64,000 nt of DNA from Bacteroidaceae bacterium (GTDB taxonomy: Bacteria > Bacteroidota > Bacteroidia > Bacteroidales > Bacteroidaceae): contig JAILKU010000001.1 in assembly GCA_024693505.1 (NCBI GenBank), positions 1 to 64,000 on the forward strand, in the 5' to 3' direction. The notes below the pieces were generated by a model. That model searched no databases. It worked only from the letters and a program-made list of their open reading frames with translations, and had not been told where the DNA came from. This document shows, one piece after another, positions 1 through 64,000 of the stretch. Positions within the stretch are counted from its first letter, which is position 1. Each line of letters opens with the position of its first letter. The position numbers were made by a program, and so were the translations under genes.

Positions 1-83
1 GCGGCACCATTATGTGAGAAAAACAGAGAGGCCGGCTTGCTGTCAAGTGCGCCGACCTCCCATATCGTTTTCGCCGCTCCAAA

Positions 84-794
84 TCAGAAGCGATATCCAA
101 AGGCAATCGTGAAGTTGAAGTTGTGGATCTTGTCCAAATCGACAGCATAAGTATCAAACAGAGCGTCGCGGTAATTGTCTCGCCACATATCTGTGATGCC
201 CCAGTCGCAGCCGACCATCAAACTGTAGTGCTGATTGTACTCTGCGCCCACGCGGAAGCCTAAGCCGGCATCCCAACGCTGGAAATTGGGGTTGATTGTG
301 CTTTTCTTGAAAGCATTATAGCTCCATTCAGAGCTGCGGGCATCAGATCCGTCGGCATCTGCCGTAAACTTGTGCTTGCCAGTGATTCCCATCGCGAAGT
401 AGGGTCCAAATTCGCCGAATACGCCCAACTCGCGGCTGAGATTGTACCGATAGCCCATGCGGATGGGGATTTCCAGGTAATTCAGGCGGAACTTGTCTGT
501 GCCATCATAAGTAGTGTTCGATGCGCTCACCGCCTTTGCATCCGTCTTTGCACCCTTCATCGTCCAGTCCACGCCGGCGCTCAGGTACGTACCATGAGCC
601 TTAGGCAACATATAGTCAAGCTTCAGGCCGAAAACACCGCCAATTTTTCCACCATATCCGAGATTGGTGACCTTCGTAGCATTCATTCCTACAAACGCCT
701 GCCAGGTGAAACCCTGTTCCGGCTCATAATCCAGAGCCATTGCATTGCCTGCAAACGTGAGCAGGGCAATTGCCAAAGTGAAAATCTTCTTCAT
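84..794 (-). CDS. outer membrane beta-barrel (porin-like) protein
   Basis: Signal peptide MKKIFTLAIALLTFAGNAMA; alternating aromatic/hydrophobic strands; terminal FGYRF typical of OM barrels. Confidence 0.75.
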   Translation of the reverse strand: MKKIFTLAIALLTFAGNAMALDYEPEQGFTWQAFVGMNATKVTNLGYGGKIGGVFGLKLDYMLPKAHGTYLSAGVDWTMKGAKTDAKAVSASNTTYDGTDKFRLNYLEIPIRMGYRYNLSRELGVFGEFGPYFAMGITGKHKFTADADGSDARSSEWSYNAFKKSTINPNFQRWDAGLGFRVGAEYNQHYSLMVGCDWGITDMWRDNYRDALFDTYAVDLDKIHNFNFTIAFGYRF

Positions 795-865
795 TTGTCT
801 TCTTGTTTTAAGTTAAGTCTATTCCTATTCTATCCTCATGCTTCTAATAAGCACAATTCCGAGCG

Positions 866-873
866 CAAAGGTA
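866..873 (-). promoter_or_regulatory. Bacteroidetes-type -7 element (TACCTTTG) for the 84-794 gene
   Basis: caaaggta on + strand upstream of the OMP gene. Confidence 0.5.
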
Positions 874-1042
874 CGAATAAGTGAGGGATTTTCCAAATTT
901 ATTTGAGAAAATCCGAGCGAAAGTACTTTCAACGGCAGTTAAAGGTACGAATAAGTGAGGGATTCTCCAAATTTATTTGAGAAAATCCGAACGAAAGTAC
1001 TTTCAACGGCAGTTAAAGGTACGAATAAGTGAGGGATAATGA
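867..1042. repeat. 74-bp tandem repeat, ~2.3 copies, in divergent intergenic region
   Basis: aaaggtacgaataagtgagggatt...caacggcagtt restarts at 867, 941 and 1015 (exact 74-bp period); each full unit has a GGATTTTC/GAAAATCC-type stem. Confidence 0.9.
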
Positions 1043-1116
1043 AATTAATTCGAAATATATTTCGTGCTTTGCATGCTTAATCGTAACTTTAAGCCCAAAA
1101 TAGAGAAAATCAGAAT

Positions 1117-2052
1117 ATGCGAAAGGTTATTGGGATGGGTGAAACCATTCTGGACATACTCTTCAAAGAAAATCAGCCGGTTGCGGCAGTGCCGGGCGGC
1201 AGCAGTTTCAACAGCATCGTCAGTGTGGGCCGAATGGGCGTGCCCTGCTGCTTCGTGGGCTATACAGGACGCGATATTGTGGGGCGACAGACCGTGGACT
1301 TCATGAGGCAGAACGGGGTAGGCACAGACTACTTCGAGGTGCGCGACGATGAGAAAAGTGCCGTCAGCCTGGCCTTCCTGAACGCCGAGGGCGATGCCAG
1401 CTACGTCTTCTACAAGCAGCCTCCTCATGTAGGAAGCCAACTGAAGACGCCGCCTTTTGATGCGGGCGACGTCCTGCTCTACGGCTCTTACTACGCTGCC
1501 TGCACGGGCATGCGTCCGCTGGTCATGCAGATGCTCGAGCGGGCCAACCAGGCGGGAGCCATCATATACTACGACCTGAACTTCAGAAGCAGCCACCGCC
1601 ACGAGCTGGAGGCCCTGACGCCCGTCATACTGAGTAATTTCCGCCAGAGCACCGTGGTGCGGGGCAGTGCCGATGATTTCCAGATTATGTATGGCACGCG
1701 CGATGCCCGCCAGATCTACGAGCGCCACATCGCAGCCTACTGTCCTGTCTTCATCTGCACCGACGGCCCTCGCAGCGTCAGCGTCTGCACGCCGCAGGGC
1801 GTGTTCCAGTTCGACGTGCCGCCCGTTTGTGATGTCGTCAGCACTGTGGGTGCGGGTGACAACTTCAATGCCGGCTTCTCCTGCGCCCTCATCTGGGACG
1901 GCATCATGCGCCGGGACTTGCCCACTTTGTCTCGCCAAGGCTGGGCTTCGCTCATTGATACGGCCTGCCAGTTTGCCGGCGAGGCGTGCCGAAGCACGGA
2001 CAATTATGTCCGTCCGGGCTTCAGCATCGTAAAGCCACAACGCGAAAAGTAA
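1117..2052 (+). CDS. PfkB-family carbohydrate kinase
   Basis: N-terminal GETILDILF...PGGSSFN and C-terminal VSTVGAGDNFNAGF (PfkB signature). Confidence 0.9.
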   Translation: MRKVIGMGETILDILFKENQPVAAVPGGSSFNSIVSVGRMGVPCCFVGYTGRDIVGRQTVDFMRQNGVGTDYFEVRDDEKSAVSLAFLNAEGDASYVFYKQPPHVGSQLKTPPFDAGDVLLYGSYYAACTGMRPLVMQMLERANQAGAIIYYDLNFRSSHRHELEALTPVILSNFRQSTVVRGSADDFQIMYGTRDARQIYERHIAAYCPVFICTDGPRSVSVCTPQGVFQFDVPPVCDVVSTVGAGDNFNAGFSCALIWDGIMRRDLPTLSRQGWASLIDTACQFAGEACRSTDNYVRPGFSIVKPQREK

Positions 2053-2100
2053 CAGTCAGGAAGAAGGGGATGCAGACTCCCACCTTGCGCCCTCTCCGGT

Positions 2101-3075
2101 TCAGAGCCGGACATCCTCCAGTTTAATCAGGCCGTTCACAATGGCATAGATAGTCAGGCCGGCGGCGCTGCGGATATTCAGCTTGCGGCTGATGTTGCGC
2201 CGGTGCGTCATCACCGTATTCACACTGATGAACATCTGCTCGGCTATCTCCTTGTTGCTCATTCCCTTCACCACGAAGGTTATGACTTCCTTCTCGCGCT
2301 CGCTGAGTCCGTCATTGGACGCATTTACCATCGTGGCGTCCTCTTCTTCGTCATCGACCATATCATAACACGACTGTCGCACCCGCTCCTCCAGCCGGCG
2401 CACACATTCGGCAAAGAGCGTATCCTCCAGCCGGCAGTGCTCAAGCAGGTCTTCCTCCGTCATATAGATGTCCATCAGCACATCGTTCAGCAGCGGCGCA
2501 TTGCTGTCGCTGGGGTAGTATTTGATGATGATGCTCTTCAGTTCCGTGATGCTCTTCTCAATGCTGGCGTGATTGTCGGTATGCTGGTGGACGACCGAGG
2601 CAAACGTCTCGTTGGGCAGCCGGCGGGTCAACAGCCGATCTACATAGGGATGAACATGAGTGTTCTCGTAGTCCATGTGACGCTCCACTTCGGCTGCATA
2701 TTCGTCGTAGAACTTCAGGATGAGGAAGGCTATCTGGTTCTTCGTCGAACAGTCGATGGCGCTGATGAGCTTTCGCCTTATGGCCGGCAGGCGGAAGTCG
2801 ATGAAGTAGGTGTGCGAGTTCTTCAGATACTTCATCAGCGCCTGCAGGTTGATGTGCTCCGCCATCTCTCCCACATGGGCGTGGGCTGAATCCTTCAGGT
2901 AGTTCACTACCGTCAGGAAAGTGGTGACATCAACGCCGGCCTGAGCGCAGGTGGCAGCCACTGTCTGGTCGCCGAATCCCAGCTTAATGCCGAACCGGCT
3001 TATCATCTGCAGCATGCGATAGTCGTCGCTGATGACATCGCTCATAGGGTCTGTCTCGTGATATTTCTCCGTCAT
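2101..3075 (-). CDS. hemerythrin (HHE)-domain LuxR-family transcriptional regulator
   Basis: C-terminal HTH LSEREKEVITFVVKGMSNKEIAEQMFISVNTVMTHRRNISRKL; upstream HHE-like His/Glu pattern (HMDYENTHVHPY, HQHTDNH, HCRLEDTLF). Start taken at MTEKYHETD. Confidence 0.8.
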   Translation of the reverse strand: MTEKYHETDPMSDVISDDYRMLQMISRFGIKLGFGDQTVAATCAQAGVDVTTFLTVVNYLKDSAHAHVGEMAEHINLQALMKYLKNSHTYFIDFRLPAIRRKLISAIDCSTKNQIAFLILKFYDEYAAEVERHMDYENTHVHPYVDRLLTRRLPNETFASVVHQHTDNHASIEKSITELKSIIIKYYPSDSNAPLLNDVLMDIYMTEEDLLEHCRLEDTLFAECVRRLEERVRQSCYDMVDDEEEDATMVNASNDGLSEREKEVITFVVKGMSNKEIAEQMFISVNTVMTHRRNISRKLNIRSAAGLTIYAIVNGLIKLEDVRL

Positions 3076-3104
3076 AGTCAGAGTGTGTTTTTTGGTTTGC
3101 GGTG

Positions 3105-3112
3105 CAAAATTA
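3105..3112 (-). promoter_or_regulatory. -7 element (TAATTTTG) for hemerythrin-LuxR gene
   Basis: caaaatta on + strand ~30 bp upstream of start. Confidence 0.45.
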
Positions 3113-3467
3113 CGACGAAGCGGGGGATAAACAAAATAAATTGCGGAATTTATTTCCTTATCCGGGCGAAAAAGCAATTACGGATGACGTTCTGAAAGTG
3201 GTGCGCCTTGCCAATTTGCCTCCCCCCAAAAGCGTTTGTCCCAAAATGATCGCAAGGGATCAGCTTCTTTGCGAAAAGCGACAGGAATCTTACAAAACCC
3301 GGGTATAAATTTTGCTAGACCCGCCTCGCGCAAAAAAAGGACTTGCTTGCGCAGTACTGAATCCCTACATTTCTCTTTGTACGCGAAAGCCCCACCTTTG
3401 GGGGGTGAGGCTTTCCGCATTTGTGATTCGTTACACTTTATTCTGTGTTAAGGCCGAAGAATTGTGC

Positions 3468-4736
3468 TCACTTGATCTTATATGCTGCGAAGTATTCGCC
3501 GTGGCGGAGGTAGAGAATGCCTTTGTCAATGGTCATGTGGGCCCAGTGGGGACCGCTACCCTTGGCTACGCGGAACTTGCTGACGACATCGAACTTCTCG
3601 GGCGTGGCATTCACAAGGCCTACAAAGCCGCGGCGCTCGTCGTAGATGAAGAGTTTGTCGTCGGCTCCGATGATGGAACCCTTGCCGGCTCCCTCGGTCC
3701 ACTTCTCCTCGTAGTCGGTCTTGCCCGTTTCCCAGTCGATGCAGCACCATGCGCCGTCGTTGTTGTTGATCCAGTTGGAACCGTAGATCTTGCCTCCGGC
3801 GAGGACGTAGCCGCCGTGGTGGGTGTCGAGGGTTTCGGTGCGCCAGGTCACTTCCACGCTCTTCAGGTCGTCTGAGAGCTTCAGCTGGAAGCCGTTGATG
3901 TCGTAGCCGTGGCAGAAGAATATCTTACCGTCCTTGTAGAGTGCCGAGTTGGGGGCTATGTTGTCCCATCGGCTCTCCTTGCCCGAATACTTGGGTCCCC
4001 AGTTGTCGAAGGTCCACTCAATCTCTCCGTTGTCGGGATTTACGCCGATGACGTTCTTCGAGGTAGAGCCTATGATCTGTCGCTTGCCCTTGTACTCGAT
4101 CATGATAGGCGAGACGTAGGCCGACTTCTCGTTGAGGGCCCTGGTCTTCCAAATCTCCTCGCCGGTATTGCGGTTGAGGGCTACCATTGTGGTCTGATTG
4201 CCGCAGGGAGTGTAGATTACCTTGTCGTCATAGACGAGGGGGCACTCGCTGGTTCCCCAGTTTCCTGTCTGCCGCTCGTACTTAGTGCCGCCGTCAACTT
4301 TCCACAGGATCTTTCCGTCGGCGATGTCGATGCATGCTATCTCTCCCATTCCGCTGATGACATAGGCCTTGCCGTCCATGATGGCGGGCGTAGTGCGTGT
4401 CTCGGGATAGGACTGCTTCCAGGGGCTTCCGTACTCGACCGTATACTGCTTCTTGCCCTTCAGGTCGTAGCATTGGAACACCTCCTGCGTGCCGTCCTCG
4501 TTCAAGCCGGTGAGATAGACCTTGTCGCCTACGACGAGGGGAGAGGAGTAGCCCTTGCCGGCATCCTCTGTCTCGAAGACGAGCTGGGGCCCGCCCTCGG
4601 GCCATTGCTTCAGAAGTCCCTTTTCGGGATAGTAACCACTGTGTTCGGGTCCGCGCCATCCATAGGGCGTAACCTGTGCCCAGGTTCCTGCGCAGATGCC
4701 TGCGCCGAGTAGGGCCGTGAAAATCATTCTTTTCAT
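3468..4736 (-). CDS. PQQ-like beta-propeller repeat protein, secreted
   Basis: Signal peptide MKRMIFTALLGAGICAGTWAQ; repeated GKILWK / GEEIWKT / YVLAGGKIYGSNW blade motifs; start moved in from ORF-track M. Confidence 0.85.
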   Translation of the reverse strand: MKRMIFTALLGAGICAGTWAQVTPYGWRGPEHSGYYPEKGLLKQWPEGGPQLVFETEDAGKGYSSPLVVGDKVYLTGLNEDGTQEVFQCYDLKGKKQYTVEYGSPWKQSYPETRTTPAIMDGKAYVISGMGEIACIDIADGKILWKVDGGTKYERQTGNWGTSECPLVYDDKVIYTPCGNQTTMVALNRNTGEEIWKTRALNEKSAYVSPIMIEYKGKRQIIGSTSKNVIGVNPDNGEIEWTFDNWGPKYSGKESRWDNIAPNSALYKDGKIFFCHGYDINGFQLKLSDDLKSVEVTWRTETLDTHHGGYVLAGGKIYGSNWINNNDGAWCCIDWETGKTDYEEKWTEGAGKGSIIGADDKLFIYDERRGFVGLVNATPEKFDVVSKFRVAKGSGPHWAHMTIDKGILYLRHGEYFAAYKIK

Positions 4737-4767
4737 ACGCTTTTGTTTTTTTGTATATAGGTGAATA

Positions 4768-6030
4768 TTATTGTTTCTTGATGTTATAGGCCATGAGGGC
4801 TGTGCCGCGGCGAACGTAGAGTACGCCGTCGAAGATGGTAGGGTGAGCGAAGCAGGCTCCCGATCCGTCGGTGATGCGGAACTCGCTGACGACATCTAGC
4901 CCGGCGGGATTGATGCGGGCCAGGCCCAGGGTGCCCCTGCGCTCGTCGAACATGTAGAACATATCATCGGCCATGATGAGGGCTCCGCGGCCCTTCCCGC
5001 CGGGCCATGGCTCGTGGTAGAGCACTTTGCCCGTCTCTATGTCGAGGGCTGCCCATTTGTGCTTGTCGCCCGTACTGCCATAGACAACGCCGCCGACCTC
5101 TATCATACCGCCCATATAGAAATCTAGTTCCTTGTTCTTCCACAGGAACTTCACGGAGGAGAGGTCGTCGGCCATCTGGTACATCGTGCAGCCGTGCCCG
5201 TCGCCCAGGCTGACCAGCAGCTTGCCCTTGTAGAAGACGGGAGTGTTGATCATGGCGTTGGACCATTTCTTTTCCTCGGGAACGGGAATCCACTGAGTGT
5301 CGTTCCAGATCATTTTGCCGGTCTCGGGATCGACGCCGAAGATGTGCGCCTCGGTGCCGCTAATCAGCTGGCGATGGCCGTTCCATTCGATGATGCGCGA
5401 TGCGAAATAGGTGGCTTTGTCGCCGAAGCCCTGTGTCTCCCATATCACCTCGCCCGTCCGCTTGTCGAAAGCTGCCAGGCAGATGTCTTTGCCGCAGGTG
5501 GTGACGATGATCTTGTCGCCGTCGATGAGGGGGTGCTCGCAGATGCCCTGGTCGTTGGGCGTTATGCCGTACTTCTTCCAATAGTCGAGCTTCCAGAGTA
5601 TCTTTCCGTCGGCCCGGTTCAGGCATACCAGCTCGCCCATATTGCTGACCATATAGAGGCGGTCGTCGTCGATGACGGGGGTGGAGCGAGTCTCCTGGAA
5701 AGACTTCGTCCAGGCGTGCCCGTAGGTGACCTGCCACACCTTCGTGCCGTCTGTCTTAAAGCAGGTCAGCTGCTCCTGCTGCTCGTCCTCGGTGAGGCCT
5801 GCAGTATAGACGAAGCCGTCGCTGACCAGGGCGCTGGAGTTTCCCTTGCCGGCATCGTTGACCACCCAAAGTTTCTCGGGGCCTCCGGCGGGCCATTCCT
5901 TCAGCAGGTTCTTCTCTTCAGGATAGATGCCGCAATGGCCGGCACCTCGAAAATCGACCTGCTGGGCTCGCAGGCCGGCAGAGGAGAATGCCAGGAGAAT
6001 GGTGAAAACTGAGAATAATGTTTGTTTCAT
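4768..6030 (-). CDS. PQQ-like beta-propeller repeat protein, secreted (paralog of 3468-4736)
   Basis: MKQTLFSVFTILLAFSSAGLRAQ signal; GKILWKLDYWKKYG, GEVIWET, GGVVYGSTGDKHKW blades; start codon overlaps stop of upstream permease. Confidence 0.85.
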   Translation of the reverse strand: MKQTLFSVFTILLAFSSAGLRAQQVDFRGAGHCGIYPEEKNLLKEWPAGGPEKLWVVNDAGKGNSSALVSDGFVYTAGLTEDEQQEQLTCFKTDGTKVWQVTYGHAWTKSFQETRSTPVIDDDRLYMVSNMGELVCLNRADGKILWKLDYWKKYGITPNDQGICEHPLIDGDKIIVTTCGKDICLAAFDKRTGEVIWETQGFGDKATYFASRIIEWNGHRQLISGTEAHIFGVDPETGKMIWNDTQWIPVPEEKKWSNAMINTPVFYKGKLLVSLGDGHGCTMYQMADDLSSVKFLWKNKELDFYMGGMIEVGGVVYGSTGDKHKWAALDIETGKVLYHEPWPGGKGRGALIMADDMFYMFDERRGTLGLARINPAGLDVVSEFRITDGSGACFAHPTIFDGVLYVRRGTALMAYNIKKQ

Positions 6031-9000
6031 ATCAAATACTTTTTTATTATGAGTTTTATGCCGAAATATACAAACAGACAAAGAATGACGATGAAGAGGG
6101 CAGATAGCAGAATGGCCGCAGCACCGGCTCCGGCTGCATTGGCGCTGATGCTGATGACGGCCCCCGAAGCTCCCACGCAGAGGGCATAGAGCGGCACAAG
6201 GATATTCTCCCGGAAGAGAAGCCGGCGAATGAGGGGTTCGGAGAAGCCCATCGTGCGATAGAGGCTGACAGCCGGGCGATCCGCTGCAAGGTTCTTGCGA
6301 ACAATTATGAGCAGGCTGAATATGCCCAGCAACAGGCCCAGGGCGCCCAGGGTGAGGAAGATGACGAGATAAGTCTCGGTGACCTCGAAGAACATCTGCA
6401 GGCGCTCGCCCACAGTTTGAACGCTCAGGCCGTACTCGCTCATGGCGGTGGAGAGCACTTCCGCGGCTTCGGCAGGGCGCGACGAACGCATCAGAAGCAC
6501 CTCTACCCCATTCTCTTTGGGCCACAGACGGCGGAAGCCGGGAAGCGACATGATAGCTGATCCGTGGAAGAGCCCCGTGGGATATGTGCCAGCGATGACT
6601 ACGGGTACCCTCTCGCCCAGGCCGTCCTGATAGAATATGGTGTCGCCCACCGACTTCATAAGACTCCAGGTGAGGGCTTCCTCATCGATGAAGACTTGAG
6701 GAGAGTCCATAGTCCATAGTTCAGAGTCCATAGTTGAGCTTGGCCCGACTGATTCCATCGTGAGGCCGAAGGCGGACATCGCCCCGAGGTCTACGCCCAG
6801 CACCGTGGGGGTGCTTACCCTGTTGAGGTTCAGGCAGCTGGCATCGTCCTGGGCATGACGGAGGAAGGGCAGGAAGGTTGTGCTGTCAGGCAATGAAAGG
6901 AGTGACAACTTGCGGCGAGCGGCAGGGCTGTTCAGGTCGTACTGGATGGGTATGCGGCTCTCCAAGTAGTATTGCCAACCGCCCGTTGCCTGACCGTTGC
7001 TGCCCATATCCGGGCGGTTCAGCCCTACTGAGAACACGGTAAACACGCCCATCGCAAGCGTCCAATATGCAAGTTGGTGCTGCTTCAGGCGGGTATGAAC
7101 GGACTGCCACTTCATGTTGAGAACTGAGAACCGGGGCCTGAGGGCAGAAAGGCGACGAGTGACAAAGACGCGGAGGAAGAGGCTCCAGGCGAGCAGCCAG
7201 AGCAGTCCGCAGACGATGAAGAGCGGCATGCTGCGGAGGCTGAGGAAGTTGAAGGCCGTCAGGGTAACGGTAAGGCCCAAAAGCAGCAGGAACAGCACCG
7301 ACGGGACGAGGCCGTGCTGCTTGCCGGAAGAGGCGACAGCGCCGTTCCTATGCTTCGCCCTGAGCACGCTCCGGATAACGAGCCACAGGGATGCAGCACA
7401 AATGAGCAGGCCTGCCACCCATCCGATGATAACCGTCAGAGGCCGGATGTGCAGGGCAAATCCCTCGGTATGCGTTGCTCCGCTCCACACATTCCCCAGC
7501 AGCCAAAGGGTGAGGGCCGAATAGAGAAGCCCGGCAAGAAGGCCTATGGGAGACGAGAGGAGTATCACGCTGAATGCCTCGCGGAACAGGGCTTTCCGTA
7601 TCGCCCCGTCGGAGAAGCCCAGCTGCCTGCAGAGCTGCACCTCGCCGGTTCGCAGTGTAAGCATCTCCAGGAGCGGGTTGTTCATCAGCAGGATGGCGGC
7701 GAGGATTATGAAGAAACCAAGTGCCAGGAATAATCCGGCAAAATCTACGCCGTTCCTGGCGGCACTAAGGCCCTCACCCCGGGGATGGAAGACCAGCAAG
7801 CCGGCATCGCCTGGCGAGAGGCTGACAGCAGGCGGCGAGGCAAAGCGCAAGGCGGTGGCACTCCCGAAGGTATTGACCCAGTCGCGACTGACGGCATCGT
7901 AGCTGACAACGGCCTTGGGTGTCTGCCGGTAGGTGTACCAGAAATCCTCGTCGGCCTTCGTCACCCGTTCCATCCTGATGGGCAGGTCACTGTCCCAGTC
8001 GGTGCATTTCTCCACGTGGCTCAGGCCCGGAAACTCGGCCGTCAACAGGTTGTCTCCGATGAAGTCGGCCAGTGGCACAATGCGCTTTACCCTGAGTTTC
8101 CGACCCCGCGTCTCAAGATTCTTCAGGTCTTTGGCTACGAAGTAACTCATGCTCACAGAGTCACCCTCCGAGACTTGAAGGCGCTCTGCTGCATAATCGG
8201 AAAGGATGATGTCCCGACCCCTCAACGGCTCGCCCTGCCATTCCCCGACAGCCGTAACGAAGGGGTAGGCCAATGAGTCGTTGCCCGCCACGATTTCGTT
8301 TGCGAGATAGGAGAAGTAGCGGGTGGCGGAACCGGAGAGCCTATCCACTATTTCGCGGGGAATGAAGATGCCGTCGCAGGTGAGCGATGTATCCGACAGA
8401 TGGATACCCGACCATTCAGGTTGCCACGTCTCGGCCAGTTGTTGCTCGCTGATGATGTCATCGGCCAGTAGGATATTGACCTTCCCCTCCAGTTCCATTG
8501 CCTCGGCCAGGTACTGACGATTCACGAAGACATTCAGCGGCAGGGTCTGCTCGTTCTTCAGCAGCAGGTTGCCCCCCTGGCCGATGCTTTTCACACCCGT
8601 AACGTTGAGCCTCATCTGCGTGGCATAGCGCTGCGTTACAAACAGGCTGCCCGAGGGCACCATGTTATGGGCGGGAAGATGAAGGATGAGAGAATTGAGC
8701 TCTGGGAGCTTAGCGCTGAGAGGCTCGTTCACCAAGGCCTCGCCGGGCAGGAGCGAGTCGGCATCCGTACCCCAGACATAGACGGGCAGGAGTTTCTCAT
8801 CGACCGATACGAACCCGTCCACTAGCAAGTAACCTCGGGCATGTGCCATCAGGGGGTGAGAGGTCACGGTATCGCTCAAAAAGCCTGTACCACTGGCAAT
8901 AATGGTCTCTGTAGGACCCAACCGCTCGCCGACGCGCTGCACCAAAGTACCGCGCACGGAATCGCCCAGCAGGAGGCTACCCGTCAGCACAGCCATCATG

Positions 9001-9074
9001 ATGATGACTGCAAGAGCTACCAGGCGATAGAAACGCCAGTAAAACTTTCGGCTATATGATTCGAGCGACCTCAT
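6027..9074 (-). CDS. FtsX-like (LolC/E, MacB-type) ABC transporter permease
   Basis: N-terminal TM plus large extracytoplasmic region, two C-terminal multi-TM FtsX blocks; adjacent ATPase. Confidence 0.85.
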   Translation of the reverse strand: MRSLESYSRKFYWRFYRLVALAVIIMMAVLTGSLLLGDSVRGTLVQRVGERLGPTETIIASGTGFLSDTVTSHPLMAHARGYLLVDGFVSVDEKLLPVYVWGTDADSLLPGEALVNEPLSAKLPELNSLILHLPAHNMVPSGSLFVTQRYATQMRLNVTGVKSIGQGGNLLLKNEQTLPLNVFVNRQYLAEAMELEGKVNILLADDIISEQQLAETWQPEWSGIHLSDTSLTCDGIFIPREIVDRLSGSATRYFSYLANEIVAGNDSLAYPFVTAVGEWQGEPLRGRDIILSDYAAERLQVSEGDSVSMSYFVAKDLKNLETRGRKLRVKRIVPLADFIGDNLLTAEFPGLSHVEKCTDWDSDLPIRMERVTKADEDFWYTYRQTPKAVVSYDAVSRDWVNTFGSATALRFASPPAVSLSPGDAGLLVFHPRGEGLSAARNGVDFAGLFLALGFFIILAAILLMNNPLLEMLTLRTGEVQLCRQLGFSDGAIRKALFREAFSVILLSSPIGLLAGLLYSALTLWLLGNVWSGATHTEGFALHIRPLTVIIGWVAGLLICAASLWLVIRSVLRAKHRNGAVASSGKQHGLVPSVLFLLLLGLTVTLTAFNFLSLRSMPLFIVCGLLWLLAWSLFLRVFVTRRLSALRPRFSVLNMKWQSVHTRLKQHQLAYWTLAMGVFTVFSVGLNRPDMGSNGQATGGWQYYLESRIPIQYDLNSPAARRKLSLLSLPDSTTFLPFLRHAQDDASCLNLNRVSTPTVLGVDLGAMSAFGLTMESVGPSSTMDSELWTMDSPQVFIDEEALTWSLMKSVGDTIFYQDGLGERVPVVIAGTYPTGLFHGSAIMSLPGFRRLWPKENGVEVLLMRSSRPAEAAEVLSTAMSEYGLSVQTVGERLQMFFEVTETYLVIFLTLGALGLLLGIFSLLIIVRKNLAADRPAVSLYRTMGFSEPLIRRLLFRENILVPLYALCVGASGAVISISANAAGAGAAAILLSALFIVILCLFVYFGIKLIIKKYLI

Positions 9075-9134
9075 TGAACTCTTAACAATGGACAATGAAC
9101 AATGAACAATGAACAATGAACAATGGACAATTAA

Positions 9135-9794
9135 CTATGGACAATGGACTCTGACTTCTCTCAGTGCCACTTTGGCCATCAAGGAGGAGTGCGTAGCCAT
9201 GATAACGGTGGTATGCAGTTCGGTGTTTACCTTACGGAAGAGGTCAGCAACCGCCTGTGCATTGGCTGCGTCCAACTGCCCGGTCGGTTCGTCGGCCAAT
9301 AGCAGGGACGGCTGATTGATGAGGGCGCGAGCTATGGCAACGCGTGCCTGTTCGCCGCCGGAGAGGATGGTGACGGGCTTCTCCTTCAGATCAAGGATGC
9401 CCATAAAGTCCAGCAATTCCAATGCGCGCTGCTGCTCATCGTCCGTGGAGGCAGATTTGGTGGCAAGCGTCGGCAACAGGATGTTCTGCCAAACGGTGAA
9501 CTGAGGCAAAAGGCGATGGTCCTGATAGACGAAGCCGATTTCACGGTTGCGTAACTGACAGAGCGTGGAAGGCGGGGTAGAGGCAGATATCTCAGTATTG
9601 TGGAGGAAGTAGCGCCCCTCATCGGGTAGCAGTAGTGTACCCAAAATGGAAAGCAGTGTGGTCTTACCCGCTCCCGACTCGCCAGTGACGGCTATGAACT
9701 CGCCCCTATCCACCTGCAGGGAGAGCGCATCAAGTACGGTCAGGGTATGCTGCCCGTCTGTAAATCGTTTGGTTATATTTTCGAGTCTTATCAT
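9135..9794 (-). CDS. ABC transporter ATP-binding protein (LolD/MacB type)
   Basis: Walker A GESGAGKTT, signature LSGGEQARVAIARAL, Walker B LLLADEPTGQLD. Confidence 0.95.
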   Translation of the reverse strand: MIRLENITKRFTDGQHTLTVLDALSLQVDRGEFIAVTGESGAGKTTLLSILGTLLLPDEGRYFLHNTEISASTPPSTLCQLRNREIGFVYQDHRLLPQFTVWQNILLPTLATKSASTDDEQQRALELLDFMGILDLKEKPVTILSGGEQARVAIARALINQPSLLLADEPTGQLDAANAQAVADLFRKVNTELHTTVIMATHSSLMAKVALREVRVHCP

Positions 9795-9839
9795 ATTTCT
9801 TTTGAGTCTTTGAACTTTTGAACGTCTGGAGCAGCGAGA

Positions 9840-9866
9840 GCCATTGAAAACTTGCTTTCATTTGGC
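9840..9866. repeat. 27-nt imperfect palindrome of dispersed repeat family (inverted orientation)
   Basis: gccattgaaaacttgctttcatttggc flanked by ctggagcagcgaga and cgagtcgtgaca. Confidence 0.8.
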
Positions 9867-9937
9867 CGAGTCGTGACAGACGAAGACCGTAGGTCAACTT
9901 TTGAACCTTGAACGTTGAACCTTGAACTTTTGAACCT

Positions 9938-11155
9938 TTAACTGAAGCACAAGAGGGTTCCGCGAGCTGTCAGAATGAAGAAGCGGTCGGCAAGAATGGC
10001 CGGTGAGGCAATAATTTGCTCACCCGCCTCATAATGCCAAAGCTCAGCGCCATTTTCGCAGTCTAGAATCGACACATGACCGTCCTTCGTGCAGGCAAGT
10101 ACCTTGTCCTGCGCCACAAGCGGGGCACACTCGCCCGTAATGCCGCGCAGAATCTTCTTCCAGCGCATCTTCCCCGACTGGCGGTCGATACAACAGATGT
10201 GCCTGTCGCCCGAAAGGAAATAGACCGCATCCTGAGTGAGCGTCGGTGTGGACACTACGCCCCCTTCTTGCCCGTCCATATCTTCCGAAGCCGTCAGAAG
10301 TTTCCGATGACCTGAAATCTTACCGTCCTGGAGCGTCATCTCATAAACATTCCCGTTGTAATCACAGGCTACGGCCACCCCGTCGAGTATGGCCGGGGAG
10401 GCTGGCACGTAGCTGTCGAGCTTCAGCGAATCGGTCATCACACCTGTGGAGATATCTACAACCCTCACCCAGGCATCGCACCCGCCGAACATCATGTAGC
10501 CCTTCCACACAGCTGCCGTACCGTTGATGTAATAGCCTGTCTCAAACTGTCCCGTTTTCCGGCCAGTCATGGTTTCTAGCATGTACATATTGCCATCATA
10601 ACTACCCACGAGCAGCAGATTGCCAACTGCGTTAACCTTCGGTCTTTGTCTGTCATGACTCGACCATTCGCATTCAGGCTCGCTGCTCCAGACGTTGGCC
10701 GAACCGGAGATCTGTCCCAACGTCTCGTATTCCCATTGCGGCGTTATGGTCTGAAGGTCACCAATCCTAAGCGCCGTCACAAGCCCATCGATACGGCCAA
10801 CGTAAAGCATCGAGTCCACAGCGATAAAGGAGGCCTCGACCGCCGTGCCGAGGTCATAGCCGCAACATGTATCGCCCTCCAGCGTATAGCCGCGCAGTTC
10901 GCCCTTGCGGTTCATCGTATAGACGATATCATTATAAACGATAGGGGCTGCCACTGTGCGCGTCCGGGTCGTGGCACTCCAAAGTAACCTGGGGGCATCG
11001 GGCAGTGCACAGCCGGTATATCCACAGAGCGAAGCACTGCCTCGGAAGATGGGCCAGTCTCGCCGTTCCGCATCATCGCCGGAGGAGCCCTTCGCACCGA
11101 CGCAGGCGGTCAGCGCGTACATTATTATAATATATATAAAGCTCCGGTTGGACAT
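9938..11155 (-). CDS. PQQ-like beta-propeller lipoprotein
   Basis: Lipobox-like LTAC near N-terminus; multiple propeller blades (GKMRWKKIL, GAELWHYEA). Confidence 0.8.
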   Translation of the reverse strand: MSNRSFIYIIIMYALTACVGAKGSSGDDAERRDWPIFRGSASLCGYTGCALPDAPRLLWSATTRTRTVAAPIVYNDIVYTMNRKGELRGYTLEGDTCCGYDLGTAVEASFIAVDSMLYVGRIDGLVTALRIGDLQTITPQWEYETLGQISGSANVWSSEPECEWSSHDRQRPKVNAVGNLLLVGSYDGNMYMLETMTGRKTGQFETGYYINGTAAVWKGYMMFGGCDAWVRVVDISTGVMTDSLKLDSYVPASPAILDGVAVACDYNGNVYEMTLQDGKISGHRKLLTASEDMDGQEGGVVSTPTLTQDAVYFLSGDRHICCIDRQSGKMRWKKILRGITGECAPLVAQDKVLACTKDGHVSILDCENGAELWHYEAGEQIIASPAILADRFFILTARGTLLCFS

Positions 11156-11721
11156 AGTTCAGCTAATTGTTTGTCAACATTCTTCTTACTCTGTTCTGGA
11201 ATAACGACCTGCATATCGAAGCCGCGGCCCTGAAACGTAAAGCCGTCGTCGGAATTATAAACACAGAGGCCGCATCGGATGCACTTGGCAGGCTCGAACC
11301 AGAGGCGGCCGTTTACATGAACCGGTTCTGCCTGACAGGGGGGAGGCAGGGGGCCAAAGCGTGTCCACTTCGCCTTCATCCGCACCGCCAGTTCCCTTAG
11401 CCTACACTTATCCTTGCTCCCGCATACACCACAGCGCGCCTTGTGATCGCTCAGGAGCAGTTCGAGCGACATACGCCGCAGCGACATTACCTCGTCTGAA
11501 TCGACATCAATATGCATCCCCTCGGTGGGGAAGGTGGCGCAGCTGGGCATCATCTGATCGCTGTCCGCATCGCGAACCATGCACACCATGCACGAAGCTT
11601 CGTGCACGGCATTGGGGGCATAGCACAAGGAGGGGATATCATAACCCGCATCGCGCAGTTCATCGATGAGCGGGCGCTGTCCGCTTACCTCCAGTTCCTT
11701 ATTGTTGGCATATATTTTCAT
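11125..11721 (-). CDS. 2Fe-2S / 4Fe-4S ferredoxin, NuoG/HydA N-terminal-like (HoxU-like) subunit
   Basis: CYAPNAVHEASCMVC 2Fe-2S ligands; CGVCGSKDKCRLRELA; CIRCGLCVYN. Confidence 0.8.
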   Translation of the reverse strand: MKIYANNKELEVSGQRPLIDELRDAGYDIPSLCYAPNAVHEASCMVCMVRDADSDQMMPSCATFPTEGMHIDVDSDEVMSLRRMSLELLLSDHKARCGVCGSKDKCRLRELAVRMKAKWTRFGPLPPPCQAEPVHVNGRLWFEPAKCIRCGLCVYNSDDGFTFQGRGFDMQVVIPEQSKKNVDKQLAELCPTGALYIL

Positions 11722-11783
11722 GAGAACCTATTATCAAATTCAAAATTATTAAATTCAAAATTCAAAATTATCAAAGGCAAAAT

Positions 11784-14108
11784 TCAAAATTGACTTCTTA
11801 CTTTGATGATTGCATGATAATCACACTCATCGATGCACAGACCGCACTGCGTACACCTGCCGGTGTCAATTACATGCCGCTCGTATGGTGTGTATGCGAT
11901 TGCTTCGCTGGGACAAGAGCGGGCACACTTGGTGCAACCCACACAATCGTCGGTGATTTCCAGCTTCACCATCTGCTTGCACGAACCGGTGCGGCAGATG
12001 CCTTGCACATGCTCTTCGTATTCCCGGCGGAAATAGCGCAGCGTGGAGAGTACGGGGTTAGGAGCTGTCTTGCCCAATCCGCAGAGCGCAGCACGCTTAA
12101 CAGACAGTGCCAACTGCTCCAGGCGGTCGATATCCTCCTCGTTCGCCTTGCCGGTAGTCAGGCGGTCGAGGATGTCGAGCATACGGCGAATACCAATACG
12201 GCAGAACGTGCACTTGCCGCACGACTCGGAACAGGTGAAGCGCAAGAAGTAACGGGCCACATCGACCATGCAACTACTCTCGCCCAACACGACCAAACCG
12301 CCGGATCCCATGATGGCACCCATCTCGTTGAGACCGTCGAAGTCCACCCCGGCATCACACAGCCCGGCGGGGATGCAGCCCCCAGAGGGTCCGCCCGTCT
12401 GTACAGCCTTCAGGGCTTCTCCGTCTTCGACCCCGCCCCCGATCTCCTCAACAATCTGTCGGAGCGTCGTGCCCATCGGCACTTCGATGAGTCCGCCGTG
12501 TCGCACCCGTCCAGCCAAGGCAAACACCTTGGTGCCGGGACTTCCCTCCGTACCGACCTTCCTGTATTCATCGGCTCCGTACCGGATGATATAGGGCACC
12601 TGACTGAGCGTTTCCACATTGTTGATAAGTGTCGGACGGCCATGCAATCCTTTCCGGGACGGATAGGGCGGGCGCAAGTGGGGGAAGCCCCGTCTTCCTT
12701 CCATAGAGGCGATGAGGGCTGTCTCCTCGCCGCAGACAAAGGCACCGGCACCCTCGAACACACGGATATCGAAACAGAAGTCCGTACCGAGGATGCGGTC
12801 GCCCAAGAGTCCATGCTCGCGGCACAGATCGAGCGCCTTGCGAATGCGAATGACAGCCTGAGGATACTCGGCACGGATATAGAAGAATCCCTTGGCGGCA
12901 CCCACGGCATAGGCCGCAATCATCATTCCCTCGATAACGCGCAGGGGATAGGACTCCAGGAGGATACGGTCCATGAAGGCACCAGGGTCACCCTCGTCGC
13001 CGTTGCAAATAACAAAAGGAGGCATGCCGCCCACACAACTATCCGCCACAGCTTGCCATTTACGTCCTGTGGGAAAACCGCCGCCACCCCGTCCCCGGAG
13101 TCCACTGCGAAGTACCTCACCGATGGTTTGCCGGCGTGACATTCCCAGCACTTTTTTCAGTGCTTCGAAGCCACCCAGAGTTGTATATTCCTCGAGGTTG
13201 AGAGGATTGAGACGGCCGAAGCCTTCGGTTGAAATGTGAAACTGACCAGTGAGGAAGGTGTTGACGGCTTGAGTACGCTGATGCTCTGGGGTAAAGAGGA
13301 TGTTGTCCCATGTCTGGTCGGTATGCAGCGTGTCAATCTGGTTGACGATGGCATTTTGCCAACGGCGCCAACGGCTCGCTGGACGGAAGTGATGTAGCAG
13401 AATCTCCTTTACCTCGTCGGGCTTGACGTGCGGATAGCGCACAATATGGCCATCGGTGGTGGCCACATCAATCAGGGGCACCTGGTTACAGGCACCAATG
13501 CAGGAAATGGGTTTGATGTGAACCTGAATGCCCAATGACTGGCAGGCTTTTACTACGGCATCCCTCACCTCGGCGGTGCCACTGGCCTGACAGCAGTTCT
13601 CCATGCCTAAGCGCACTTCGCCCTGAATACTCCGGCCGTCAGCCGTCTCTTCGCGAATCTCCTGTGACTCCATCGCCTCAAACTCCGCCAGCACCTCGCC
13701 GACCCGACCCGGCTGAACGTGGCCGAAGATGCGGCTGTCTATCTGAACTACAGGTGCCAGAGCACAGCACCCCAGGCAAGCCACCCGCTCGATGGTGTAC
13801 TGGCCATCGGCGGTCGTGATGCCTTCCCCTTCCAGATGCAACTCACGTCTGAAGGCATCATAGACGCGGTCAGCTCCCTTCACATGACAGGCAGTACCCA
13901 CACAAACCTTAATGGTATGCTTACCGTAAGGCACCATTCTGAACTGCGAGTAGAAGGACGCTACGCTGATAAGCCGAGCACGGCTGACACCCGTCTGTTC
14001 GCAGAGGCGGTCGAGCTCGTCAGGCTGCAGGTAACCGAACTTCTGCTGTATCTCCTGCAGGCGCGGTATCAGGTCTCCGCCTATGGCATCAAATTCTTTA
14101 CTTCTCAT
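11784..14108 (-). CDS. fused NuoE-NuoF type NADH-dehydrogenase/diaphorase subunit with C-terminal 2x[4Fe-4S]
   Basis: NuoE motif CVGTACHVKGAD...CLGCCALAPV; second 2Fe-2S-like CIGACNQVPL; NuoF GLRGRGGGGFPTGRKW, CNGDEGDPGAFMDR, ESCGKCTFCRIG; C-terminal CVGCTKCARSCP...CTQCGLCIDEC. Confidence 0.92.
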   Translation of the reverse strand: MRSKEFDAIGGDLIPRLQEIQQKFGYLQPDELDRLCEQTGVSRARLISVASFYSQFRMVPYGKHTIKVCVGTACHVKGADRVYDAFRRELHLEGEGITTADGQYTIERVACLGCCALAPVVQIDSRIFGHVQPGRVGEVLAEFEAMESQEIREETADGRSIQGEVRLGMENCCQASGTAEVRDAVVKACQSLGIQVHIKPISCIGACNQVPLIDVATTDGHIVRYPHVKPDEVKEILLHHFRPASRWRRWQNAIVNQIDTLHTDQTWDNILFTPEHQRTQAVNTFLTGQFHISTEGFGRLNPLNLEEYTTLGGFEALKKVLGMSRRQTIGEVLRSGLRGRGGGGFPTGRKWQAVADSCVGGMPPFVICNGDEGDPGAFMDRILLESYPLRVIEGMMIAAYAVGAAKGFFYIRAEYPQAVIRIRKALDLCREHGLLGDRILGTDFCFDIRVFEGAGAFVCGEETALIASMEGRRGFPHLRPPYPSRKGLHGRPTLINNVETLSQVPYIIRYGADEYRKVGTEGSPGTKVFALAGRVRHGGLIEVPMGTTLRQIVEEIGGGVEDGEALKAVQTGGPSGGCIPAGLCDAGVDFDGLNEMGAIMGSGGLVVLGESSCMVDVARYFLRFTCSESCGKCTFCRIGIRRMLDILDRLTTGKANEEDIDRLEQLALSVKRAALCGLGKTAPNPVLSTLRYFRREYEEHVQGICRTGSCKQMVKLEITDDCVGCTKCARSCPSEAIAYTPYERHVIDTGRCTQCGLCIDECDYHAIIKVRSQF

Positions 14109-14109
14109 T

Positions 14110-15984
14110 TTACTTTTCCCTTTTCACACAATACAGCGACTCATCAGTCCTCACTATCATCATGCCGTCGGTGAAGGCCGGCGTGGCGAAGGTCTTCTCG
14201 CCTGTCTCGAACGAAGTAATGAGGTCGAACGTGCTTGATTTGAAGATATAGACCTTACCGCTATTGCTAAACAGATAAACCTTACCATCGACCACCACCG
14301 GCGATGAATAGAAGGGTGTTGTCAGGTCATGCTCCTTCTTCACTTCGCCCGTCTTGGCATCATAGGCACATACCATGCCGTAGCTAGTGGCACAAAACAC
14401 GAAATCTTTCGTCGCAGCCAGACTCGAGCACTCCGGCAGATAGTCACTGGCCTCCCAAAGCGTTTCACCTGTAGCACCGTCAATAGCTATGCACGTGGCG
14501 TACTCGCTGGCACCGAATACCAGGCCATCTGCACTAGCCGGACTCGAGCCAACCTCACCGCTCATGCAATCTACACGCCACAACTCCGCACCATCGCCTG
14601 GATTGTATGCGGCAATGGCAGGATTGCCCATCACCACCAGGGTTGATTTGCCGCCCAGCTTGGCTATGATCGGCGAGCTCCAGGCTATCTTGTCCTTTGT
14701 CGCCTTACTCCATATCTGGTTGCCGTTCTTCGTGTTAAGAGCCAGAATCCGGGCATCCGAATTGTTCTGGTACTGTATGATGAGTATATTGCCAAACATC
14801 AGCAGGGAAGAGGCATAACCATAGTGATTGTCGGGCAAACCGATATTCTTCGCCCAAAGACGCTTGCCGTCCATGTTGGCACAAATCACGTCGCCCGTTG
14901 CAAAGATGGCCGCTACTTCCGAACCGTTCGTGGCCACCGTACTGGCCGCCAGGCCCGTATCGTCATTCACCTTTGGCATAGAACTAGGCGATCCGCTGAT
15001 GCCGTCGGCCTTTACAGTCCATTTCAGTTCGCCCGTCCATACATCAAAGCAGTAGAGTTCGCGTGCCTGCTCGTCAGCCCCTGTGATGAAGACATTATGC
15101 CCTGTGATGACAGGCGAGTTATAACCATGTTTGGGAACCGTTGACTGCCAGAGAATGTTCTTCTTGCTTTTCAGATTCCACGATGTAGCGATGCCCCGGG
15201 CCGATGAAGTACCGCTGGAGTTGTTGCCACGGAAGGCCTTTGATGCAATCTTCAGTTCGGGCAACTCCTCCGCCACGACAGCCGTATCGGTCTCCACCAC
15301 CTTCGCGCTGTCGATCTTCACTATAATTGTGCTGTCAGCCTTGACCTTTGGTCGAGCCTGCTTTTGCTCGGCATAGCTGGAAAAATTTCCACTCTGCTCT
15401 CGCTTACTCGCAGCCTTCAGACTATCAGCTTGGGCCAAGGCAATCTCCTGAAGCGAATCCTGCACAGCTTCTGTCCCTTCCTGTGGCATCTCAGACTTAT
15501 CTTCTACATCATCGGACTGTGCCGTCAACGCCTTGGTGCCAACGGACTGGAAGATAAAGACAGCGATGCCCACTAAAGCTGCTGCACCCGCGGCCCAGGA
15601 GAGGTACTTGCGGGCATGGCTCTTGGTCATCCACTCGTCTATGGGATCCAGCTCCTTCTCGGGCAGGTTCTTCGTGTCCTTATAATAAAGAGCCAGGCAT
15701 GCCACTAAGACGGTCACCATGCCGACAAGCAGGTAGATGCCGGTTTTCAGCTGACCTTCCTGCACAAAGTAAGCCTTGCGCGAAAGCAGATCCAACTGAC
15801 GGATCTGCTGCTGAAGCTTCTGGTTCTCGTCATTGCTTTCATTCAAAGCCTTCAGCGTCTCCATCACTTCGCTCTCGAGCGGCGACACATGCTGCATCTG
15901 ATAGTAACTCACACCCAGCATGCTGGCCAGGGCGAGCACGAAGACAGCTGTAACGATGGCTGTATTACGATATAGTTTTCTCAT
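14110..15984 (-). CDS. membrane-anchored PQQ-like beta-propeller protein
   Basis: N-terminal TM helix, coiled coil, further TM segments, then >=6 propeller blades (GELKWTV, GNQIWSK, GAELWRV, GETLWEA). Confidence 0.82.
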   Translation of the reverse strand: MRKLYRNTAIVTAVFVLALASMLGVSYYQMQHVSPLESEVMETLKALNESNDENQKLQQQIRQLDLLSRKAYFVQEGQLKTGIYLLVGMVTVLVACLALYYKDTKNLPEKELDPIDEWMTKSHARKYLSWAAGAAALVGIAVFIFQSVGTKALTAQSDDVEDKSEMPQEGTEAVQDSLQEIALAQADSLKAASKREQSGNFSSYAEQKQARPKVKADSTIIVKIDSAKVVETDTAVVAEELPELKIASKAFRGNNSSGTSSARGIATSWNLKSKKNILWQSTVPKHGYNSPVITGHNVFITGADEQARELYCFDVWTGELKWTVKADGISGSPSSMPKVNDDTGLAASTVATNGSEVAAIFATGDVICANMDGKRLWAKNIGLPDNHYGYASSLLMFGNILIIQYQNNSDARILALNTKNGNQIWSKATKDKIAWSSPIIAKLGGKSTLVVMGNPAIAAYNPGDGAELWRVDCMSGEVGSSPASADGLVFGASEYATCIAIDGATGETLWEASDYLPECSSLAATKDFVFCATSYGMVCAYDAKTGEVKKEHDLTTPFYSSPVVVDGKVYLFSNSGKVYIFKSSTFDLITSFETGEKTFATPAFTDGMMIVRTDESLYCVKREK

Positions 15985-17248
15985 GTTTCTTGATGTTTAT
16001 ATTCTGAGGACAATAGCTAAAGCATCTGCCGCACATTGTGCAGTGAGCCGAAGAAACTTCATACGTCTTGCGGCTGCGCTTGAGCGACAACTTCAGGAGT
16101 TTGAAACCGATGATGAACCCTATCAATGCACCGGCGAGGCGGGTGTAGAACCTGTAGTCAAGCCGTACCTCATCCACCCTGGCTTTCAACTCTTCAATAT
16201 TACCGCCCAGGGCATTGAAGGTCTCCACCTCCAATGGCACCTCCATGTCGGGACGGGCTTGTTGCTGCAGGAGCAATTCATAAAGATAGACATCCTTGTG
16301 GGCAAGGCTCAGGGCATCGCTCTGCCCGCCGACCAGAAATGCCCCGGCCATAGTCAGCAGGGGTAACAGGGCAGCGAAGAGGATAATACGATTAACACCC
16401 TTTCTCCGCTCTTCTCCCGTCCTGCTGCTCTGCGGGCTGCGGATAGCATCCACGGGGCAAGACATGCCACAAAGCGCACAGTTGATACAGCCCCGAGGCG
16501 TTATCTCCAGTTTCTTCCATGACAGCGAGCTGAACACACTGAGCAGTGCGCCATAGGGGCAAAGGAACCGGCAGAACGGACGACCAATGAAAACGGACAT
16601 CAGCAACAGACCGATTCCAAAGGTAATCATGCCCATGTCGCCACCCAAACGGAAAATACCCACAAAGGGATCAAGGCGGCAGATGAGGAACTGGCTACGC
16701 GTAGCAGCATAGAGGATGGTAAAGGCCAGATATATCCAGGGAATGACGGACAACGCAACCGAGACAGAACGTGCCAGGCGGAAGTTACGGATATTGACGA
16801 GTTCCTGCAAAGCACCCAACGGACAGACACCCGCACAAAAGACCCGGCCAAAGAGCAGTGCAAACAGGATGGGGAGCAAAAACACCAGGAGCACGTACCA
16901 GGGCAAGTGGTAGTCGGGACTGACCAATGACAGCACCACATTCTGGATGCTACCCACACTGCACACACAACCGCTGCGAAAGAAACCGAAGTAGAGCACC
17001 GATACAACCGACAAGGAGTAAATGACTGCCCGGCTGCGTTTCCGATAGGCACCCCACACGACAAGCGACATCATACCGATAAGCATCACGATATCCACAA
17101 CATTCCAAAACATCTCATTCGGCGCACCATGTAGAATAACAGGATACTGATAGCCCGAAGTGAAATCTGGCTTCGGGAATCGAGCCTCGGCCCAGACCGC
17201 AAGGCTGGACAAAACTCCTATTAATATAATAAATCCTCGTTTTCTCAT
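15965..17248 (-). CDS. NapH/MauN-like membrane 4Fe-4S binding protein
   Basis: Multi-TM with CAGVCPLGALQELV, CRFLCPYGALLSVF, CINCALCGMSCPVDAI, CTMCGRCFSYCPQNI. Confidence 0.85.
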   Translation of the reverse strand: MRKRGFIILIGVLSSLAVWAEARFPKPDFTSGYQYPVILHGAPNEMFWNVVDIVMLIGMMSLVVWGAYRKRSRAVIYSLSVVSVLYFGFFRSGCVCSVGSIQNVVLSLVSPDYHLPWYVLLVFLLPILFALLFGRVFCAGVCPLGALQELVNIRNFRLARSVSVALSVIPWIYLAFTILYAATRSQFLICRLDPFVGIFRLGGDMGMITFGIGLLLMSVFIGRPFCRFLCPYGALLSVFSSLSWKKLEITPRGCINCALCGMSCPVDAIRSPQSSRTGEERRKGVNRIILFAALLPLLTMAGAFLVGGQSDALSLAHKDVYLYELLLQQQARPDMEVPLEVETFNALGGNIEELKARVDEVRLDYRFYTRLAGALIGFIIGFKLLKLSLKRSRKTYEVSSAHCTMCGRCFSYCPQNINIKKHEKTIS

Positions 17249-17258
17249 TTACTATTTA

Positions 17259-17843
17259 CTAGGCATGATCCTTCAGTTGATAGGCATTTGCGTTCGAAAC
17301 GCGATGAATGGCGTCCGAGGGGCACACTCTGGCAATGGCACATTCGTTGCACTGCTGACATAAATCCTGCTGAATCTGAAGGAACAGCGAGCCATTGCCA
17401 AACGAGGTACAGCCTTTCACGCATTTGGCGCACCCGGTACAAAGCGACTCGTCGATAGTGTACTCGAAATAAGGTTCCTCCACAAACTTCCGTGTGATGG
17501 CACCAGTAGGGCACAACTGGTTCTCGGCTGCCGTATTGAGTTCCTTTACATTCGGACGATAATAGCCGCCACAGAGGTCGCAGTAGCCGCATACTCTGTT
17601 GGCATGGAAGCATTTTACCGCCGATACCGGCAGTACACAATCGGTCTCGCAACGTCCGCACTGCGTACATCTGTATGGGTCTATTTGCCAAAAGACCTCT
17701 CCTGCCTTTCCACTGCTTTTCGTAGCAAGCAATCCGCCCGAGGCAAGTGCCACACCTCCTGCCATCAGCGTTCCGCATCGGCGCAGGAAGTCTCTGCGCT
17801 CCACAGGGCTTTTTAATTTCTCTTTATTCATTTTTTTCTTCAA
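17259..17843 (-). CDS. Tat-signal poly-ferredoxin (four 4Fe-4S clusters)
   Basis: RRDFLRRCGTLMAGGVALASGG twin-arginine leader; CTQCGRCETDC, CGYCDLCGGYY, CTGCAKCVKGC, CQQCNECAIARVCP. Confidence 0.88.
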   Translation of the reverse strand: MKKKMNKEKLKSPVERRDFLRRCGTLMAGGVALASGGLLATKSSGKAGEVFWQIDPYRCTQCGRCETDCVLPVSAVKCFHANRVCGYCDLCGGYYRPNVKELNTAAENQLCPTGAITRKFVEEPYFEYTIDESLCTGCAKCVKGCTSFGNGSLFLQIQQDLCQQCNECAIARVCPSDAIHRVSNANAYQLKDHA

Positions 17844-17847
17844 CTTC

Positions 17848-18849
17848 TCACAATTTTAGCGGACAATCCTTGTCACACTGTCCACACAGTGTTTGCTGAC
17901 TAAGACGTTTATTGTATTGAAAGACTGATACTTTATTGTCTCCGGCAACGATGAGCTTATCTTTCATGATACGGATATCATAGGCTGTATGACCTCCACC
18001 CAAGGCTTTGCTATCGAGGAGGATGCTGCGAAACTCACCATCAGCGCTATAGCAACTGATGCGGGGAATGCCCTTTTCAGAGGTCAACAATTCCCCGTTA
18101 CCGGCAGGCGTAATGATAGCAGGGTTGCAGCATCCGCTGAATGCTCCGACCTCGGCTCCCGGCTTGCCGAAGGAGGACAAGAACTCACCCTCTGTCGAAT
18201 AAATCTCCACACGATGACGTCCGGGGTTGGAACAATAAATGCGATCGCCGAGGTATGTTACGGCAAAACAATAGCTGGGCACGATAAAGCCTACAGGGCT
18301 TTGGATGAAGCGGGCCAGTGTGCCGTCAAGATTATACTTGCAGACGTTCTTGTCTGCAGCGTCGGTCACAAAAACGCCATCCGGGCATACCGCAATCGAA
18401 CAGTAGTCGGATGTCTCGCTGCAGGCATCCCACTGCTGCACCGTCTCGCCTTGGCGGTCGTACACCTCGATGCGGGCAGGGAAAAGCGCATAGATGCGTC
18501 CTCCGAAAACGGCGATATCACGCAAATCGCCGGGTGTTGAGAAGTTGGTCTGCAACTCGCCGCTCAGTCCATAGATGTATATGTTATTGGGCGTAGCGAT
18601 GAATATGCTGCCGCCCTCTATGTCCAAGGCACAGATATCATCTGGAACCTCAAAACCAAAGGTGCGCCGGTAAGGTGAGACGAAATCCCCATTCTCTTCC
18701 AAGAGCGTAATCCCTTTCATCCGCTTAGAATCATAGAATAGTCTGTCGGGATGCCTGAATAGGTTCCATACGTTCCGCCCCACCACCGAAAGCGCTACGC
18801 CTCCGACAGCCAAAGAACCAATAGTTTTTAAATAACCTCGCCTTTCCAT
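17848..18849 (-). CDS. NHL-like/6-bladed beta-propeller protein with Tat-like leader and C-terminal Cys cluster
   Basis: MERRGYLKTIGSLAVGGVAL; NHL-type blades (YSTEGEFLSSFG, YCSNPGRHRVEIY); C-terminus QTLCGQCDKDCPLKL. Confidence 0.75.
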   Translation of the reverse strand: MERRGYLKTIGSLAVGGVALSVVGRNVWNLFRHPDRLFYDSKRMKGITLLEENGDFVSPYRRTFGFEVPDDICALDIEGGSIFIATPNNIYIYGLSGELQTNFSTPGDLRDIAVFGGRIYALFPARIEVYDRQGETVQQWDACSETSDYCSIAVCPDGVFVTDAADKNVCKYNLDGTLARFIQSPVGFIVPSYCFAVTYLGDRIYCSNPGRHRVEIYSTEGEFLSSFGKPGAEVGAFSGCCNPAIITPAGNGELLTSEKGIPRISCYSADGEFRSILLDSKALGGGHTAYDIRIMKDKLIVAGDNKVSVFQYNKRLSQQTLCGQCDKDCPLKL

Positions 18850-18886
18850 ATTTTAAATTCATTGTCCATTGTTCATTGTCCATTGT

Positions 18887-20353
18887 TCATAATTGAGCAT
18901 CGTTCTCCTCTCGCTTATTCGCAACCTTTAGGCATTTGATGGTCTTGGAATCTCGGATAATGAGCATTCCGTCGGCGTAGGCCATAGGGCCCCACGCATC
19001 AATGCCCTCGTCCATAACACGTTGCTTACGTACGAGTTTCATGGAGGTTGAGCTAAGTTGGTACATATAGAGTTCGCCGTCTTCCTTTAATGCAAAGAGA
19101 CGGTCGCCAATGATCATGTAGGGTCCCAGTCCGAAACGTTCGTCGGCAGCAGAGGTCCAGACGGGGTGATGCAGGTCGTCGGGACGGTACATAGCCAGCC
19201 GTTCTCGCATACCGCCACCGTCCTTTGGAAGAATGGTGATGAGCAAGCCCTTGTAGTTGACAGGAGTCTGTTGTTCGCTCGACATACCCTCGCTGGCCTT
19301 GTAGCTCTCTTTGATGGCTGCGCGCCACGAAGCACCTTGCCTGTCCACTTGGAGCAAGGCTCCGCCAGCTCCATATCCTGCCACGAGGAATATCTGGTTG
19401 GGGGAGATCTGAAGGGGCGAAGGGGCCACCACAGAGGGTTGCCACTTATTAGTATTCCACAGCAGTTTGCCGCGATTATTCTGTTCCGCTGAGACGCCGC
19501 ACACGCCACCCACACCGATATACACATAGGTAGGCGTTCCACCCAGATTCATGGGGATGACAGAGGAGTGGGACATTTTGAAGTTGATGGTGTTTGGCGT
19601 AGCCCAAAGCGTCTGGCCCGTATTGACATCAACCCCGAGCATGAGGGTGTCCCGGCCTGCCGGAGCAAGCACGAGTGTGTTGCCGTCTATGAGGGGACAC
19701 TGCGCCGTGTACCAGAACGGTATCTCGGTTGAGAAACGCTTCTTCATGTCTATGCTCCAACGCATCTGGCCCGTTATCTTATCGCAGCACATGACATGAC
19801 CCTCCGGTCCGATGGTGATGACTGACTTGTCGCTGACGGCAGGGATGGAACGGGAGAAACCGTGATTGCGCTTCAAGGGTACACGGTACCAGCGCTTCCA
19901 CAACTGTTTGCCCGTCAGCAGGTCAAAGCAGCGCAGCGCATCGGAACTCAGCTGCTCGTCATAATCGAGCACATACATCCTGCCTTCGGAGATGACTGGC
20001 GCAGCATGTCCCTCGCCAGCCGATACTGACCACATTTCCTTGAAATCGTCCTCGACCCATGACATCTGCTCCTCCAAGGCCACCTGATTGTCATGATTGC
20101 TTCCACGGAAACAGGGCCAACTCCCCGGCAACGCTGTGGCCTGTTGAACTGAATCCTGCATAAAGAACTCACCAATCAGTACATCGTTGGCCTTGCGTAC
20201 CTGACCGGCTGGACGGTTGTCTGCACCTGGCTGTGCCTCAGTGAAACCGTCACTTGGGTCATAACAGTGCCATGCAATAAGCAGGCACAGCCAGAAAGCG
20301 GCGACACCAACGGTGATCCATGTTATTTTTCTGTCATTCATACGATTGTTCAC
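18887..20353 (-). CDS. PQQ-like beta-propeller protein with N-terminal TM/signal anchor
   Basis: ITWITVGVAAFWLCLLIAWHCY TM; GKQLWKRWYRV, GQMRWSIDM, GQTLWATP blades. Confidence 0.83.
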   Translation of the reverse strand: MNNRMNDRKITWITVGVAAFWLCLLIAWHCYDPSDGFTEAQPGADNRPAGQVRKANDVLIGEFFMQDSVQQATALPGSWPCFRGSNHDNQVALEEQMSWVEDDFKEMWSVSAGEGHAAPVISEGRMYVLDYDEQLSSDALRCFDLLTGKQLWKRWYRVPLKRNHGFSRSIPAVSDKSVITIGPEGHVMCCDKITGQMRWSIDMKKRFSTEIPFWYTAQCPLIDGNTLVLAPAGRDTLMLGVDVNTGQTLWATPNTINFKMSHSSVIPMNLGGTPTYVYIGVGGVCGVSAEQNNRGKLLWNTNKWQPSVVAPSPLQISPNQIFLVAGYGAGGALLQVDRQGASWRAAIKESYKASEGMSSEQQTPVNYKGLLITILPKDGGGMRERLAMYRPDDLHHPVWTSAADERFGLGPYMIIGDRLFALKEDGELYMYQLSSTSMKLVRKQRVMDEGIDAWGPMAYADGMLIIRDSKTIKCLKVANKREENDAQL

Positions 20354-22062
20354 TACTCACTTTCGACCTTGGTCATTGCGTTCAACAGGAAAAGGATGTT
20401 ATATAGCTCCTCGGAATACCAGAGGCGGGAGAAGTAAAGGCCTATGGGTTCGCGATCATAGAGTGTGCCAGCCTTGAACCGGCGGTAGAGATAGTCCCAG
20501 CCGCACTGCTTCTCGGTTTCGTAAAGACCGGGGAAATGAGCCAGTGCAGCGAGGGCCCGGCTGGTGAAAGTAACCTTGGACTTCACGCCCTTATTGCCGC
20601 CCCAACCACCGTCTTCGTTTTGGGCTTGCAGGATAAAACCGACCTGCGACAAAGCCAACTCAGCAGCTTTCGGATGGCCGGTGGACATCAGGTAGTCGAT
20701 AGCCGTGGCTGTGCCATAGACAGGAGCCTTTTCATCGGAGGCATCCTGGTCGCCAAACCATAGGGGGACCCAGCCTTGAGCCTCTTTTTCCATCCAGGCT
20801 ATCATACGGTCGAAGCTCTTCTGTACATCGGCTTTCAGTCTGCCGCCCAAAGAGGGCAACCACAGCCCCATGGCAAGAATGGCATGGGCAGTGATATCGG
20901 GCGTGCTGCGGTCGAAGGGTAGTTTCCCCCACCCGCGGCAGAAGGTGGGCATCCCGCCATCTCTATTCTGCAAACCCATAAGCCACTCCAGCCCTTTCCC
21001 GACCTCCGGACTTGGCTGGCCTTGAGTCAGATGATGCAGGGCAACCAGCGCACCGCTGGTGTCATCCCCGTCCGGTACAGAACCACTGAGATCGCTCCAC
21101 CCCCAGCCCCCTGGTGCAGCAGCAGTGAAAGGATGGACGGTGGTTGTCGCATTCCGTCTGATAGCCCTTTCGCATTTCAGCCTTTCCTTCGCCCATTCTT
21201 CATTGCGCGGCAAGACCTTGGCAGCCAGACTTGTCAGCCAGCCCGACAGGTTGGTATCGATGGGCCATGAGCCGTCTTCGCGTACGGTATCAACGAGGAA
21301 CTGAGCACAGTGCTTCGTCACTTCATGCTGACGGAAGCCGCCTTCCGCCAAACACATACCTACAAAAGCCGTCAGGGGGGCAGCCTCCAGGAAACCGCCA
21401 TCTTCAGGTTGCATACGAAGCAATACACGCATCGACTTGGGAACAAAGAGGCGACGCAACGGCGAAAGCAGTCCGCCCTTCTTGTTCAGCTGGCAAATGC
21501 CAATGGCTATCAGTGCAGGAATGGCATAGCTCACCACCGGCAGGTTAAGGTAGCGGAACAGCCGCTGAGGCAACGTAGCCAGTTCGAAGGGGAAGGTGGG
21601 AATGCCCTTCCAGCTCCTGACAACTCCTGCCAGAGCGCACATCACAAGAATGGGCACGGAGAAGGTGTAGTCGCGACCGTAGTAACGGAGTACGCTCCAG
21701 GTGATAGCCTCTTCGCTATCGTCCCCGAACTGGCGGCAAAGATATTGCCGGGTCTCATCGGGAGCCTGTCCCACAGCAAAGAGCGAGGCATAGGTGAGCA
21801 GTGTGGCGGTCATGTTCGACGGACTCTCTACCGAATCGCCCCACGAACCATCAGCCTTCATCGTTCCATGCAGCCAGCGCACACCGGCCCTGATCTGAGA
21901 CGCATAACGGTCGGGGTCTATCCGCTGCAGGGCAAACACACTGACAGAAGTGGAGATAGCACTACTGGAGAGGGCTCCTCGCCACATGCCATCGGCCGAA
22001 CGGCTCTTCATTAGCCGCTCCAAGGCATCTGCCTGCATTTCCTTCATCTGTTCTGCATTCAT
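20353..22062 (-). CDS. class II terpene cyclase-like protein (squalene-hopene cyclase/prenyltransferase repeat)
   Basis: DXDD catalytic motif in VPDGDDTSGALVALHHL; QW-type repeats (DGSWGDS, EDGGFLEA, EDGSWPID, NRDGGMPTF, NEDGGWGGN). Confidence 0.85.
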   Translation of the reverse strand: MNAEQMKEMQADALERLMKSRSADGMWRGALSSSAISTSVSVFALQRIDPDRYASQIRAGVRWLHGTMKADGSWGDSVESPSNMTATLLTYASLFAVGQAPDETRQYLCRQFGDDSEEAITWSVLRYYGRDYTFSVPILVMCALAGVVRSWKGIPTFPFELATLPQRLFRYLNLPVVSYAIPALIAIGICQLNKKGGLLSPLRRLFVPKSMRVLLRMQPEDGGFLEAAPLTAFVGMCLAEGGFRQHEVTKHCAQFLVDTVREDGSWPIDTNLSGWLTSLAAKVLPRNEEWAKERLKCERAIRRNATTTVHPFTAAAPGGWGWSDLSGSVPDGDDTSGALVALHHLTQGQPSPEVGKGLEWLMGLQNRDGGMPTFCRGWGKLPFDRSTPDITAHAILAMGLWLPSLGGRLKADVQKSFDRMIAWMEKEAQGWVPLWFGDQDASDEKAPVYGTATAIDYLMSTGHPKAAELALSQVGFILQAQNEDGGWGGNKGVKSKVTFTSRALAALAHFPGLYETEKQCGWDYLYRRFKAGTLYDREPIGLYFSRLWYSEELYNILFLLNAMTKVESE

Positions 22063-22733
22063 AACGAGCCTAATGCTAAAAGTCCATAGAAAACATATTC
22101 CACATCGCTATAGTTATCGAAAACGGTAGGAGTGAAGCCGCCGCTGTCGAGCCAATGAGCGTTAATAAAATCAGAAGCATCCTTATATTCAGTCCCCAAG
22201 AGACGCAACGTAAACAAGGCCACAGCGGTGCTCAGCAAGTCGGGGACGGGGGCTTCATCTGTAGCGCGGAAGCCGCCGCTTTCATCCTGGCGTTCATGGA
22301 GCCAGGCGAGCAAATCGGGATCGGGCCGGGACTTCGTCTGATGCTGCATGGCCAGGATGCAACAAGCGGCATTGGTGGTCCTTGCCGGTGGAAGGTTCGT
22401 CAGCAGGGCCTTGAGAGCTGAACGCCCGCCGAAGATCCGTTTCTCCGCCTCTATAAAGCGAAAGAACCGCTTGTATATTGTATCTTCCTGCCGACCATCC
22501 TCTGCAGACAGGCTGATGCGCGTTCCGAGTAATCTGAGCGGTGAGAACACGGCCTCGAGCACTTCGCCAAACTGTTTGTAGTAGGCATCCTCGCCACCAC
22601 CGGCATTCATATAACCGCCACCAGTCTTCTCCGAAGCCACGAAAGCCTGAATGGCTCGTCGCGCCTCAGGCGATATGCGCTTCCAACCTCTGCGCAATGC
22701 CCAATAAACTTTATATAACAACGGTATCCTCAC
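22059..22733 (-). CDS. prenyltransferase/squalene cyclase-repeat protein, probable partner domain of the 20353-22062 cyclase
   Basis: Alpha/alpha-barrel-like repeats with DESGGFRATDEAPVPDLLSTAVALFTLRLLG and LDSGGFTPTVFDNYSDVEYVFYGLLALG; overlaps the cyclase ORF by 4 bp. Confidence 0.7.
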   Translation of the reverse strand: MRIPLLYKVYWALRRGWKRISPEARRAIQAFVASEKTGGGYMNAGGGEDAYYKQFGEVLEAVFSPLRLLGTRISLSAEDGRQEDTIYKRFFRFIEAEKRIFGGRSALKALLTNLPPARTTNAACCILAMQHQTKSRPDPDLLAWLHERQDESGGFRATDEAPVPDLLSTAVALFTLRLLGTEYKDASDFINAHWLDSGGFTPTVFDNYSDVEYVFYGLLALGSL

Positions 22734-22777
22734 TACCTTTTGAACTTTAAGCTCTTAAACTTTTAAACTCTTGAACT

Positions 22778-24259
22778 TTAAACCATGGACTCTGTTACCT
22801 GATAGAGCAGGCGTTTCAGTTCCAACTCGTCGAGGGCGTTCAGCGCATCGAGCGCCTCCTGGTGGAAGTGTTCGGTCAAACGCTGCAACTCGATTCTGAC
22901 CTCGTCGCCGCTCCAGGTCGGGTGTTCGTTCTGCAGGGCCAGCACTGCAGACGGATGGGTTGCCAGCACCTTGTCTTGCATGTAATCTTCCAAATCGTCC
23001 TTCAGCTGATAGGCGATGCCCAAAGCCTCGGAATAGGTTTTCAGCATCGGACGGAGATGGGCGAAATTACCCGTACAACTCAAGCCCAGCATCAGCGAGA
23101 CCTCGAAGGCAGGTACTGTCTTATTGCGGAAGATGTTCATGACAAAGGGCATGTCAACAGACGTTCCGTTCCACGACAGTTCCTCACCCTGGCCTTTGCA
23201 TAGCTTGATATGCGCTTCAGCAATGAGACGGAGCAGTTCGGCATTATTGCTCTGTGCCAAAATGCGGTAACCGAGACCCAGCAGAGCATCTCCCGCATTG
23301 ATGGCAAAGGCATCGCCATAGAGGGCATTGATGGTGGGCTGTCCGTAGCGGGTCTTGTCCTGATCTTCGATATCATCGTGAATGAGTGAGGCTTTGTGAA
23401 AGCACTCCACCGCAACGGCAGCACGATGAACATCATCGGTCATCTCGGTCTTGCCCGTCAGTGCCTGCCAGACAGCAGCGAGCAAGTAGGGTCGCCAACG
23501 CTTGCCCTCACCGCTCATCCAGTCAAGACAGACATCGAGAGTGCGATTGTCTGCGGGATGCATCAGCTGCTCCAGTTCTGAACGCGTGAACCATCGGTTC
23601 ACCTGTTCGCGGATGGCCTCATGGTCGAGCAGTGTGGGCGTAGCCTCATCGCTGAGCATAGTAAGCAGTTCTTCCACATAATCCTCATCGACATGCGTAT
23701 CCCGGCAACCTGAATCGTTCAGGGCAACAGCCAGACCTGGTACGGCGTGCCCTACGAGCAGGGGGAAAGCCTTCTCCAGGGAGTCGAGGCAGCTCACGCC
23801 AATAACAGCATCAATCACATTGTTCTCTATCAGTTCGATGACCTGCGTAAACCCTTCCGCTACGATACTCAGGCCGCCCAGCTGCTCGGCCCTGTCCTGC
23901 AGACGGGGGATGTTGCAGCGGCCGCAGCGGTGGCAGAGCAGCCCGTAGGCATCGAACTCGGCCTGACACTCGCCGTATTTGCTCAGGCACTTGGGCAGCA
24001 TCAGCAGGCGTCGCTCATGAGGGATGCCTGCCACGATCGGGAGCCATAACTGGTTGTGGATCTCGACCATGAGCCAGGGATGGAGGTGCCGGGACGAAGT
24101 CTCTGCCTGCGAATGGGCAATGAATTCATCAGCCAACTGCTCCAGCTGCTTGAGCGAGACCGGCGGGCAAAGGTGTTGCGTCTGCACAAACTCTTTCAGT
24201 GACTTGCGCAATGCTGTCCGCTCTTCCAGCGTTGGAGGTATTCTTAATTCATAATTCAT
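22778..24259 (-). CDS. DUF116-polyprenyl diphosphate synthase fusion
   Basis: N-terminal Cys-rich DUF116-like domain (CLSKYGECQAEF...LCHRCGRCNIPRL...VIGVSCLDSLEKAFPLL); C-terminal FARM DDIED and SARM DDLED. Confidence 0.85.
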   Translation of the reverse strand: MNYELRIPPTLEERTALRKSLKEFVQTQHLCPPVSLKQLEQLADEFIAHSQAETSSRHLHPWLMVEIHNQLWLPIVAGIPHERRLLMLPKCLSKYGECQAEFDAYGLLCHRCGRCNIPRLQDRAEQLGGLSIVAEGFTQVIELIENNVIDAVIGVSCLDSLEKAFPLLVGHAVPGLAVALNDSGCRDTHVDEDYVEELLTMLSDEATPTLLDHEAIREQVNRWFTRSELEQLMHPADNRTLDVCLDWMSGEGKRWRPYLLAAVWQALTGKTEMTDDVHRAAVAVECFHKASLIHDDIEDQDKTRYGQPTINALYGDAFAINAGDALLGLGYRILAQSNNAELLRLIAEAHIKLCKGQGEELSWNGTSVDMPFVMNIFRNKTVPAFEVSLMLGLSCTGNFAHLRPMLKTYSEALGIAYQLKDDLEDYMQDKVLATHPSAVLALQNEHPTWSGDEVRIELQRLTEHFHQEALDALNALDELELKRLLYQVTESMV

Positions 24260-24313
24260 AATTCACAATTCATAATTGAGCTTCTCTCGACTCCTGTCAC
24301 GACTCGACAAAAT

Positions 24314-24327
24314 CCAAACGAGTTTGG
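24314..24327. repeat. hairpin of GACTCG/GCTCGCTGCTCC-framed dispersed repeat (variant stem)
   Basis: CCAAACGAGTTTGG between GACTCG and GCTCGCTGCTCC. Confidence 0.6.
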
Positions 24328-24381
24328 TTCTGTGCTCGCTGCTCCAGGAGTTGACCTCCGGTCGACTCCCTTCGCGACTCG

Positions 24382-24408
24382 GCCAAATGAAAGTGAACTT
24401 TCAATGGC
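24382..24408. repeat. 27-nt imperfect palindrome of dispersed repeat family
   Basis: GCCAAATGAAAGTGAACTTTCAATGGC; near-identical at 25764-25790 and, inverted, at 9840-9866. Confidence 0.85.
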
Positions 24409-24473
24409 GCTCACTGCTCCAAGAGTTCATAATTGAGCTGCGCTCGACTCTCCCCCCCTGGGGGCGGGAGGTC

Positions 24474-25679
24474 TTATCCGTATGCTCCGAAGCCGAAGAA
24501 GTAATGTCTCTTCAGCCATCTGTAGGGTGCGCTCTTCTCCGGGATGGCGGCAGCCCCCATATCATGACACGGCACCGGCTTCATCCGGGCATATTCCTGC
24601 ATGGCCGTTCCCCGGCTGGTGGCCTCCCGGGCATCATAGCCCCTGATGATCTCAGCCATAAGCTGCGGGTTCTCCATCAGGATGCAGCCCCGGGTAGCCT
24701 GGGCTATCTGTCGCCTCATCCCGGAAAGGAACTGCGACTGTGCATAGAGCGCCGAGAGGTTGCTGGCATCGGCGTTGAGGAAGTCGGTAGCCATCTGGAT
24801 AACAGGGCAGAACTCCAGGGCGCCCGAGGGCGAGATGTGGTGACTCATGCCTGTGGCGCCAGGGCAAATGGCTTTTCCCTCTGCGTCCCAATAGACATCA
24901 ATGAGGGCGACGGGCGCATTCAGGCGCTCGCTGACGAGGAACTGGCGCAGGCGGGTTATCTGCTCGCTGGTGAGTGCCGCCTCGGGACGGGCATCGGCAC
25001 CGACGGGACGGTAGATGTAGTACCACAGATAGGTTGCTCCCAGGCGGGCCACCCGCTCAATGTGCTCGCGGCTAACCAACTCGTCGAAGTTCGTCTGACA
25101 GATACTGGCGGCTATTCCAAATATTAGACCCGCCTCGCGACAGGCACCGACCCCTTGCAGGGTGCGCCGATAGACATCGCCGGCCTGGCGGCGGCTGTCG
25201 CTTTCCTGTTCCAGTCCTTCGATGCTGATGAGAGGCGTCACGTTTCCGGCCTTCCGCAGTCGCCTGGCGATGTCGGCGTTCAGCAGCGTGCCGTTGGTGA
25301 AGAGTTGGAAGTAACAGTCGGAGTGCCTGTCGAAGATGTCGAGGAGCCCTTTGTACATCAAGGGTTCGCCGCCCAGGATGCCGAAGAACCTGGAGCCATG
25401 CAGCTTGCTCTGGCGGATGATGCCGTCCACCTGTTCGGTTGTCAGGCTCCTGCGCCCGCCCCTGGTCACCCAGCATCCGCTGCAGGCCAGGTTGCAGGTT
25501 TCGGTGACGGAAATCATATTGAAGGCCGGGAAGAACGGTTCGCCCCGCCGCTGCCTCCGCTCGAACTGACGCATATTCCGCAGGTTGGGCCGGCAGAAGT
25601 TCCAGAGAAACTTCCACAACAACCTGACAGGGGTTTGCCTCGTCACCCGCCAGCAGAGCTTAATCAATTCATAATTCAT
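24474..25679 (-). CDS. radical SAM enzyme
   Basis: TCNLACSGC (CxxxCxxC), GGEPLM, additional downstream Cys (CPGATGMSHHISPSGALEFCPVI). Confidence 0.88.
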   Translation of the reverse strand: MNYELIKLCWRVTRQTPVRLLWKFLWNFCRPNLRNMRQFERRQRRGEPFFPAFNMISVTETCNLACSGCWVTRGGRRSLTTEQVDGIIRQSKLHGSRFFGILGGEPLMYKGLLDIFDRHSDCYFQLFTNGTLLNADIARRLRKAGNVTPLISIEGLEQESDSRRQAGDVYRRTLQGVGACREAGLIFGIAASICQTNFDELVSREHIERVARLGATYLWYYIYRPVGADARPEAALTSEQITRLRQFLVSERLNAPVALIDVYWDAEGKAICPGATGMSHHISPSGALEFCPVIQMATDFLNADASNLSALYAQSQFLSGMRRQIAQATRGCILMENPQLMAEIIRGYDAREATSRGTAMQEYARMKPVPCHDMGAAAIPEKSAPYRWLKRHYFFGFGAYG

Positions 25680-25763
25680 AATTCACAATTCATAATTGAG
25701 CTGCGCTTAGTTCCCGCTCACTGCTCTAGGAGTTGACCTCCGGTCGACTCCCTTCGCGACTCG

Positions 25764-25790
25764 GCCAAATGAAAGTGAGCTTTCAATGGC
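25764..25790. repeat. 27-nt imperfect palindrome of dispersed repeat family
   Basis: GCCAAATGAAAGTGAGCTTTCAATGGC. Confidence 0.85.
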
Positions 25791-25808
25791 GCTCGCTGCT
25801 CCAGAAGT

Positions 25809-26492
25809 TCACATCAGTTTCTTTCTCGTCGCGAGCCGTTCGCGGAGGGTCTGGGCAAATAGTTCCCGAGTGTCGAGCCTGACAGCCGTTTCCTGCTGTT
25901 CCGGGCCACCGTTGATAGGGCTGCGGTCGTACTTCGGGAAGATGATGGCGCCGGCAGGACAGGTGCGGGCACAGGCAGGGCAGTTGTTCTTGCAGTGGGT
26001 GGGATGAACCACCCGGATGCGCTCCTCCACCATTTCATAGACCCCGAAGGGACAGAACTCCAAACACTTCCCGCATTCCGCACAGACATCCTTGTCGAGC
26101 ACGGGATACCAGGCATCGTCGCCCAGCTTGCAGGGCATAGTCTCCATCTGCTTCATCCACTCTTCCTCTGCCACATCGGCAACGCCCTCCACGGGCTTTA
26201 TGCCCAGGGCCTGGAGCACGTCTTCGGCTGTTCCCGTACGCAGATTCAGGGTCTGCACCTCGTCCTCGCCCACAAAGGCCATCAGACTCTTCACGGCTCG
26301 GGGATGGCAGGCTACTACGGTTGTCCGGGCTATATCGTGTACCGCCTCCGACTTTTTCTCGCAGAGCTCGCACAGGTCGGCTGTCAGGCATACCTCGATG
26401 CCGGCCCGCTGAGCCGCCGCAGCCACCTTGGCCACTTTCGTCTTGTCGATAAATGTGCGCGAGGCACATGAGCAAATCGTTATCTTATTCAT
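25809..26492 (-). CDS. 4Fe-4S ferredoxin with HdrA-like N-terminal region
   Basis: N-terminal Cys-rich ICSCASRTFID...CELCEKK...VVACHPRAVKSL; C-terminal CAECGKCLEFCPFGVYE and CKNNCPACARTCPAGAI. Confidence 0.75.
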   Translation of the reverse strand: MNKITICSCASRTFIDKTKVAKVAAAAQRAGIEVCLTADLCELCEKKSEAVHDIARTTVVACHPRAVKSLMAFVGEDEVQTLNLRTGTAEDVLQALGIKPVEGVADVAEEEWMKQMETMPCKLGDDAWYPVLDKDVCAECGKCLEFCPFGVYEMVEERIRVVHPTHCKNNCPACARTCPAGAIIFPKYDRSPINGGPEQQETAVRLDTRELFAQTLRERLATRKKLM

Positions 26493-26539
26493 AATTCATA
26501 ATTCAATAATTAAATACCCAAACGTCTAGCTTTCGTTAT

Positions 26540-26618
26540 CGTTAGCGTTTTCGTTAGAGGGATTGCAGCGGCGCCAGCCCTCTCTCCCCTCCTTGACGGG
26601 AGGGGCCGGGGGAGGGTC
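26540..26618 (+). repeat. partial copy of composite repeat
   Basis: gttttcgttagagggattgcagcggcgccagcc...cccctcc...ggaggggccgggggagggtct. Confidence 0.7.
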
Positions 26619-27400
26619 TAATTCATCGTCAGCCAGTTCTTGAACTCCGCAGCCTTGTTTTTGCTGACGAACAGGGGCTCGGGCAGTTCGACAGGCATCC
26701 TGACGAGCAGGCGGCTGTCGAACCATACGACAATCTCCTTCACGCAGTCTCTCGCCACGATATACTGCTTGTTGGCGCGGAAGAACCGGGCAGGGTCGAG
26801 GTTGCCTATGAGCGAGTCGAGCGAACGGTTGTAGAGCATCATACGGCCCGTCTTCAGATAGATCTGCGTCTTGCGGTCGGTGCTGTAGATGCAGGCCACC
26901 TCGTCCAGGCTGACGGGCATCAGCTTGTCCTTCACGGGCACGAGCAACGAGGTCAGGTATCCTGTTTTCCCCGCTGCGCTTTCAGCCGGACCGTCGGCAG
27001 GCCTCATCCGCATCAGACGCTCCAGGTAGGCCATCACGTCGCTCCTGCTCCAGCGCTTGAACTTCTCCAGGGCGCGCTCCAGTTCCGACATCTTGATGGG
27101 CTTGAGCAGATAGTCGATGCTGTTCACGGCAAAGGCATCCAGCGCATACTGATCGTATGCGGTGGTGAACACGATAGGGACGCTGACCTCCATCTCCTGA
27201 AACAGGGTGAACGCCGAGCCGTCGCTCAGGTGGATGTCCATGAAGATGAGGTCGGGAGCCGGGTTGCTGCTCAGCCACCTGACGGTCTGCTGAACGCTCT
27301 CGAGCACCTTCAGCGGCTCTATCTGCGGATCTATCTCCTGCAGCATCGCTATCAGATTCTCGCTGGCAGCCGTCTCGTCTTCTATAATCAGTACTTTCAT
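26618..27400 (-). CDS. LytTR-family response regulator
   Basis: Receiver (MKVLIIEDETAASENL, DLIFMDIHL, IVFTTAYDQYALDAF) plus LytTR domain (FFRANKQYIVARDCVKEI). Confidence 0.92.
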   Translation of the reverse strand: MKVLIIEDETAASENLIAMLQEIDPQIEPLKVLESVQQTVRWLSSNPAPDLIFMDIHLSDGSAFTLFQEMEVSVPIVFTTAYDQYALDAFAVNSIDYLLKPIKMSELERALEKFKRWSRSDVMAYLERLMRMRPADGPAESAAGKTGYLTSLLVPVKDKLMPVSLDEVACIYSTDRKTQIYLKTGRMMLYNRSLDSLIGNLDPARFFRANKQYIVARDCVKEIVVWFDSRLLVRMPVELPEPLFVSKNKAAEFKNWLTMN

Positions 27401-28405
27401 TTATCCTAATGGCAATATTACGGTGAATTTCTCTTCGCTCTGCTCCACCCTGATCTGCCGGTCCATCAGCAGCATGAAGCGCTTCTCCAGGTTGGCCAGC
27501 CCCGTGCCGTGCGTCTCGGGCTTGTAATGCTTGGGGTACAGGGGATTGACGACCATCAGCTCCCTGGCGCTGTTCATCACGATGTCTATGCGCATCCTGT
27601 GCTCGCTGTCTATCATGTTGTGAACCGTCACATTCTCAATCAGCGGCAGCAGTGCCAGGATGGGAATCTGCAGCGACAGGCACTCGTCCGGCACCTTTAT
27701 GTTGACATCCAGCTTGCCTGCATACCTCACCTCCATCACCTCGCAGAACGAACGGGCAAACTCCAGCTCTTCCTTCAGGGAGACCAGTCCCTTGTGCTCG
27801 CTTTGCAGGATGTAGCGGAAGATGTCGCTCAGATGGTCGATGTAGCAGATGGTCAGCCGGTCGTCCTTCTTCCTGACCAGGCTGCTGATGCCGCCCAGCG
27901 AGTTGAAGAAGAAGTGGGGGTTGATCTGGTTCGTGAGCGCTGTGCAACGGCTCTGCAGACTCTCGATCTTCAGCTGCTGCAGTTCCTCGTCCTTCTTCTG
28001 GTGCACCAGGCTCAGATGGTTGGCATAGCCGAGCAGCAGCCCCATCATGCCCATCACGAAGAACTGGAACGTCAGGATGATGGGCCGTCCGTCGAAGCCC
28101 GAGCAGATCAGGGCCGTGATGCCCTTGTAGAGGGCGTAGGCCACAGCCGTAAGCACGACGTTTGGCAGGATGCGGCGGGAAAGCGAAGGGGTCTTCAGCC
28201 ATCGCTGGTTGAAGTACAGAAGACCTATCGAGAAGAGCCAGAACAGGAAGAAGCGTATCAGGGTATTGTCGATGTAGCATGCCCGTTCCCCGGCAGGCAC
28301 AAAGTCCCAGTCCAGACTCAGGAAAAGCAGGTTGGGATAGCTGACGAAGGCCGTGCAGACCAGGCTGGCCAGGAGTATCTTGTTGAAAGACTTATCGTAT
28401 CTCAT
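27401..28405 (-). CDS. LytS-like sensor histidine kinase
   Basis: Multi-TM N-terminus, His_kinase motif LTNQINPHFFFNSLGGISSLV, C-terminal GTGLANLEKRFMLL. Confidence 0.92.
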   Translation of the reverse strand: MRYDKSFNKILLASLVCTAFVSYPNLLFLSLDWDFVPAGERACYIDNTLIRFFLFWLFSIGLLYFNQRWLKTPSLSRRILPNVVLTAVAYALYKGITALICSGFDGRPIILTFQFFVMGMMGLLLGYANHLSLVHQKKDEELQQLKIESLQSRCTALTNQINPHFFFNSLGGISSLVRKKDDRLTICYIDHLSDIFRYILQSEHKGLVSLKEELEFARSFCEVMEVRYAGKLDVNIKVPDECLSLQIPILALLPLIENVTVHNMIDSEHRMRIDIVMNSARELMVVNPLYPKHYKPETHGTGLANLEKRFMLLMDRQIRVEQSEEKFTVILPLG

Positions 28406-28442
28406 ATAAGGTACAGGTACATCTTAATAACTTTCGAGGGCA

Positions 28443-28450
28443 CAAAGGTA
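28443..28450 (-). promoter_or_regulatory. -7 element (TACCTTTG) upstream of histidine kinase; possible start of the long minus-strand unit
   Basis: caaaggta ~38 bp upstream of start, after cobW-family terminator. Confidence 0.5.
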
Positions 28451-28524
28451 ACAATTATATTTTATATAATCCGCTTTTCATGCATAAAAACGTAAAAACA
28501 GCCCGTTATGCCGATTTGGAGGCA

Positions 28525-28555
28525 CAAAAAAAGCCCTCCTTTTGGTGGGAGGGCC
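28525..28555 (-). terminator. Rho-independent terminator of CobW-family gene
   Basis: GCCCTCCCACCAAAAGGAGGGC followed by TTTTTTT on minus strand. Confidence 0.85.
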
Positions 28556-28573
28556 TGCAGAAGAGTGCTGTTG

Positions 28574-29656
28574 TCAGACTATTCTGTGCGTTGGGTTCGG
28601 ACGACCCGGCTGGAGGTAGCGCCAGGCAAGTATCTCGTCCGTATATTGTCCGCCGATGGCGTCCAGGAGCACTTCGCGCACCAGTTCGTCGAGGTGCTCG
28701 GGGCTAGTCTCAACGCGCGCATTGATAATCAGCTTTGCGTTGTCGCTGCTGCCGGCCGTGCCGCGCAGCTGCAGGGTGTTGGCATCGCCCGTCAGGTTGC
28801 CTACGGCATACTGCCTGCCGTTCTCGGCAATCACCTTGATGTGGCCCACTCGCAGCTTCTCGCGCCTGACAGCCTGGGCAATGCCCGTCATGATATCCTT
28901 CAGAAGGGCATCCCAGTAGGCATTGTGGCCGCTGAGGGCTACGGTGCCGTTGAGCCAGCCCAGGACGGCCTCGCCGTGAGCGTACTTATCGTAGTTGATG
29001 TCCAGTATCTTCGTGCCTTCGCCCTGCCGGTTGGCCACCTCGCCGAACCATTCGCGGATGCCGACGCCGGTGAGGGTGCTGCAGGTCATCACCTTCGTGT
29101 GGTGGAAACAGGCCTGCGTGTCCTTCACCAGCTTCTCCGTCTCCTCGCTGCTCAGCAGGTCGGTCTTGGTGATCAGGATGACATCGCTCTCCTCGAGCTG
29201 CTTGCGGTAGATGTAGGCAGCATCCTCGTGCAGACCTCCGTTGCCTCCGTAGAGAATGGACCTGAGGCGTGCAGGATCACTGAGCACGGTCAGGGGCGAC
29301 ACGATGACCTCGGTGCTGTGGAACTTCTTCAGCGGACGGACAATGGTTGCCGTCAGGTCGGCACAACTGCCCACGGGCTCGGCAAGGATTACGTCGGCTT
29401 CCACGTTGCTCCGCAAAGAGCGAATGGCTTCGACGAAGCCGTTGAAGTTGCAGCAGAAACAGCTGCCGGCCACCTCGGCCACCTTCAGGTTGGCCTGTCG
29501 GAGCAGCTGGCTGTCAACGAGTTCGGGTGCCTGGTCGTTGGTGACGAGCCCGACGCGCTTTCCCTGGGCCATCAGACGCTGCGCCACGTCCCAGATGAGG
29601 GTGGTCTTGCCTGCTCCCAGGAAGCCACCGCAAATGATAAGTCTTGTAGTATTCAT
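28574..29656 (-). CDS. CobW/G3E-family GTPase (metal chaperone-like)
   Basis: GGFLGAGKTTLI Walker A, CFCCN motif, ITKTDLLS. Confidence 0.92.
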   Translation of the reverse strand: MNTTRLIICGGFLGAGKTTLIWDVAQRLMAQGKRVGLVTNDQAPELVDSQLLRQANLKVAEVAGSCFCCNFNGFVEAIRSLRSNVEADVILAEPVGSCADLTATIVRPLKKFHSTEVIVSPLTVLSDPARLRSILYGGNGGLHEDAAYIYRKQLEESDVILITKTDLLSSEETEKLVKDTQACFHHTKVMTCSTLTGVGIREWFGEVANRQGEGTKILDINYDKYAHGEAVLGWLNGTVALSGHNAYWDALLKDIMTGIAQAVRREKLRVGHIKVIAENGRQYAVGNLTGDANTLQLRGTAGSSDNAKLIINARVETSPEHLDELVREVLLDAIGGQYTDEILAWRYLQPGRPNPTHRIV

Positions 29657-29738
29657 TTTGTTAATTCATAATTCACAATTCACAATTCATAATTGAGCTG
29701 CGCTCCACTCTCCGCATTTAGGGGGTCGGGGGGTCTCC

Positions 29739-30551
29739 TTATTCCCTTCTCCCATGGGGAGCGGAGGGTCTGTTGACTGGCTCAAGCACATACTTGAAGA
29801 AGAGGGCGGCGATGCAGCCTCCGATGACAGGCGCAAGGACATAGACCCAGAACCATCCACCCACCGCATCGGGCAGGGCCGCCTGGCCCCATCCGGCGAA
29901 GTAGGCCACCAGCCGGGGCCCCAGGTCGCGGGCAGGATTCAGGCCGGCCTGCGTCAGGGGGGCAATGAAGAAGATGATGCTGCTCACAGTCAGTCCGATG
30001 AACATCGGCTGCAGGTCGGAGGAGGGGCGACCCACGTTGCAGTCCTCCGTCAGGGCGAAGATGAACAGCACCAGCAGGAACGTGCCGAAGCCCTCGGCAC
30101 ACATTGCCAGGGGCAGGCTGACTGTCGAGATGCCGGCGTCGCCCGGATTGGGATAGAACTCTCCGAACATACGCGCCGTATCAACCGAAGCGGCCGTACC
30201 GCGGATGATCTCGTGAACGGACTCATAATGCGCAATCGAAGCCGAGAACAGGCCGTAGAGTACCAGGCCGGACAGCACGGCACCCGCCAGCTGCGCCGTC
30301 AGATAGACAGGCAGTCGCCTGGCCGGCATCCGTCCTGCCACCACCATTGCCACCGACACAGCCGGGTTCAAGTGCGCACAGCAGATGTTGCGCGTCAGGA
30401 AGATGGCCAGCGTCACCCCCAGACCCCAGACCAGTCCAATCTGGAAAATGCTGTTGTACTCGCCAAAGAGAATGGATACTGCCACGCAGCAGCAGCCAAA
30501 GAGCGTGAGGATAAACGTCCCCATCAGCTCGCCGATAAAGTCTTTCATCAT
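29739..30551 (-). CDS. MIP-family channel (aquaporin / glycerol facilitator)
   Basis: Two NPA motifs AHLNPAVS and GLNPARDLGPRL, six TM segments. Confidence 0.93.
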   Translation of the reverse strand: MMKDFIGELMGTFILTLFGCCCVAVSILFGEYNSIFQIGLVWGLGVTLAIFLTRNICCAHLNPAVSVAMVVAGRMPARRLPVYLTAQLAGAVLSGLVLYGLFSASIAHYESVHEIIRGTAASVDTARMFGEFYPNPGDAGISTVSLPLAMCAEGFGTFLLVLFIFALTEDCNVGRPSSDLQPMFIGLTVSSIIFFIAPLTQAGLNPARDLGPRLVAYFAGWGQAALPDAVGGWFWVYVLAPVIGGCIAALFFKYVLEPVNRPSAPHGRRE

Positions 30552-30574
30552 TCTTTTCTTTTTGATTCGGAATA

Positions 30575-30582
30575 CAAAGGTA
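30575..30582 (-). promoter_or_regulatory. -7 element (TACCTTTG) for MIP channel gene
   Basis: caaaggta on + strand. Confidence 0.5.
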
Positions 30583-30744
30583 GTCATTTAGGCTCAATCC
30601 TGCACCCCACCCTATCATCATCACGAAAAAACATCGCTTTATCGCGAAAGACCAGTCACGGCTCAACCGCTCTCGGTTATCGGATACCATTACCCGCCCA
30701 TAGGGGAGACTGCCTTACACCAATCGCATTTTCTTGTTTTACTA

Positions 30745-30853
30745 AATGCAATAAGTGCAATAACTGCAAAAAGTGCAAAAAAGTTTTCGTTAGAGAGTGG
30801 CAACGGCGCCAGCCCATTCACCGCCCCTATGAGGGGAGGGGCAGGGGGTGGGG
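30745..30853 (+). repeat. dispersed composite repeat: TGCAATAA array + TTTTCGTTAGAGAGTGGCAACGGCGCCAGCC + G-rich tract
   Basis: Same order at 51991-52098 (+), inverted at ~32270-32521, partial at 26540-26618. Confidence 0.8.
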
Positions 30854-30945
30854 TAAGCAAGTAGTGATGCAAATAACTATGTGATGAATGATGCTTTAGC
30901 AGGGTGTTTACCCCACCCCAACCCCTCCCCTCATAGGGGCGGGGA
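30819..30945. repeat. ~38-bp inverted repeat with G4-type runs on opposite strands
   Basis: gcccctatgaggggaggggcagggggtggggtaa ... ttaccccaccccaacccctcccctcataggggc. Confidence 0.8.
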
Positions 30946-31784
30946 ATGGCTCGCGCCCTTCTCGTTGCTTCTAGCCCCATGCATCCTATTCCTAGCCCCT
31001 TGCTTTCTCCTCCTTGCGCCCTTCTCGTCAGCCTTCTGAGTCGACGGTGAACAATTCGTTCGCCGTCTCGTCCTCTTTGTCCACCTATTTCTTGATGGTC
31101 TTCTGTTCACCTGAAGTTGGCATCACGCCCCCGTTACTCCATCATTTGAGGCTATAGTTCAAGACCTGAACCCTGAATCAGGGACGTGGTTTTATCCTCT
31201 GAGTCTATATGCATACGCAGTGTATTCGATGTTTTTTGTATCCCGGCGCCCGTCCTTCCCTGGAAAAGTTGAATGGTTTCTGCCTTAACCCTGGCATAGA
31301 TTGAATGGATTCCGAGTACCGTCTTTTAGGTCCCGAAATAAAGGAAAGCTTGGCTTTTGCCGTCAAAATCTATACCCATATTCGTCAATTAAAGGTCAAT
31401 TAATGGCTCATTAACGGCAATTAATGTCTATTTTGAAACGTATAATTACCATTAATCGCCCGTTAATCATTCATTAATCTCGTTATTTTATGCCGAAAAC
31501 GGGCGAAAAACACGAAAAAAGCGGATATTTTTCACCATTTGATGATGGTTTATTTTCCACTTCAGAAGATAATTCCCTTCATTTCCTTTCTTTTTTTGGG
31601 GCTTAAAGTTAATGTTTCATGCCACTTTTTATAGCCATTTGGCTATTTTCACGGCATTTTTTCGTGTAAAGATTTTTTTATGCAGACGAAAGAGCCCATG
31701 CCTGTTTTATGTAAATATTTTTCACACTAGCATCTCAACTATAACATAATCAAAGTATTAGCTTTTTACCCTAAATGGCATACA

Positions 31785-31804
31785 TAGCAAGATGTGTCTT
31801 GCTA
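31785..31804. other. conserved perfect hairpin inside repeat arm
   Basis: TAGCAAGA-TGTG-TCTTGCTA; same stem in right arm at 52702-52721. Confidence 0.75.
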
Positions 31805-31990
31805 GGGCGCATTGTTTTTTGCAAAGTTTGCAGTTATTGCACTTTGCAAATCGCCGACTTTCCATTTTCCGCTAATATAATAACAAAGTCTATAGGCATA
31901 GTTTAATTATATTTATATATAATTTAGCGACATACCCCAAATGCAATAACTGCAATAACTGCAATAACTGCAAAATTGCAAATTTGTGTG

Positions 31991-32072
31991 TGCTAGTATT
32001 GTGCAGTATCGTGCAGTATAGTGCAATATCGTGCAGTATAGTGCCGTATAGTGCCGTATCGCGCATTGCGCC
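31991..32072 (+). repeat. 10-bp tandem iteron array (~8 units), left arm
   Basis: tgctagtatt gtgcagtatc gtgcagtata gtgcaatatc gtgcagtata gtgccgtata gtgccgtatc gcgc. Confidence 0.9.
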
Positions 32073-32084
32073 AAATAACTGTCG

Positions 32085-32092
32085 TATCTTTG
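32085..32092 (+). promoter_or_regulatory. -7 element (TATCTTTG) directly downstream of iterons
   Basis: aactgtcgTATCTTTGcaccagaaaaacgtgg. Confidence 0.6.
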
Positions 32093-32541
32093 CACCAGAA
32101 AAACGTGGACGGCGGCTCGACTTAGTCCGGACAACATCAGAGCTTCCCCACATATCCTACAAGGGTTGGTTGCCATATAACCAGTGTTCTTTGACTTAAT
32201 GATACAAACAAAGTTTCTCTAACGGAAGGCGGCAGTAAATTTACCAGACCCGGGTGTAAATTTTACTAGACCCGCCTCGCGTAAAAAAAAAGACCCTCCC
32301 AAAAGAAGACCCTCCCCCAGCCCCTCCCTTGTAGGGCGGGGAGGGGAATGCTGGGGAAGCTGGAGACGATAGGAGCAGGAAGGCGCTAGGAACAGCGAGC
32401 AAGGACGCCAGGAGGAGAAAGCAAGGGGGCTAGAAGCAACGAGCAAGGGCGCCAGCCATTGCCACTCTCTAACGAAAACTTTTATTTGCATTATTTGCAC
32501 TTATTGCACTTATTGCATTTGGTAATATCCAAAAAAATCAC

Positions 32542-32549
32542 TATCTTTG
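32542..32549 (+). promoter_or_regulatory. -7 element (TATCTTTG) for 32572 gene
   Basis: cacTATCTTTGcag 23 bp upstream of ATG. Confidence 0.55.
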
Positions 32550-32571
32550 CAGAGCAAAAGAGTGAAAGTAT

Positions 32572-35500
32572 ATGAAGATAGACTGTTTTATCCCCTGGAC
32601 AAGCGACGAGCAGGCTGCACAAACGCTCGAGGAACTGAGGCACGACCCTAACGTAAACGCCGTTCACCTGTTGCGCGAAGGCACTGCAGGACAGACACGC
32701 ACGCTGCGCTTTATAGCCCAGCAGGCTACGGCTCCCTACATTCTGCTGTATACAAAGTACGACACGCTCCGCCTGGGCTATCATGCCCTGACCCGCTGGC
32801 TTACCATCGCCGAAGACAGCGGAGCCACCCTGCTCTATGCCGACCATTACACGCTCACACCCGACGGAAAGCTCAGCGCCATGCCCCTGATCGACTGCCA
32901 GCTGGGGTCGGTGCGCGACGACTTCCAGATGGGCTCCCTGCTGCTCATCCGCACTAGCGCGCTGCAGCGATACGTTGCCCGGGAGGGGCTTCACGCCTAC
33001 CAGTATGCCGCGCTCTACGACCTGCGGCTCCACCTGAGCCTGGAGCGGCTCCCTCTGCACGTTGACGAGTTCCTCTATACCGAGGTGGAGCAGGACACGC
33101 GCCTGAGCGGACAGAAGCAGTTCGACTATGTCGATCCGCGTAACCGGTCGCGTCAGGTTGAGATGGAGCGCGCCTGCACTCGTCACCTGCGCGCCCTGAA
33201 TGCCTACCTGCATGGCAACGAGTGCGACGAGGTCTGCCTGGAAGACGGCGATTTCCCGGTTGAGGCCAGTGTGGTCATCCCCGTCAGGAACCGCGTCCGC
33301 ACGATAGAGGATGCCATTCGCAGCGTGCTCGGACAGGAAGCTGCATTCCCCTTCAACCTTATCGTCGTGGACAATCACAGCACCGACGGCACCACGGACG
33401 CCATCCGATCCTTCAGCAGCGACGGGCGCGTAATCCATGTCATCCCCGACCGCGACGACCTGGGCATCGGCGGCTGCTGGAATGTGGCCGTTCATAATCC
33501 CATGGCCGGCCGCTTCCTGGTGCAGCTGGACAGCGACGACCTGTACAGCAGTCCGCACACGCTGCAGCGCATCGTGGACAAGTTCTACGAGGAGCGCGCC
33601 GCCATGGTAATCGGCTCGTACCGGATGTGCGACTTCCAGCTGCAGACGCTGCCGCCCGGACTGATCGACCACCGCGAATGGACGGCCCTGAACGGCAGGA
33701 ACAATGCGCTGCGCATAAACGGGCTGGGCGCGCCCAGGGCCTTCTTCACCCCCGTCCTGCGCGAGCTGCAGGTGCCCAACACGAGCTATGGCGAGGACTA
33801 TGCCCTGGGCCTGATGATAAGCCGCCGCTACCGTATCGGCCGCATCTTTGACGAACTGTACCTGTGCCGCCGCTGGGAGGGCAATAGCGACGCAGCACTC
33901 AGCCAGGAGCGCATCAACAGGAACAACCAGTACAAGGACCACCTGCGGACGCTCGAGATCATGGCCCGCCAGCAGCTCAACCGCCAGTGGCAGCGCGACC
34001 TGTCGGCCCAGGACGTGGAGGACTTCTTCCAGAGCGAGATGGCGCAGTGGCCCGAAGCGGCGCAGCGATACAAAGACCTGCAGGAACAGGTGCAGACGCA
34101 CGAACTGCCCGTCGGCGAGGATACGACGCTCGTTGCGCAGTGGAACCCCGCCCGAATCGTGAGCACTGCGGCAGCAATCGACCCGGCAAGCATCAGCGCA
34201 CGCCCCTGCTTTCTATGCGACCACAACCGGCCGCCCCAGCAGCATAAGCTCATGACGCTGAAGCACTATCAACTCCTGCTCAATCCCTTCCCCATCCTGC
34301 CGCAGCATTTCACCATCCCGACGCGCCGGCACACCCCGCAATCGATCTACAGCCATTTCGGAACGATGCGTCAGCTGGCATGGAAGATGCCCCGGCACAT
34401 CATCTTCTACAACGGCCCGACCTGCGGCGCATCGTGCCCCGACCACATGCATCTCCAAGCCGGCAGCCGGGGTATCGTGCCGCTGGAAAAGGAATGGCTC
34501 CGGTATGAGAAGGACCTGAGGAAACTCTATCCGCTGACAGGCGAACAGACGGCCGAGGTGCAGGAGGCGGGCGATGTCAGCAGCCGCTGCGGACTCTACT
34601 ACCTGCCCAGCTACGTCTGCCCGGTGTTTGTCATCCGCAGCCTGCCCAACGAGGCCGACAGTCTGCTCTGCCAGCGCATCTACAAGGCCCTGCCAGTGCA
34701 CGACAATGAAAGCGAGCCGCGCCTGAACCTCGTCTCGTGGCGACAGAGCGGCAGTTCGGCATGGCCCGACGAGATCATCACCCTTGTATTCCCCCGCGCC
34801 AAGCACAGGCCCGACTGTTACTATGCGCAGGGCGAGGGCAAGATGATGGTGAGCCCCGGTGCATTAGACCTGTGCGGCCTGCTCATCACGCCCCGCCAGG
34901 AGGACTTCCAGCGGCTCACACCCGAGCGGGCAGAACGGATCCTGAAGGAGGTGACGATGAGCGAAGACGAGCTGCAGCCCGTCATACGGAAAGTGCAGGG
35001 ACTGAACGACGACATTCAGGAGGAGCAGGACGGACAAGACGGGCAAAGCGCGCACGGGCTGACTGCCGACGCTCCGCTCGCGGAAATGTTCGGAGGAGTG
35101 CAGCCCGATGTATCGGTAGGCATCATGAGCGCGCCGAAAATCAGCTTCCGCATGAACGGGGAATACTCGGCAAAGGGACAGCCCGTGCGGGGAGAGCAGT
35201 CGGTAGAATGCCAGGACGGCTGTGTGAAATGGCAGGATACGCTGTATCGCGAACTGACCTTCCGGCCCTCCGACAAAAAGGCCACGTTCTGCCTCCAGAA
35301 TGTAACGATCGGGCAGAACTTCCACTGGGAACGCCAGGAGAACCAGACCTTTACCGGCACCCTGCGGCTCGTCGTGGAGGAAGACAAGGTCGTCGCCATC
35401 AATATCCTGCCCGCTGAAGACTACCTTGCCAGCGTAATCAGCAGCGAGATGAAATCGTCATGCAGCCTTGAGTTCCTGAAGGCAGCAGCCGTCATAAGCC

Positions 35501-36330
35501 GGAGCTGGCTCTTCGCCCAGATGGAGAAGCGGCGCACCCGAGAAGACAATGGCACAGGCTTCTTCTCATTCTCCCGAACAGAAGAGGAACTCGTCCGCTG
35601 GTATGACAGGGAGGATCATATGCTGTTCGATGTCTGCGCCGACGACCACTGCCAGCGCTATCAGGGTGTTACCCGCGTCCTCAATCCCCAGGTCCAGCAG
35701 GCCATCGCCGCTACCCGCGGACAGATTCTCGTCAGCGAGGGCAGCATCTGCGACACACGGTTCGGCAAGTGCTGCGGCGGACGGACAAACGAGTTCCAGT
35801 ATTGCTGGGAAAATGTGCGCCACCCCTACCTGACATCTGTTGCCGATCCCTTCTGCAACATCCAGGACTCCTCCATCCTGAAACGCGTACTTAACGACTA
35901 CGACCTGGAGACGACCGACTTCTATCGCTGGCAGGTGGAGTACAGCCAGGAGGAACTCTCCAGTCTGATCAGTACCCGACTGAAGCTGGACCTCGGTTCC
36001 ATCCTGCGCCTTGAGAGCCTCGAGGCAGGTCCGGGCGGACACATCTCGCGGCTCCGCATCGTCGGCACAGAACGCAGCTTCATCGTCGGAAAGGAACTGG
36101 AGATACGCCGGACCCTGAGCCCGTCGCATCTGAAGAGCAGCGCCTTTACGGTGGAATACCTGAATGTAACAGACGGCATCCCCCAGGGCTTCAGGCTTAA
36201 CGGCAAGGGATGGGGGCACGGTGTCGGCCTGTGCCAGATCGGTGCAGCCGTAATGGGGCACAAGGGATACCCCTACCGGAAGATTCTGAGCCACTACTAC
36301 ACCGGTGCGCAGATGAAACGCCTCTACTAA
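32572..36330 (+). CDS. multidomain fusion: GT-A/GT2 glycosyltransferase - DUF4922 (GalT/Ap4A phosphorylase-like) - SpoIID/LytB amidase-enhancer domain
   Basis: [25 protein letters not shown]...[10 protein letters not shown] (GT2); [12 protein letters not shown]...[23 protein letters not shown]...[11 protein letters not shown] (DUF4922/HIT-like); [27 protein letters not shown]...[19 protein letters not shown] (SpoIID). Confidence 0.88.
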
Positions 36331-36364
36331 GGTGCGATAGCGAGAAGACTGGCGTCCGCAGAAA

Positions 36365-36403
36365 CAGAATAATGGGTGCACGAAATGTGCATCCATTATT
36401 CTG
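36365..36403. terminator. strong bidirectional-type hairpin between 32572-36330 and tRNA-Asn
   Basis: CAGAATAATGGGTGCAC GAAA TGTGCATCCATTATTCTG, ~17-bp stem. Confidence 0.6.
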
Positions 36404-36477
36404 CGCTTCAGGATGGGCTTGAACCAACGACCCCATGATTAACAGTCATGTGCTCTAACCAACTGAGCTACTGAAGC
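36404..36477 (-). tRNA. tRNA-Asn (GTT)
   Basis: Reverse complement GCTTCAGTAGCTCAGTTGGTTAGAGCACATGACTGTTAATCATGGGGTCGTTGGTTCAAGCCCATCCTGAAGCG; full cloverleaf with GTT anticodon. Confidence 0.95.
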
Positions 36478-36517
36478 ATTGCCTAATCACCCAAAAAACT
36501 ATCAATTCTAAGTCCTG

Positions 36518-36591
36518 CGCTTCAGGATGGGCTTGAACCAACGACCCCATGATTAACAGTCATGTGCTCTAACCAACTGAGCTACTGAAGC
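36518..36591 (-). tRNA. tRNA-Asn (GTT), identical second copy
   Basis: Sequence identical to the copy at 36404-36477. Confidence 0.95.
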
Positions 36592-36666
36592 AGGGATTTC
36601 AGCACTTTTTTGTGCTTTAACCTCGAATTGCGGTGCAAAAGTATAGGTTTTTTTGGAAATATGCAA

Positions 36667-36674
36667 TATCTTTG
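36667..36674 (+). promoter_or_regulatory. -7 element (TATCTTTG) for PfkB gene
   Basis: aaTATCTTTGcaaaaaaaatgagc. Confidence 0.5.
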
Positions 36675-36691
36675 CAAAAAAAATGAGCTAA

Positions 36692-37675
36692 ATGAAGAAA
36701 ATTATTTCAATAGGTAACGCTTTAGTCGATGTATTGGCACAACTTAAAGACGAAACGCTCCTGTCAGACCTTGTTCTTCCCAAAGGCGGGATGACACTTG
36801 TTTCCGACAGCCGGGCGAGGCTCATCGAGGAAGCGTTGCAGCCCTTTGCCCCCAAGCTGTCAACCGGCGGGTGTGCAGCCAATACGGCCAAGGCACTGGC
36901 CGGCTTACAGGCTTCTCCCGGGTTTATAGGCACGATAGGCAGCGATGAGATGGGGCGTTTCTTTGCCGGCAGCTGTGAAGCGATTGGAATCAAATCGGTG
37001 TTTTCGGAGGTCGAGGCACACACAGGCGTGGCCTACACCCTTATCACCCCGGATGGAGAGCGCACCTTCGGCACCTGTCTTGGCGCTGCGGCTATGATTC
37101 GTCCCGAGGATGTAACGCCCGAAGTGCTTTACGGCTATGACATCCTGCACGTCGAAGGCTATCTGATTCAGGACGAAGTGCTGATGGAGAAGGTGGCCCG
37201 GACAGCCAAGGAGGCAGGCCTGCTGCTCAGCCTCGACCTGGCCAGCCCGAATGTTGTCCTTGAATATCAAGATGCATTCCATAGGCTTGTTCATGACTAT
37301 TTCGACATTGTCTTTGCAAACGAAAAGGAATCCCTGGCCTATACCCAGGAGACAACGCCGGAAGCGGCACTGGAAGCGCTGGCTTCTGACTGCGGGCTGC
37401 CGGTGGTGAAGATGGGAAGCCGGGGCGCATCTGCCATGCGGAACGGGGAAAGCATCTCCGTTCCGGCCTGCCCGGTACCCGTCATTGATACGACCGGAGC
37501 CGGGGATTACTTTGCAGCCGGCTTCCTCTATGCCTTGGGTTGCAATGCCGAGCTGAGCCGGTGCCTCAGGCTTGGCGCCACTCTTGGCGAAGCTGTCATC
37601 CAGAGAATGGGGACGTCCTTGTCTGCCGACGAATGGGCACAACTCCGGCAGCGGGCCCGGGAGATCCTGGCCTGA
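36692..37675 (+). CDS. PfkB-family (adenosine/ribokinase-like) sugar kinase
   Basis: GNALVDVLAQL...TGGCAANTAKALAGL; C-terminal DTTGAGDYFAAGFLYAL. Confidence 0.92.
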   Translation: MKKIISIGNALVDVLAQLKDETLLSDLVLPKGGMTLVSDSRARLIEEALQPFAPKLSTGGCAANTAKALAGLQASPGFIGTIGSDEMGRFFAGSCEAIGIKSVFSEVEAHTGVAYTLITPDGERTFGTCLGAAAMIRPEDVTPEVLYGYDILHVEGYLIQDEVLMEKVARTAKEAGLLLSLDLASPNVVLEYQDAFHRLVHDYFDIVFANEKESLAYTQETTPEAALEALASDCGLPVVKMGSRGASAMRNGESISVPACPVPVIDTTGAGDYFAAGFLYALGCNAELSRCLRLGATLGEAVIQRMGTSLSADEWAQLRQRAREILA

Positions 37676-37750
37676 CAACGTGTCTAAGGCTTGAGAGCCT
37701 GAAGTTCAATCCGACCAAAGGTCATAATACATTATTATAATAACTGAAAG

Positions 37751-39397
37751 ATGAGAAATTTTACACGCGCCCTGCTGGGTCTGCTTATATTGCCCCTCAC
37801 CGCTACTGCGCAGAAGAATGAGAACCCGAATTCGGCCATCAGCCGCAACCTGGAGGTCTTCAACGATATATACAAGCAACTTGATATCTTCTACGTAGAT
37901 TCCCTCAATGCGGACACAGTCATCGGCTGGGCCATCAGATCGATGTTGCAGCACGTCGACCCCTTCACGACCTATTATCCCGAGAACGATGAGGAGCTGC
38001 GCCAGATGGCTACGGGAAAGTATGCGGGTATCGGCAGTGTGATACGCTTCCACCGGAAGGAGGACCGCGCCGTCATCAGCGAGCCCTATGAGGGCACACC
38101 CAGTCAGAAAGCGGGCATCAAGGCAGGCGACGTCATTATGTCCATTGACGGCAAAGACATCAAGGGCATGCCTACAGATCAGGTAAGCAGCATGCTGCGC
38201 GGTGAGGCGGGCACGACCTTCGAACTGCGCATAAAACGTCCGGGCGAGGAGAAGGAACGCTCCTTTACCATCACCCGCCAGACCATTCAGATGCCGCAGG
38301 TGCCTTATTATGGAATCGTTCGCCCCGGAGTAGGATATATCTACCTGACCGGCTTTACGGACGGAGCCAGCCGAGAGGTGCGTCAGGCCCTGAAAGAGCT
38401 GAAGACACAGGGGGCGCAGAGCCTGATCCTGGACCTTCGCGACAATCCGGGCGGTGCGCTGAACGAGGCGGTGGAAATAACAAACCTGTTTGTGGCGAAA
38501 GGAAAGAAGGTAGTTTCCACAAAGGGCAAGATGACCAACACAAACCGGGAATACCTTACGGCAACAGAACCCGTGGACTCGCTGATGCCGCTTGTCGTGC
38601 TCGTTGACGGCGGTTCCGCCTCGTCGTCCGAAATCGTCTGCGGCAGCCTGCAGGATATGGACCGGGCCGTCGTTATGGGTACGCGGACTTATGGCAAGGG
38701 ACTGGTTCAGATGATTCGCGACGTGCCGTATCGCGGCGACCTGAAGATCACGACGAGCCGATACTACATCCCAAGCGGACGATGCATCCAGGCCTACGAC
38801 TACCGCCATCTGAACCCGGACGGATCTGTCGGCATTGTGCCCGACAGCCTGACGAACATATTCCACACATCAGGGGGGCGGGAAGTGCGCGACGGTGGCG
38901 GCATCAAACCGGATGTGGAGGTCAGGCCCGACAGCCTGCCCACTCTCATCTACGACCTGGTCGGCAGTGAAGCGTTCTTCGACTACGCCACACAATTCAC
39001 ACAGCAGCATGCCACAATAGCCCCTCCCGGAGAGTTTCATCTCAGCGATGCCGACTATGCGGAATTTGTGAGTTATATTAAGGATGCAGGCTTTACCTAC
39101 AACCGCCGCAGCGATGAAGTGCTGAAACTGCTGAAAGACGTTGCCCGCAGGGAAGGATATTGGGATGAGGCCAAAGACGAGTTCGATGCCCTGGAGGCAA
39201 AGTTCTCCAACGATTTATCGGCCGACCTGAACCGTTTCCGCGACAAGATAGAGCCCTACGTTTGCGATGAAATAGTGCATCGCTATTACTACCAGCGAGG
39301 GGGCGCCCAGCAGCAACTGAGCAATGACCCCTGTATGGACCGGGCCTTAGAGCTGCTTTCCGACCTCAAGGAATACAATAAGATATTGGGGAAGTAA
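37751..39397 (+). CDS. S41-family C-terminal processing peptidase with PDZ domain
   Basis: PDZ (YEGTPSQKAGIKAGDVIMSIDGKDI), catalytic region VLVDGGSASSSEIVCGSLQDMDRAVVMGTRTYGKGLVQ. Confidence 0.93.
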   Translation: MRNFTRALLGLLILPLTATAQKNENPNSAISRNLEVFNDIYKQLDIFYVDSLNADTVIGWAIRSMLQHVDPFTTYYPENDEELRQMATGKYAGIGSVIRFHRKEDRAVISEPYEGTPSQKAGIKAGDVIMSIDGKDIKGMPTDQVSSMLRGEAGTTFELRIKRPGEEKERSFTITRQTIQMPQVPYYGIVRPGVGYIYLTGFTDGASREVRQALKELKTQGAQSLILDLRDNPGGALNEAVEITNLFVAKGKKVVSTKGKMTNTNREYLTATEPVDSLMPLVVLVDGGSASSSEIVCGSLQDMDRAVVMGTRTYGKGLVQMIRDVPYRGDLKITTSRYYIPSGRCIQAYDYRHLNPDGSVGIVPDSLTNIFHTSGGREVRDGGGIKPDVEVRPDSLPTLIYDLVGSEAFFDYATQFTQQHATIAPPGEFHLSDADYAEFVSYIKDAGFTYNRRSDEVLKLLKDVARREGYWDEAKDEFDALEAKFSNDLSADLNRFRDKIEPYVCDEIVHRYYYQRGGAQQQLSNDPCMDRALELLSDLKEYNKILGK

Positions 39398-39421
39398 TCC
39401 GTAGAACATTTTATCCGTAAG

Positions 39422-39547
39422 ATGATGAGAAGACGACATAATTTGCAAAAGGAAAACCAGAGATTTATGTTTGGAGTGGCTGCAATGGCAATAATCGTTC
39501 TGCTTGTAGCTGTTATCTTCTGGTACTGGTGCCTGCCGGCAAAATAA
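39422..39547 (+). CDS. 41-aa single-TM small protein
   Basis: MMRRRHNLQKENQRFMFGVAAMAIIVLLVAVIFWYWCLPAK*; basic N-terminus plus one TM helix; below ORF-track length cutoff. Confidence 0.55.
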   Translation: MMRRRHNLQKENQRFMFGVAAMAIIVLLVAVIFWYWCLPAK

Positions 39548-39610
39548 GGTGAGGGTTATCAAAGGCACATCCTCTTTGCTTCATGCAGATACTTTGTGCT
39601 TTTGAAATTG

Positions 39611-39672
39611 TTCACACTTGCAAAATGCAAATTTGCAAATGCAAAAATGCAAAAATGCAAAAATGCAAAAAT
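39611..39672 (+). repeat. (TGCAAAAA)n short tandem array
   Basis: tgcaaatttgcaaatgcaaaaatgcaaaaatgcaaaaatgcaaaaatc. Confidence 0.8.
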
Positions 39673-39683
39673 CGGAGCAGAGA

Positions 39684-39897
39684 ATATTGCAATATTGCAT
39701 TGCATTTGATTTTTTCTTCAAACAGAGCAGGGCTGTATAAGTGAGGTATATACTTATTATTTAATATATATTATATATAATATATTAATATATAGATATT
39801 TATATATAATATTATAATTAATTATTATCAATAAGCTAACTATCCCCCTCATCCGCTAGTTTCCCAAAAAAGTGAATGCAATGCAATATTGCAATAT
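39684..39897. repeat. perfect 23-bp inverted repeat flanking ~170-bp AT-rich core
   Basis: ATATTGCAATATTGCATTGCATT (39684-39706) and AATGCAATGCAATATTGCAATAT (39875-39897). Confidence 0.92.
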
Positions 39898-39924
39898 GAC
39901 AGCCGCTCTATATCCCTCTGTATG

Positions 39925-40008
39925 CTAGACCCGCCTCCAGAATTTACTAGACCCGCCTCCCGTAAAATTTATACCCGCCTCCCGTAAAAATTACACCCGC
40001 CTATAGCA
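39925..40008 (+). repeat. ~22-25-bp tandem repeat, ~4 units, core ACCCGCCTC
   Basis: ctagacccgcctccagaattta / ctagacccgcctcccgtaaaattta / tacccgcctcccgtaaaaatta / cacccgcctatagc. Confidence 0.8.
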
Positions 40009-40050
40009 AACCTACAATCCGCAGTACGCCCCATCCTCTCCCAGATGAGG

Positions 40051-40143
40051 GGGGTATTGCAGTTATTGCACTTATTGCAGTTATTGCAGTTTGCATTTTT
40101 GCATTTTTGCATTTTTGCATTTTGCATTTTGCAGTTATTGCAT
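40051..40143 (-). repeat. TGCAATAA- and TGCAAAAA-type short tandem array, opposite orientation to 39611-39672
   Basis: ttgcagttattgcacttattgcagttattgcagtttgcatttttgcatttttgcatttttgcatttt. Confidence 0.85.
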
Positions 40144-40294
40144 TTGCAAAACTCTTGTTTTGCGGGTGAGAGCAATTTCAAAAGCACAGGTATCTGCATA
40201 AAGCAAAGAGGGCATGCCCAGCGGCACACCCTCATTGGCGTTCCCCGTACTGATGAGGGGGAAGAAATAGTCTTTTGAAACCCGTCGGGCGGAA

Positions 40295-41602
40295 TTACTT
40301 CTTGACGAACTCCACGCGCCGGTTCTTAGCCCTGCCCTCGTCCGTTCCGTTGTCGGCAATAGGTTCCTTCGAGCCTTTGCCCACAGCCGTCAGGCGGTCT
40401 GCTGCAATGCCGTTAGCCACGAGCGCTGCCACAATGGCCTCGGCCCTCTGCTGCGAGAGCTTATCGTTCAGCGCGTCGGAGCCCGTGTTGTCGCAATGGC
40501 CCTGCACCTCGAACTTGATGGAGGCATCGTCGGTCATGATCTTCGTGATGCGGTTGATCTCGCCTGTGGATTCAGGCTTGATGGTAGCCTTGCCCGTGTC
40601 GAAGGTGATGGCGTAGGTAACAATCTTTCCCTCGCTCTGCAGACGGTCGGCCAGGGGCACTGCACCCTTGGCGATGCGGATGTTGCGCCAGAAATACAAG
40701 CGCTGGTAGTCGTAGGAGCCCTTCAGTTTCAAGAACTTCGGCGCCTTGGCATTGGGGATGTTAGCTACGCGCTGGTTGTCGAAATAGACCTTGTAGGCGC
40801 GCTTGTTGAAGGAGATGGCGATGTGGTGCCAGGCATCGCGCTGGATGCCCTTGATCTCGAACTTGCCTTCGCGCCCATCGCCTGTGGGCGTTGTCCATCC
40901 ATACCAGAAAACGGCATTCTCAGCATTGTTGGAGGCATCTATTCCCATCCACAACGAGGATTCTCCACCGTCCTGTATCTCGTCTTCTGCTCCGAGGGAA
41001 ATCTCATAGCCGTTCAGGCCTGTCCCTTCGCCGTTGTTGTACTGCTTGACATAGGTTTCCTCGTCCCAGATGTAGATGTCGAGCTCAACGGTGCACTCGT
41101 CAGTCAGATACGACTTATTGTCGGCAAAGAGCGGGGTGATAGTGGCATCCTGGGTATTGATGGCCGGCTGTCCGTCGAACTCCACCACCTCGGCTGCTCC
41201 GCTGAAGGCGTCCCACATCGAGGGGAACTCGCCCAGCTTCTCGCCTGCCTGGTTGTCCTCGAAGATAATCACGTCGCCGCTGACGAAGTCGTAGTTGTTC
41301 CAGTTTACGTTGGCCTGCTTCTTCTCGGCGGGCTTTTTCTCGGCCTCCTCAGCCTGTTCTCCGTCCTGTTCGCCGGAGTCTTCAGCCTTGCCGGCCTTAT
41401 CGCCTTTCTTCTTACCAGGCAACTTACCGTTGAGCAAATCGTCGGTCGCCTTGTCCACCTCGTCTAAGGCCTTCTGCTCCGTCTTGTCCTTGACTCTCTC
41501 CAGAGCTTTCTTTCCCAATCCCTTTAAAACCGCCTGTGCACCAACCTCTTGGCTAATGCACAATGCCATCGCGAAAATGACAAAAAAATAGAGTTTTTTC
41601 AT
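40295..41602 (-). CDS. OmpA-family protein with laminin-G/LamG-like N-terminal module
   Basis: C-terminal OmpA domain ITFDTGKATIKPESTGEINRI...HCDNTGSDALNDKLSQQRAEAIVAALVANGI. Confidence 0.88.
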   Translation of the reverse strand: MKKLYFFVIFAMALCISQEVGAQAVLKGLGKKALERVKDKTEQKALDEVDKATDDLLNGKLPGKKKGDKAGKAEDSGEQDGEQAEEAEKKPAEKKQANVNWNNYDFVSGDVIIFEDNQAGEKLGEFPSMWDAFSGAAEVVEFDGQPAINTQDATITPLFADNKSYLTDECTVELDIYIWDEETYVKQYNNGEGTGLNGYEISLGAEDEIQDGGESSLWMGIDASNNAENAVFWYGWTTPTGDGREGKFEIKGIQRDAWHHIAISFNKRAYKVYFDNQRVANIPNAKAPKFLKLKGSYDYQRLYFWRNIRIAKGAVPLADRLQSEGKIVTYAITFDTGKATIKPESTGEINRITKIMTDDASIKFEVQGHCDNTGSDALNDKLSQQRAEAIVAALVANGIAADRLTAVGKGSKEPIADNGTDEGRAKNRRVEFVKK

Positions 41603-41646
41603 CGTTATTTTTGTTCGTTAGAGGTAATAATTCACTATAAACATTG

Positions 41647-41654
41647 CAAAGATA
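41647..41654 (-). promoter_or_regulatory. -7 element (TATCTTTG) for OmpA-family gene
   Basis: caaagata on + strand upstream of start. Confidence 0.5.
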
Positions 41655-41774
41655 GTATCTTTTGAGAAGTCTGACAACTTTCTGCAAGTCCCCAATTGGG
41701 GGATTTTTACCTTACGAAAACCAAAAACTCCAATTGGGGGTACATTAAGACTTGCCAAAATGGAATAAAACACG

Positions 41775-41782
41775 TATCTTTG
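41775..41782 (+). promoter_or_regulatory. -7 element (TATCTTTG) for 41836 lipoprotein / response regulator unit
   Basis: cacgTATCTTTGcccc. Confidence 0.5.
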
Positions 41783-41835
41783 CCCCACAAAACACTATTT
41801 AATTGTTAAACTTTATAATTATTACTAGCTGAATT

Positions 41836-42285
41836 ATGAAAAAGTATCTGTTTCTGAGCATGGCCGCCATCGCAGCCCTGTTTACATTCGCCTCCTGCGG
41901 CGATGACGACGAGATTGAACCTGATGACATCAATCCTGAAGATGTCAAGGTTGACAAAGCAAAGTTCACCGAAACGACTAACCAGATGGTATTGACCTAC
42001 ACCATCAGCTTCCCCGGCCTGTCATCAGAGAAAGTCGATGTAAAGCACACAGTTGGTTTCCAGGGCGATGCCTGTTCCAGTTTCATTACTGAATACACCT
42101 ACTCCAAGGAGTCTTATGCCAAGCAATCATACGAAGATGCCATGGCCAACAAGGACGAGGATGACCTGACCGTCTATTCCTACAAAGGCAAGGTCTACAA
42201 AGAAGATGAAACCGCCTATTATAAAGGACAGTCCAAGGACGAAATACGCGAATACCTGAAGTTCCTGGAGGGGAGTATTAAATAG
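41836..42285 (+). CDS. small acidic lipoprotein, unknown function
   Basis: MKKYLFLSMAAIAALFTFASCGDDDEIEPDD (lipobox FASC). Confidence 0.75.
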   Translation: MKKYLFLSMAAIAALFTFASCGDDDEIEPDDINPEDVKVDKAKFTETTNQMVLTYTISFPGLSSEKVDVKHTVGFQGDACSSFITEYTYSKESYAKQSYEDAMANKDEDDLTVYSYKGKVYKEDETAYYKGQSKDEIREYLKFLEGSIK

Positions 42286-42294
42286 AGAAAACGT

Positions 42295-42906
42295 ATGACA
42301 AACGTCGTCATAGCCGACGACCACAGAATTGTGGCCGAAGGCATTGCCCGACTGATAGAAGAGAGCAAGACAGCAAGTGTAGTGGGCATAACAAGCACCA
42401 TTACCGATGCTGTCCTGCTCGTTTCCCAGCTCAAGCCGGAATTCCTGCTTCTGGACGTAGCGATGACAGATGGCGACGGTATTGAGGCAATACCCCGATT
42501 CAAGCAGGCTTGCCCGGATTTGCGCGTCGTCATTCTCACCTGCTATGCCGAGCCTTCCGTCATTCATCGGGCTATGCAGGCAGGAATCAGCGGCTATCTG
42601 CTAAAAAACATCAACAAAGAGGAATTCGTCACCGCGCTCAACAGTATCATTACGGGACAGACTTACATCTGCAACGAGGCAAAGAATTTGGTCTCTTCAA
42701 AGCGCGAGGCTTCTCCCGCCCTTACCAATCGCGAACGCGAAATACTGCAACTCATTGTGCAGGGCTACACCATAAAAGAAATAGCCGAGAAACTTTACTT
42801 GGGTTTCGAGACCATTCACAGCTATACCAAGTCGCTGCGCCAGAAACTGGGTTGCAACAATAGTGCATCGCTTGTGCGCGTTGCCATCGAAAGACACCTT
42901 GTTTAA
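42295..42906 (+). CDS. NarL/LuxR-family response regulator
   Basis: Receiver NVVIADDHRIVAEGIARLI...EFLLLDVAMTDGDGIEAI; HTH LTNREREILQLIVQGYTIKEIAEKLYLGFETIHSYTKSLRQKL. Confidence 0.92.
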   Translation: MTNVVIADDHRIVAEGIARLIEESKTASVVGITSTITDAVLLVSQLKPEFLLLDVAMTDGDGIEAIPRFKQACPDLRVVILTCYAEPSVIHRAMQAGISGYLLKNINKEEFVTALNSIITGQTYICNEAKNLVSSKREASPALTNREREILQLIVQGYTIKEIAEKLYLGFETIHSYTKSLRQKLGCNNSASLVRVAIERHLV

Positions 42907-43016
42907 AAGACACCTTGCTTAAAAGACGCCTAAGGGAGAGTGAGGAGGAAGGCTGCGCAGTCGCCCCTTTCTGCCGCCCCGATACAATCTGCGGCAACGT
43001 CCCCTGAGGATTTCTT

Positions 43017-43105
43017 TTCCGCCTTCGTTTTCGTAGCGCAGCGTTTCGTCTTCGTAGCGTAGCGTTTCGTTTTCGTCTTCGTAGCGCAGCGTTCCCGTTT
43101 TCGTC
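43017..43105. repeat. tandem repeat of TTCGTCTTCGTAGCGCAGCG-type units
   Basis: cttcgttttcgtagcgcagcgtttcgtcttcgtagcgtagcgtttcgttttcgtcttcgtagcgcagcg. Confidence 0.8.
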
Positions 43106-43124
43106 TTTTGTCAACGCCGATGTG

Positions 43125-43997
43125 TCAGGCCATTTCCCCTACTATTCCGACAACAATCCCCGCCAACAATATCAGCACGAAGAGCTCAAGCAGCATCAGC
43201 AAGAACGTTATCAGGCCGCGCCACAAGCTGCTCCACCAGGAAATCTGGAAGAACTGACGGTAAGCCCAAAGGTACATCAGAGCCGTTATAACCGAAAGAA
43301 AACTGGTGGTGTCAACCCCAAAAGCCTTACCCACAGGCATTACCACCATAGCGATAAGCAGTTGCTGGCAACCGATGAAGGCCAGGAAGAAGAAGTACTC
43401 CGTCAGGTTCAGGTCGCGCCCGTGCTCAGTCTTGCGAAAAGCCCACTTCAACGGCAGCAGCATGACCAGGTTGCCTATCAGCGCGGAAAGTGCCTTGTTG
43501 GAATTAATAAACTGCAATATCTCCTTTGCCCATTGCAAGAGCTGCTTGGCTGCGGCTGTCTGCTCATCGGCCATTTCCTCATCGACGATCGTAATGAAGG
43601 AAGTGTCCGAATCAATATTCACCAGGAAGTTCAACAGCACATAGATAGTAGCCAGGGAGAACAGCATCTGCACCGGCTGGATATACTCAGCCCTGCACCC
43701 CTTGATGTAGTCCCGGATTAAATAGCCAGGCCTTGTAAAGAGATCGCGTATCGTATGCATCAGGCGACCGTCGAACTTCGCCAGCGACATTACGACATGA
43801 CCCACTATATCGCTCATCGACAGACGGCGAGTCTTGCTGCTCTGCCCGCAGACGGGGCAAAAGTTGCCATGAAAGACGGTTCCGCAGCACAGGCAAGTGC
43901 ACTCTTCGCCCTCGCCTTCCTTGCCAGGCGGGATATGATGCACCTCGCGCTGGGATTCAAGCAGCGCGTCTATGCGTTTTAGAATATTCAATTTCAC
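43125..43997 (-). CDS. DUF3667-type membrane protein with zinc-ribbon-like N-terminus
   Basis: CTCLCCGTVFHGNFCPVCGQSSKTRRLS; FTRPGYLIRDYIKGCRAEYIQPVQMLF. Confidence 0.8.
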   Translation of the reverse strand: MKLNILKRIDALLESQREVHHIPPGKEGEGEECTCLCCGTVFHGNFCPVCGQSSKTRRLSMSDIVGHVVMSLAKFDGRLMHTIRDLFTRPGYLIRDYIKGCRAEYIQPVQMLFSLATIYVLLNFLVNIDSDTSFITIVDEEMADEQTAAAKQLLQWAKEILQFINSNKALSALIGNLVMLLPLKWAFRKTEHGRDLNLTEYFFFLAFIGCQQLLIAMVVMPVGKAFGVDTTSFLSVITALMYLWAYRQFFQISWWSSLWRGLITFLLMLLELFVLILLAGIVVGIVGEMA

Positions 43998-44013
43998 GAC
44001 CGGCTACGCTTCT

Positions 44014-44331
44014 TCATATTTTCACAGCCGTTCCGCTGCATGTAACCATAAGCATACTGCTCGATGAACCGATGGTTTCATAATCCAGGTCGATACCTAT
44101 CACAGCATTGGCTCCCAGGCGCAAAGCTGCATCAGTCATCTCCCGCATTGCAGAATCTTTAGCTTCGCGCAGCACCCGCTCGTAGCTTCCGCTGCGGCCG
44201 CCCACGATATCGCGGATGCCGGCAAAGAAATCCTTTACGAAGTTGGCACCGATAATGGTCTCGCCCGAAACCACTCCATAGTATTCCACTATGGGATGGC
44301 CTTCAATTATATTTGTTGTTGTCAGTAACAT
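44014..44331 (-). CDS. YbjQ/DUF74-family protein
   Basis: [35 protein letters not shown]...[18 protein letters not shown]. Confidence 0.9.
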
Positions 44332-44351
44332 AATAAAAGAGGTTCAGAAAC

Positions 44352-44891
44352 TCAATAATTCTCGGGCTTCAGCTGGAAGTATGACTGCGGATGGTTGCAG
44401 ACGGGGCAAACCTCGGGAGCCTCCTTGCCGATGTGCAGATGACCGCAGTTGCGGCATTGCCAGATACAGTCGCCGTCGCGCGAGAAGACCAGCTTGCCTG
44501 CCACATTAGCCAGCAGTTTGCGATAGCGCTCCTCGTGAGCTTTTTCGATGGCAGCCACGCCTTCAAACAGGTCGGCAATCTCGTCGAATCCTTCTTCGCG
44601 GGCTTCCTTTGCCATTGTCGGATACATATCCGTCCACTCGTCGTTCTCGCCATTGGCTGCGTCCAGCAGGTTCTCCTCGGTAGAGCCGATTCCGTGGAAG
44701 AGCTTGAACCACATCTTTGCATGCTCCTTCTCCTGAGCTGCTGTTTCCTCAAAGAGGGCGGCAATCTGCTCGAAGCCGTCCTTCTTGGCCTTCGAAGCAT
44801 AATAGGTGTACTTGTTTCGAGCCTGAGACTCACCGGCAAATGCAGCCATCAGATTGGCCTCGGTCTTAGTTCCTTTTAATGACTTTCCCAT
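44352..44891 (-). CDS. rbr: rubrerythrin
   Basis: Ferritin-like [18 protein letters not shown]...[15 protein letters not shown]-terminal rubredoxin [26 protein letters not shown]. Confidence 0.95.
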
Positions 44892-44935
44892 AGTTGTAAA
44901 CGTATTAAATGGTTACTTTTTTATTATTCCAAAAG

Positions 44936-44943
44936 CAAAGTTA
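44936..44943 (-). promoter_or_regulatory. -7 element (TAACTTTG) for rubrerythrin
   Basis: caaagtta on + strand. Confidence 0.45.
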
Positions 44944-45049
44944 CGCAGAAGCCGGCAATATTCAAAATTATTTCTGACTTTTATTCTGCAATCCGCACAA
45001 AAGCGTCACTTTTTTATCGGCTTAAGGCTTTTCCGGCGATGTCAGCCGG

Positions 45050-46483
45050 TCACTCCGTCAAGGTGATGGTTCCCATCCGGTAGCGCTTGTGCCCGTCGTC
45101 GTTGTCGTAAGGCAGTTGCAGGATTGGAGAACCGTAAACCGTCCCTACGGAGAAGTATATCTCGAATGTGCCGGTCGGGCACGAGCGCCTGAAGGTGCCG
45201 AAGGAGTTTGTGAAGGCCTGCGCTACGGTAAACTCCACCTGGCGCCTTGTGGCTGCGGCTTCTCCCGGCTTGCCTACAGCCAGGTCCTTCACGTTGAATC
45301 CGGTATCCACTAGTACAGCCACAATGCCCCCTTTGTCGTTCTTTATCGTGAAGCAGGGATAGCCGCCGCCATAGCAGGGCGCTACGCCGGCGTTCTTCCA
45401 CGCACTCTTGATGCTGAAGGCTTCGTTCTTCCTGATTGTGGCAGGCCATTCGGCTTCTGTCAGGTTGATGCGATAGCCCATCCGGCGGTTGATGCGCCCG
45501 ATGATGTCGCGATTGGCCTCCAGTTCTTCGCGAGGCCACCAGTGAATGGACATATACGAGGCGTGATAATCCTCGATCGACTGCAGGAGGAGCTCCTTGT
45601 CCCAGGCGCCTCGTCCCACACTTCCTCCGAAATGTTCGTGCTCCAGGATGACAGGCATCCGAGGCCAGAACTGCTGGGCCATCTCGCTGTGATACCAGTT
45701 CCTGGGCTTCGGCTGCACCAGGATGCTGCAATCCCACAATGTGACGCCCTTCTGGAAGGCATAGTCCGTTATCTGGAAATGGCTGCCGGGCTTGTCGTGG
45801 CCTGCGAAATCATCCGACAGGCACAGCTGTGTATGCCGGAAATGGCGGGTATAGATGTCGATGTATTTCTTCTGCGTCTCGAAGCCCCACGATTTGTGGT
45901 GCACAGGCGTAGTGATCTCGGTATGCCCCTCTCCCCACATGCCGAAATGCCCGATCGCTACGTAGGCCACGTTGGGATCGCCGTCGTATCGCTCAGCCAT
46001 TTTCTCAACGAAGTGATCTACTGCTTTCAGATAGACCGGATCGTCGTAGTCAACCTCCAGGAATCCGTTTACCTCGTAGTATTTGGCGCCCTCGTCGAAG
46101 ACCCATTGCGGTGTGCCCTGGCGCGTCCAGTTTTCTGTAGCCGATATGCAGAAGGCCACCTTGCGCCCCGTTTGCAGCCAGCGCTGCGCAGGCGTATCGA
46201 TAATCTCCCAGTTGAAGCGGTCCTTCTCCGGCTCCAGGAAGCTCCAGGGCAGCCTCAGGAAGACCATACTCATGCCTGGAAAATCCTCCACGATATCCTC
46301 CGGGGCCAGGCGCGAACCGTAATTGTCCAAGACGTTGGAGTAGTAGTAGAGTTGCCAGCCCATACCCGGATTCACCATCGCCTGCCCGTTATCGACGGGC
46401 GTAACACGTATTGTCTGCCCCTCAGTTTGGGCAAGAACAAGGCTCTGCACGCAGCAAAGCAGCACGATAAACAGATGTTTCAT
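45050..46483 (-). CDS. DUF4832-type secreted glycoside hydrolase-like protein
   Basis: MKHLFIVLLCCVQSLVLAQ signal; NPGMGWQLYYYSNVLDNYGSRL; TIM-barrel-like body. Confidence 0.75.
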   Translation of the reverse strand: MKHLFIVLLCCVQSLVLAQTEGQTIRVTPVDNGQAMVNPGMGWQLYYYSNVLDNYGSRLAPEDIVEDFPGMSMVFLRLPWSFLEPEKDRFNWEIIDTPAQRWLQTGRKVAFCISATENWTRQGTPQWVFDEGAKYYEVNGFLEVDYDDPVYLKAVDHFVEKMAERYDGDPNVAYVAIGHFGMWGEGHTEITTPVHHKSWGFETQKKYIDIYTRHFRHTQLCLSDDFAGHDKPGSHFQITDYAFQKGVTLWDCSILVQPKPRNWYHSEMAQQFWPRMPVILEHEHFGGSVGRGAWDKELLLQSIEDYHASYMSIHWWPREELEANRDIIGRINRRMGYRINLTEAEWPATIRKNEAFSIKSAWKNAGVAPCYGGGYPCFTIKNDKGGIVAVLVDTGFNVKDLAVGKPGEAAATRRQVEFTVAQAFTNSFGTFRRSCPTGTFEIYFSVGTVYGSPILQLPYDNDDGHKRYRMGTITLTE

Positions 46484-46487
46484 AGTG

Positions 46488-46495
46488 CAAAGATA
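46488..46495 (-). promoter_or_regulatory. -7 element (TATCTTTG), very short leader to 45050-46483
   Basis: catagtgCAAAGATActg; only ~5 nt from start codon. Confidence 0.4.
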
Positions 46496-46590
46496 CTGAA
46501 AAATCCGATAGGACGAAGCAAACGACGGAAAAGAAAACCCGTTTGGCATAAAAAAGCAGGTTTTTGTTCGTCTGTTACGATGATTATTCG

Positions 46591-46598
46591 TATCTTTG
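46591..46598 (+). promoter_or_regulatory. -7 element (TATCTTTG) for GH92 gene
   Basis: ttcgTATCTTTGccgcg. Confidence 0.5.
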
Positions 46599-46631
46599 CC
46601 GCGTTAATTATCCATTTTGAACGTAAATAGT

Positions 46632-48875
46632 ATGAAGAAAATCCTGTTATTGAGCCTGGCCGCAGCATGCCTCTGGAGCTGCAAGCAACCTTCCGAGAAG
46701 GAGCCAGTTGATTACGTGAACCCCTACATCGGCAATATCAGCCATCTGCTGGTGCCTACGTTTGCCACGATCCAGCTGCCCAACAGTCTGATGCGCATCT
46801 ATCCCTCGCGCAACGACTACACCACCGAGTTGCTGGACGGCCTGCCCGTCATCGTCACCAACCATCGCGAGCGCTCGGCCTTCCGCCTGAGTGTGACGCA
46901 GGGCGACGAGCTCAGGCCCGTCATCCGCACCAGCTGGGACCAGGAGCACATCACGCCCTACAGCTACGACGTCCAAATTGCCGACAACTCCATCGATGTC
47001 CGCCTGGCCGTCTCGCACCAGAGTGCCATCTACGAATTCGAGTTTCAGGACCCCTCGAAGCCCGCTACCGTCCTGGCCTGCTCCGACAGGGGCGAGATGC
47101 AGACAGCCGGCAAGCAGTTCTGCGGCTACCAGCAGATCAGCCAGAACATGCGGATCTACATGACAGGAGAGTTCGACATAGAGCCCGAGGCATCAGGCGT
47201 GCTGAATGAGGGCCGGATCTCAGGCGAGACGAAGACCGAGGGGCGTCGCGTCGCTGTGGCCTACCGCTTCCCGGCCGGCACAAAGAAAGTCAGCCTGCGC
47301 TACGGCATCTCGCTCATCAGCACCGACCAGGCAGCCAATAACCTGAACCGCGAGCAGCAGGGATTCGACCTGAAGGCCGTGGCCGAGGCTGGGCGGCAGA
47401 CTTGGAACAAGGCCCTCTCCAGCATCCAGGTGGAGGGCGGTACGGAGGATCAGAAGACCGTGCTCTACACCTCTTTCTACCGTACGATGGAGCGCCCTGT
47501 CTGCCTGAGCGAGGACGGCCGCTACTTCAGCGGATTCGACGGGCAGGTACACGAAGACAGCGGCGTGCCCTTCTATACCGACGACTGGATCTGGGACACC
47601 TATCGCGCTGCCCATCCCCTGCGTGCCCTGCTGAGGCCCCAGGAGGAGGAGAACATCATCGCCTCCTACCTGCGAATGGCCGAGCAGATGGGCACCAACT
47701 GGATGCCTACCTTCCCCGAAATGACGGGCGATACTCGCCGGATGAACTCCAATCACGGCGTTGCCATGGTAGCCGATGCCCTCCACAAAGGCCTTAGCGT
47801 TGATGCTGAAAAGGCTTTCGAGTATTGCCGCAAGGGCATCGAGGAAAAGACGCTGGCTCCCTGGTGCGGCAATGCTGCAGGATGGATTGACGATTTCTAC
47901 AAGGAGCACGGCTACATCCCCGCCCTGCGCGAGGGAGAAGCCGAGACCGACCCCAACGTATCCGGCTTCGAGAAACGCCAGCCCATTGCCGTCACCCTGG
48001 GCACCGCCTACGACCAGTGGTGCCTTTCGCGCATCGCCGAGTTCCTGGGCCGTTCCGAGGAGACGGGGAAATACCTGAAATTGAGCTATGACTACAAAAA
48101 CGTGTGGAACCCCGAGACCAAGTTCTTCCATCCGAAAGACAAGGACGGACAGTTCCTGCCCGACTTCGACTACCGCTTCGGTGGCGGCATAGGAGCCCGC
48201 GACGCCTACGACGAGAACAACGGATGGACCTACCGCTGGGACGTACAGCACAACTTTGCCAACCTGGCCCAGCTCATGAGCGGCCGCGAGGAGATGATCA
48301 GGAACCTGGATCAGACCTTTGCCGAACCGATGGGACGCGGCAAGCGCGAGTTCTACGAACAACTGCCCGACCAGACAGGAAACATCGGCCAGTTCACGAT
48401 GGCCAACGAACCGTCGCTGCACATACCTTATATATATAACTATGCGGGAGCGCCCTGGAAGACCCAGAAACGGGTGCGCCAGTGCCTCAACACCTGGTTC
48501 CGGAACGATGTAATGGGCGTACCGGGCGATGAGGACGGCGGCGGACTCACCTCGTTTGTGGTCTTCTCGTCCATCGGCCTCTATCCCGTCACCCCCGGCT
48601 TCCCCGTCTATAACATCGGCAGCCCCCTGTTCAGCGACGTAAGGGTGAACCTGCCTGGCGGCAAGACCTTCCACCTCGTAGCCAAGGACTGCAGCGAGGC
48701 AAACAAGTACATCCAAAGCGCCACGCTGAACGGAGAGACCTGGGGAAAGCCCTGGATCAGCCACGAAGACGTCGTTTCCGGCGGAACGCTCGTCCTGCAG
48801 ATGGGTCCCCGTCCCAACAAGGCCTGGGGTGCTGCGCCCGACGATGCTCCGCCTTCGGCAAAACCCCTCAATTAA
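46632..48875 (+). CDS. GH92-family alpha-mannosidase, lipoprotein
   Basis: KKILLLSLAAACLWSC lipobox; VDYVNPYIGNISHLLVPTFA; NEPSLHIPYIYNYAGAPWKTQKRVR; GVPGDEDGGGLTSFVVFSSIGLYPVTPG. Confidence 0.9.
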   Translation: MKKILLLSLAAACLWSCKQPSEKEPVDYVNPYIGNISHLLVPTFATIQLPNSLMRIYPSRNDYTTELLDGLPVIVTNHRERSAFRLSVTQGDELRPVIRTSWDQEHITPYSYDVQIADNSIDVRLAVSHQSAIYEFEFQDPSKPATVLACSDRGEMQTAGKQFCGYQQISQNMRIYMTGEFDIEPEASGVLNEGRISGETKTEGRRVAVAYRFPAGTKKVSLRYGISLISTDQAANNLNREQQGFDLKAVAEAGRQTWNKALSSIQVEGGTEDQKTVLYTSFYRTMERPVCLSEDGRYFSGFDGQVHEDSGVPFYTDDWIWDTYRAAHPLRALLRPQEEENIIASYLRMAEQMGTNWMPTFPEMTGDTRRMNSNHGVAMVADALHKGLSVDAEKAFEYCRKGIEEKTLAPWCGNAAGWIDDFYKEHGYIPALREGEAETDPNVSGFEKRQPIAVTLGTAYDQWCLSRIAEFLGRSEETGKYLKLSYDYKNVWNPETKFFHPKDKDGQFLPDFDYRFGGGIGARDAYDENNGWTYRWDVQHNFANLAQLMSGREEMIRNLDQTFAEPMGRGKREFYEQLPDQTGNIGQFTMANEPSLHIPYIYNYAGAPWKTQKRVRQCLNTWFRNDVMGVPGDEDGGGLTSFVVFSSIGLYPVTPGFPVYNIGSPLFSDVRVNLPGGKTFHLVAKDCSEANKYIQSATLNGETWGKPWISHEDVVSGGTLVLQMGPRPNKAWGAAPDDAPPSAKPLN

Positions 48876-48920
48876 CGGCAAGGAGAACGCAGCGTCAAAC
48901 ATACAGACAAGGGTGAAATT

Positions 48921-51917
48921 GTGAGAAAACAATTTTCCAGGCTTGTTTCCGTAGCCATTCTTGCCGCGGCAGGCTATATACTGAGTTCCTGCACCGGTTC
49001 CGATATGCCGGGTGTGAGTGATTACAATGTCGTATGGGACAGTCCCTCGGAGAATGCTGCAGGCAGCATGCCTATTGGCAACGGCGAGGTGGGTGCCAAC
49101 TTCTGGGTGGAGCCTTCAGGCGACATGGTGTTCTACATCTCCCGCACCGATGCCTGGAGCGAGACGGGCGAGCTGTACAAACTGGGGCGCATCCGGATAA
49201 GCACAAAGCCCGCCATCACCTCGGCCGGCGATTTCTGCCAGACACTGGATCTCAGGAACGGGCGCATCAACCTGCGCGGTGCCGGCATGGACCTCAGCTT
49301 CTTCATCGACAGCGATTCGCCCACCATCTATCTGACGGGTTCGTCCGCTACGCCCGTTGAGGCGTCTGTGAAGGCCGAAGTATGGCGCACCAGGGAAGAG
49401 TATGTCGGGCAGCACGACATACTGCGCTCGGCAAACGGCTATCCCGACCCCGAGGTCTTCAAGGTATATCCCGACCATGTCCTGAATGAAAAGGATGCGC
49501 TGATGATCTACCATCATAACAAGTGCTCTTTCTACGATGAGGTGCTGGACGCTGAGGGCATTGAGATAGAAGACCGAGCAGCCTACGACCCCTTCATGAA
49601 CCGCTGCTTCGGCTATCGCATCCAAGGAACGGGGATGGAAAAGGTCAGTTCCCAGGATTTGTGCACCTCGGCACCCACAAAGCATATCGACATTCGCATT
49701 CCTACCTTCAGCGGCATCTTCCATAATGCCTCCAAACGCGTGGCAGAGATGCAAGGGCTGACGGCATCCGCCGCACCTGCCGGGGAGGCCATGAAACGCA
49801 CAGCCCGGTTCTGGAATGAGTTTTGGGACCGCAGCTACATCTATGTTCAGACATCATGCGACGAAGACCTGGCCTTCCGCATCAACTCCTCCTACATCCT
49901 GCAGCGGTGGATACAGGCCTGCGGAGGGCGGGGCAACTACCCCATCAAGTTCAACGGCTCCATCTTTACCGTAGATCCCCCGCTGACGAATGCTGCTGAG
50001 AACCACTCACCCGACTATCGCAGGTGGGGCGGCGACTTCTGGTGGCAGAACACGCGCCTGAACTACCATCCCATGCTGAAGAGCGGCGACTACGACATGA
50101 TGAAACCGCTCTTCGAGCACTACTTCCGCAACCTGCCCATGATGAAGGCCAACGCCCGGGCACTGGCCGGAGTGGATGGCGCCCTGAGCCCTGAGACAGC
50201 TACGGTGTACGGCACCTACAGCTATACCGACTATACCTTTCACGGTCAGCAGGTTGAGAAGTTTGCCAGCAACCCCTACATCCGCTACCACTGGGATTCC
50301 AGCGTGGAGATGATATCCCTGATGCTCGACTACTACGATTACACCCGGGATGCCGAGTTCGTAGGCAGCCGGCTCGTCCCGTATGCCCGGGAGATGCTGA
50401 AGTTCTACAGGAATTTCTATGGACGCGATGACAAGGGCAAGCTCGTCATCAGCCCCACACAGTCGCTGGAGACCTACTGGTATGACGTGGTGAACGACAT
50501 GCCCACCGTAGCCGGCCTCCGGGACGTGGTGCCCCGACTGCTCGCCCTGCCAAAGCATTTGAGCACTCCCGAAGACATAGCGCTCTGGAAAGAGATGAGC
50601 GACATCATGCCCGAATTGCCCACGAAGGAGATGAACGGCAAGACGCAGTTTGCTCCCGCCGAACGGTTCAATCCGCAGCGCACCAATGTGGAGAACCCCC
50701 GCCTCTATCCCGTCTTCCCCTTCCACCTGTGCAACATCAGCACAGACAACCTGCAGATGGGCATTGATTCCTACTGGGACCGCGAGGCGAGGGACGACTT
50801 CGGATGGAGCCAGGACGGTCAGGAGGCCGCTCGCCTGGGACTGACAGACGAGGCGGTGCGCCTGCTGGATATTCACACCCGGAACAGCAACCCCAACTTC
50901 CGCTTCCGGGCCATCTGGGGACCCAACTACGACTGGACACCCGACCAGGACCACGGGGCAAGCCTGCTGATGATACTACAGGACATGGTGCTCCAGACAT
51001 GGAACGACAAGGACTATCTCCTGCCCGCATTCCCCAAGAACTGGGGTGTGAAGTACAGGCTCCACTCCCATGCCGGACGTATCGTGGAGGGAGAATACAA
51101 CTGGAAGAAAACTCCCGGACACCACTTCGCAGATGGCATCTGCATCGAATGCGGAGAACCCGACCCAGCCTTTCTGCCCGTAGCGGACGGCTGGTATGAG
51201 GTGGGCACTCCCGCACAGCTCCAGTTCATATCCAACCTCGTGAACAAGGGAAGGAGAGACATCAAGGTCCGTCTGACAGCCGACATCGACCTGAGCGGCA
51301 TCAGCTATTTCCCACCGATCGGGAAACTGTATTGGCCCAACGGCCCCATGCAGTCCTTCGGCGGCATCTTCGACGGGCAGGGCCACATTATCTGTAATCT
51401 GAGTATCGACAAGGATGATGCCGGTGCAGAAACAGGCCTGTTCGGTCGTCTGGACGGCGCGACCGTCCGGAACCTCGGCATCGTGAACGCCACCATCAAG
51501 AACTCCTCCGCCCTGCGTGCCGGTGTGCTCGGCGGATGCGCCGTCAATTCAAGAATTGCCAACTGTTTCACCGCAGGCGACATCCAGATGGAGAACTGCA
51601 TCTGCAGCCTCAACAACAGGAACGGAGACGGTCTGTTCGGCCTGATAGCCTCCGGGACTGAAATAACCGACTGCTACACCACCTACGGCACGATAGGCTA
51701 CGAAGACCCGGGCAACACGATTGCAAACTGCTACTGGGGCGAGGAGGCCGTTTCGGAGGCTCCCACCGGCGAACTCTGCTATAAGTTGAACGAAGGACGC
51801 ACAGAAGACATTGTTTGGCATCAGACCTTAGGCGAGGATGCGTACCCCATACCGAATGCTTCGCACATGCCTGTCATTAAAAACGAGGACGGCAGCTATG
51901 GGAACACCGGCACTTGA
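48921..51917 (+). CDS. DUF5703-type glycoside hydrolase-like lipoprotein with C-terminal GLUG-like repeats
   Basis: GTG start; ILAAAGYILSSC lipobox; YNVVWDSPSENAAGSMPIGNGEVGANFWVEPSGDMVFYISRTDAW; C-terminal GGIFDGQGHIICNLSI / GLFGRLDGATVRNLGIVNATI. Confidence 0.82.
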   Translation: MRKQFSRLVSVAILAAAGYILSSCTGSDMPGVSDYNVVWDSPSENAAGSMPIGNGEVGANFWVEPSGDMVFYISRTDAWSETGELYKLGRIRISTKPAITSAGDFCQTLDLRNGRINLRGAGMDLSFFIDSDSPTIYLTGSSATPVEASVKAEVWRTREEYVGQHDILRSANGYPDPEVFKVYPDHVLNEKDALMIYHHNKCSFYDEVLDAEGIEIEDRAAYDPFMNRCFGYRIQGTGMEKVSSQDLCTSAPTKHIDIRIPTFSGIFHNASKRVAEMQGLTASAAPAGEAMKRTARFWNEFWDRSYIYVQTSCDEDLAFRINSSYILQRWIQACGGRGNYPIKFNGSIFTVDPPLTNAAENHSPDYRRWGGDFWWQNTRLNYHPMLKSGDYDMMKPLFEHYFRNLPMMKANARALAGVDGALSPETATVYGTYSYTDYTFHGQQVEKFASNPYIRYHWDSSVEMISLMLDYYDYTRDAEFVGSRLVPYAREMLKFYRNFYGRDDKGKLVISPTQSLETYWYDVVNDMPTVAGLRDVVPRLLALPKHLSTPEDIALWKEMSDIMPELPTKEMNGKTQFAPAERFNPQRTNVENPRLYPVFPFHLCNISTDNLQMGIDSYWDREARDDFGWSQDGQEAARLGLTDEAVRLLDIHTRNSNPNFRFRAIWGPNYDWTPDQDHGASLLMILQDMVLQTWNDKDYLLPAFPKNWGVKYRLHSHAGRIVEGEYNWKKTPGHHFADGICIECGEPDPAFLPVADGWYEVGTPAQLQFISNLVNKGRRDIKVRLTADIDLSGISYFPPIGKLYWPNGPMQSFGGIFDGQGHIICNLSIDKDDAGAETGLFGRLDGATVRNLGIVNATIKNSSALRAGVLGGCAVNSRIANCFTAGDIQMENCICSLNNRNGDGLFGLIASGTEITDCYTTYGTIGYEDPGNTIANCYWGEEAVSEAPTGELCYKLNEGRTEDIVWHQTLGEDAYPIPNASHMPVIKNEDGSYGNTGT

Positions 51918-52295
51918 CGGCACGGGAAAACGGATGGCAGGAAGCAAGTGTCCGATGTCGGATCACCAATACTTGAAATAGGAATTTCCCAAATGCAATA
52001 AGTGCAATAACTGCAAAAAGTGCAATAAGTTTTCTTTAGAGAGTGGCAACGGCGCCAGCCACTCTCCCCTCCTCTCGGGAGGGGCTGGGGGAGGGTCTTT
52101 TTCTTACGCGAGGCGGGTCTAGTAAAATTTACACCCGGGTCTAGGTAAATTTACTGCCGCCGTCTGTAGAGAGACTTTGTTTGTATCATTAAGTCAAAGA
52201 ACACTGGTTATATGGTAACCGACCTTTTTTGGATATGTGGGGAAGCTCTGATGTTGTCCGGACTAAGTCGAGCCGCCGTCCACGTTTTTCTGGTG

Positions 52296-52303
52296 CAAAG
52301 GTA
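52296..52303 (-). promoter_or_regulatory. -7 element (TACCTTTG) adjacent to right-arm iteron array 1
   Basis: ggtgCAAAGGTAcaac on + strand. Confidence 0.6.
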
Positions 52304-52320
52304 CAACATTTATTTTGCGC

Positions 52321-52418
52321 GATGCACTAAACTGCACTAAACTGCACTATACTGCACTAAACTGCACGATATTGCACTAAACTGCGCTAAACTGCACTTT
52401 ACTGCAGGGTATTGCAGT
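52321..52418 (-). repeat. 10-bp tandem iteron array 1 (~10 units), right arm
   Basis: gatgcactaa actgcactaa actgcactat actgcactaa actgcacgat attgcactaa actgcgctaa actgcacttt actgcagggt attgcag. Confidence 0.92.
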
Positions 52419-52437
52419 TTTTGCTTCATTCGCGGTG

Positions 52438-52445
52438 CAAAGATA
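52438..52445 (-). promoter_or_regulatory. second -7 element (TATCTTTG) in right arm
   Basis: cggtgCAAAGATAcaac on + strand. Confidence 0.6.
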
Positions 52446-52462
52446 CAACAGTTTTTTTGCGC

Positions 52463-52520
52463 GAGGAGCGATACGGCGCGATATGGAACGATATGGAACG
52501 ATAAGGCGCGATAACACTGC
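52463..52520 (-). repeat. 10-bp tandem iteron array 2 (~5 units), right arm
   Basis: gaggagcg atacggcgcg atatggaacg atatggaacg ataaggcgcg ataac. Confidence 0.85.
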
Positions 52521-53317
52521 AAAAAACAGAATTTTTGCAGTTATTGCAGTTATTGCAGTTATTGCATTTGGGTATGTCGCTAAATTATATAAAAATATAA
52601 TTACATATGGATATATATTTTTGTATTATATTAGCGGAAAATGGAAAGTCGGCGATTTGCAAAGTGCAATAACTGCAAACTTTGCAAAAAACAATGCGCC
52701 CTAGCAAGACACATCTTGCTATGTATGCCATTTAGGGTAAAAAGCTAATACTCTGATTATGTTATAGTTGAGACGCTAGTGTGAAAAATATTTACATAAA
52801 ACAGGCATGGGCTCTTTCGTCTGCATAAAAAAATCTTTACATGAAAAATGCCGTGAAAATAGCCAAATGGCTCAAAAAAGTGGCAGAAAACATAAACTTT
52901 AAGGTCCAAATAAAGAAAGGAAATGAAGGAAAATATCTTCTGAAGTGGGAAATAAACCATCATCAAATGTGAGTAAATATCCGCGTTTTTCGTGTTTTTC
53001 GCCCGTTTTCGGCATAAAATAACGGGATTAATGGATGATTAACGGGCGATTAATGATAATTATACGTTTCAAAATAGACATTAATTGCCGTTAATGAGCC
53101 ATTAATTGACCTTTAATTGACGAATATGGGTATAGACTTTGACGGCAAAAGCCAAGCTTTCCTTTATTTCGGGACCTAAAAGACGGTACTCGGAATCCAT
53201 TCAATCTATGCCAGGGTTAAGGCAGAAACCATTCAACTTTTCCAGGGAAGGACGGTCGCGCGCTACCGGATTATTCGCAGGCAGTAGGCCATTTAATAAT
53301 GGTGCTACAACGGGCAG

Positions 53318-53785
53318 CTAATCCTCGGCAGGTTGCTTTACCTGGCGCTTCAGGCTGAGATTGTTGCGGATGAACTGGCCTGCAGCCATGATGGGCAGGA
53401 CTACGCGAGGGAAACCGGCCTCCTCGGTACGGACGGCCAGGATGCCACGGGTGGCACCGATGGTGATGTCGGCCATGTACTGCACCAGTCCGGCGGGAAG
53501 AACCCACTCGTCGCCCTGCAGATTGTACATGGCGCTCCACCCCTCGCGCGCAAACTCGAAGACGGCCTGCACACTCATGATGAGCTGGGTGATGTCGTTC
53601 TTCTTATACTCGAAATGAGCCGTACAGCGTACGATGCGCTTGTCCGTCTCGCTGTTGAACTGTATCTGGTTCGTGATCTGCAGCTCGCCTTCGGGCCACT
53701 CGTTTGTAAGCGTAGCAAACTGAAGCTGCCTGACATCCAGCAGGCGGAACTGCACCTGTATCTGCTTCTGATTCTTATTTTCCAT
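53318..53785 (-). CDS. SecB-like export chaperone candidate
   Basis: MENKNQKQIQVQFRLLDVRQLQF...RCTAHFEYKKN...IMSVQAVFEF...LVQYMADITIGATRGILAVRTEEAGFPRVVLPIMAAGQFIRN; SecB-type order of motifs; beside secDF. Confidence 0.65.
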   Translation of the reverse strand: MENKNQKQIQVQFRLLDVRQLQFATLTNEWPEGELQITNQIQFNSETDKRIVRCTAHFEYKKNDITQLIMSVQAVFEFAREGWSAMYNLQGDEWVLPAGLVQYMADITIGATRGILAVRTEEAGFPRVVLPIMAAGQFIRNNLSLKRQVKQPAED

Positions 53786-53824
53786 ACATTTTCTCTCTTT
53801 AAACTTTGTACTTTTGAACCCCAT

Positions 53825-53863
53825 GATAAAAAACCGGGCACCCCTCAACGATGAGGAGTGCCC
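53825..53863 (-). terminator. Rho-independent terminator downstream of secDF
   Basis: GGGCACTCCTCATCGTTGAGGGGTGCCCGGTTTTTT on minus strand. Confidence 0.88.
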
Positions 53864-53982
53864 TGCGTTATATTCAGTATCCCTTAGCCCGCGGCAAATA
53901 TCATAGACGGATAACCTCTCTTAACTCGCACGCGTACATTATAATATATATTATACTATGCTATGCCAGGATACACTCCAAG

Positions 53983-56900
53983 TTATTTCTTCTCAGCCAC
54001 CTCGTTCTCCTTAATGCTGCGGCCCATAGTCAGGTAGGCAGTAGGAGCTGCGATGAAGATGGACGAGCACGTACCAAAGATAACACCCAGAATCATGGCG
54101 AAGGCGAAGCTGCGGATGCTGGCGCCGCCCAGGCAGAAGATAACGGCCAGTACGATGAACGTGCTGACAGAGGTGTTGATTGTACGGTTCAGGGTGCTGT
54201 TCAGCGAAATATTGAACAGTTCCTGACGGTCGCGCTTGGGGAACAGGCCAATGAACTCGCGGATACGGTCGAACACCACCACCTTATCGTTGATGGAGTA
54301 ACCGATAGCCGTCAGCACAGCACCGATGAACGTCTGGTCGATCTCCAGGCTGAAGGGCAGAATGCCCCACCAGATGGCGTACATACCCAGGATGAGGATG
54401 ATGTCGACAATCAGAGCCGTTATGGCGCCCACGGAGAAGGCGAAGTTGCGGAAACGGATGAGGATGTAGACGAAGATGGCGATAAAGGCCAAGATGACGC
54501 TGATGATAGCGCCGCGAGTGATATCCTCGGCCACAGAGGGTCCTACCTTCTGGCTGCTGATGATGGAGCCACCGGCACGCTCGTCGCGGTTGATGAAGTT
54601 CTCCAGGGTCAGGTCGGAAGACAGCAGGTTGCCGCCCTTGAGCACGTTGAACAGTTTCTCTTCAATCTCGCTGTCCACCTCTATAGCATCCTCTTCAATA
54701 CGGTAGTTTGTGCTGATACGGATGGTCTTGCCCTCGGTACCCAATGCAATAGCGCTGGTGTTGCTCTCGGGGAAGGCATCGTCCAGCAGGCCACGGATGG
54801 TCTCGGGACTTACCTCGTTCTCGAAGAGCACGACGAAGTTACGACCACCAGTGAAGTCGATACTCTTACTGAAGCCACGAACCAGCATGAAGCCTATGCT
54901 GATGAGAGCCAGCACACCGAAGATGGCGAAGCTCTTCTTGTAGGCACTCATGAACTTGTATGTGGGGTTCTGGAAGGATATCTTCTTGCCAATAGCCGTC
55001 TGGAAGGTCAGGTTAAGCCACTTGTCGCGATCCATCATCTGCGTGTAAACGACGCGGGTCAGGAACACAGCGGTGAAGAAGCTGACACAGATACCGATGA
55101 GCAATGTGGTGGCGAAGCCGCGGATGGGTCCCGTACCGAAGTAGTACAGGATGATAGCGGTAATGACGCTGGTAACGTTAGAGTCCAGAATGGCGCTGAA
55201 GGCATTGCTGTAACCGGCACTTAGTGCCTCGCGTACCTTCTTGCCGGCCTTCAGTTCCTCCTTTGTACGCTCATAGATAAGCACGTTGGCATCCACAGCC
55301 ATACCCAGAGAAAGTACCATACCGGCAATACCGCTCATGGTCAGGGCTGCCTGGAAACTGGTCAGGATTCCTACGGTGAAGAACAGGTTCAGAATCAGGG
55401 CGCAGTTGGCAACCATACCGGGAATAAGGCCATACATGGTAATCATGTAGATCATCAGGATAACGAATGCGATAACGCAACTCCAGATACCCTGACGGAT
55501 GGACTCGGCACCCAGAGAGGGACCAACGATTTCCTCGCTCACGATCTTAGCAGGAGCGGGCATCTTACCTGACTTCAGCACATTGGCCAAGTCGCGGGTG
55601 TCCTCTGTCGTGAAGTGTCCAGTAATCTCGGAACGACCGCCTGTAATCTCATTCTGCACATTGGGTGCACTATATACGTTGTCATCCAATACGATTGCAA
55701 TGGCGCGGTTTACATTGGCACGCGTCAGGGCAGCCCAGCGGCGTGCACCATCGACGTTCATGCTCATGCTGACGCAAGGACGTCCATGCTGGTCGTATGA
55801 CTCGCTGGCATCAATTACTACATCGCCTTCCAGCGGAGCGCGACCATTGCGCTCAGTTACCTTAATGGCATAAAGTTCATAGATATTGGCACTACTGCCT
55901 TCACCAATACCCTTCACACCCCACTTCAAACGCAGGTCGGCAGGCAATACCTCCTTAGCCTCGGGGGTTTCCAGAAGAGCGGTCAGGTCGTCCATATCAC
56001 GCTTTGCAGCATAACCTACGGCGCAACCATAGGCGCCCTGAATGACCTGCAAGCGGCTCAGGATGGGGTGCTGGCGGTGTGCCTTCTCAATTTCCTCGGC
56101 ACTCATGGGAGAAGCGCTCTCGCCATCCTCTGCCTTAGAACCCAGCGCTTCGGCCAAGTCGCCCTTGGCAGCCTTGGCGCTATCAGCTGCTGCTTCCTCC
56201 TGAACGGGAGCAGCGGGAGTCTCGGCAACGGTCTCGCCTTCGGGAGCTTCCTGCTCCTCTATGCCGCTAAGTGCAGCAGCCAGCTTGCCATCTAACGTCA
56301 CAAGGAAAGGTACAATCTCCTGGGTGTTGTAGGTCTCCCAAAACTCCAGGTTGGCACTACCCTGCAAGAGCTTACGTACGCGTTCAGGCTCTTTCACACC
56401 AGGCATTTCCACCATGATGCGACCCTCCTGACCCTCGAGGGCCTGGATGTTGGGCTGTACTACGCCGAAACGGTCAATACGCGTGCGCAACACATTATAA
56501 GAATTATTGATTGCACTCTTCACTTCGTCGCGCAGCACGCTCTCTACCTGTGAGTCGGTGCTCTTGGTCGTCACCTTGTCGCGCAATTGCTGAGTGGCAA
56601 ACAACTCGGCCAGACTCTTTTGGGGAGCCAGCGCCTTGTAATCCTTGATAAACAGACTGATAAAATCATTTTGGCTGCTTGCAGCCTCGCTGGTCGCCTG
56701 TTCGACGGCCTTGCGAAAGTTTTCGTCGGTCTCCTCCTTGTGGTCAGAAAGTGCCTTCACTACATCGGGTACGCTCACTTCCAAGATGACGTTCATACCG
56801 CCCTTCAGGTCCAGACCCAGTCCGATACCCATCTCGCGGCATTCCTTCAGAGTCCACACATTTAAGTACACCCTGTTGTTAAGCAAGGAGTCCATGTAGT

Positions 56901-57045
56901 GGTCTGCAGCCACCTGTCCGTCTGTCAATGCCACCTTCTTGGCCTTGTTCTCGTAATGATTCGTCACCACGGAAAAACTCAGATAGAATAGGCAAACCAG
57001 CGTAAGCAGGAGTGCGAAAACCTTAACAAATCCTTTGTTTTGCAT
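53983..57045 (-). CDS. secDF: fused protein translocase subunit SecDF
   Basis: SecD: GLGLDLKGGMNVILEVSV, DRFGVVQPNIQ; SecF: FMLVRGFSKSIDFTGGRNFVV, SINDKVVVFDRIRE. Confidence 0.96.
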   Translation of the reverse strand: MQNKGFVKVFALLLTLVCLFYLSFSVVTNHYENKAKKVALTDGQVAADHYMDSLLNNRVYLNVWTLKECREMGIGLGLDLKGGMNVILEVSVPDVVKALSDHKEETDENFRKAVEQATSEAASSQNDFISLFIKDYKALAPQKSLAELFATQQLRDKVTTKSTDSQVESVLRDEVKSAINNSYNVLRTRIDRFGVVQPNIQALEGQEGRIMVEMPGVKEPERVRKLLQGSANLEFWETYNTQEIVPFLVTLDGKLAAALSGIEEQEAPEGETVAETPAAPVQEEAAADSAKAAKGDLAEALGSKAEDGESASPMSAEEIEKAHRQHPILSRLQVIQGAYGCAVGYAAKRDMDDLTALLETPEAKEVLPADLRLKWGVKGIGEGSSANIYELYAIKVTERNGRAPLEGDVVIDASESYDQHGRPCVSMSMNVDGARRWAALTRANVNRAIAIVLDDNVYSAPNVQNEITGGRSEITGHFTTEDTRDLANVLKSGKMPAPAKIVSEEIVGPSLGAESIRQGIWSCVIAFVILMIYMITMYGLIPGMVANCALILNLFFTVGILTSFQAALTMSGIAGMVLSLGMAVDANVLIYERTKEELKAGKKVREALSAGYSNAFSAILDSNVTSVITAIILYYFGTGPIRGFATTLLIGICVSFFTAVFLTRVVYTQMMDRDKWLNLTFQTAIGKKISFQNPTYKFMSAYKKSFAIFGVLALISIGFMLVRGFSKSIDFTGGRNFVVLFENEVSPETIRGLLDDAFPESNTSAIALGTEGKTIRISTNYRIEEDAIEVDSEIEEKLFNVLKGGNLLSSDLTLENFINRDERAGGSIISSQKVGPSVAEDITRGAIISVILAFIAIFVYILIRFRNFAFSVGAITALIVDIILILGMYAIWWGILPFSLEIDQTFIGAVLTAIGYSINDKVVVFDRIREFIGLFPKRDRQELFNISLNSTLNRTINTSVSTFIVLAVIFCLGGASIRSFAFAMILGVIFGTCSSIFIAAPTAYLTMGRSIKENEVAEKK

Positions 57046-57112
57046 TGTTTAAAATTATTTATTTTGTTGTTATTTTATTGTCTTTTAATACGGTAATGCG
57101 CTAAATAGCGTG

Positions 57113-57120
57113 CAAAGATA
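57113..57120 (-). promoter_or_regulatory. -7 element (TATCTTTG) for secDF
   Basis: gtgCAAAGATAtg on + strand. Confidence 0.5.
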
Positions 57121-57176
57121 TGTATTTTTTGGGACATCCGTAGTCTTTTGCACGATTTTCTTTATAAAAAAATGTT

Positions 57177-58235
57177 TTATTGATGTTTTTTGTGCAAATA
57201 AGTGACTATGGGATAGTGGTCTGACACCTCTAATTTATCTACAATGCGCGTTTGACTGCTCTTCCAGTCCTTCGACATGAAGACATGATCTATGCGTACG
57301 GGGAAACCTCTTTGATTATATGAGATGCCTATGCCCAGACCACTGTCGCGATAAGCCGGCCTCATAATGCGGGCCAGCTTTTGGTAAACGTATGAAATGG
57401 GCGTGTCGTTGAAATCGCCGCACAGAATGATATTACGCTGGCCATTCGCCTTCACCAAGGCAGCCAGACTGTCGGCCTGAGGACCACGATATATGACAGC
57501 ATCCCCGAGTTTTCCAGCCAGATGACGGCTCCCCTCTTTTACCTTCTCCCTGTGCGGGTCTTTCATCATTTCTTTGTATTCAGACTTGTCGTCATCGCTC
57601 AACGCATTGCTCTCTAAATGGTTGTTGACAACAAATATGGTATCGCCAAGGAAAGTCAACCGGCATCCCAGGCTCTTATTATTCTTCCGTGTAGGATAAT
57701 TGACATGTATAGTGTCGCCTACAACTGGCAGACGAGTAAGAATGCACATCCCTCCGTCCTGAAGACAGCGATAGTTCATGGAGTCCATCATGCACTTGAC
57801 GTCCGCACGTTTTGTCCAGCTCGGTACAACCTCCTGCATACAGAATATATCGGCATCCATCTCCTTGACATATTGCAAAAGCGATGTCTGACCGGCTTCT
57901 CCTTTTGGACCTCCTACATTGAAACTGATGAGTTTTAAGGCATCGTTGGGGTGCTCCGACTGCATGTTAAGGGGACAGTAGTCATACACATAGCCCCCTA
58001 CTGCAAAAATTCCCAGCATGGGAATCCAAACATAACGCGCCTTGAAAATCAGCCAAAAAAGGACATAAAGGATGTTCAACAGTAAAACCACGGGGAAAGC
58101 CAGCCCTATGAGGGATAGCAAAGGGTATTGTTCGGGTGGAATCCAGGTACTTGCACAACAAATCCACAAGAGGAGTATAACCCCAATGTTACCCCCCAGG
58201 AAAAGACCTGTAAAGAAACGCTTTATCCCGCCCAT
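57177..58235 (-). CDS. endonuclease/exonuclease/phosphatase-family membrane protein
   Basis: N-terminal TM helices; KLISFNVGG...DIFCMQEV...ILCGDFNDTP...IDHVFMSKDW...VSDHYPI. Confidence 0.9.
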   Translation of the reverse strand: MGGIKRFFTGLFLGGNIGVILLLWICCASTWIPPEQYPLLSLIGLAFPVVLLLNILYVLFWLIFKARYVWIPMLGIFAVGGYVYDYCPLNMQSEHPNDALKLISFNVGGPKGEAGQTSLLQYVKEMDADIFCMQEVVPSWTKRADVKCMMDSMNYRCLQDGGMCILTRLPVVGDTIHVNYPTRKNNKSLGCRLTFLGDTIFVVNNHLESNALSDDDKSEYKEMMKDPHREKVKEGSRHLAGKLGDAVIYRGPQADSLAALVKANGQRNIILCGDFNDTPISYVYQKLARIMRPAYRDSGLGIGISYNQRGFPVRIDHVFMSKDWKSSQTRIVDKLEVSDHYPIVTYLHKKHQ

Positions 58236-58243
58236 TATTCACT

Positions 58244-59122
58244 TTACTTCTTTTGGCTAAAATCAAAGAGGCGCTTCTTCTCTTCCTCAGTCAGCCCGCT
58301 ATAGCCTTGACTTCTTACCTTGTCCAAGATCCGGTCCAGTTCAGCTTCGTCTTCCATCTTTTTCTTTCGGTAAGCCATATCTTGACTGTGCTTTCCACCG
58401 GTATTCACGCTGAAACGAGGCTTTTTCCTGGTCAGCGAGGAGAACCATTTCCGGAAATTCCAGCTGTCATTCCCGCTATCATAATGACGCTCATAATAAC
58501 CATTGCGATGACTACCCCGTCCGCCGCCGTTCCGCCAATAGAGAATCAGCAACAGGCCGAACAGCATACCGCCCAAGTGCGCGAAATGGGCTACACCGTC
58601 ATTGGCACGACCAAGGGCCGACATCAATTCGATGACAGCATAACCCGTCACAAAATACTTGGCCTTGATAGGGATGGGAAGGGGAAAGATGAGAATCGGC
58701 TCATTGGGGAACGTCATGCCAAAGGCCAACAGGATGCCATAAACGGCGCCAGAGGCACCAACCGTCAGAGCCAGACTATGGATACCATAATAATATGCAC
58801 CAAGTTGCACCAGTTCCTGACAGAGACCGGCTCCGATGCCACAAGTCAGATAGTAAATAAGGAAGCGGCGCTGGCCCATTGTAGTTTCAATGATACGACC
58901 AAACATCCATACGGCAAACATATTAAAGAACAGATGCTCCAAACCTGCATGCATAAACATGTAGGTTATGAACTGATAAATATGGAATCCGCTGGAGAGG
59001 AAAAAGTGGAGGCCGAGAATGGTGTCAAGGTCAACACCATAATTGCTGGCCACATACTTTCCTGCAAACATTAATATGTTAATAATAAGCAGGTTCTTAG
59101 TCACTGGAGGCATCGTATTCAT
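58244..59122 (-). CDS. rhomboid-family intramembrane serine protease
   Basis: HAGLEHLFFNMFAVWMFG, TVGASGAVYGILLAF (GxSG), AHLGGMLFGLL. Confidence 0.94.
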   Translation of the reverse strand: MNTMPPVTKNLLIINILMFAGKYVASNYGVDLDTILGLHFFLSSGFHIYQFITYMFMHAGLEHLFFNMFAVWMFGRIIETTMGQRRFLIYYLTCGIGAGLCQELVQLGAYYYGIHSLALTVGASGAVYGILLAFGMTFPNEPILIFPLPIPIKAKYFVTGYAVIELMSALGRANDGVAHFAHLGGMLFGLLLILYWRNGGGRGSHRNGYYERHYDSGNDSWNFRKWFSSLTRKKPRFSVNTGGKHSQDMAYRKKKMEDEAELDRILDKVRSQGYSGLTEEEKKRLFDFSQKK

Positions 59123-59155
59123 GTGCGTAGCATTTAAAAGTCATCAAATTTGGTG

Positions 59156-59163
59156 CAAAGATA
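59156..59163 (-). promoter_or_regulatory. -7 element (TATCTTTG) for rhomboid gene
   Basis: ggtgCAAAGATAcaaa on + strand. Confidence 0.5.
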
Positions 59164-59330
59164 CAAAAAAAAGGCCATAAAAGCATCCAAATTCGTGACA
59201 ATCATTACTTTTTTCACATTTTATTTCATTTTTTTCAAAAAAAGCTTGGGGCATAAGTGAAGTTTGTATATATTTGCCATGAAAATATGATATAAATAAC
59301 CAAATTACAACTATTTAAGTATTATTTTGT

Positions 59331-59594
59331 ATGAACAAAAGTGAATTGACAGCCAAGATCGCCGAAGGCGCAGGCTTGAGCAAAGTGGACGCAAAAAAAG
59401 CTCTGGAGGCAGCTCTGGAGGCTATTGGTGCAGCCGTAAAGAGTGGTGAGAAAGTTGCTTTGATTGGTTTTGGTACGTTCTCCGTTGCGAAGCGTGATGC
59501 TCGCAAGGGTATCAATCCTTTGACAAAGAAGACCATCAACATTCCTGCAAAGAAGGTGGTTAAGTTCAAGGCTGGTGCTGACCTGACCCTGTAA
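59331..59594 (+). CDS. HU-family DNA-binding protein
   Basis: MNKSELTAKIAEGAGLSKVDAKKALEAALEAIGAAVKSGEKVALIGFGTFSVAKRDARKGINPLT. Confidence 0.96.
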   Translation: MNKSELTAKIAEGAGLSKVDAKKALEAALEAIGAAVKSGEKVALIGFGTFSVAKRDARKGINPLTKKTINIPAKKVVKFKAGADLTL

Positions 59595-59664
59595 TCGAAC
59601 CAGAGTTTTGGGGATTGAGATATTGATTCTCGGGTAATAATCCCCGTTCTAAGTTAAACAATGA

Positions 59665-59695
59665 ATGAGTCCGGTTTTGCCGGACTCATTTAATT
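59665..59695 (+). terminator. Rho-independent terminator of HU gene
   Basis: ATGAGTCCGG TTTTG CCGGACTCAT TTAATTT. Confidence 0.88.
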
Positions 59696-59698
59696 TGT

Positions 59699-61222
59699 AT
59701 GAAACCATATAAGATAGCCCTTTTCGTAATCTGCGTGATGGCCGGATTGGCACTCATGACTCTTCTCTACCCAAGGGAAGACGTCTCCTTATTTAATATC
59801 CGTGCTGTATTCCCTTCTATGGAGGAAGTACTTGGGGCAAACACTGAAGAAAATATTACTGACACTGAGGAGGAAGAGGAAGACACCCTGCCAGAAATGA
59901 CGCCGGAGGAGCTTATGGACCTCCGGATGGCAGAATTGGAGGCTGCCCGCGACTCTGAGTTTATGGTCTTCTGCCAAAAGAGTCCTACGCGCCTGCAGAT
60001 GCCAGACGACGACATAGCCTATCTGGATCCGGTTTTTGAAGCATTGGAAAATGCTTCTGGGCGGCCCGTCCGCATTATGCACTATGGCGACTCTCAATTA
60101 GAGGGCGACAGGATGACAGGGGTGTTGAGGGAAAAAATTCAAGATCTCTTTGGCGGCAACGGTTCAGGACTGCTGCCACCGGTACAACGCCTAGGAATGG
60201 CTACAGCCACTGTGGAGACCTGGCCTGAACTGAGGCACTACATGTATTTCGGCTCACCTGAATTCCACGCTGAACACAAGCGCTATGGTCCTTTGGCACA
60301 AGTTGCCGAAGTAGATAGCATAGCTCGTTTTTCTGTCACGGCTCATGGCGGTTCAACCTATCCCCATTGCCGTTCGTTCCGCAAAGTAAGTATTGCCATG
60401 ATGGGAGACGGAGAGTTTACCGTTGAAGCTGGTGGCGATTCACTTGAGATGTCCAGCCGGTTGGATGCCTCGTATGATGGTTTGCGCATCTTCAGCGCGA
60501 CATTGTCGCATAGCGTAAGCAAGGCAGTCATTACGGCACATGGACAAATGGAAATCTACGCCATAATGATAGATGGAGCAAGTGGAGTCTCGATGGATAA
60601 TATTGCCATGCGCGGCGTATCCGGCACATTGTTTACCTCGATAGATCGTCGTACGCTGGCTCCGTTCTTCCAGCAACAGAATGTGGGGCTGCTCCTTCTT
60701 CAGTACGGCGGCAACTCTGTACCTTACCTTAAACCCGGCAAGAGTATTATCAGCTACATGCAGCAGCTGAAGACTCAGATAGATCTGTTCAAGCGCATGA
60801 TTCCGAACATACATATCATATTTATAGGACCATCGGATATGGCTACGAGCGTAGAGGATGAGATGAAGACTTATCCCTACCTGCCTATGGTTGTCGACTC
60901 GCTACGTGCTATGGCTCAGGAAAGCGGCGTAGCTTTTTGGGATATGTTCCGGGCGATGGGTGGCAGGGGCTCGATGGTGAAATGGGTAGAGGCGGATCCG
61001 CAACTTGCAGGAGAGGATTACATTCATTTCACGCCACGAGGATCTCGCAGGATGAGTGAAATGTTCTGGAGTGCATTTGAACTCTACTATAAATACTATC
61101 GCTTCAGGCATCATTTGGACGAAGAGGAAGAAGAGGCCGCATCAGATTCTATTACATCACAGACTGATACGGTGCCTTTGCAACGACCAGTTCCGACTGA
61201 CAGCACTAAAATGAACAGATGA
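59699..61222 (+). CDS. SGNH/GDSL-hydrolase-like periplasmic protein with N-terminal TM
   Basis: IMHYGDSQLEGDRMTG (GDS block), LLQYGGNSVPY, DYIHFTPRGSRRMSEMF (catalytic DxxH). Confidence 0.8.
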   Translation: MKPYKIALFVICVMAGLALMTLLYPREDVSLFNIRAVFPSMEEVLGANTEENITDTEEEEEDTLPEMTPEELMDLRMAELEAARDSEFMVFCQKSPTRLQMPDDDIAYLDPVFEALENASGRPVRIMHYGDSQLEGDRMTGVLREKIQDLFGGNGSGLLPPVQRLGMATATVETWPELRHYMYFGSPEFHAEHKRYGPLAQVAEVDSIARFSVTAHGGSTYPHCRSFRKVSIAMMGDGEFTVEAGGDSLEMSSRLDASYDGLRIFSATLSHSVSKAVITAHGQMEIYAIMIDGASGVSMDNIAMRGVSGTLFTSIDRRTLAPFFQQQNVGLLLLQYGGNSVPYLKPGKSIISYMQQLKTQIDLFKRMIPNIHIIFIGPSDMATSVEDEMKTYPYLPMVVDSLRAMAQESGVAFWDMFRAMGGRGSMVKWVEADPQLAGEDYIHFTPRGSRRMSEMFWSAFELYYKYYRFRHHLDEEEEEAASDSITSQTDTVPLQRPVPTDSTKMNR

Positions 61223-62499
61223 GGATGAACGGACTGTTGATTGCCTTGTTGAGCTGGCTGTCCATTTTTGCCGGGCATGAAATGCGGGGACAGAATTGCC
61301 CCGTCTTGCGGAACATTCCGCAAGTAACATGTCTTCATACTGAGAATGGACTCGATTCATTGCAGTTCCCAGGCAAGCATGAGAAGTTCGATACATTATA
61401 TATATATATAGACTCTTTAATCCGCACAGGAAAAGGGCGAATAAACATCCTTCATATTGGAGGAAGTCACGTTCAGGGCGGAATGTTTACACACCGTATG
61501 AGGGTAAACATTGATTCTCTGGGCGGGCTGCGGCCTGCTGGCCGAGGCATGTTGTTCCCCTATCGCGCCATAAAGACTAATGCCCCGGCAGATTATGTAC
61601 TCTCCAGCGGAGGAATTTGGCGTGGGGTGCGTAACGTACAACGCGACAGCACTACAACCCTCGGACTGAGCGGCGCCTGTGCCATAACAGATGATACTAC
61701 GGCATGGCTCGGTTTGAACATAGGGAAGATTGGATCCCGGCCATTGAAACGGCTGCGCATACTCGGCCAAGGCACCACGCCTGATGTTCGTCCATGTCTG
61801 ATATGCAGCGGCGATACTATACAGTCCCTGCCCGCCGACAGTTTGCCCGGCCTCTGCTTTCCACTTCCGCCGGAAGCCGATTCAGTGACGGTTCGTTTTG
61901 AGGGCCTTTGGCCGGACAGTATCTCCTACGAGCTACGTGGACTATGGCCCGAAGGAGACGAAGACGGATTTACCTATACCGCATCGGGCATCAACGGAGC
62001 AAACCTCTCCTCTTGGCTGAAGTGCGGAATGTTGGAGGAAGAGCTGACTTTGGCCCCGCCGCAACTGATCATAATGGGTGTCGGAATTAACGACGCCAAC
62101 GTACCCCCAGCTGCTTTCGACCCTGAAAAGTTCAAGGAAAACTACCGCGAACTCATGCGGAGGATACGCAGGGTCAGTCCCGACTGCTGCTTCCTCTTCA
62201 TCACGAACAACGACTGCTGGCTGAACGTTCGAGGCTACCGGCGCCGTCCGAACATGAACACCAAGCGTGTCTGGCATGCCATGAACGAACTGGCAGCGGA
62301 GAGCGGCAGCGCCGTCTTCGATTGCTACAGGCTGATGGGCGGGCAGGCTTCGAGCAACGCCTGGGTCAGAGCAGGCCTGCAGCGCAGAGACCATATCCAC
62401 TTCTCGCGCCAGGGATACGAACTATGGGGCGACCTGCTCTACAACGCACTGATGAAGCCACTGGTCCATTCGGACAGCGGTGCCGGAAATAAGCAATAG
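61219..62499 (+). CDS. second SGNH-hydrolase-like protein
   Basis: NILHIGGSHVQGGMF, IMGVGINDAN, DHIHFSRQGYELWGDLLYN; start overlaps preceding stop. Confidence 0.78.
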   Translation: MRMNGLLIALLSWLSIFAGHEMRGQNCPVLRNIPQVTCLHTENGLDSLQFPGKHEKFDTLYIYIDSLIRTGKGRINILHIGGSHVQGGMFTHRMRVNIDSLGGLRPAGRGMLFPYRAIKTNAPADYVLSSGGIWRGVRNVQRDSTTTLGLSGACAITDDTTAWLGLNIGKIGSRPLKRLRILGQGTTPDVRPCLICSGDTIQSLPADSLPGLCFPLPPEADSVTVRFEGLWPDSISYELRGLWPEGDEDGFTYTASGINGANLSSWLKCGMLEEELTLAPPQLIIMGVGINDANVPPAAFDPEKFKENYRELMRRIRRVSPDCCFLFITNNDCWLNVRGYRRRPNMNTKRVWHAMNELAAESGSAVFDCYRLMGGQASSNAWVRAGLQRRDHIHFSRQGYELWGDLLYNALMKPLVHSDSGAGNKQ

Positions 62500-62550
62500 G
62501 CGGAAGCGCTTGGCGAGAGACGCCGACATATATAAACTCAAAAAGGACGT

Positions 62551-64000
62551 ATGATACTGAAAGATAATATATTAAATCTTCTATGGGACTACCTTCTGAG
62601 GGTGTTCTCCTTTGACCCCGAAAGCCCGCTCCTGTTTACCCAGTTCCAGTTCTGGGCATTCTTCGCCATTGTCTTTATCGGCTTCTCCTTCATCGTATCA
62701 CCTCGGGGCAGATGGGTGCCTTCCCTCAGGAACTTCTATCTGCTTCTTGTCAGCTGGCTCTTCTACTACAAGACAAGCGGATGGTTTCTGGGCTTGCTTG
62801 TATTGGTCACTTGCACCGACTATTGCATCGCTCGGGGTATTTTCGCCTGCCGGACGTCTCATCCCTGGAGAGCCAGGCTTTTGGTCGGACTGAGTGTGAT
62901 GATTGACTTGGGAATATTATGCTATTTCAAATATAGTTACTTCGTAGCCGATATGGTCAATCAGCTGTTTGGTACCCAAATCAGTGTCAGCAACTGGGCG
63001 GCCGAGTGGGGAAACCGCATGATAGGCTCACCCGTTTGGAGCGTGGACCGCATCATACTTCCTGTCGGCATATCGTTCTACACCTTCCAGGTTATCAGTT
63101 ATACAGTCGATGTTTACCGCGGACTGATAGCACCTGTGCGCAGCATACTCGACTTCGGCTTTTACGTATCCTTCTTTCCCCAGCTTGTGGCGGGTCCTAT
63201 AGTAAAGGCGTCCGACTTTGTACCGCAGCTCTACCGGCGCTATTTCCTGAGCCGGCGGCAGTTCGGGCTGGCCGTTTTCTGGATTCTGAACGGACTGGTC
63301 AAGAAGATCGTGCTGTCGGACTATCTGGCTGTGAACTTCATCGACCGCGTCTTTGCCAATCCGCAGTTCTTCACGGGCTTTGAGAATCTGATGGCTCTCT
63401 TCACCTACTCTCTCCAGGTGTATGCTGACTTCTCGGGCTATACCGATATCGCCATCGGCCTGAGCCTGTTGATGGGATTTCATCTTCCCATGAACTTCAA
63501 TTCGCCCTACAAGGCCACGAACTGCAGTAATTTCTGGAAGCGGTGGCACATCAGCCTGTCCCGATGGCTACAGACCTACCTCTATATCCCGCTTGGCGGA
63601 AACCGCAATGTTACCGGAGCCACTTACTTCTGGATACTCGTCATCACTCTGTTCACCCTCATCCTGAGCGGCAGTATGCTGATTGCGGTTGTAGTCGTTA
63701 CCATTCTCCTGCTGACCATCTGGACAGCTTGGCGAAGGCCGTCAAAGCGGAGGCACATCTATGCCAACCTGAACGCCATGATCACAATGGTGCTGGGAGG
63801 CCTGTGGCATGGCGCTTCGTGCAACTTCATGGTCTGGGGCGGACTCAATGGGGTGGGAATGATTGTCTTCAAGTTCTGGCGCGACATGAGCCCACTGCGC
63901 CGTGCCCTCATCTCCTCCCTCCTGTTGGTGCTCATCCTCGCCCTGCGCTTCCCCCAGTACTGGGGCCAAGCCTTTGCATTCAGCGCCCCTGGAATGGGCT
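62551..64000 (+). CDS. MBOAT-family O-acyltransferase (AlgI-like), truncated by window end
   Basis: Manual translation MILKDNILNLLWDYLLRVFSFDPESPLLFTQFQFWAFF...ILPVGISFYTFQVISYTVDVYRG...FWKRWHISLSRWLQTYLYIPLGGNR. Confidence 0.9.
   Translation, partial: MILKDNILNLLWDYLLRVFSFDPESPLLFTQFQFWAFFAIVFIGFSFIVSPRGRWVPSLRNFYLLLVSWLFYYKTSGWFLGLLVLVTCTDYCIARGIFACRTSHPWRARLLVGLSVMIDLGILCYFKYSYFVADMVNQLFGTQISVSNWAAEWGNRMIGSPVWSVDRIILPVGISFYTFQVISYTVDVYRGLIAPVRSILDFGFYVSFFPQLVAGPIVKASDFVPQLYRRYFLSRRQFGLAVFWILNGLVKKIVLSDYLAVNFIDRVFANPQFFTGFENLMALFTYSLQVYADFSGYTDIAIGLSLLMGFHLPMNFNSPYKATNCSNFWKRWHISLSRWLQTYLYIPLGGNRNVTGATYFWILVITLFTLILSGSMLIAVVVVTILLLTIWTAWRRPSKRRHIYANLNAMITMVLGGLWHGASCNFMVWGGLNGVGMIVFKFWRDMSPLRRALISSLLLVLILALRFPQYWGQAFAFSAPGMG

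Follow-up and report, generated by a model that had tools for sequence, protein, structure and literature searches.

The current study points, tentatively, to a promoter class of the Bacteroidaceae in which a hypervariable array of 10-bp units, one per helical turn, would replace the -33 element, and which would be read by RNA polymerase or another protein through the degenerate unit TAWnTnnCM, serving both HU-HIG/smalltalk operons and transcripts that resemble rRNA leaders. The analysis centres on an array in a 64,000-nucleotide stretch of DNA from a Bacteroidaceae bacterium, the whole of which is referred to as the window. The features of this array and its surroundings, in what the initial annotation termed the left arm, are as follows.

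31246-31990, forward strand: upstream part of a dispersed repeat, containing at 31942-31981 an TGCAATAAC array with units of 9 bp rather than 10
31995-32065, forward strand: left-arm array of seven 10-bp units, including the GCGC end
31997, 32007, 32017, 32027, 32037, 32047 and 32057, forward strand: TA steps of the array
32066-32084, forward strand: conserved spacer between array and -7 box, including a GCGCCAAATAACTGTCG stretch at 32068-32084
32085-32092, forward strand: -7 box TATCTTTG, starting 28 bp downstream of the TA of the last unit
32093-32212, forward strand: conserved leader RNA module of approximately 120 nt
32167-32183, forward strand: small hairpin UGGUUG-CCAUA-UAACCA, just 5' of the boxA-like sequence (boxB-like position)
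32185-32196, forward strand: boxA-like TGTTCTTTGACT, a sequence also seen in the leaders of rRNA operons in relatives

Direct reading of the array gives the unit order TATTGTGCAG TATCGTGCAG TATAGTGCAA TATCGTGCAG TATAGTGCCG TATAGTGCCG TATCGCGC, then ATTGCGCCAAATAACTGTCG, while Tandem Repeats Finder reports a period of 10 with 6.9 copies of the consensus GTGCAGTATA at 31990-32059. The initial annotation had counted about eight 10-bp units; the 10-bp array stands, but the number of good units is seven. Self-identity of the array is 0.73 at lag 10, compared to 0.12 at lag 9 and 0.10 at lag 11, and none of 2000 dinucleotide shuffles gave a best value over lags 5-15 above 0.50. A gap of 19 bp separates the array from TATCTTTG, which agrees with the TAnnTTTG -7 box of promoters recognised by sigma-ABfr. 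In Bacteroidota, such promoters carry TAnnTTTG at -7 and TTG or TTTG near -33 (PMC7366714, PMC9723704), TAnnTTTG being located at -12 to -5 (PMC9723704). The window promoter resembles these in its -7 box and the GTCG preceding it, yet differs in that the array runs through the -33 place, covering this and the upstream region as had been proposed, and in that no TTG occurs 20-25 bp before the TA, the only one being at -19 from it. Transcription is predicted to arise from this -7 box. The core GCGCMAADADNNTGTYGTAYCTTTGCAC has 17 matches in this genome and the reversed pattern none.

The left-arm array sits inside a dispersed promoter-plus-leader repeat, of which a second copy lies at 52.1-53.3 kb and approximately ten more elsewhere in the genome, a draft of 180 contigs with a completeness of 87%. 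The name left arm proved apt, as 31246-32300 recurs inverted at 52089-53259 with arrays of its own; this inverted repeat of approximately 1.1 kb, about 90% identical, flanks some 20 kb of ordinary genes and is a possible site of inversion by recombination. The right arm contains two array promoters in tandem:

52465-52514, reverse strand: right-arm array a, TATCGTTCCA-type, with an TATCTTTG of its own downstream
52438-52445, reverse strand: right-arm -7 box a, TATCTTTG
52323-52417, reverse strand: right-arm array b, TTTAGTGCAG-type, 9.5 units
52296-52303, reverse strand: right-arm -7 box b, TACCTTTG; the leader RNA module of the left arm recurs behind it

Further copies are found on contigs C57, C108, C101, C82, C173, C153 (overlapping C28) and C148, the tandem arrangement being present in four copies in all (the right arm, C82, C173 and C153). 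Units vary among these copies (TATCGTGCAG, TATCGTGCCA, TACCCTGCAA and TAAAGTGACG/TATCGTTACT), the copy on C101 contains a run of nearly identical units indicative of local amplification, and unit numbers range from approximately 4 to 12 between copies and loci. On C8, C162 and C174 the same leader follows a different, array-free promoter with upstream TGACACTCATGACACATGAC. This second type of promoter combines GAACCGCAATG-n-GCCG-TAYCTTTGC with TGACACTCATGACACATGAC repeats upstream; it was observed at four loci of this genome (L020, L018, L017 and L061, on C8, C162, C174 and C124), and GAACCGCAATG-type promoters are also present at smalltalk loci of other species. Mobile-element ends were considered and rejected: the copies have modules in common but no shared ends, and recombination acts separately on promoter, array and leader.

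Other repeats were noted in the window. Intergenic TGCAA/TTGCA arrays with periods of 8 or 9 occur in both orientations (31942-31981, 32486-32517, 39618-39699, 40055-40144, 51994-52030 and 52535-52566), while a short repeat around AGACCCGCCTCGCGTAAA/ACCCGGGTGTAAATTTTAC (39951-40002, 32227-32290 and 52100-52160) follows many of these leaders and also occurs at other places. A 74-bp tandem repeat of 2.3 copies with 97% matches lies at 867-1037, and a tandem pair of equal-scoring tRNA genes is present on the minus strand at 36404-36477 and 36518-36591.

To place the array in a wider context, 100 regions were fetched, most at smalltalk loci, and every sense TAnCTTTGC promoter was scored. Among 51 promoters at the smalltalk loci, 13 are preceded by strongly periodic sequence, in every case with period 10 (and its multiple 20), and arrays with another period between 5 and 19 are absent from the 51; of the 34 background promoters in the window, none scores at period 10. 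Arrays built from other units, again with a period of 10 bp, extend to three other genera and to at least 15 congeneric species; most of them stand ahead of operons for HU-HIG, endolysin-like and smalltalk proteins, although these counts rest on loci chosen for smalltalk or for the pattern. Such arrays therefore precede TAnCTTTGC promoters at other loci in many species. A genus-wide search with the promoter region returned core promoters of other species carrying arrays of other units, such as TATCTGCCAC, TAAATGACAC and TAAGTCGCAG in G160 and TAAGTCACCA in G164, and a generic array pattern added G169, G180, G200, G226, G058, G216, G082 and G221; six further matches (L159, L161, L162, L169, L173 and L174) were set aside after reading as chance or coding. 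A strict unit pattern matched in two of 348 family genomes, but it scores zero in the present genome, being too strict for this result to set a bound on the distribution. The same architecture, again with other units, was found in other genera at three smalltalk loci (L304, L308 and L309) and at one pattern match (G275).

The genes behind most arrays of other species encode HU-HIG (PF18291) and/or smalltalk (NF033879), in some cases with a gene for an endolysin-like protein (phrog_873) next in line, and the array promoter on C19 of the present genome serves an operon for HU-HIG, endolysin-like protein and smalltalk. Operons with an HU-domain protein as gene one or two follow arrays on C19 and in G060, G069, G071, G163, G164, G169, G177, G181 and G221; matches found by pattern only, such as G169 and G275, are likewise at HU-domain operons, the HU-HIG-like gene of G275 being assigned by eye. 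An array stands at an HU-HIG operon at approximately ten other loci, while most copies in the present genome, the window included, have no HU-HIG gene behind them. In G082, an array promoter with TATAGTCCCC units, 48 bp from TAACTTTG, was observed before an RNA methyltransferase-like gene (L171), and another array lies beyond an upstream gene.

Across these loci the helical phasing proposed in the initial annotation holds, with period 10 and a fixed relation to the -7 box across species. Counted back from the TA of the -7 box, the first T of the unit is 28-29 bp (+10n) away, with one case of 30 (G275). In each of the 38 arrays read (approximately 17 unit families), the unit TA precedes that TA by 8 or 9 bp (mod 10), be it as the main or the second phase; a few copies of the present genome peak at 6, with 8 second, because their unit reads TTTA. 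In arrays of other genera the TA offsets, counted by eye, are 28, 30, 49 and 49. The consensus of the 17 families is TAWnTnnCM, in full register T(.88) A(.92) W n T(.68) n n C(.81) M n, with neither G nor T ever at position 8, figures which are not clean probabilities as the families are related by descent to an uncertain degree. Three of the 17 were found by a pattern presupposing part of the consensus, and the 14 pattern-independent families agree with it. The unit is directional, only 4 of 5000 random strand flips reaching the observed information, a figure to which the same caveat of shared descent applies. Units are approximately half GC and are not A-tracts, the AT part of each being TAW alone and the remainder mixed with a near-fixed C. 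No conserved unit sequence of the kind that marks an iteron or centromere was found among the 17 families, which share TAWnTnnCM alone.

The phasing is not confined to arrays. In the DISCRIMINATING result, ordinary array-free promoters exhibit AT maxima at -28, -38, -48, -58/60 and -69 from the TA, a period of approximately 10.3 in phase with the arrays. This pattern holds at smalltalk loci (n=60), at other loci (n=28) and for any TAnnTTTG outside smalltalk loci (n=136), and in each of these three promoter sets none of 1000 random shifts was as strong. Ordinary promoters have no preference for C as seen at unit position 8. They do show TTG at -23 to -21 from the TA, corresponding to the -33 element, whereas array promoters do not: TTG at -25 to -20 is present in 39 of 83 ordinary promoters versus 3 of 20 array-scored ones (p=0.011), and the latter three are, by eye, not clean arrays. 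The initial annotation had regarded the array as a promoter class without described precedent. No description of such arrays was found in the open-access literature (HU-HIG, UP elements in Bacteroides, phased repeats); the phased AT pattern of array-free promoters makes a wholly separate class less likely.

Since ordinary promoters share this pattern, the array seems to carry a general promoter feature to its extreme. In E. coli the UP subsites, at which binding is in the minor groove, lie at -45 to -37 and -58 to -45 (PMC2613000), with -41 to -43 being important (PMC4390567). With TAnnTTTG at -12 to -5, the AT peaks fall at approximately -40, -50 and -60, the places of UP-element/alpha-CTD sites, the TAW of the units, at -40/-41 and -50/-51, being within the subsite ranges. 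We therefore see about an even chance that the array is an extreme, tandemly amplified UP-type element that substitutes for the -33 contact. It would act as the upstream element of a primary-sigma (sigma-ABfr type) promoter, its repeated, phased docking patches raising polymerase recruitment and standing in for the missing contact of sigma with the -33 TTG; it may have arisen when the weaker phased AT patches of ordinary promoters were amplified in tandem, the unit sequence then drifting freely while period and phase were kept. Likeness to a UP element of the rrnB P1 type, bound by the alpha-CTD of RNA polymerase, extends to patches at about -40 and -50, to an AT step in the minor groove on one face of the helix, and to the same phased AT in ordinary promoters of these genomes (PMC2613000, PMC4390567). 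The array differs in its exact tandem 10-bp repeats over up to 12 turns, GC-rich between patches, its near-fixed C8 and its lack of the -33 TTG, and its alpha-CTD site is putative. A UP/-10 promoter without a -35 element has been discussed as possible but undescribed (PMC2613000); the present promoters would share with it a -10/-7 box and upstream contacts with no -35/-33 element, but would be natural and repeat-built, and are candidates from sequence. Several features sit uneasily with the UP-type reading: (i) C8 (0.81), T5 (0.68) and directionality, which a plain UP or bending element need not have; (ii) arrays of up to 12 units, which extend past the reach of two alpha-CTDs; and (iii) a unit composition that is not A-tract but about half GC. 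Moreover, rRNA promoters are the classical users of UP elements, and those of relatives carry no such arrays.

Because the near-fixed C8 and the directionality are unexpected in a plain UP element and absent from ordinary promoters, a dedicated reader is kept as the main rival: a nucleoid protein, a protein of RHH/ParR type or the HU-HIG encoded in the linked operon would bind one unit per turn, coat one face of the helix and activate or repress. The recurrence of arrays before operons with an HU-domain protein as first or second gene agrees with this, as does the precedent of ParR-parC, in which 10-11-bp direct repeats, about one helical turn, serve a promoter-linked binder. The arrays described here are similarly direct repeats of about one turn beside a promoter, but are chromosomal and occupy many loci per genome with units that differ between loci; no ParM/ParR genes were recognised, and ORF lists, with Pfam on selected proteins, revealed no cognate Rep/Par gene near the copies of this genome or downstream of the arrays in other species. 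We consider a dedicated binder rather unlikely, given that ordinary promoters share the phase, that most arrays of this genome lack a linked HU-HIG gene, and that units do not co-vary with the protein. The HU-HIG proteins of G060 and G181 are 90% identical and those of G069 and G071 96%, yet their units match at means of only 5.0 and 3.8 of 10, respectively, while the units of G181 and G169, with proteins 23% identical, match better than in either pair. Co-evolution of HU-HIG and array was consequently rejected, and HU-HIG is unlikely to be a sequence-specific reader; unlike arrays before such near-identical proteins fit a degenerate one, in favour of the UP-type reading. Nor is the term iteron supported if it is taken to mean a conserved binding word, as units change almost wholly between loci and species, with TAWnTnnCM, period and phase alone being kept.

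A neutral minisatellite, in which slippage near a promoter made a functionless 10-bp repeat, might be expected in a genome rich in short tandem arrays of 8, 9, 11 and 22 bp, the adjoining 9-bp array among them, and in which units are amplified locally, as on C101. A neutral process, however, gives no reason to keep period or phase, and both are kept in every array at these promoters, with unrelated units and in several genera, while neighbouring arrays do change period; we regard this origin as improbable. Still less probable is that unit number is a phase-variation dial, slippage by whole turns tuning promoter strength within the population. The spread in unit number, from approximately 4 to 12, and the near-perfect repeats, which could slip, would permit it, but whole-unit changes keep the phase, and each step may matter little.

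Under the UP-type reading, the array in the window would drive a leader RNA with a boxA of rRNA-operon type. In 13 copies (12 from this genome and one from another congeneric species), mean pairwise identity of the leader module is 0.91-0.98 per 30-nt block, and conservation drops beyond approximately 120 nt downstream of the -7 box. An A-to-G difference between copies preserves a pair of the hairpin, as judged by eye. The boxA-like TGTTCTTTGACT matches the GTTCTTTGA sequence preceding 16S rRNA in relatives, and the succession of hairpin, TGTTCTTTGACT and TACAAAC resembles that of the boxB-boxA leaders of their rRNA operons; the module differs in that no 16S rRNA follows it in the window, and the assembly holds none. 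An rRNA promoter proper was rejected on this basis and on the array-free rRNA promoters of relatives. A known RNA family was likewise discarded, the module having no match in Rfam, and its overall fold is no more stable than that of shuffles. In G058, an array promoter was observed whose leader ends at GATCTTTGACATAAT at the contig end (L168), possibly a real rRNA promoter with an array.

Promoters of Bacteroidota often have no clear -33 element. The arrays constitute a natural promoter series that keeps phase and period while changing nearly all other bases, separating shape and spacing from sequence and offering a direct test of upstream polymerase contacts in the Bacteroidota. In addition, the arrays mark a little-studied operon encoding an HU-domain protein, an endolysin-like protein and the smalltalk peptide, and hint at the manner in which it may be expressed.
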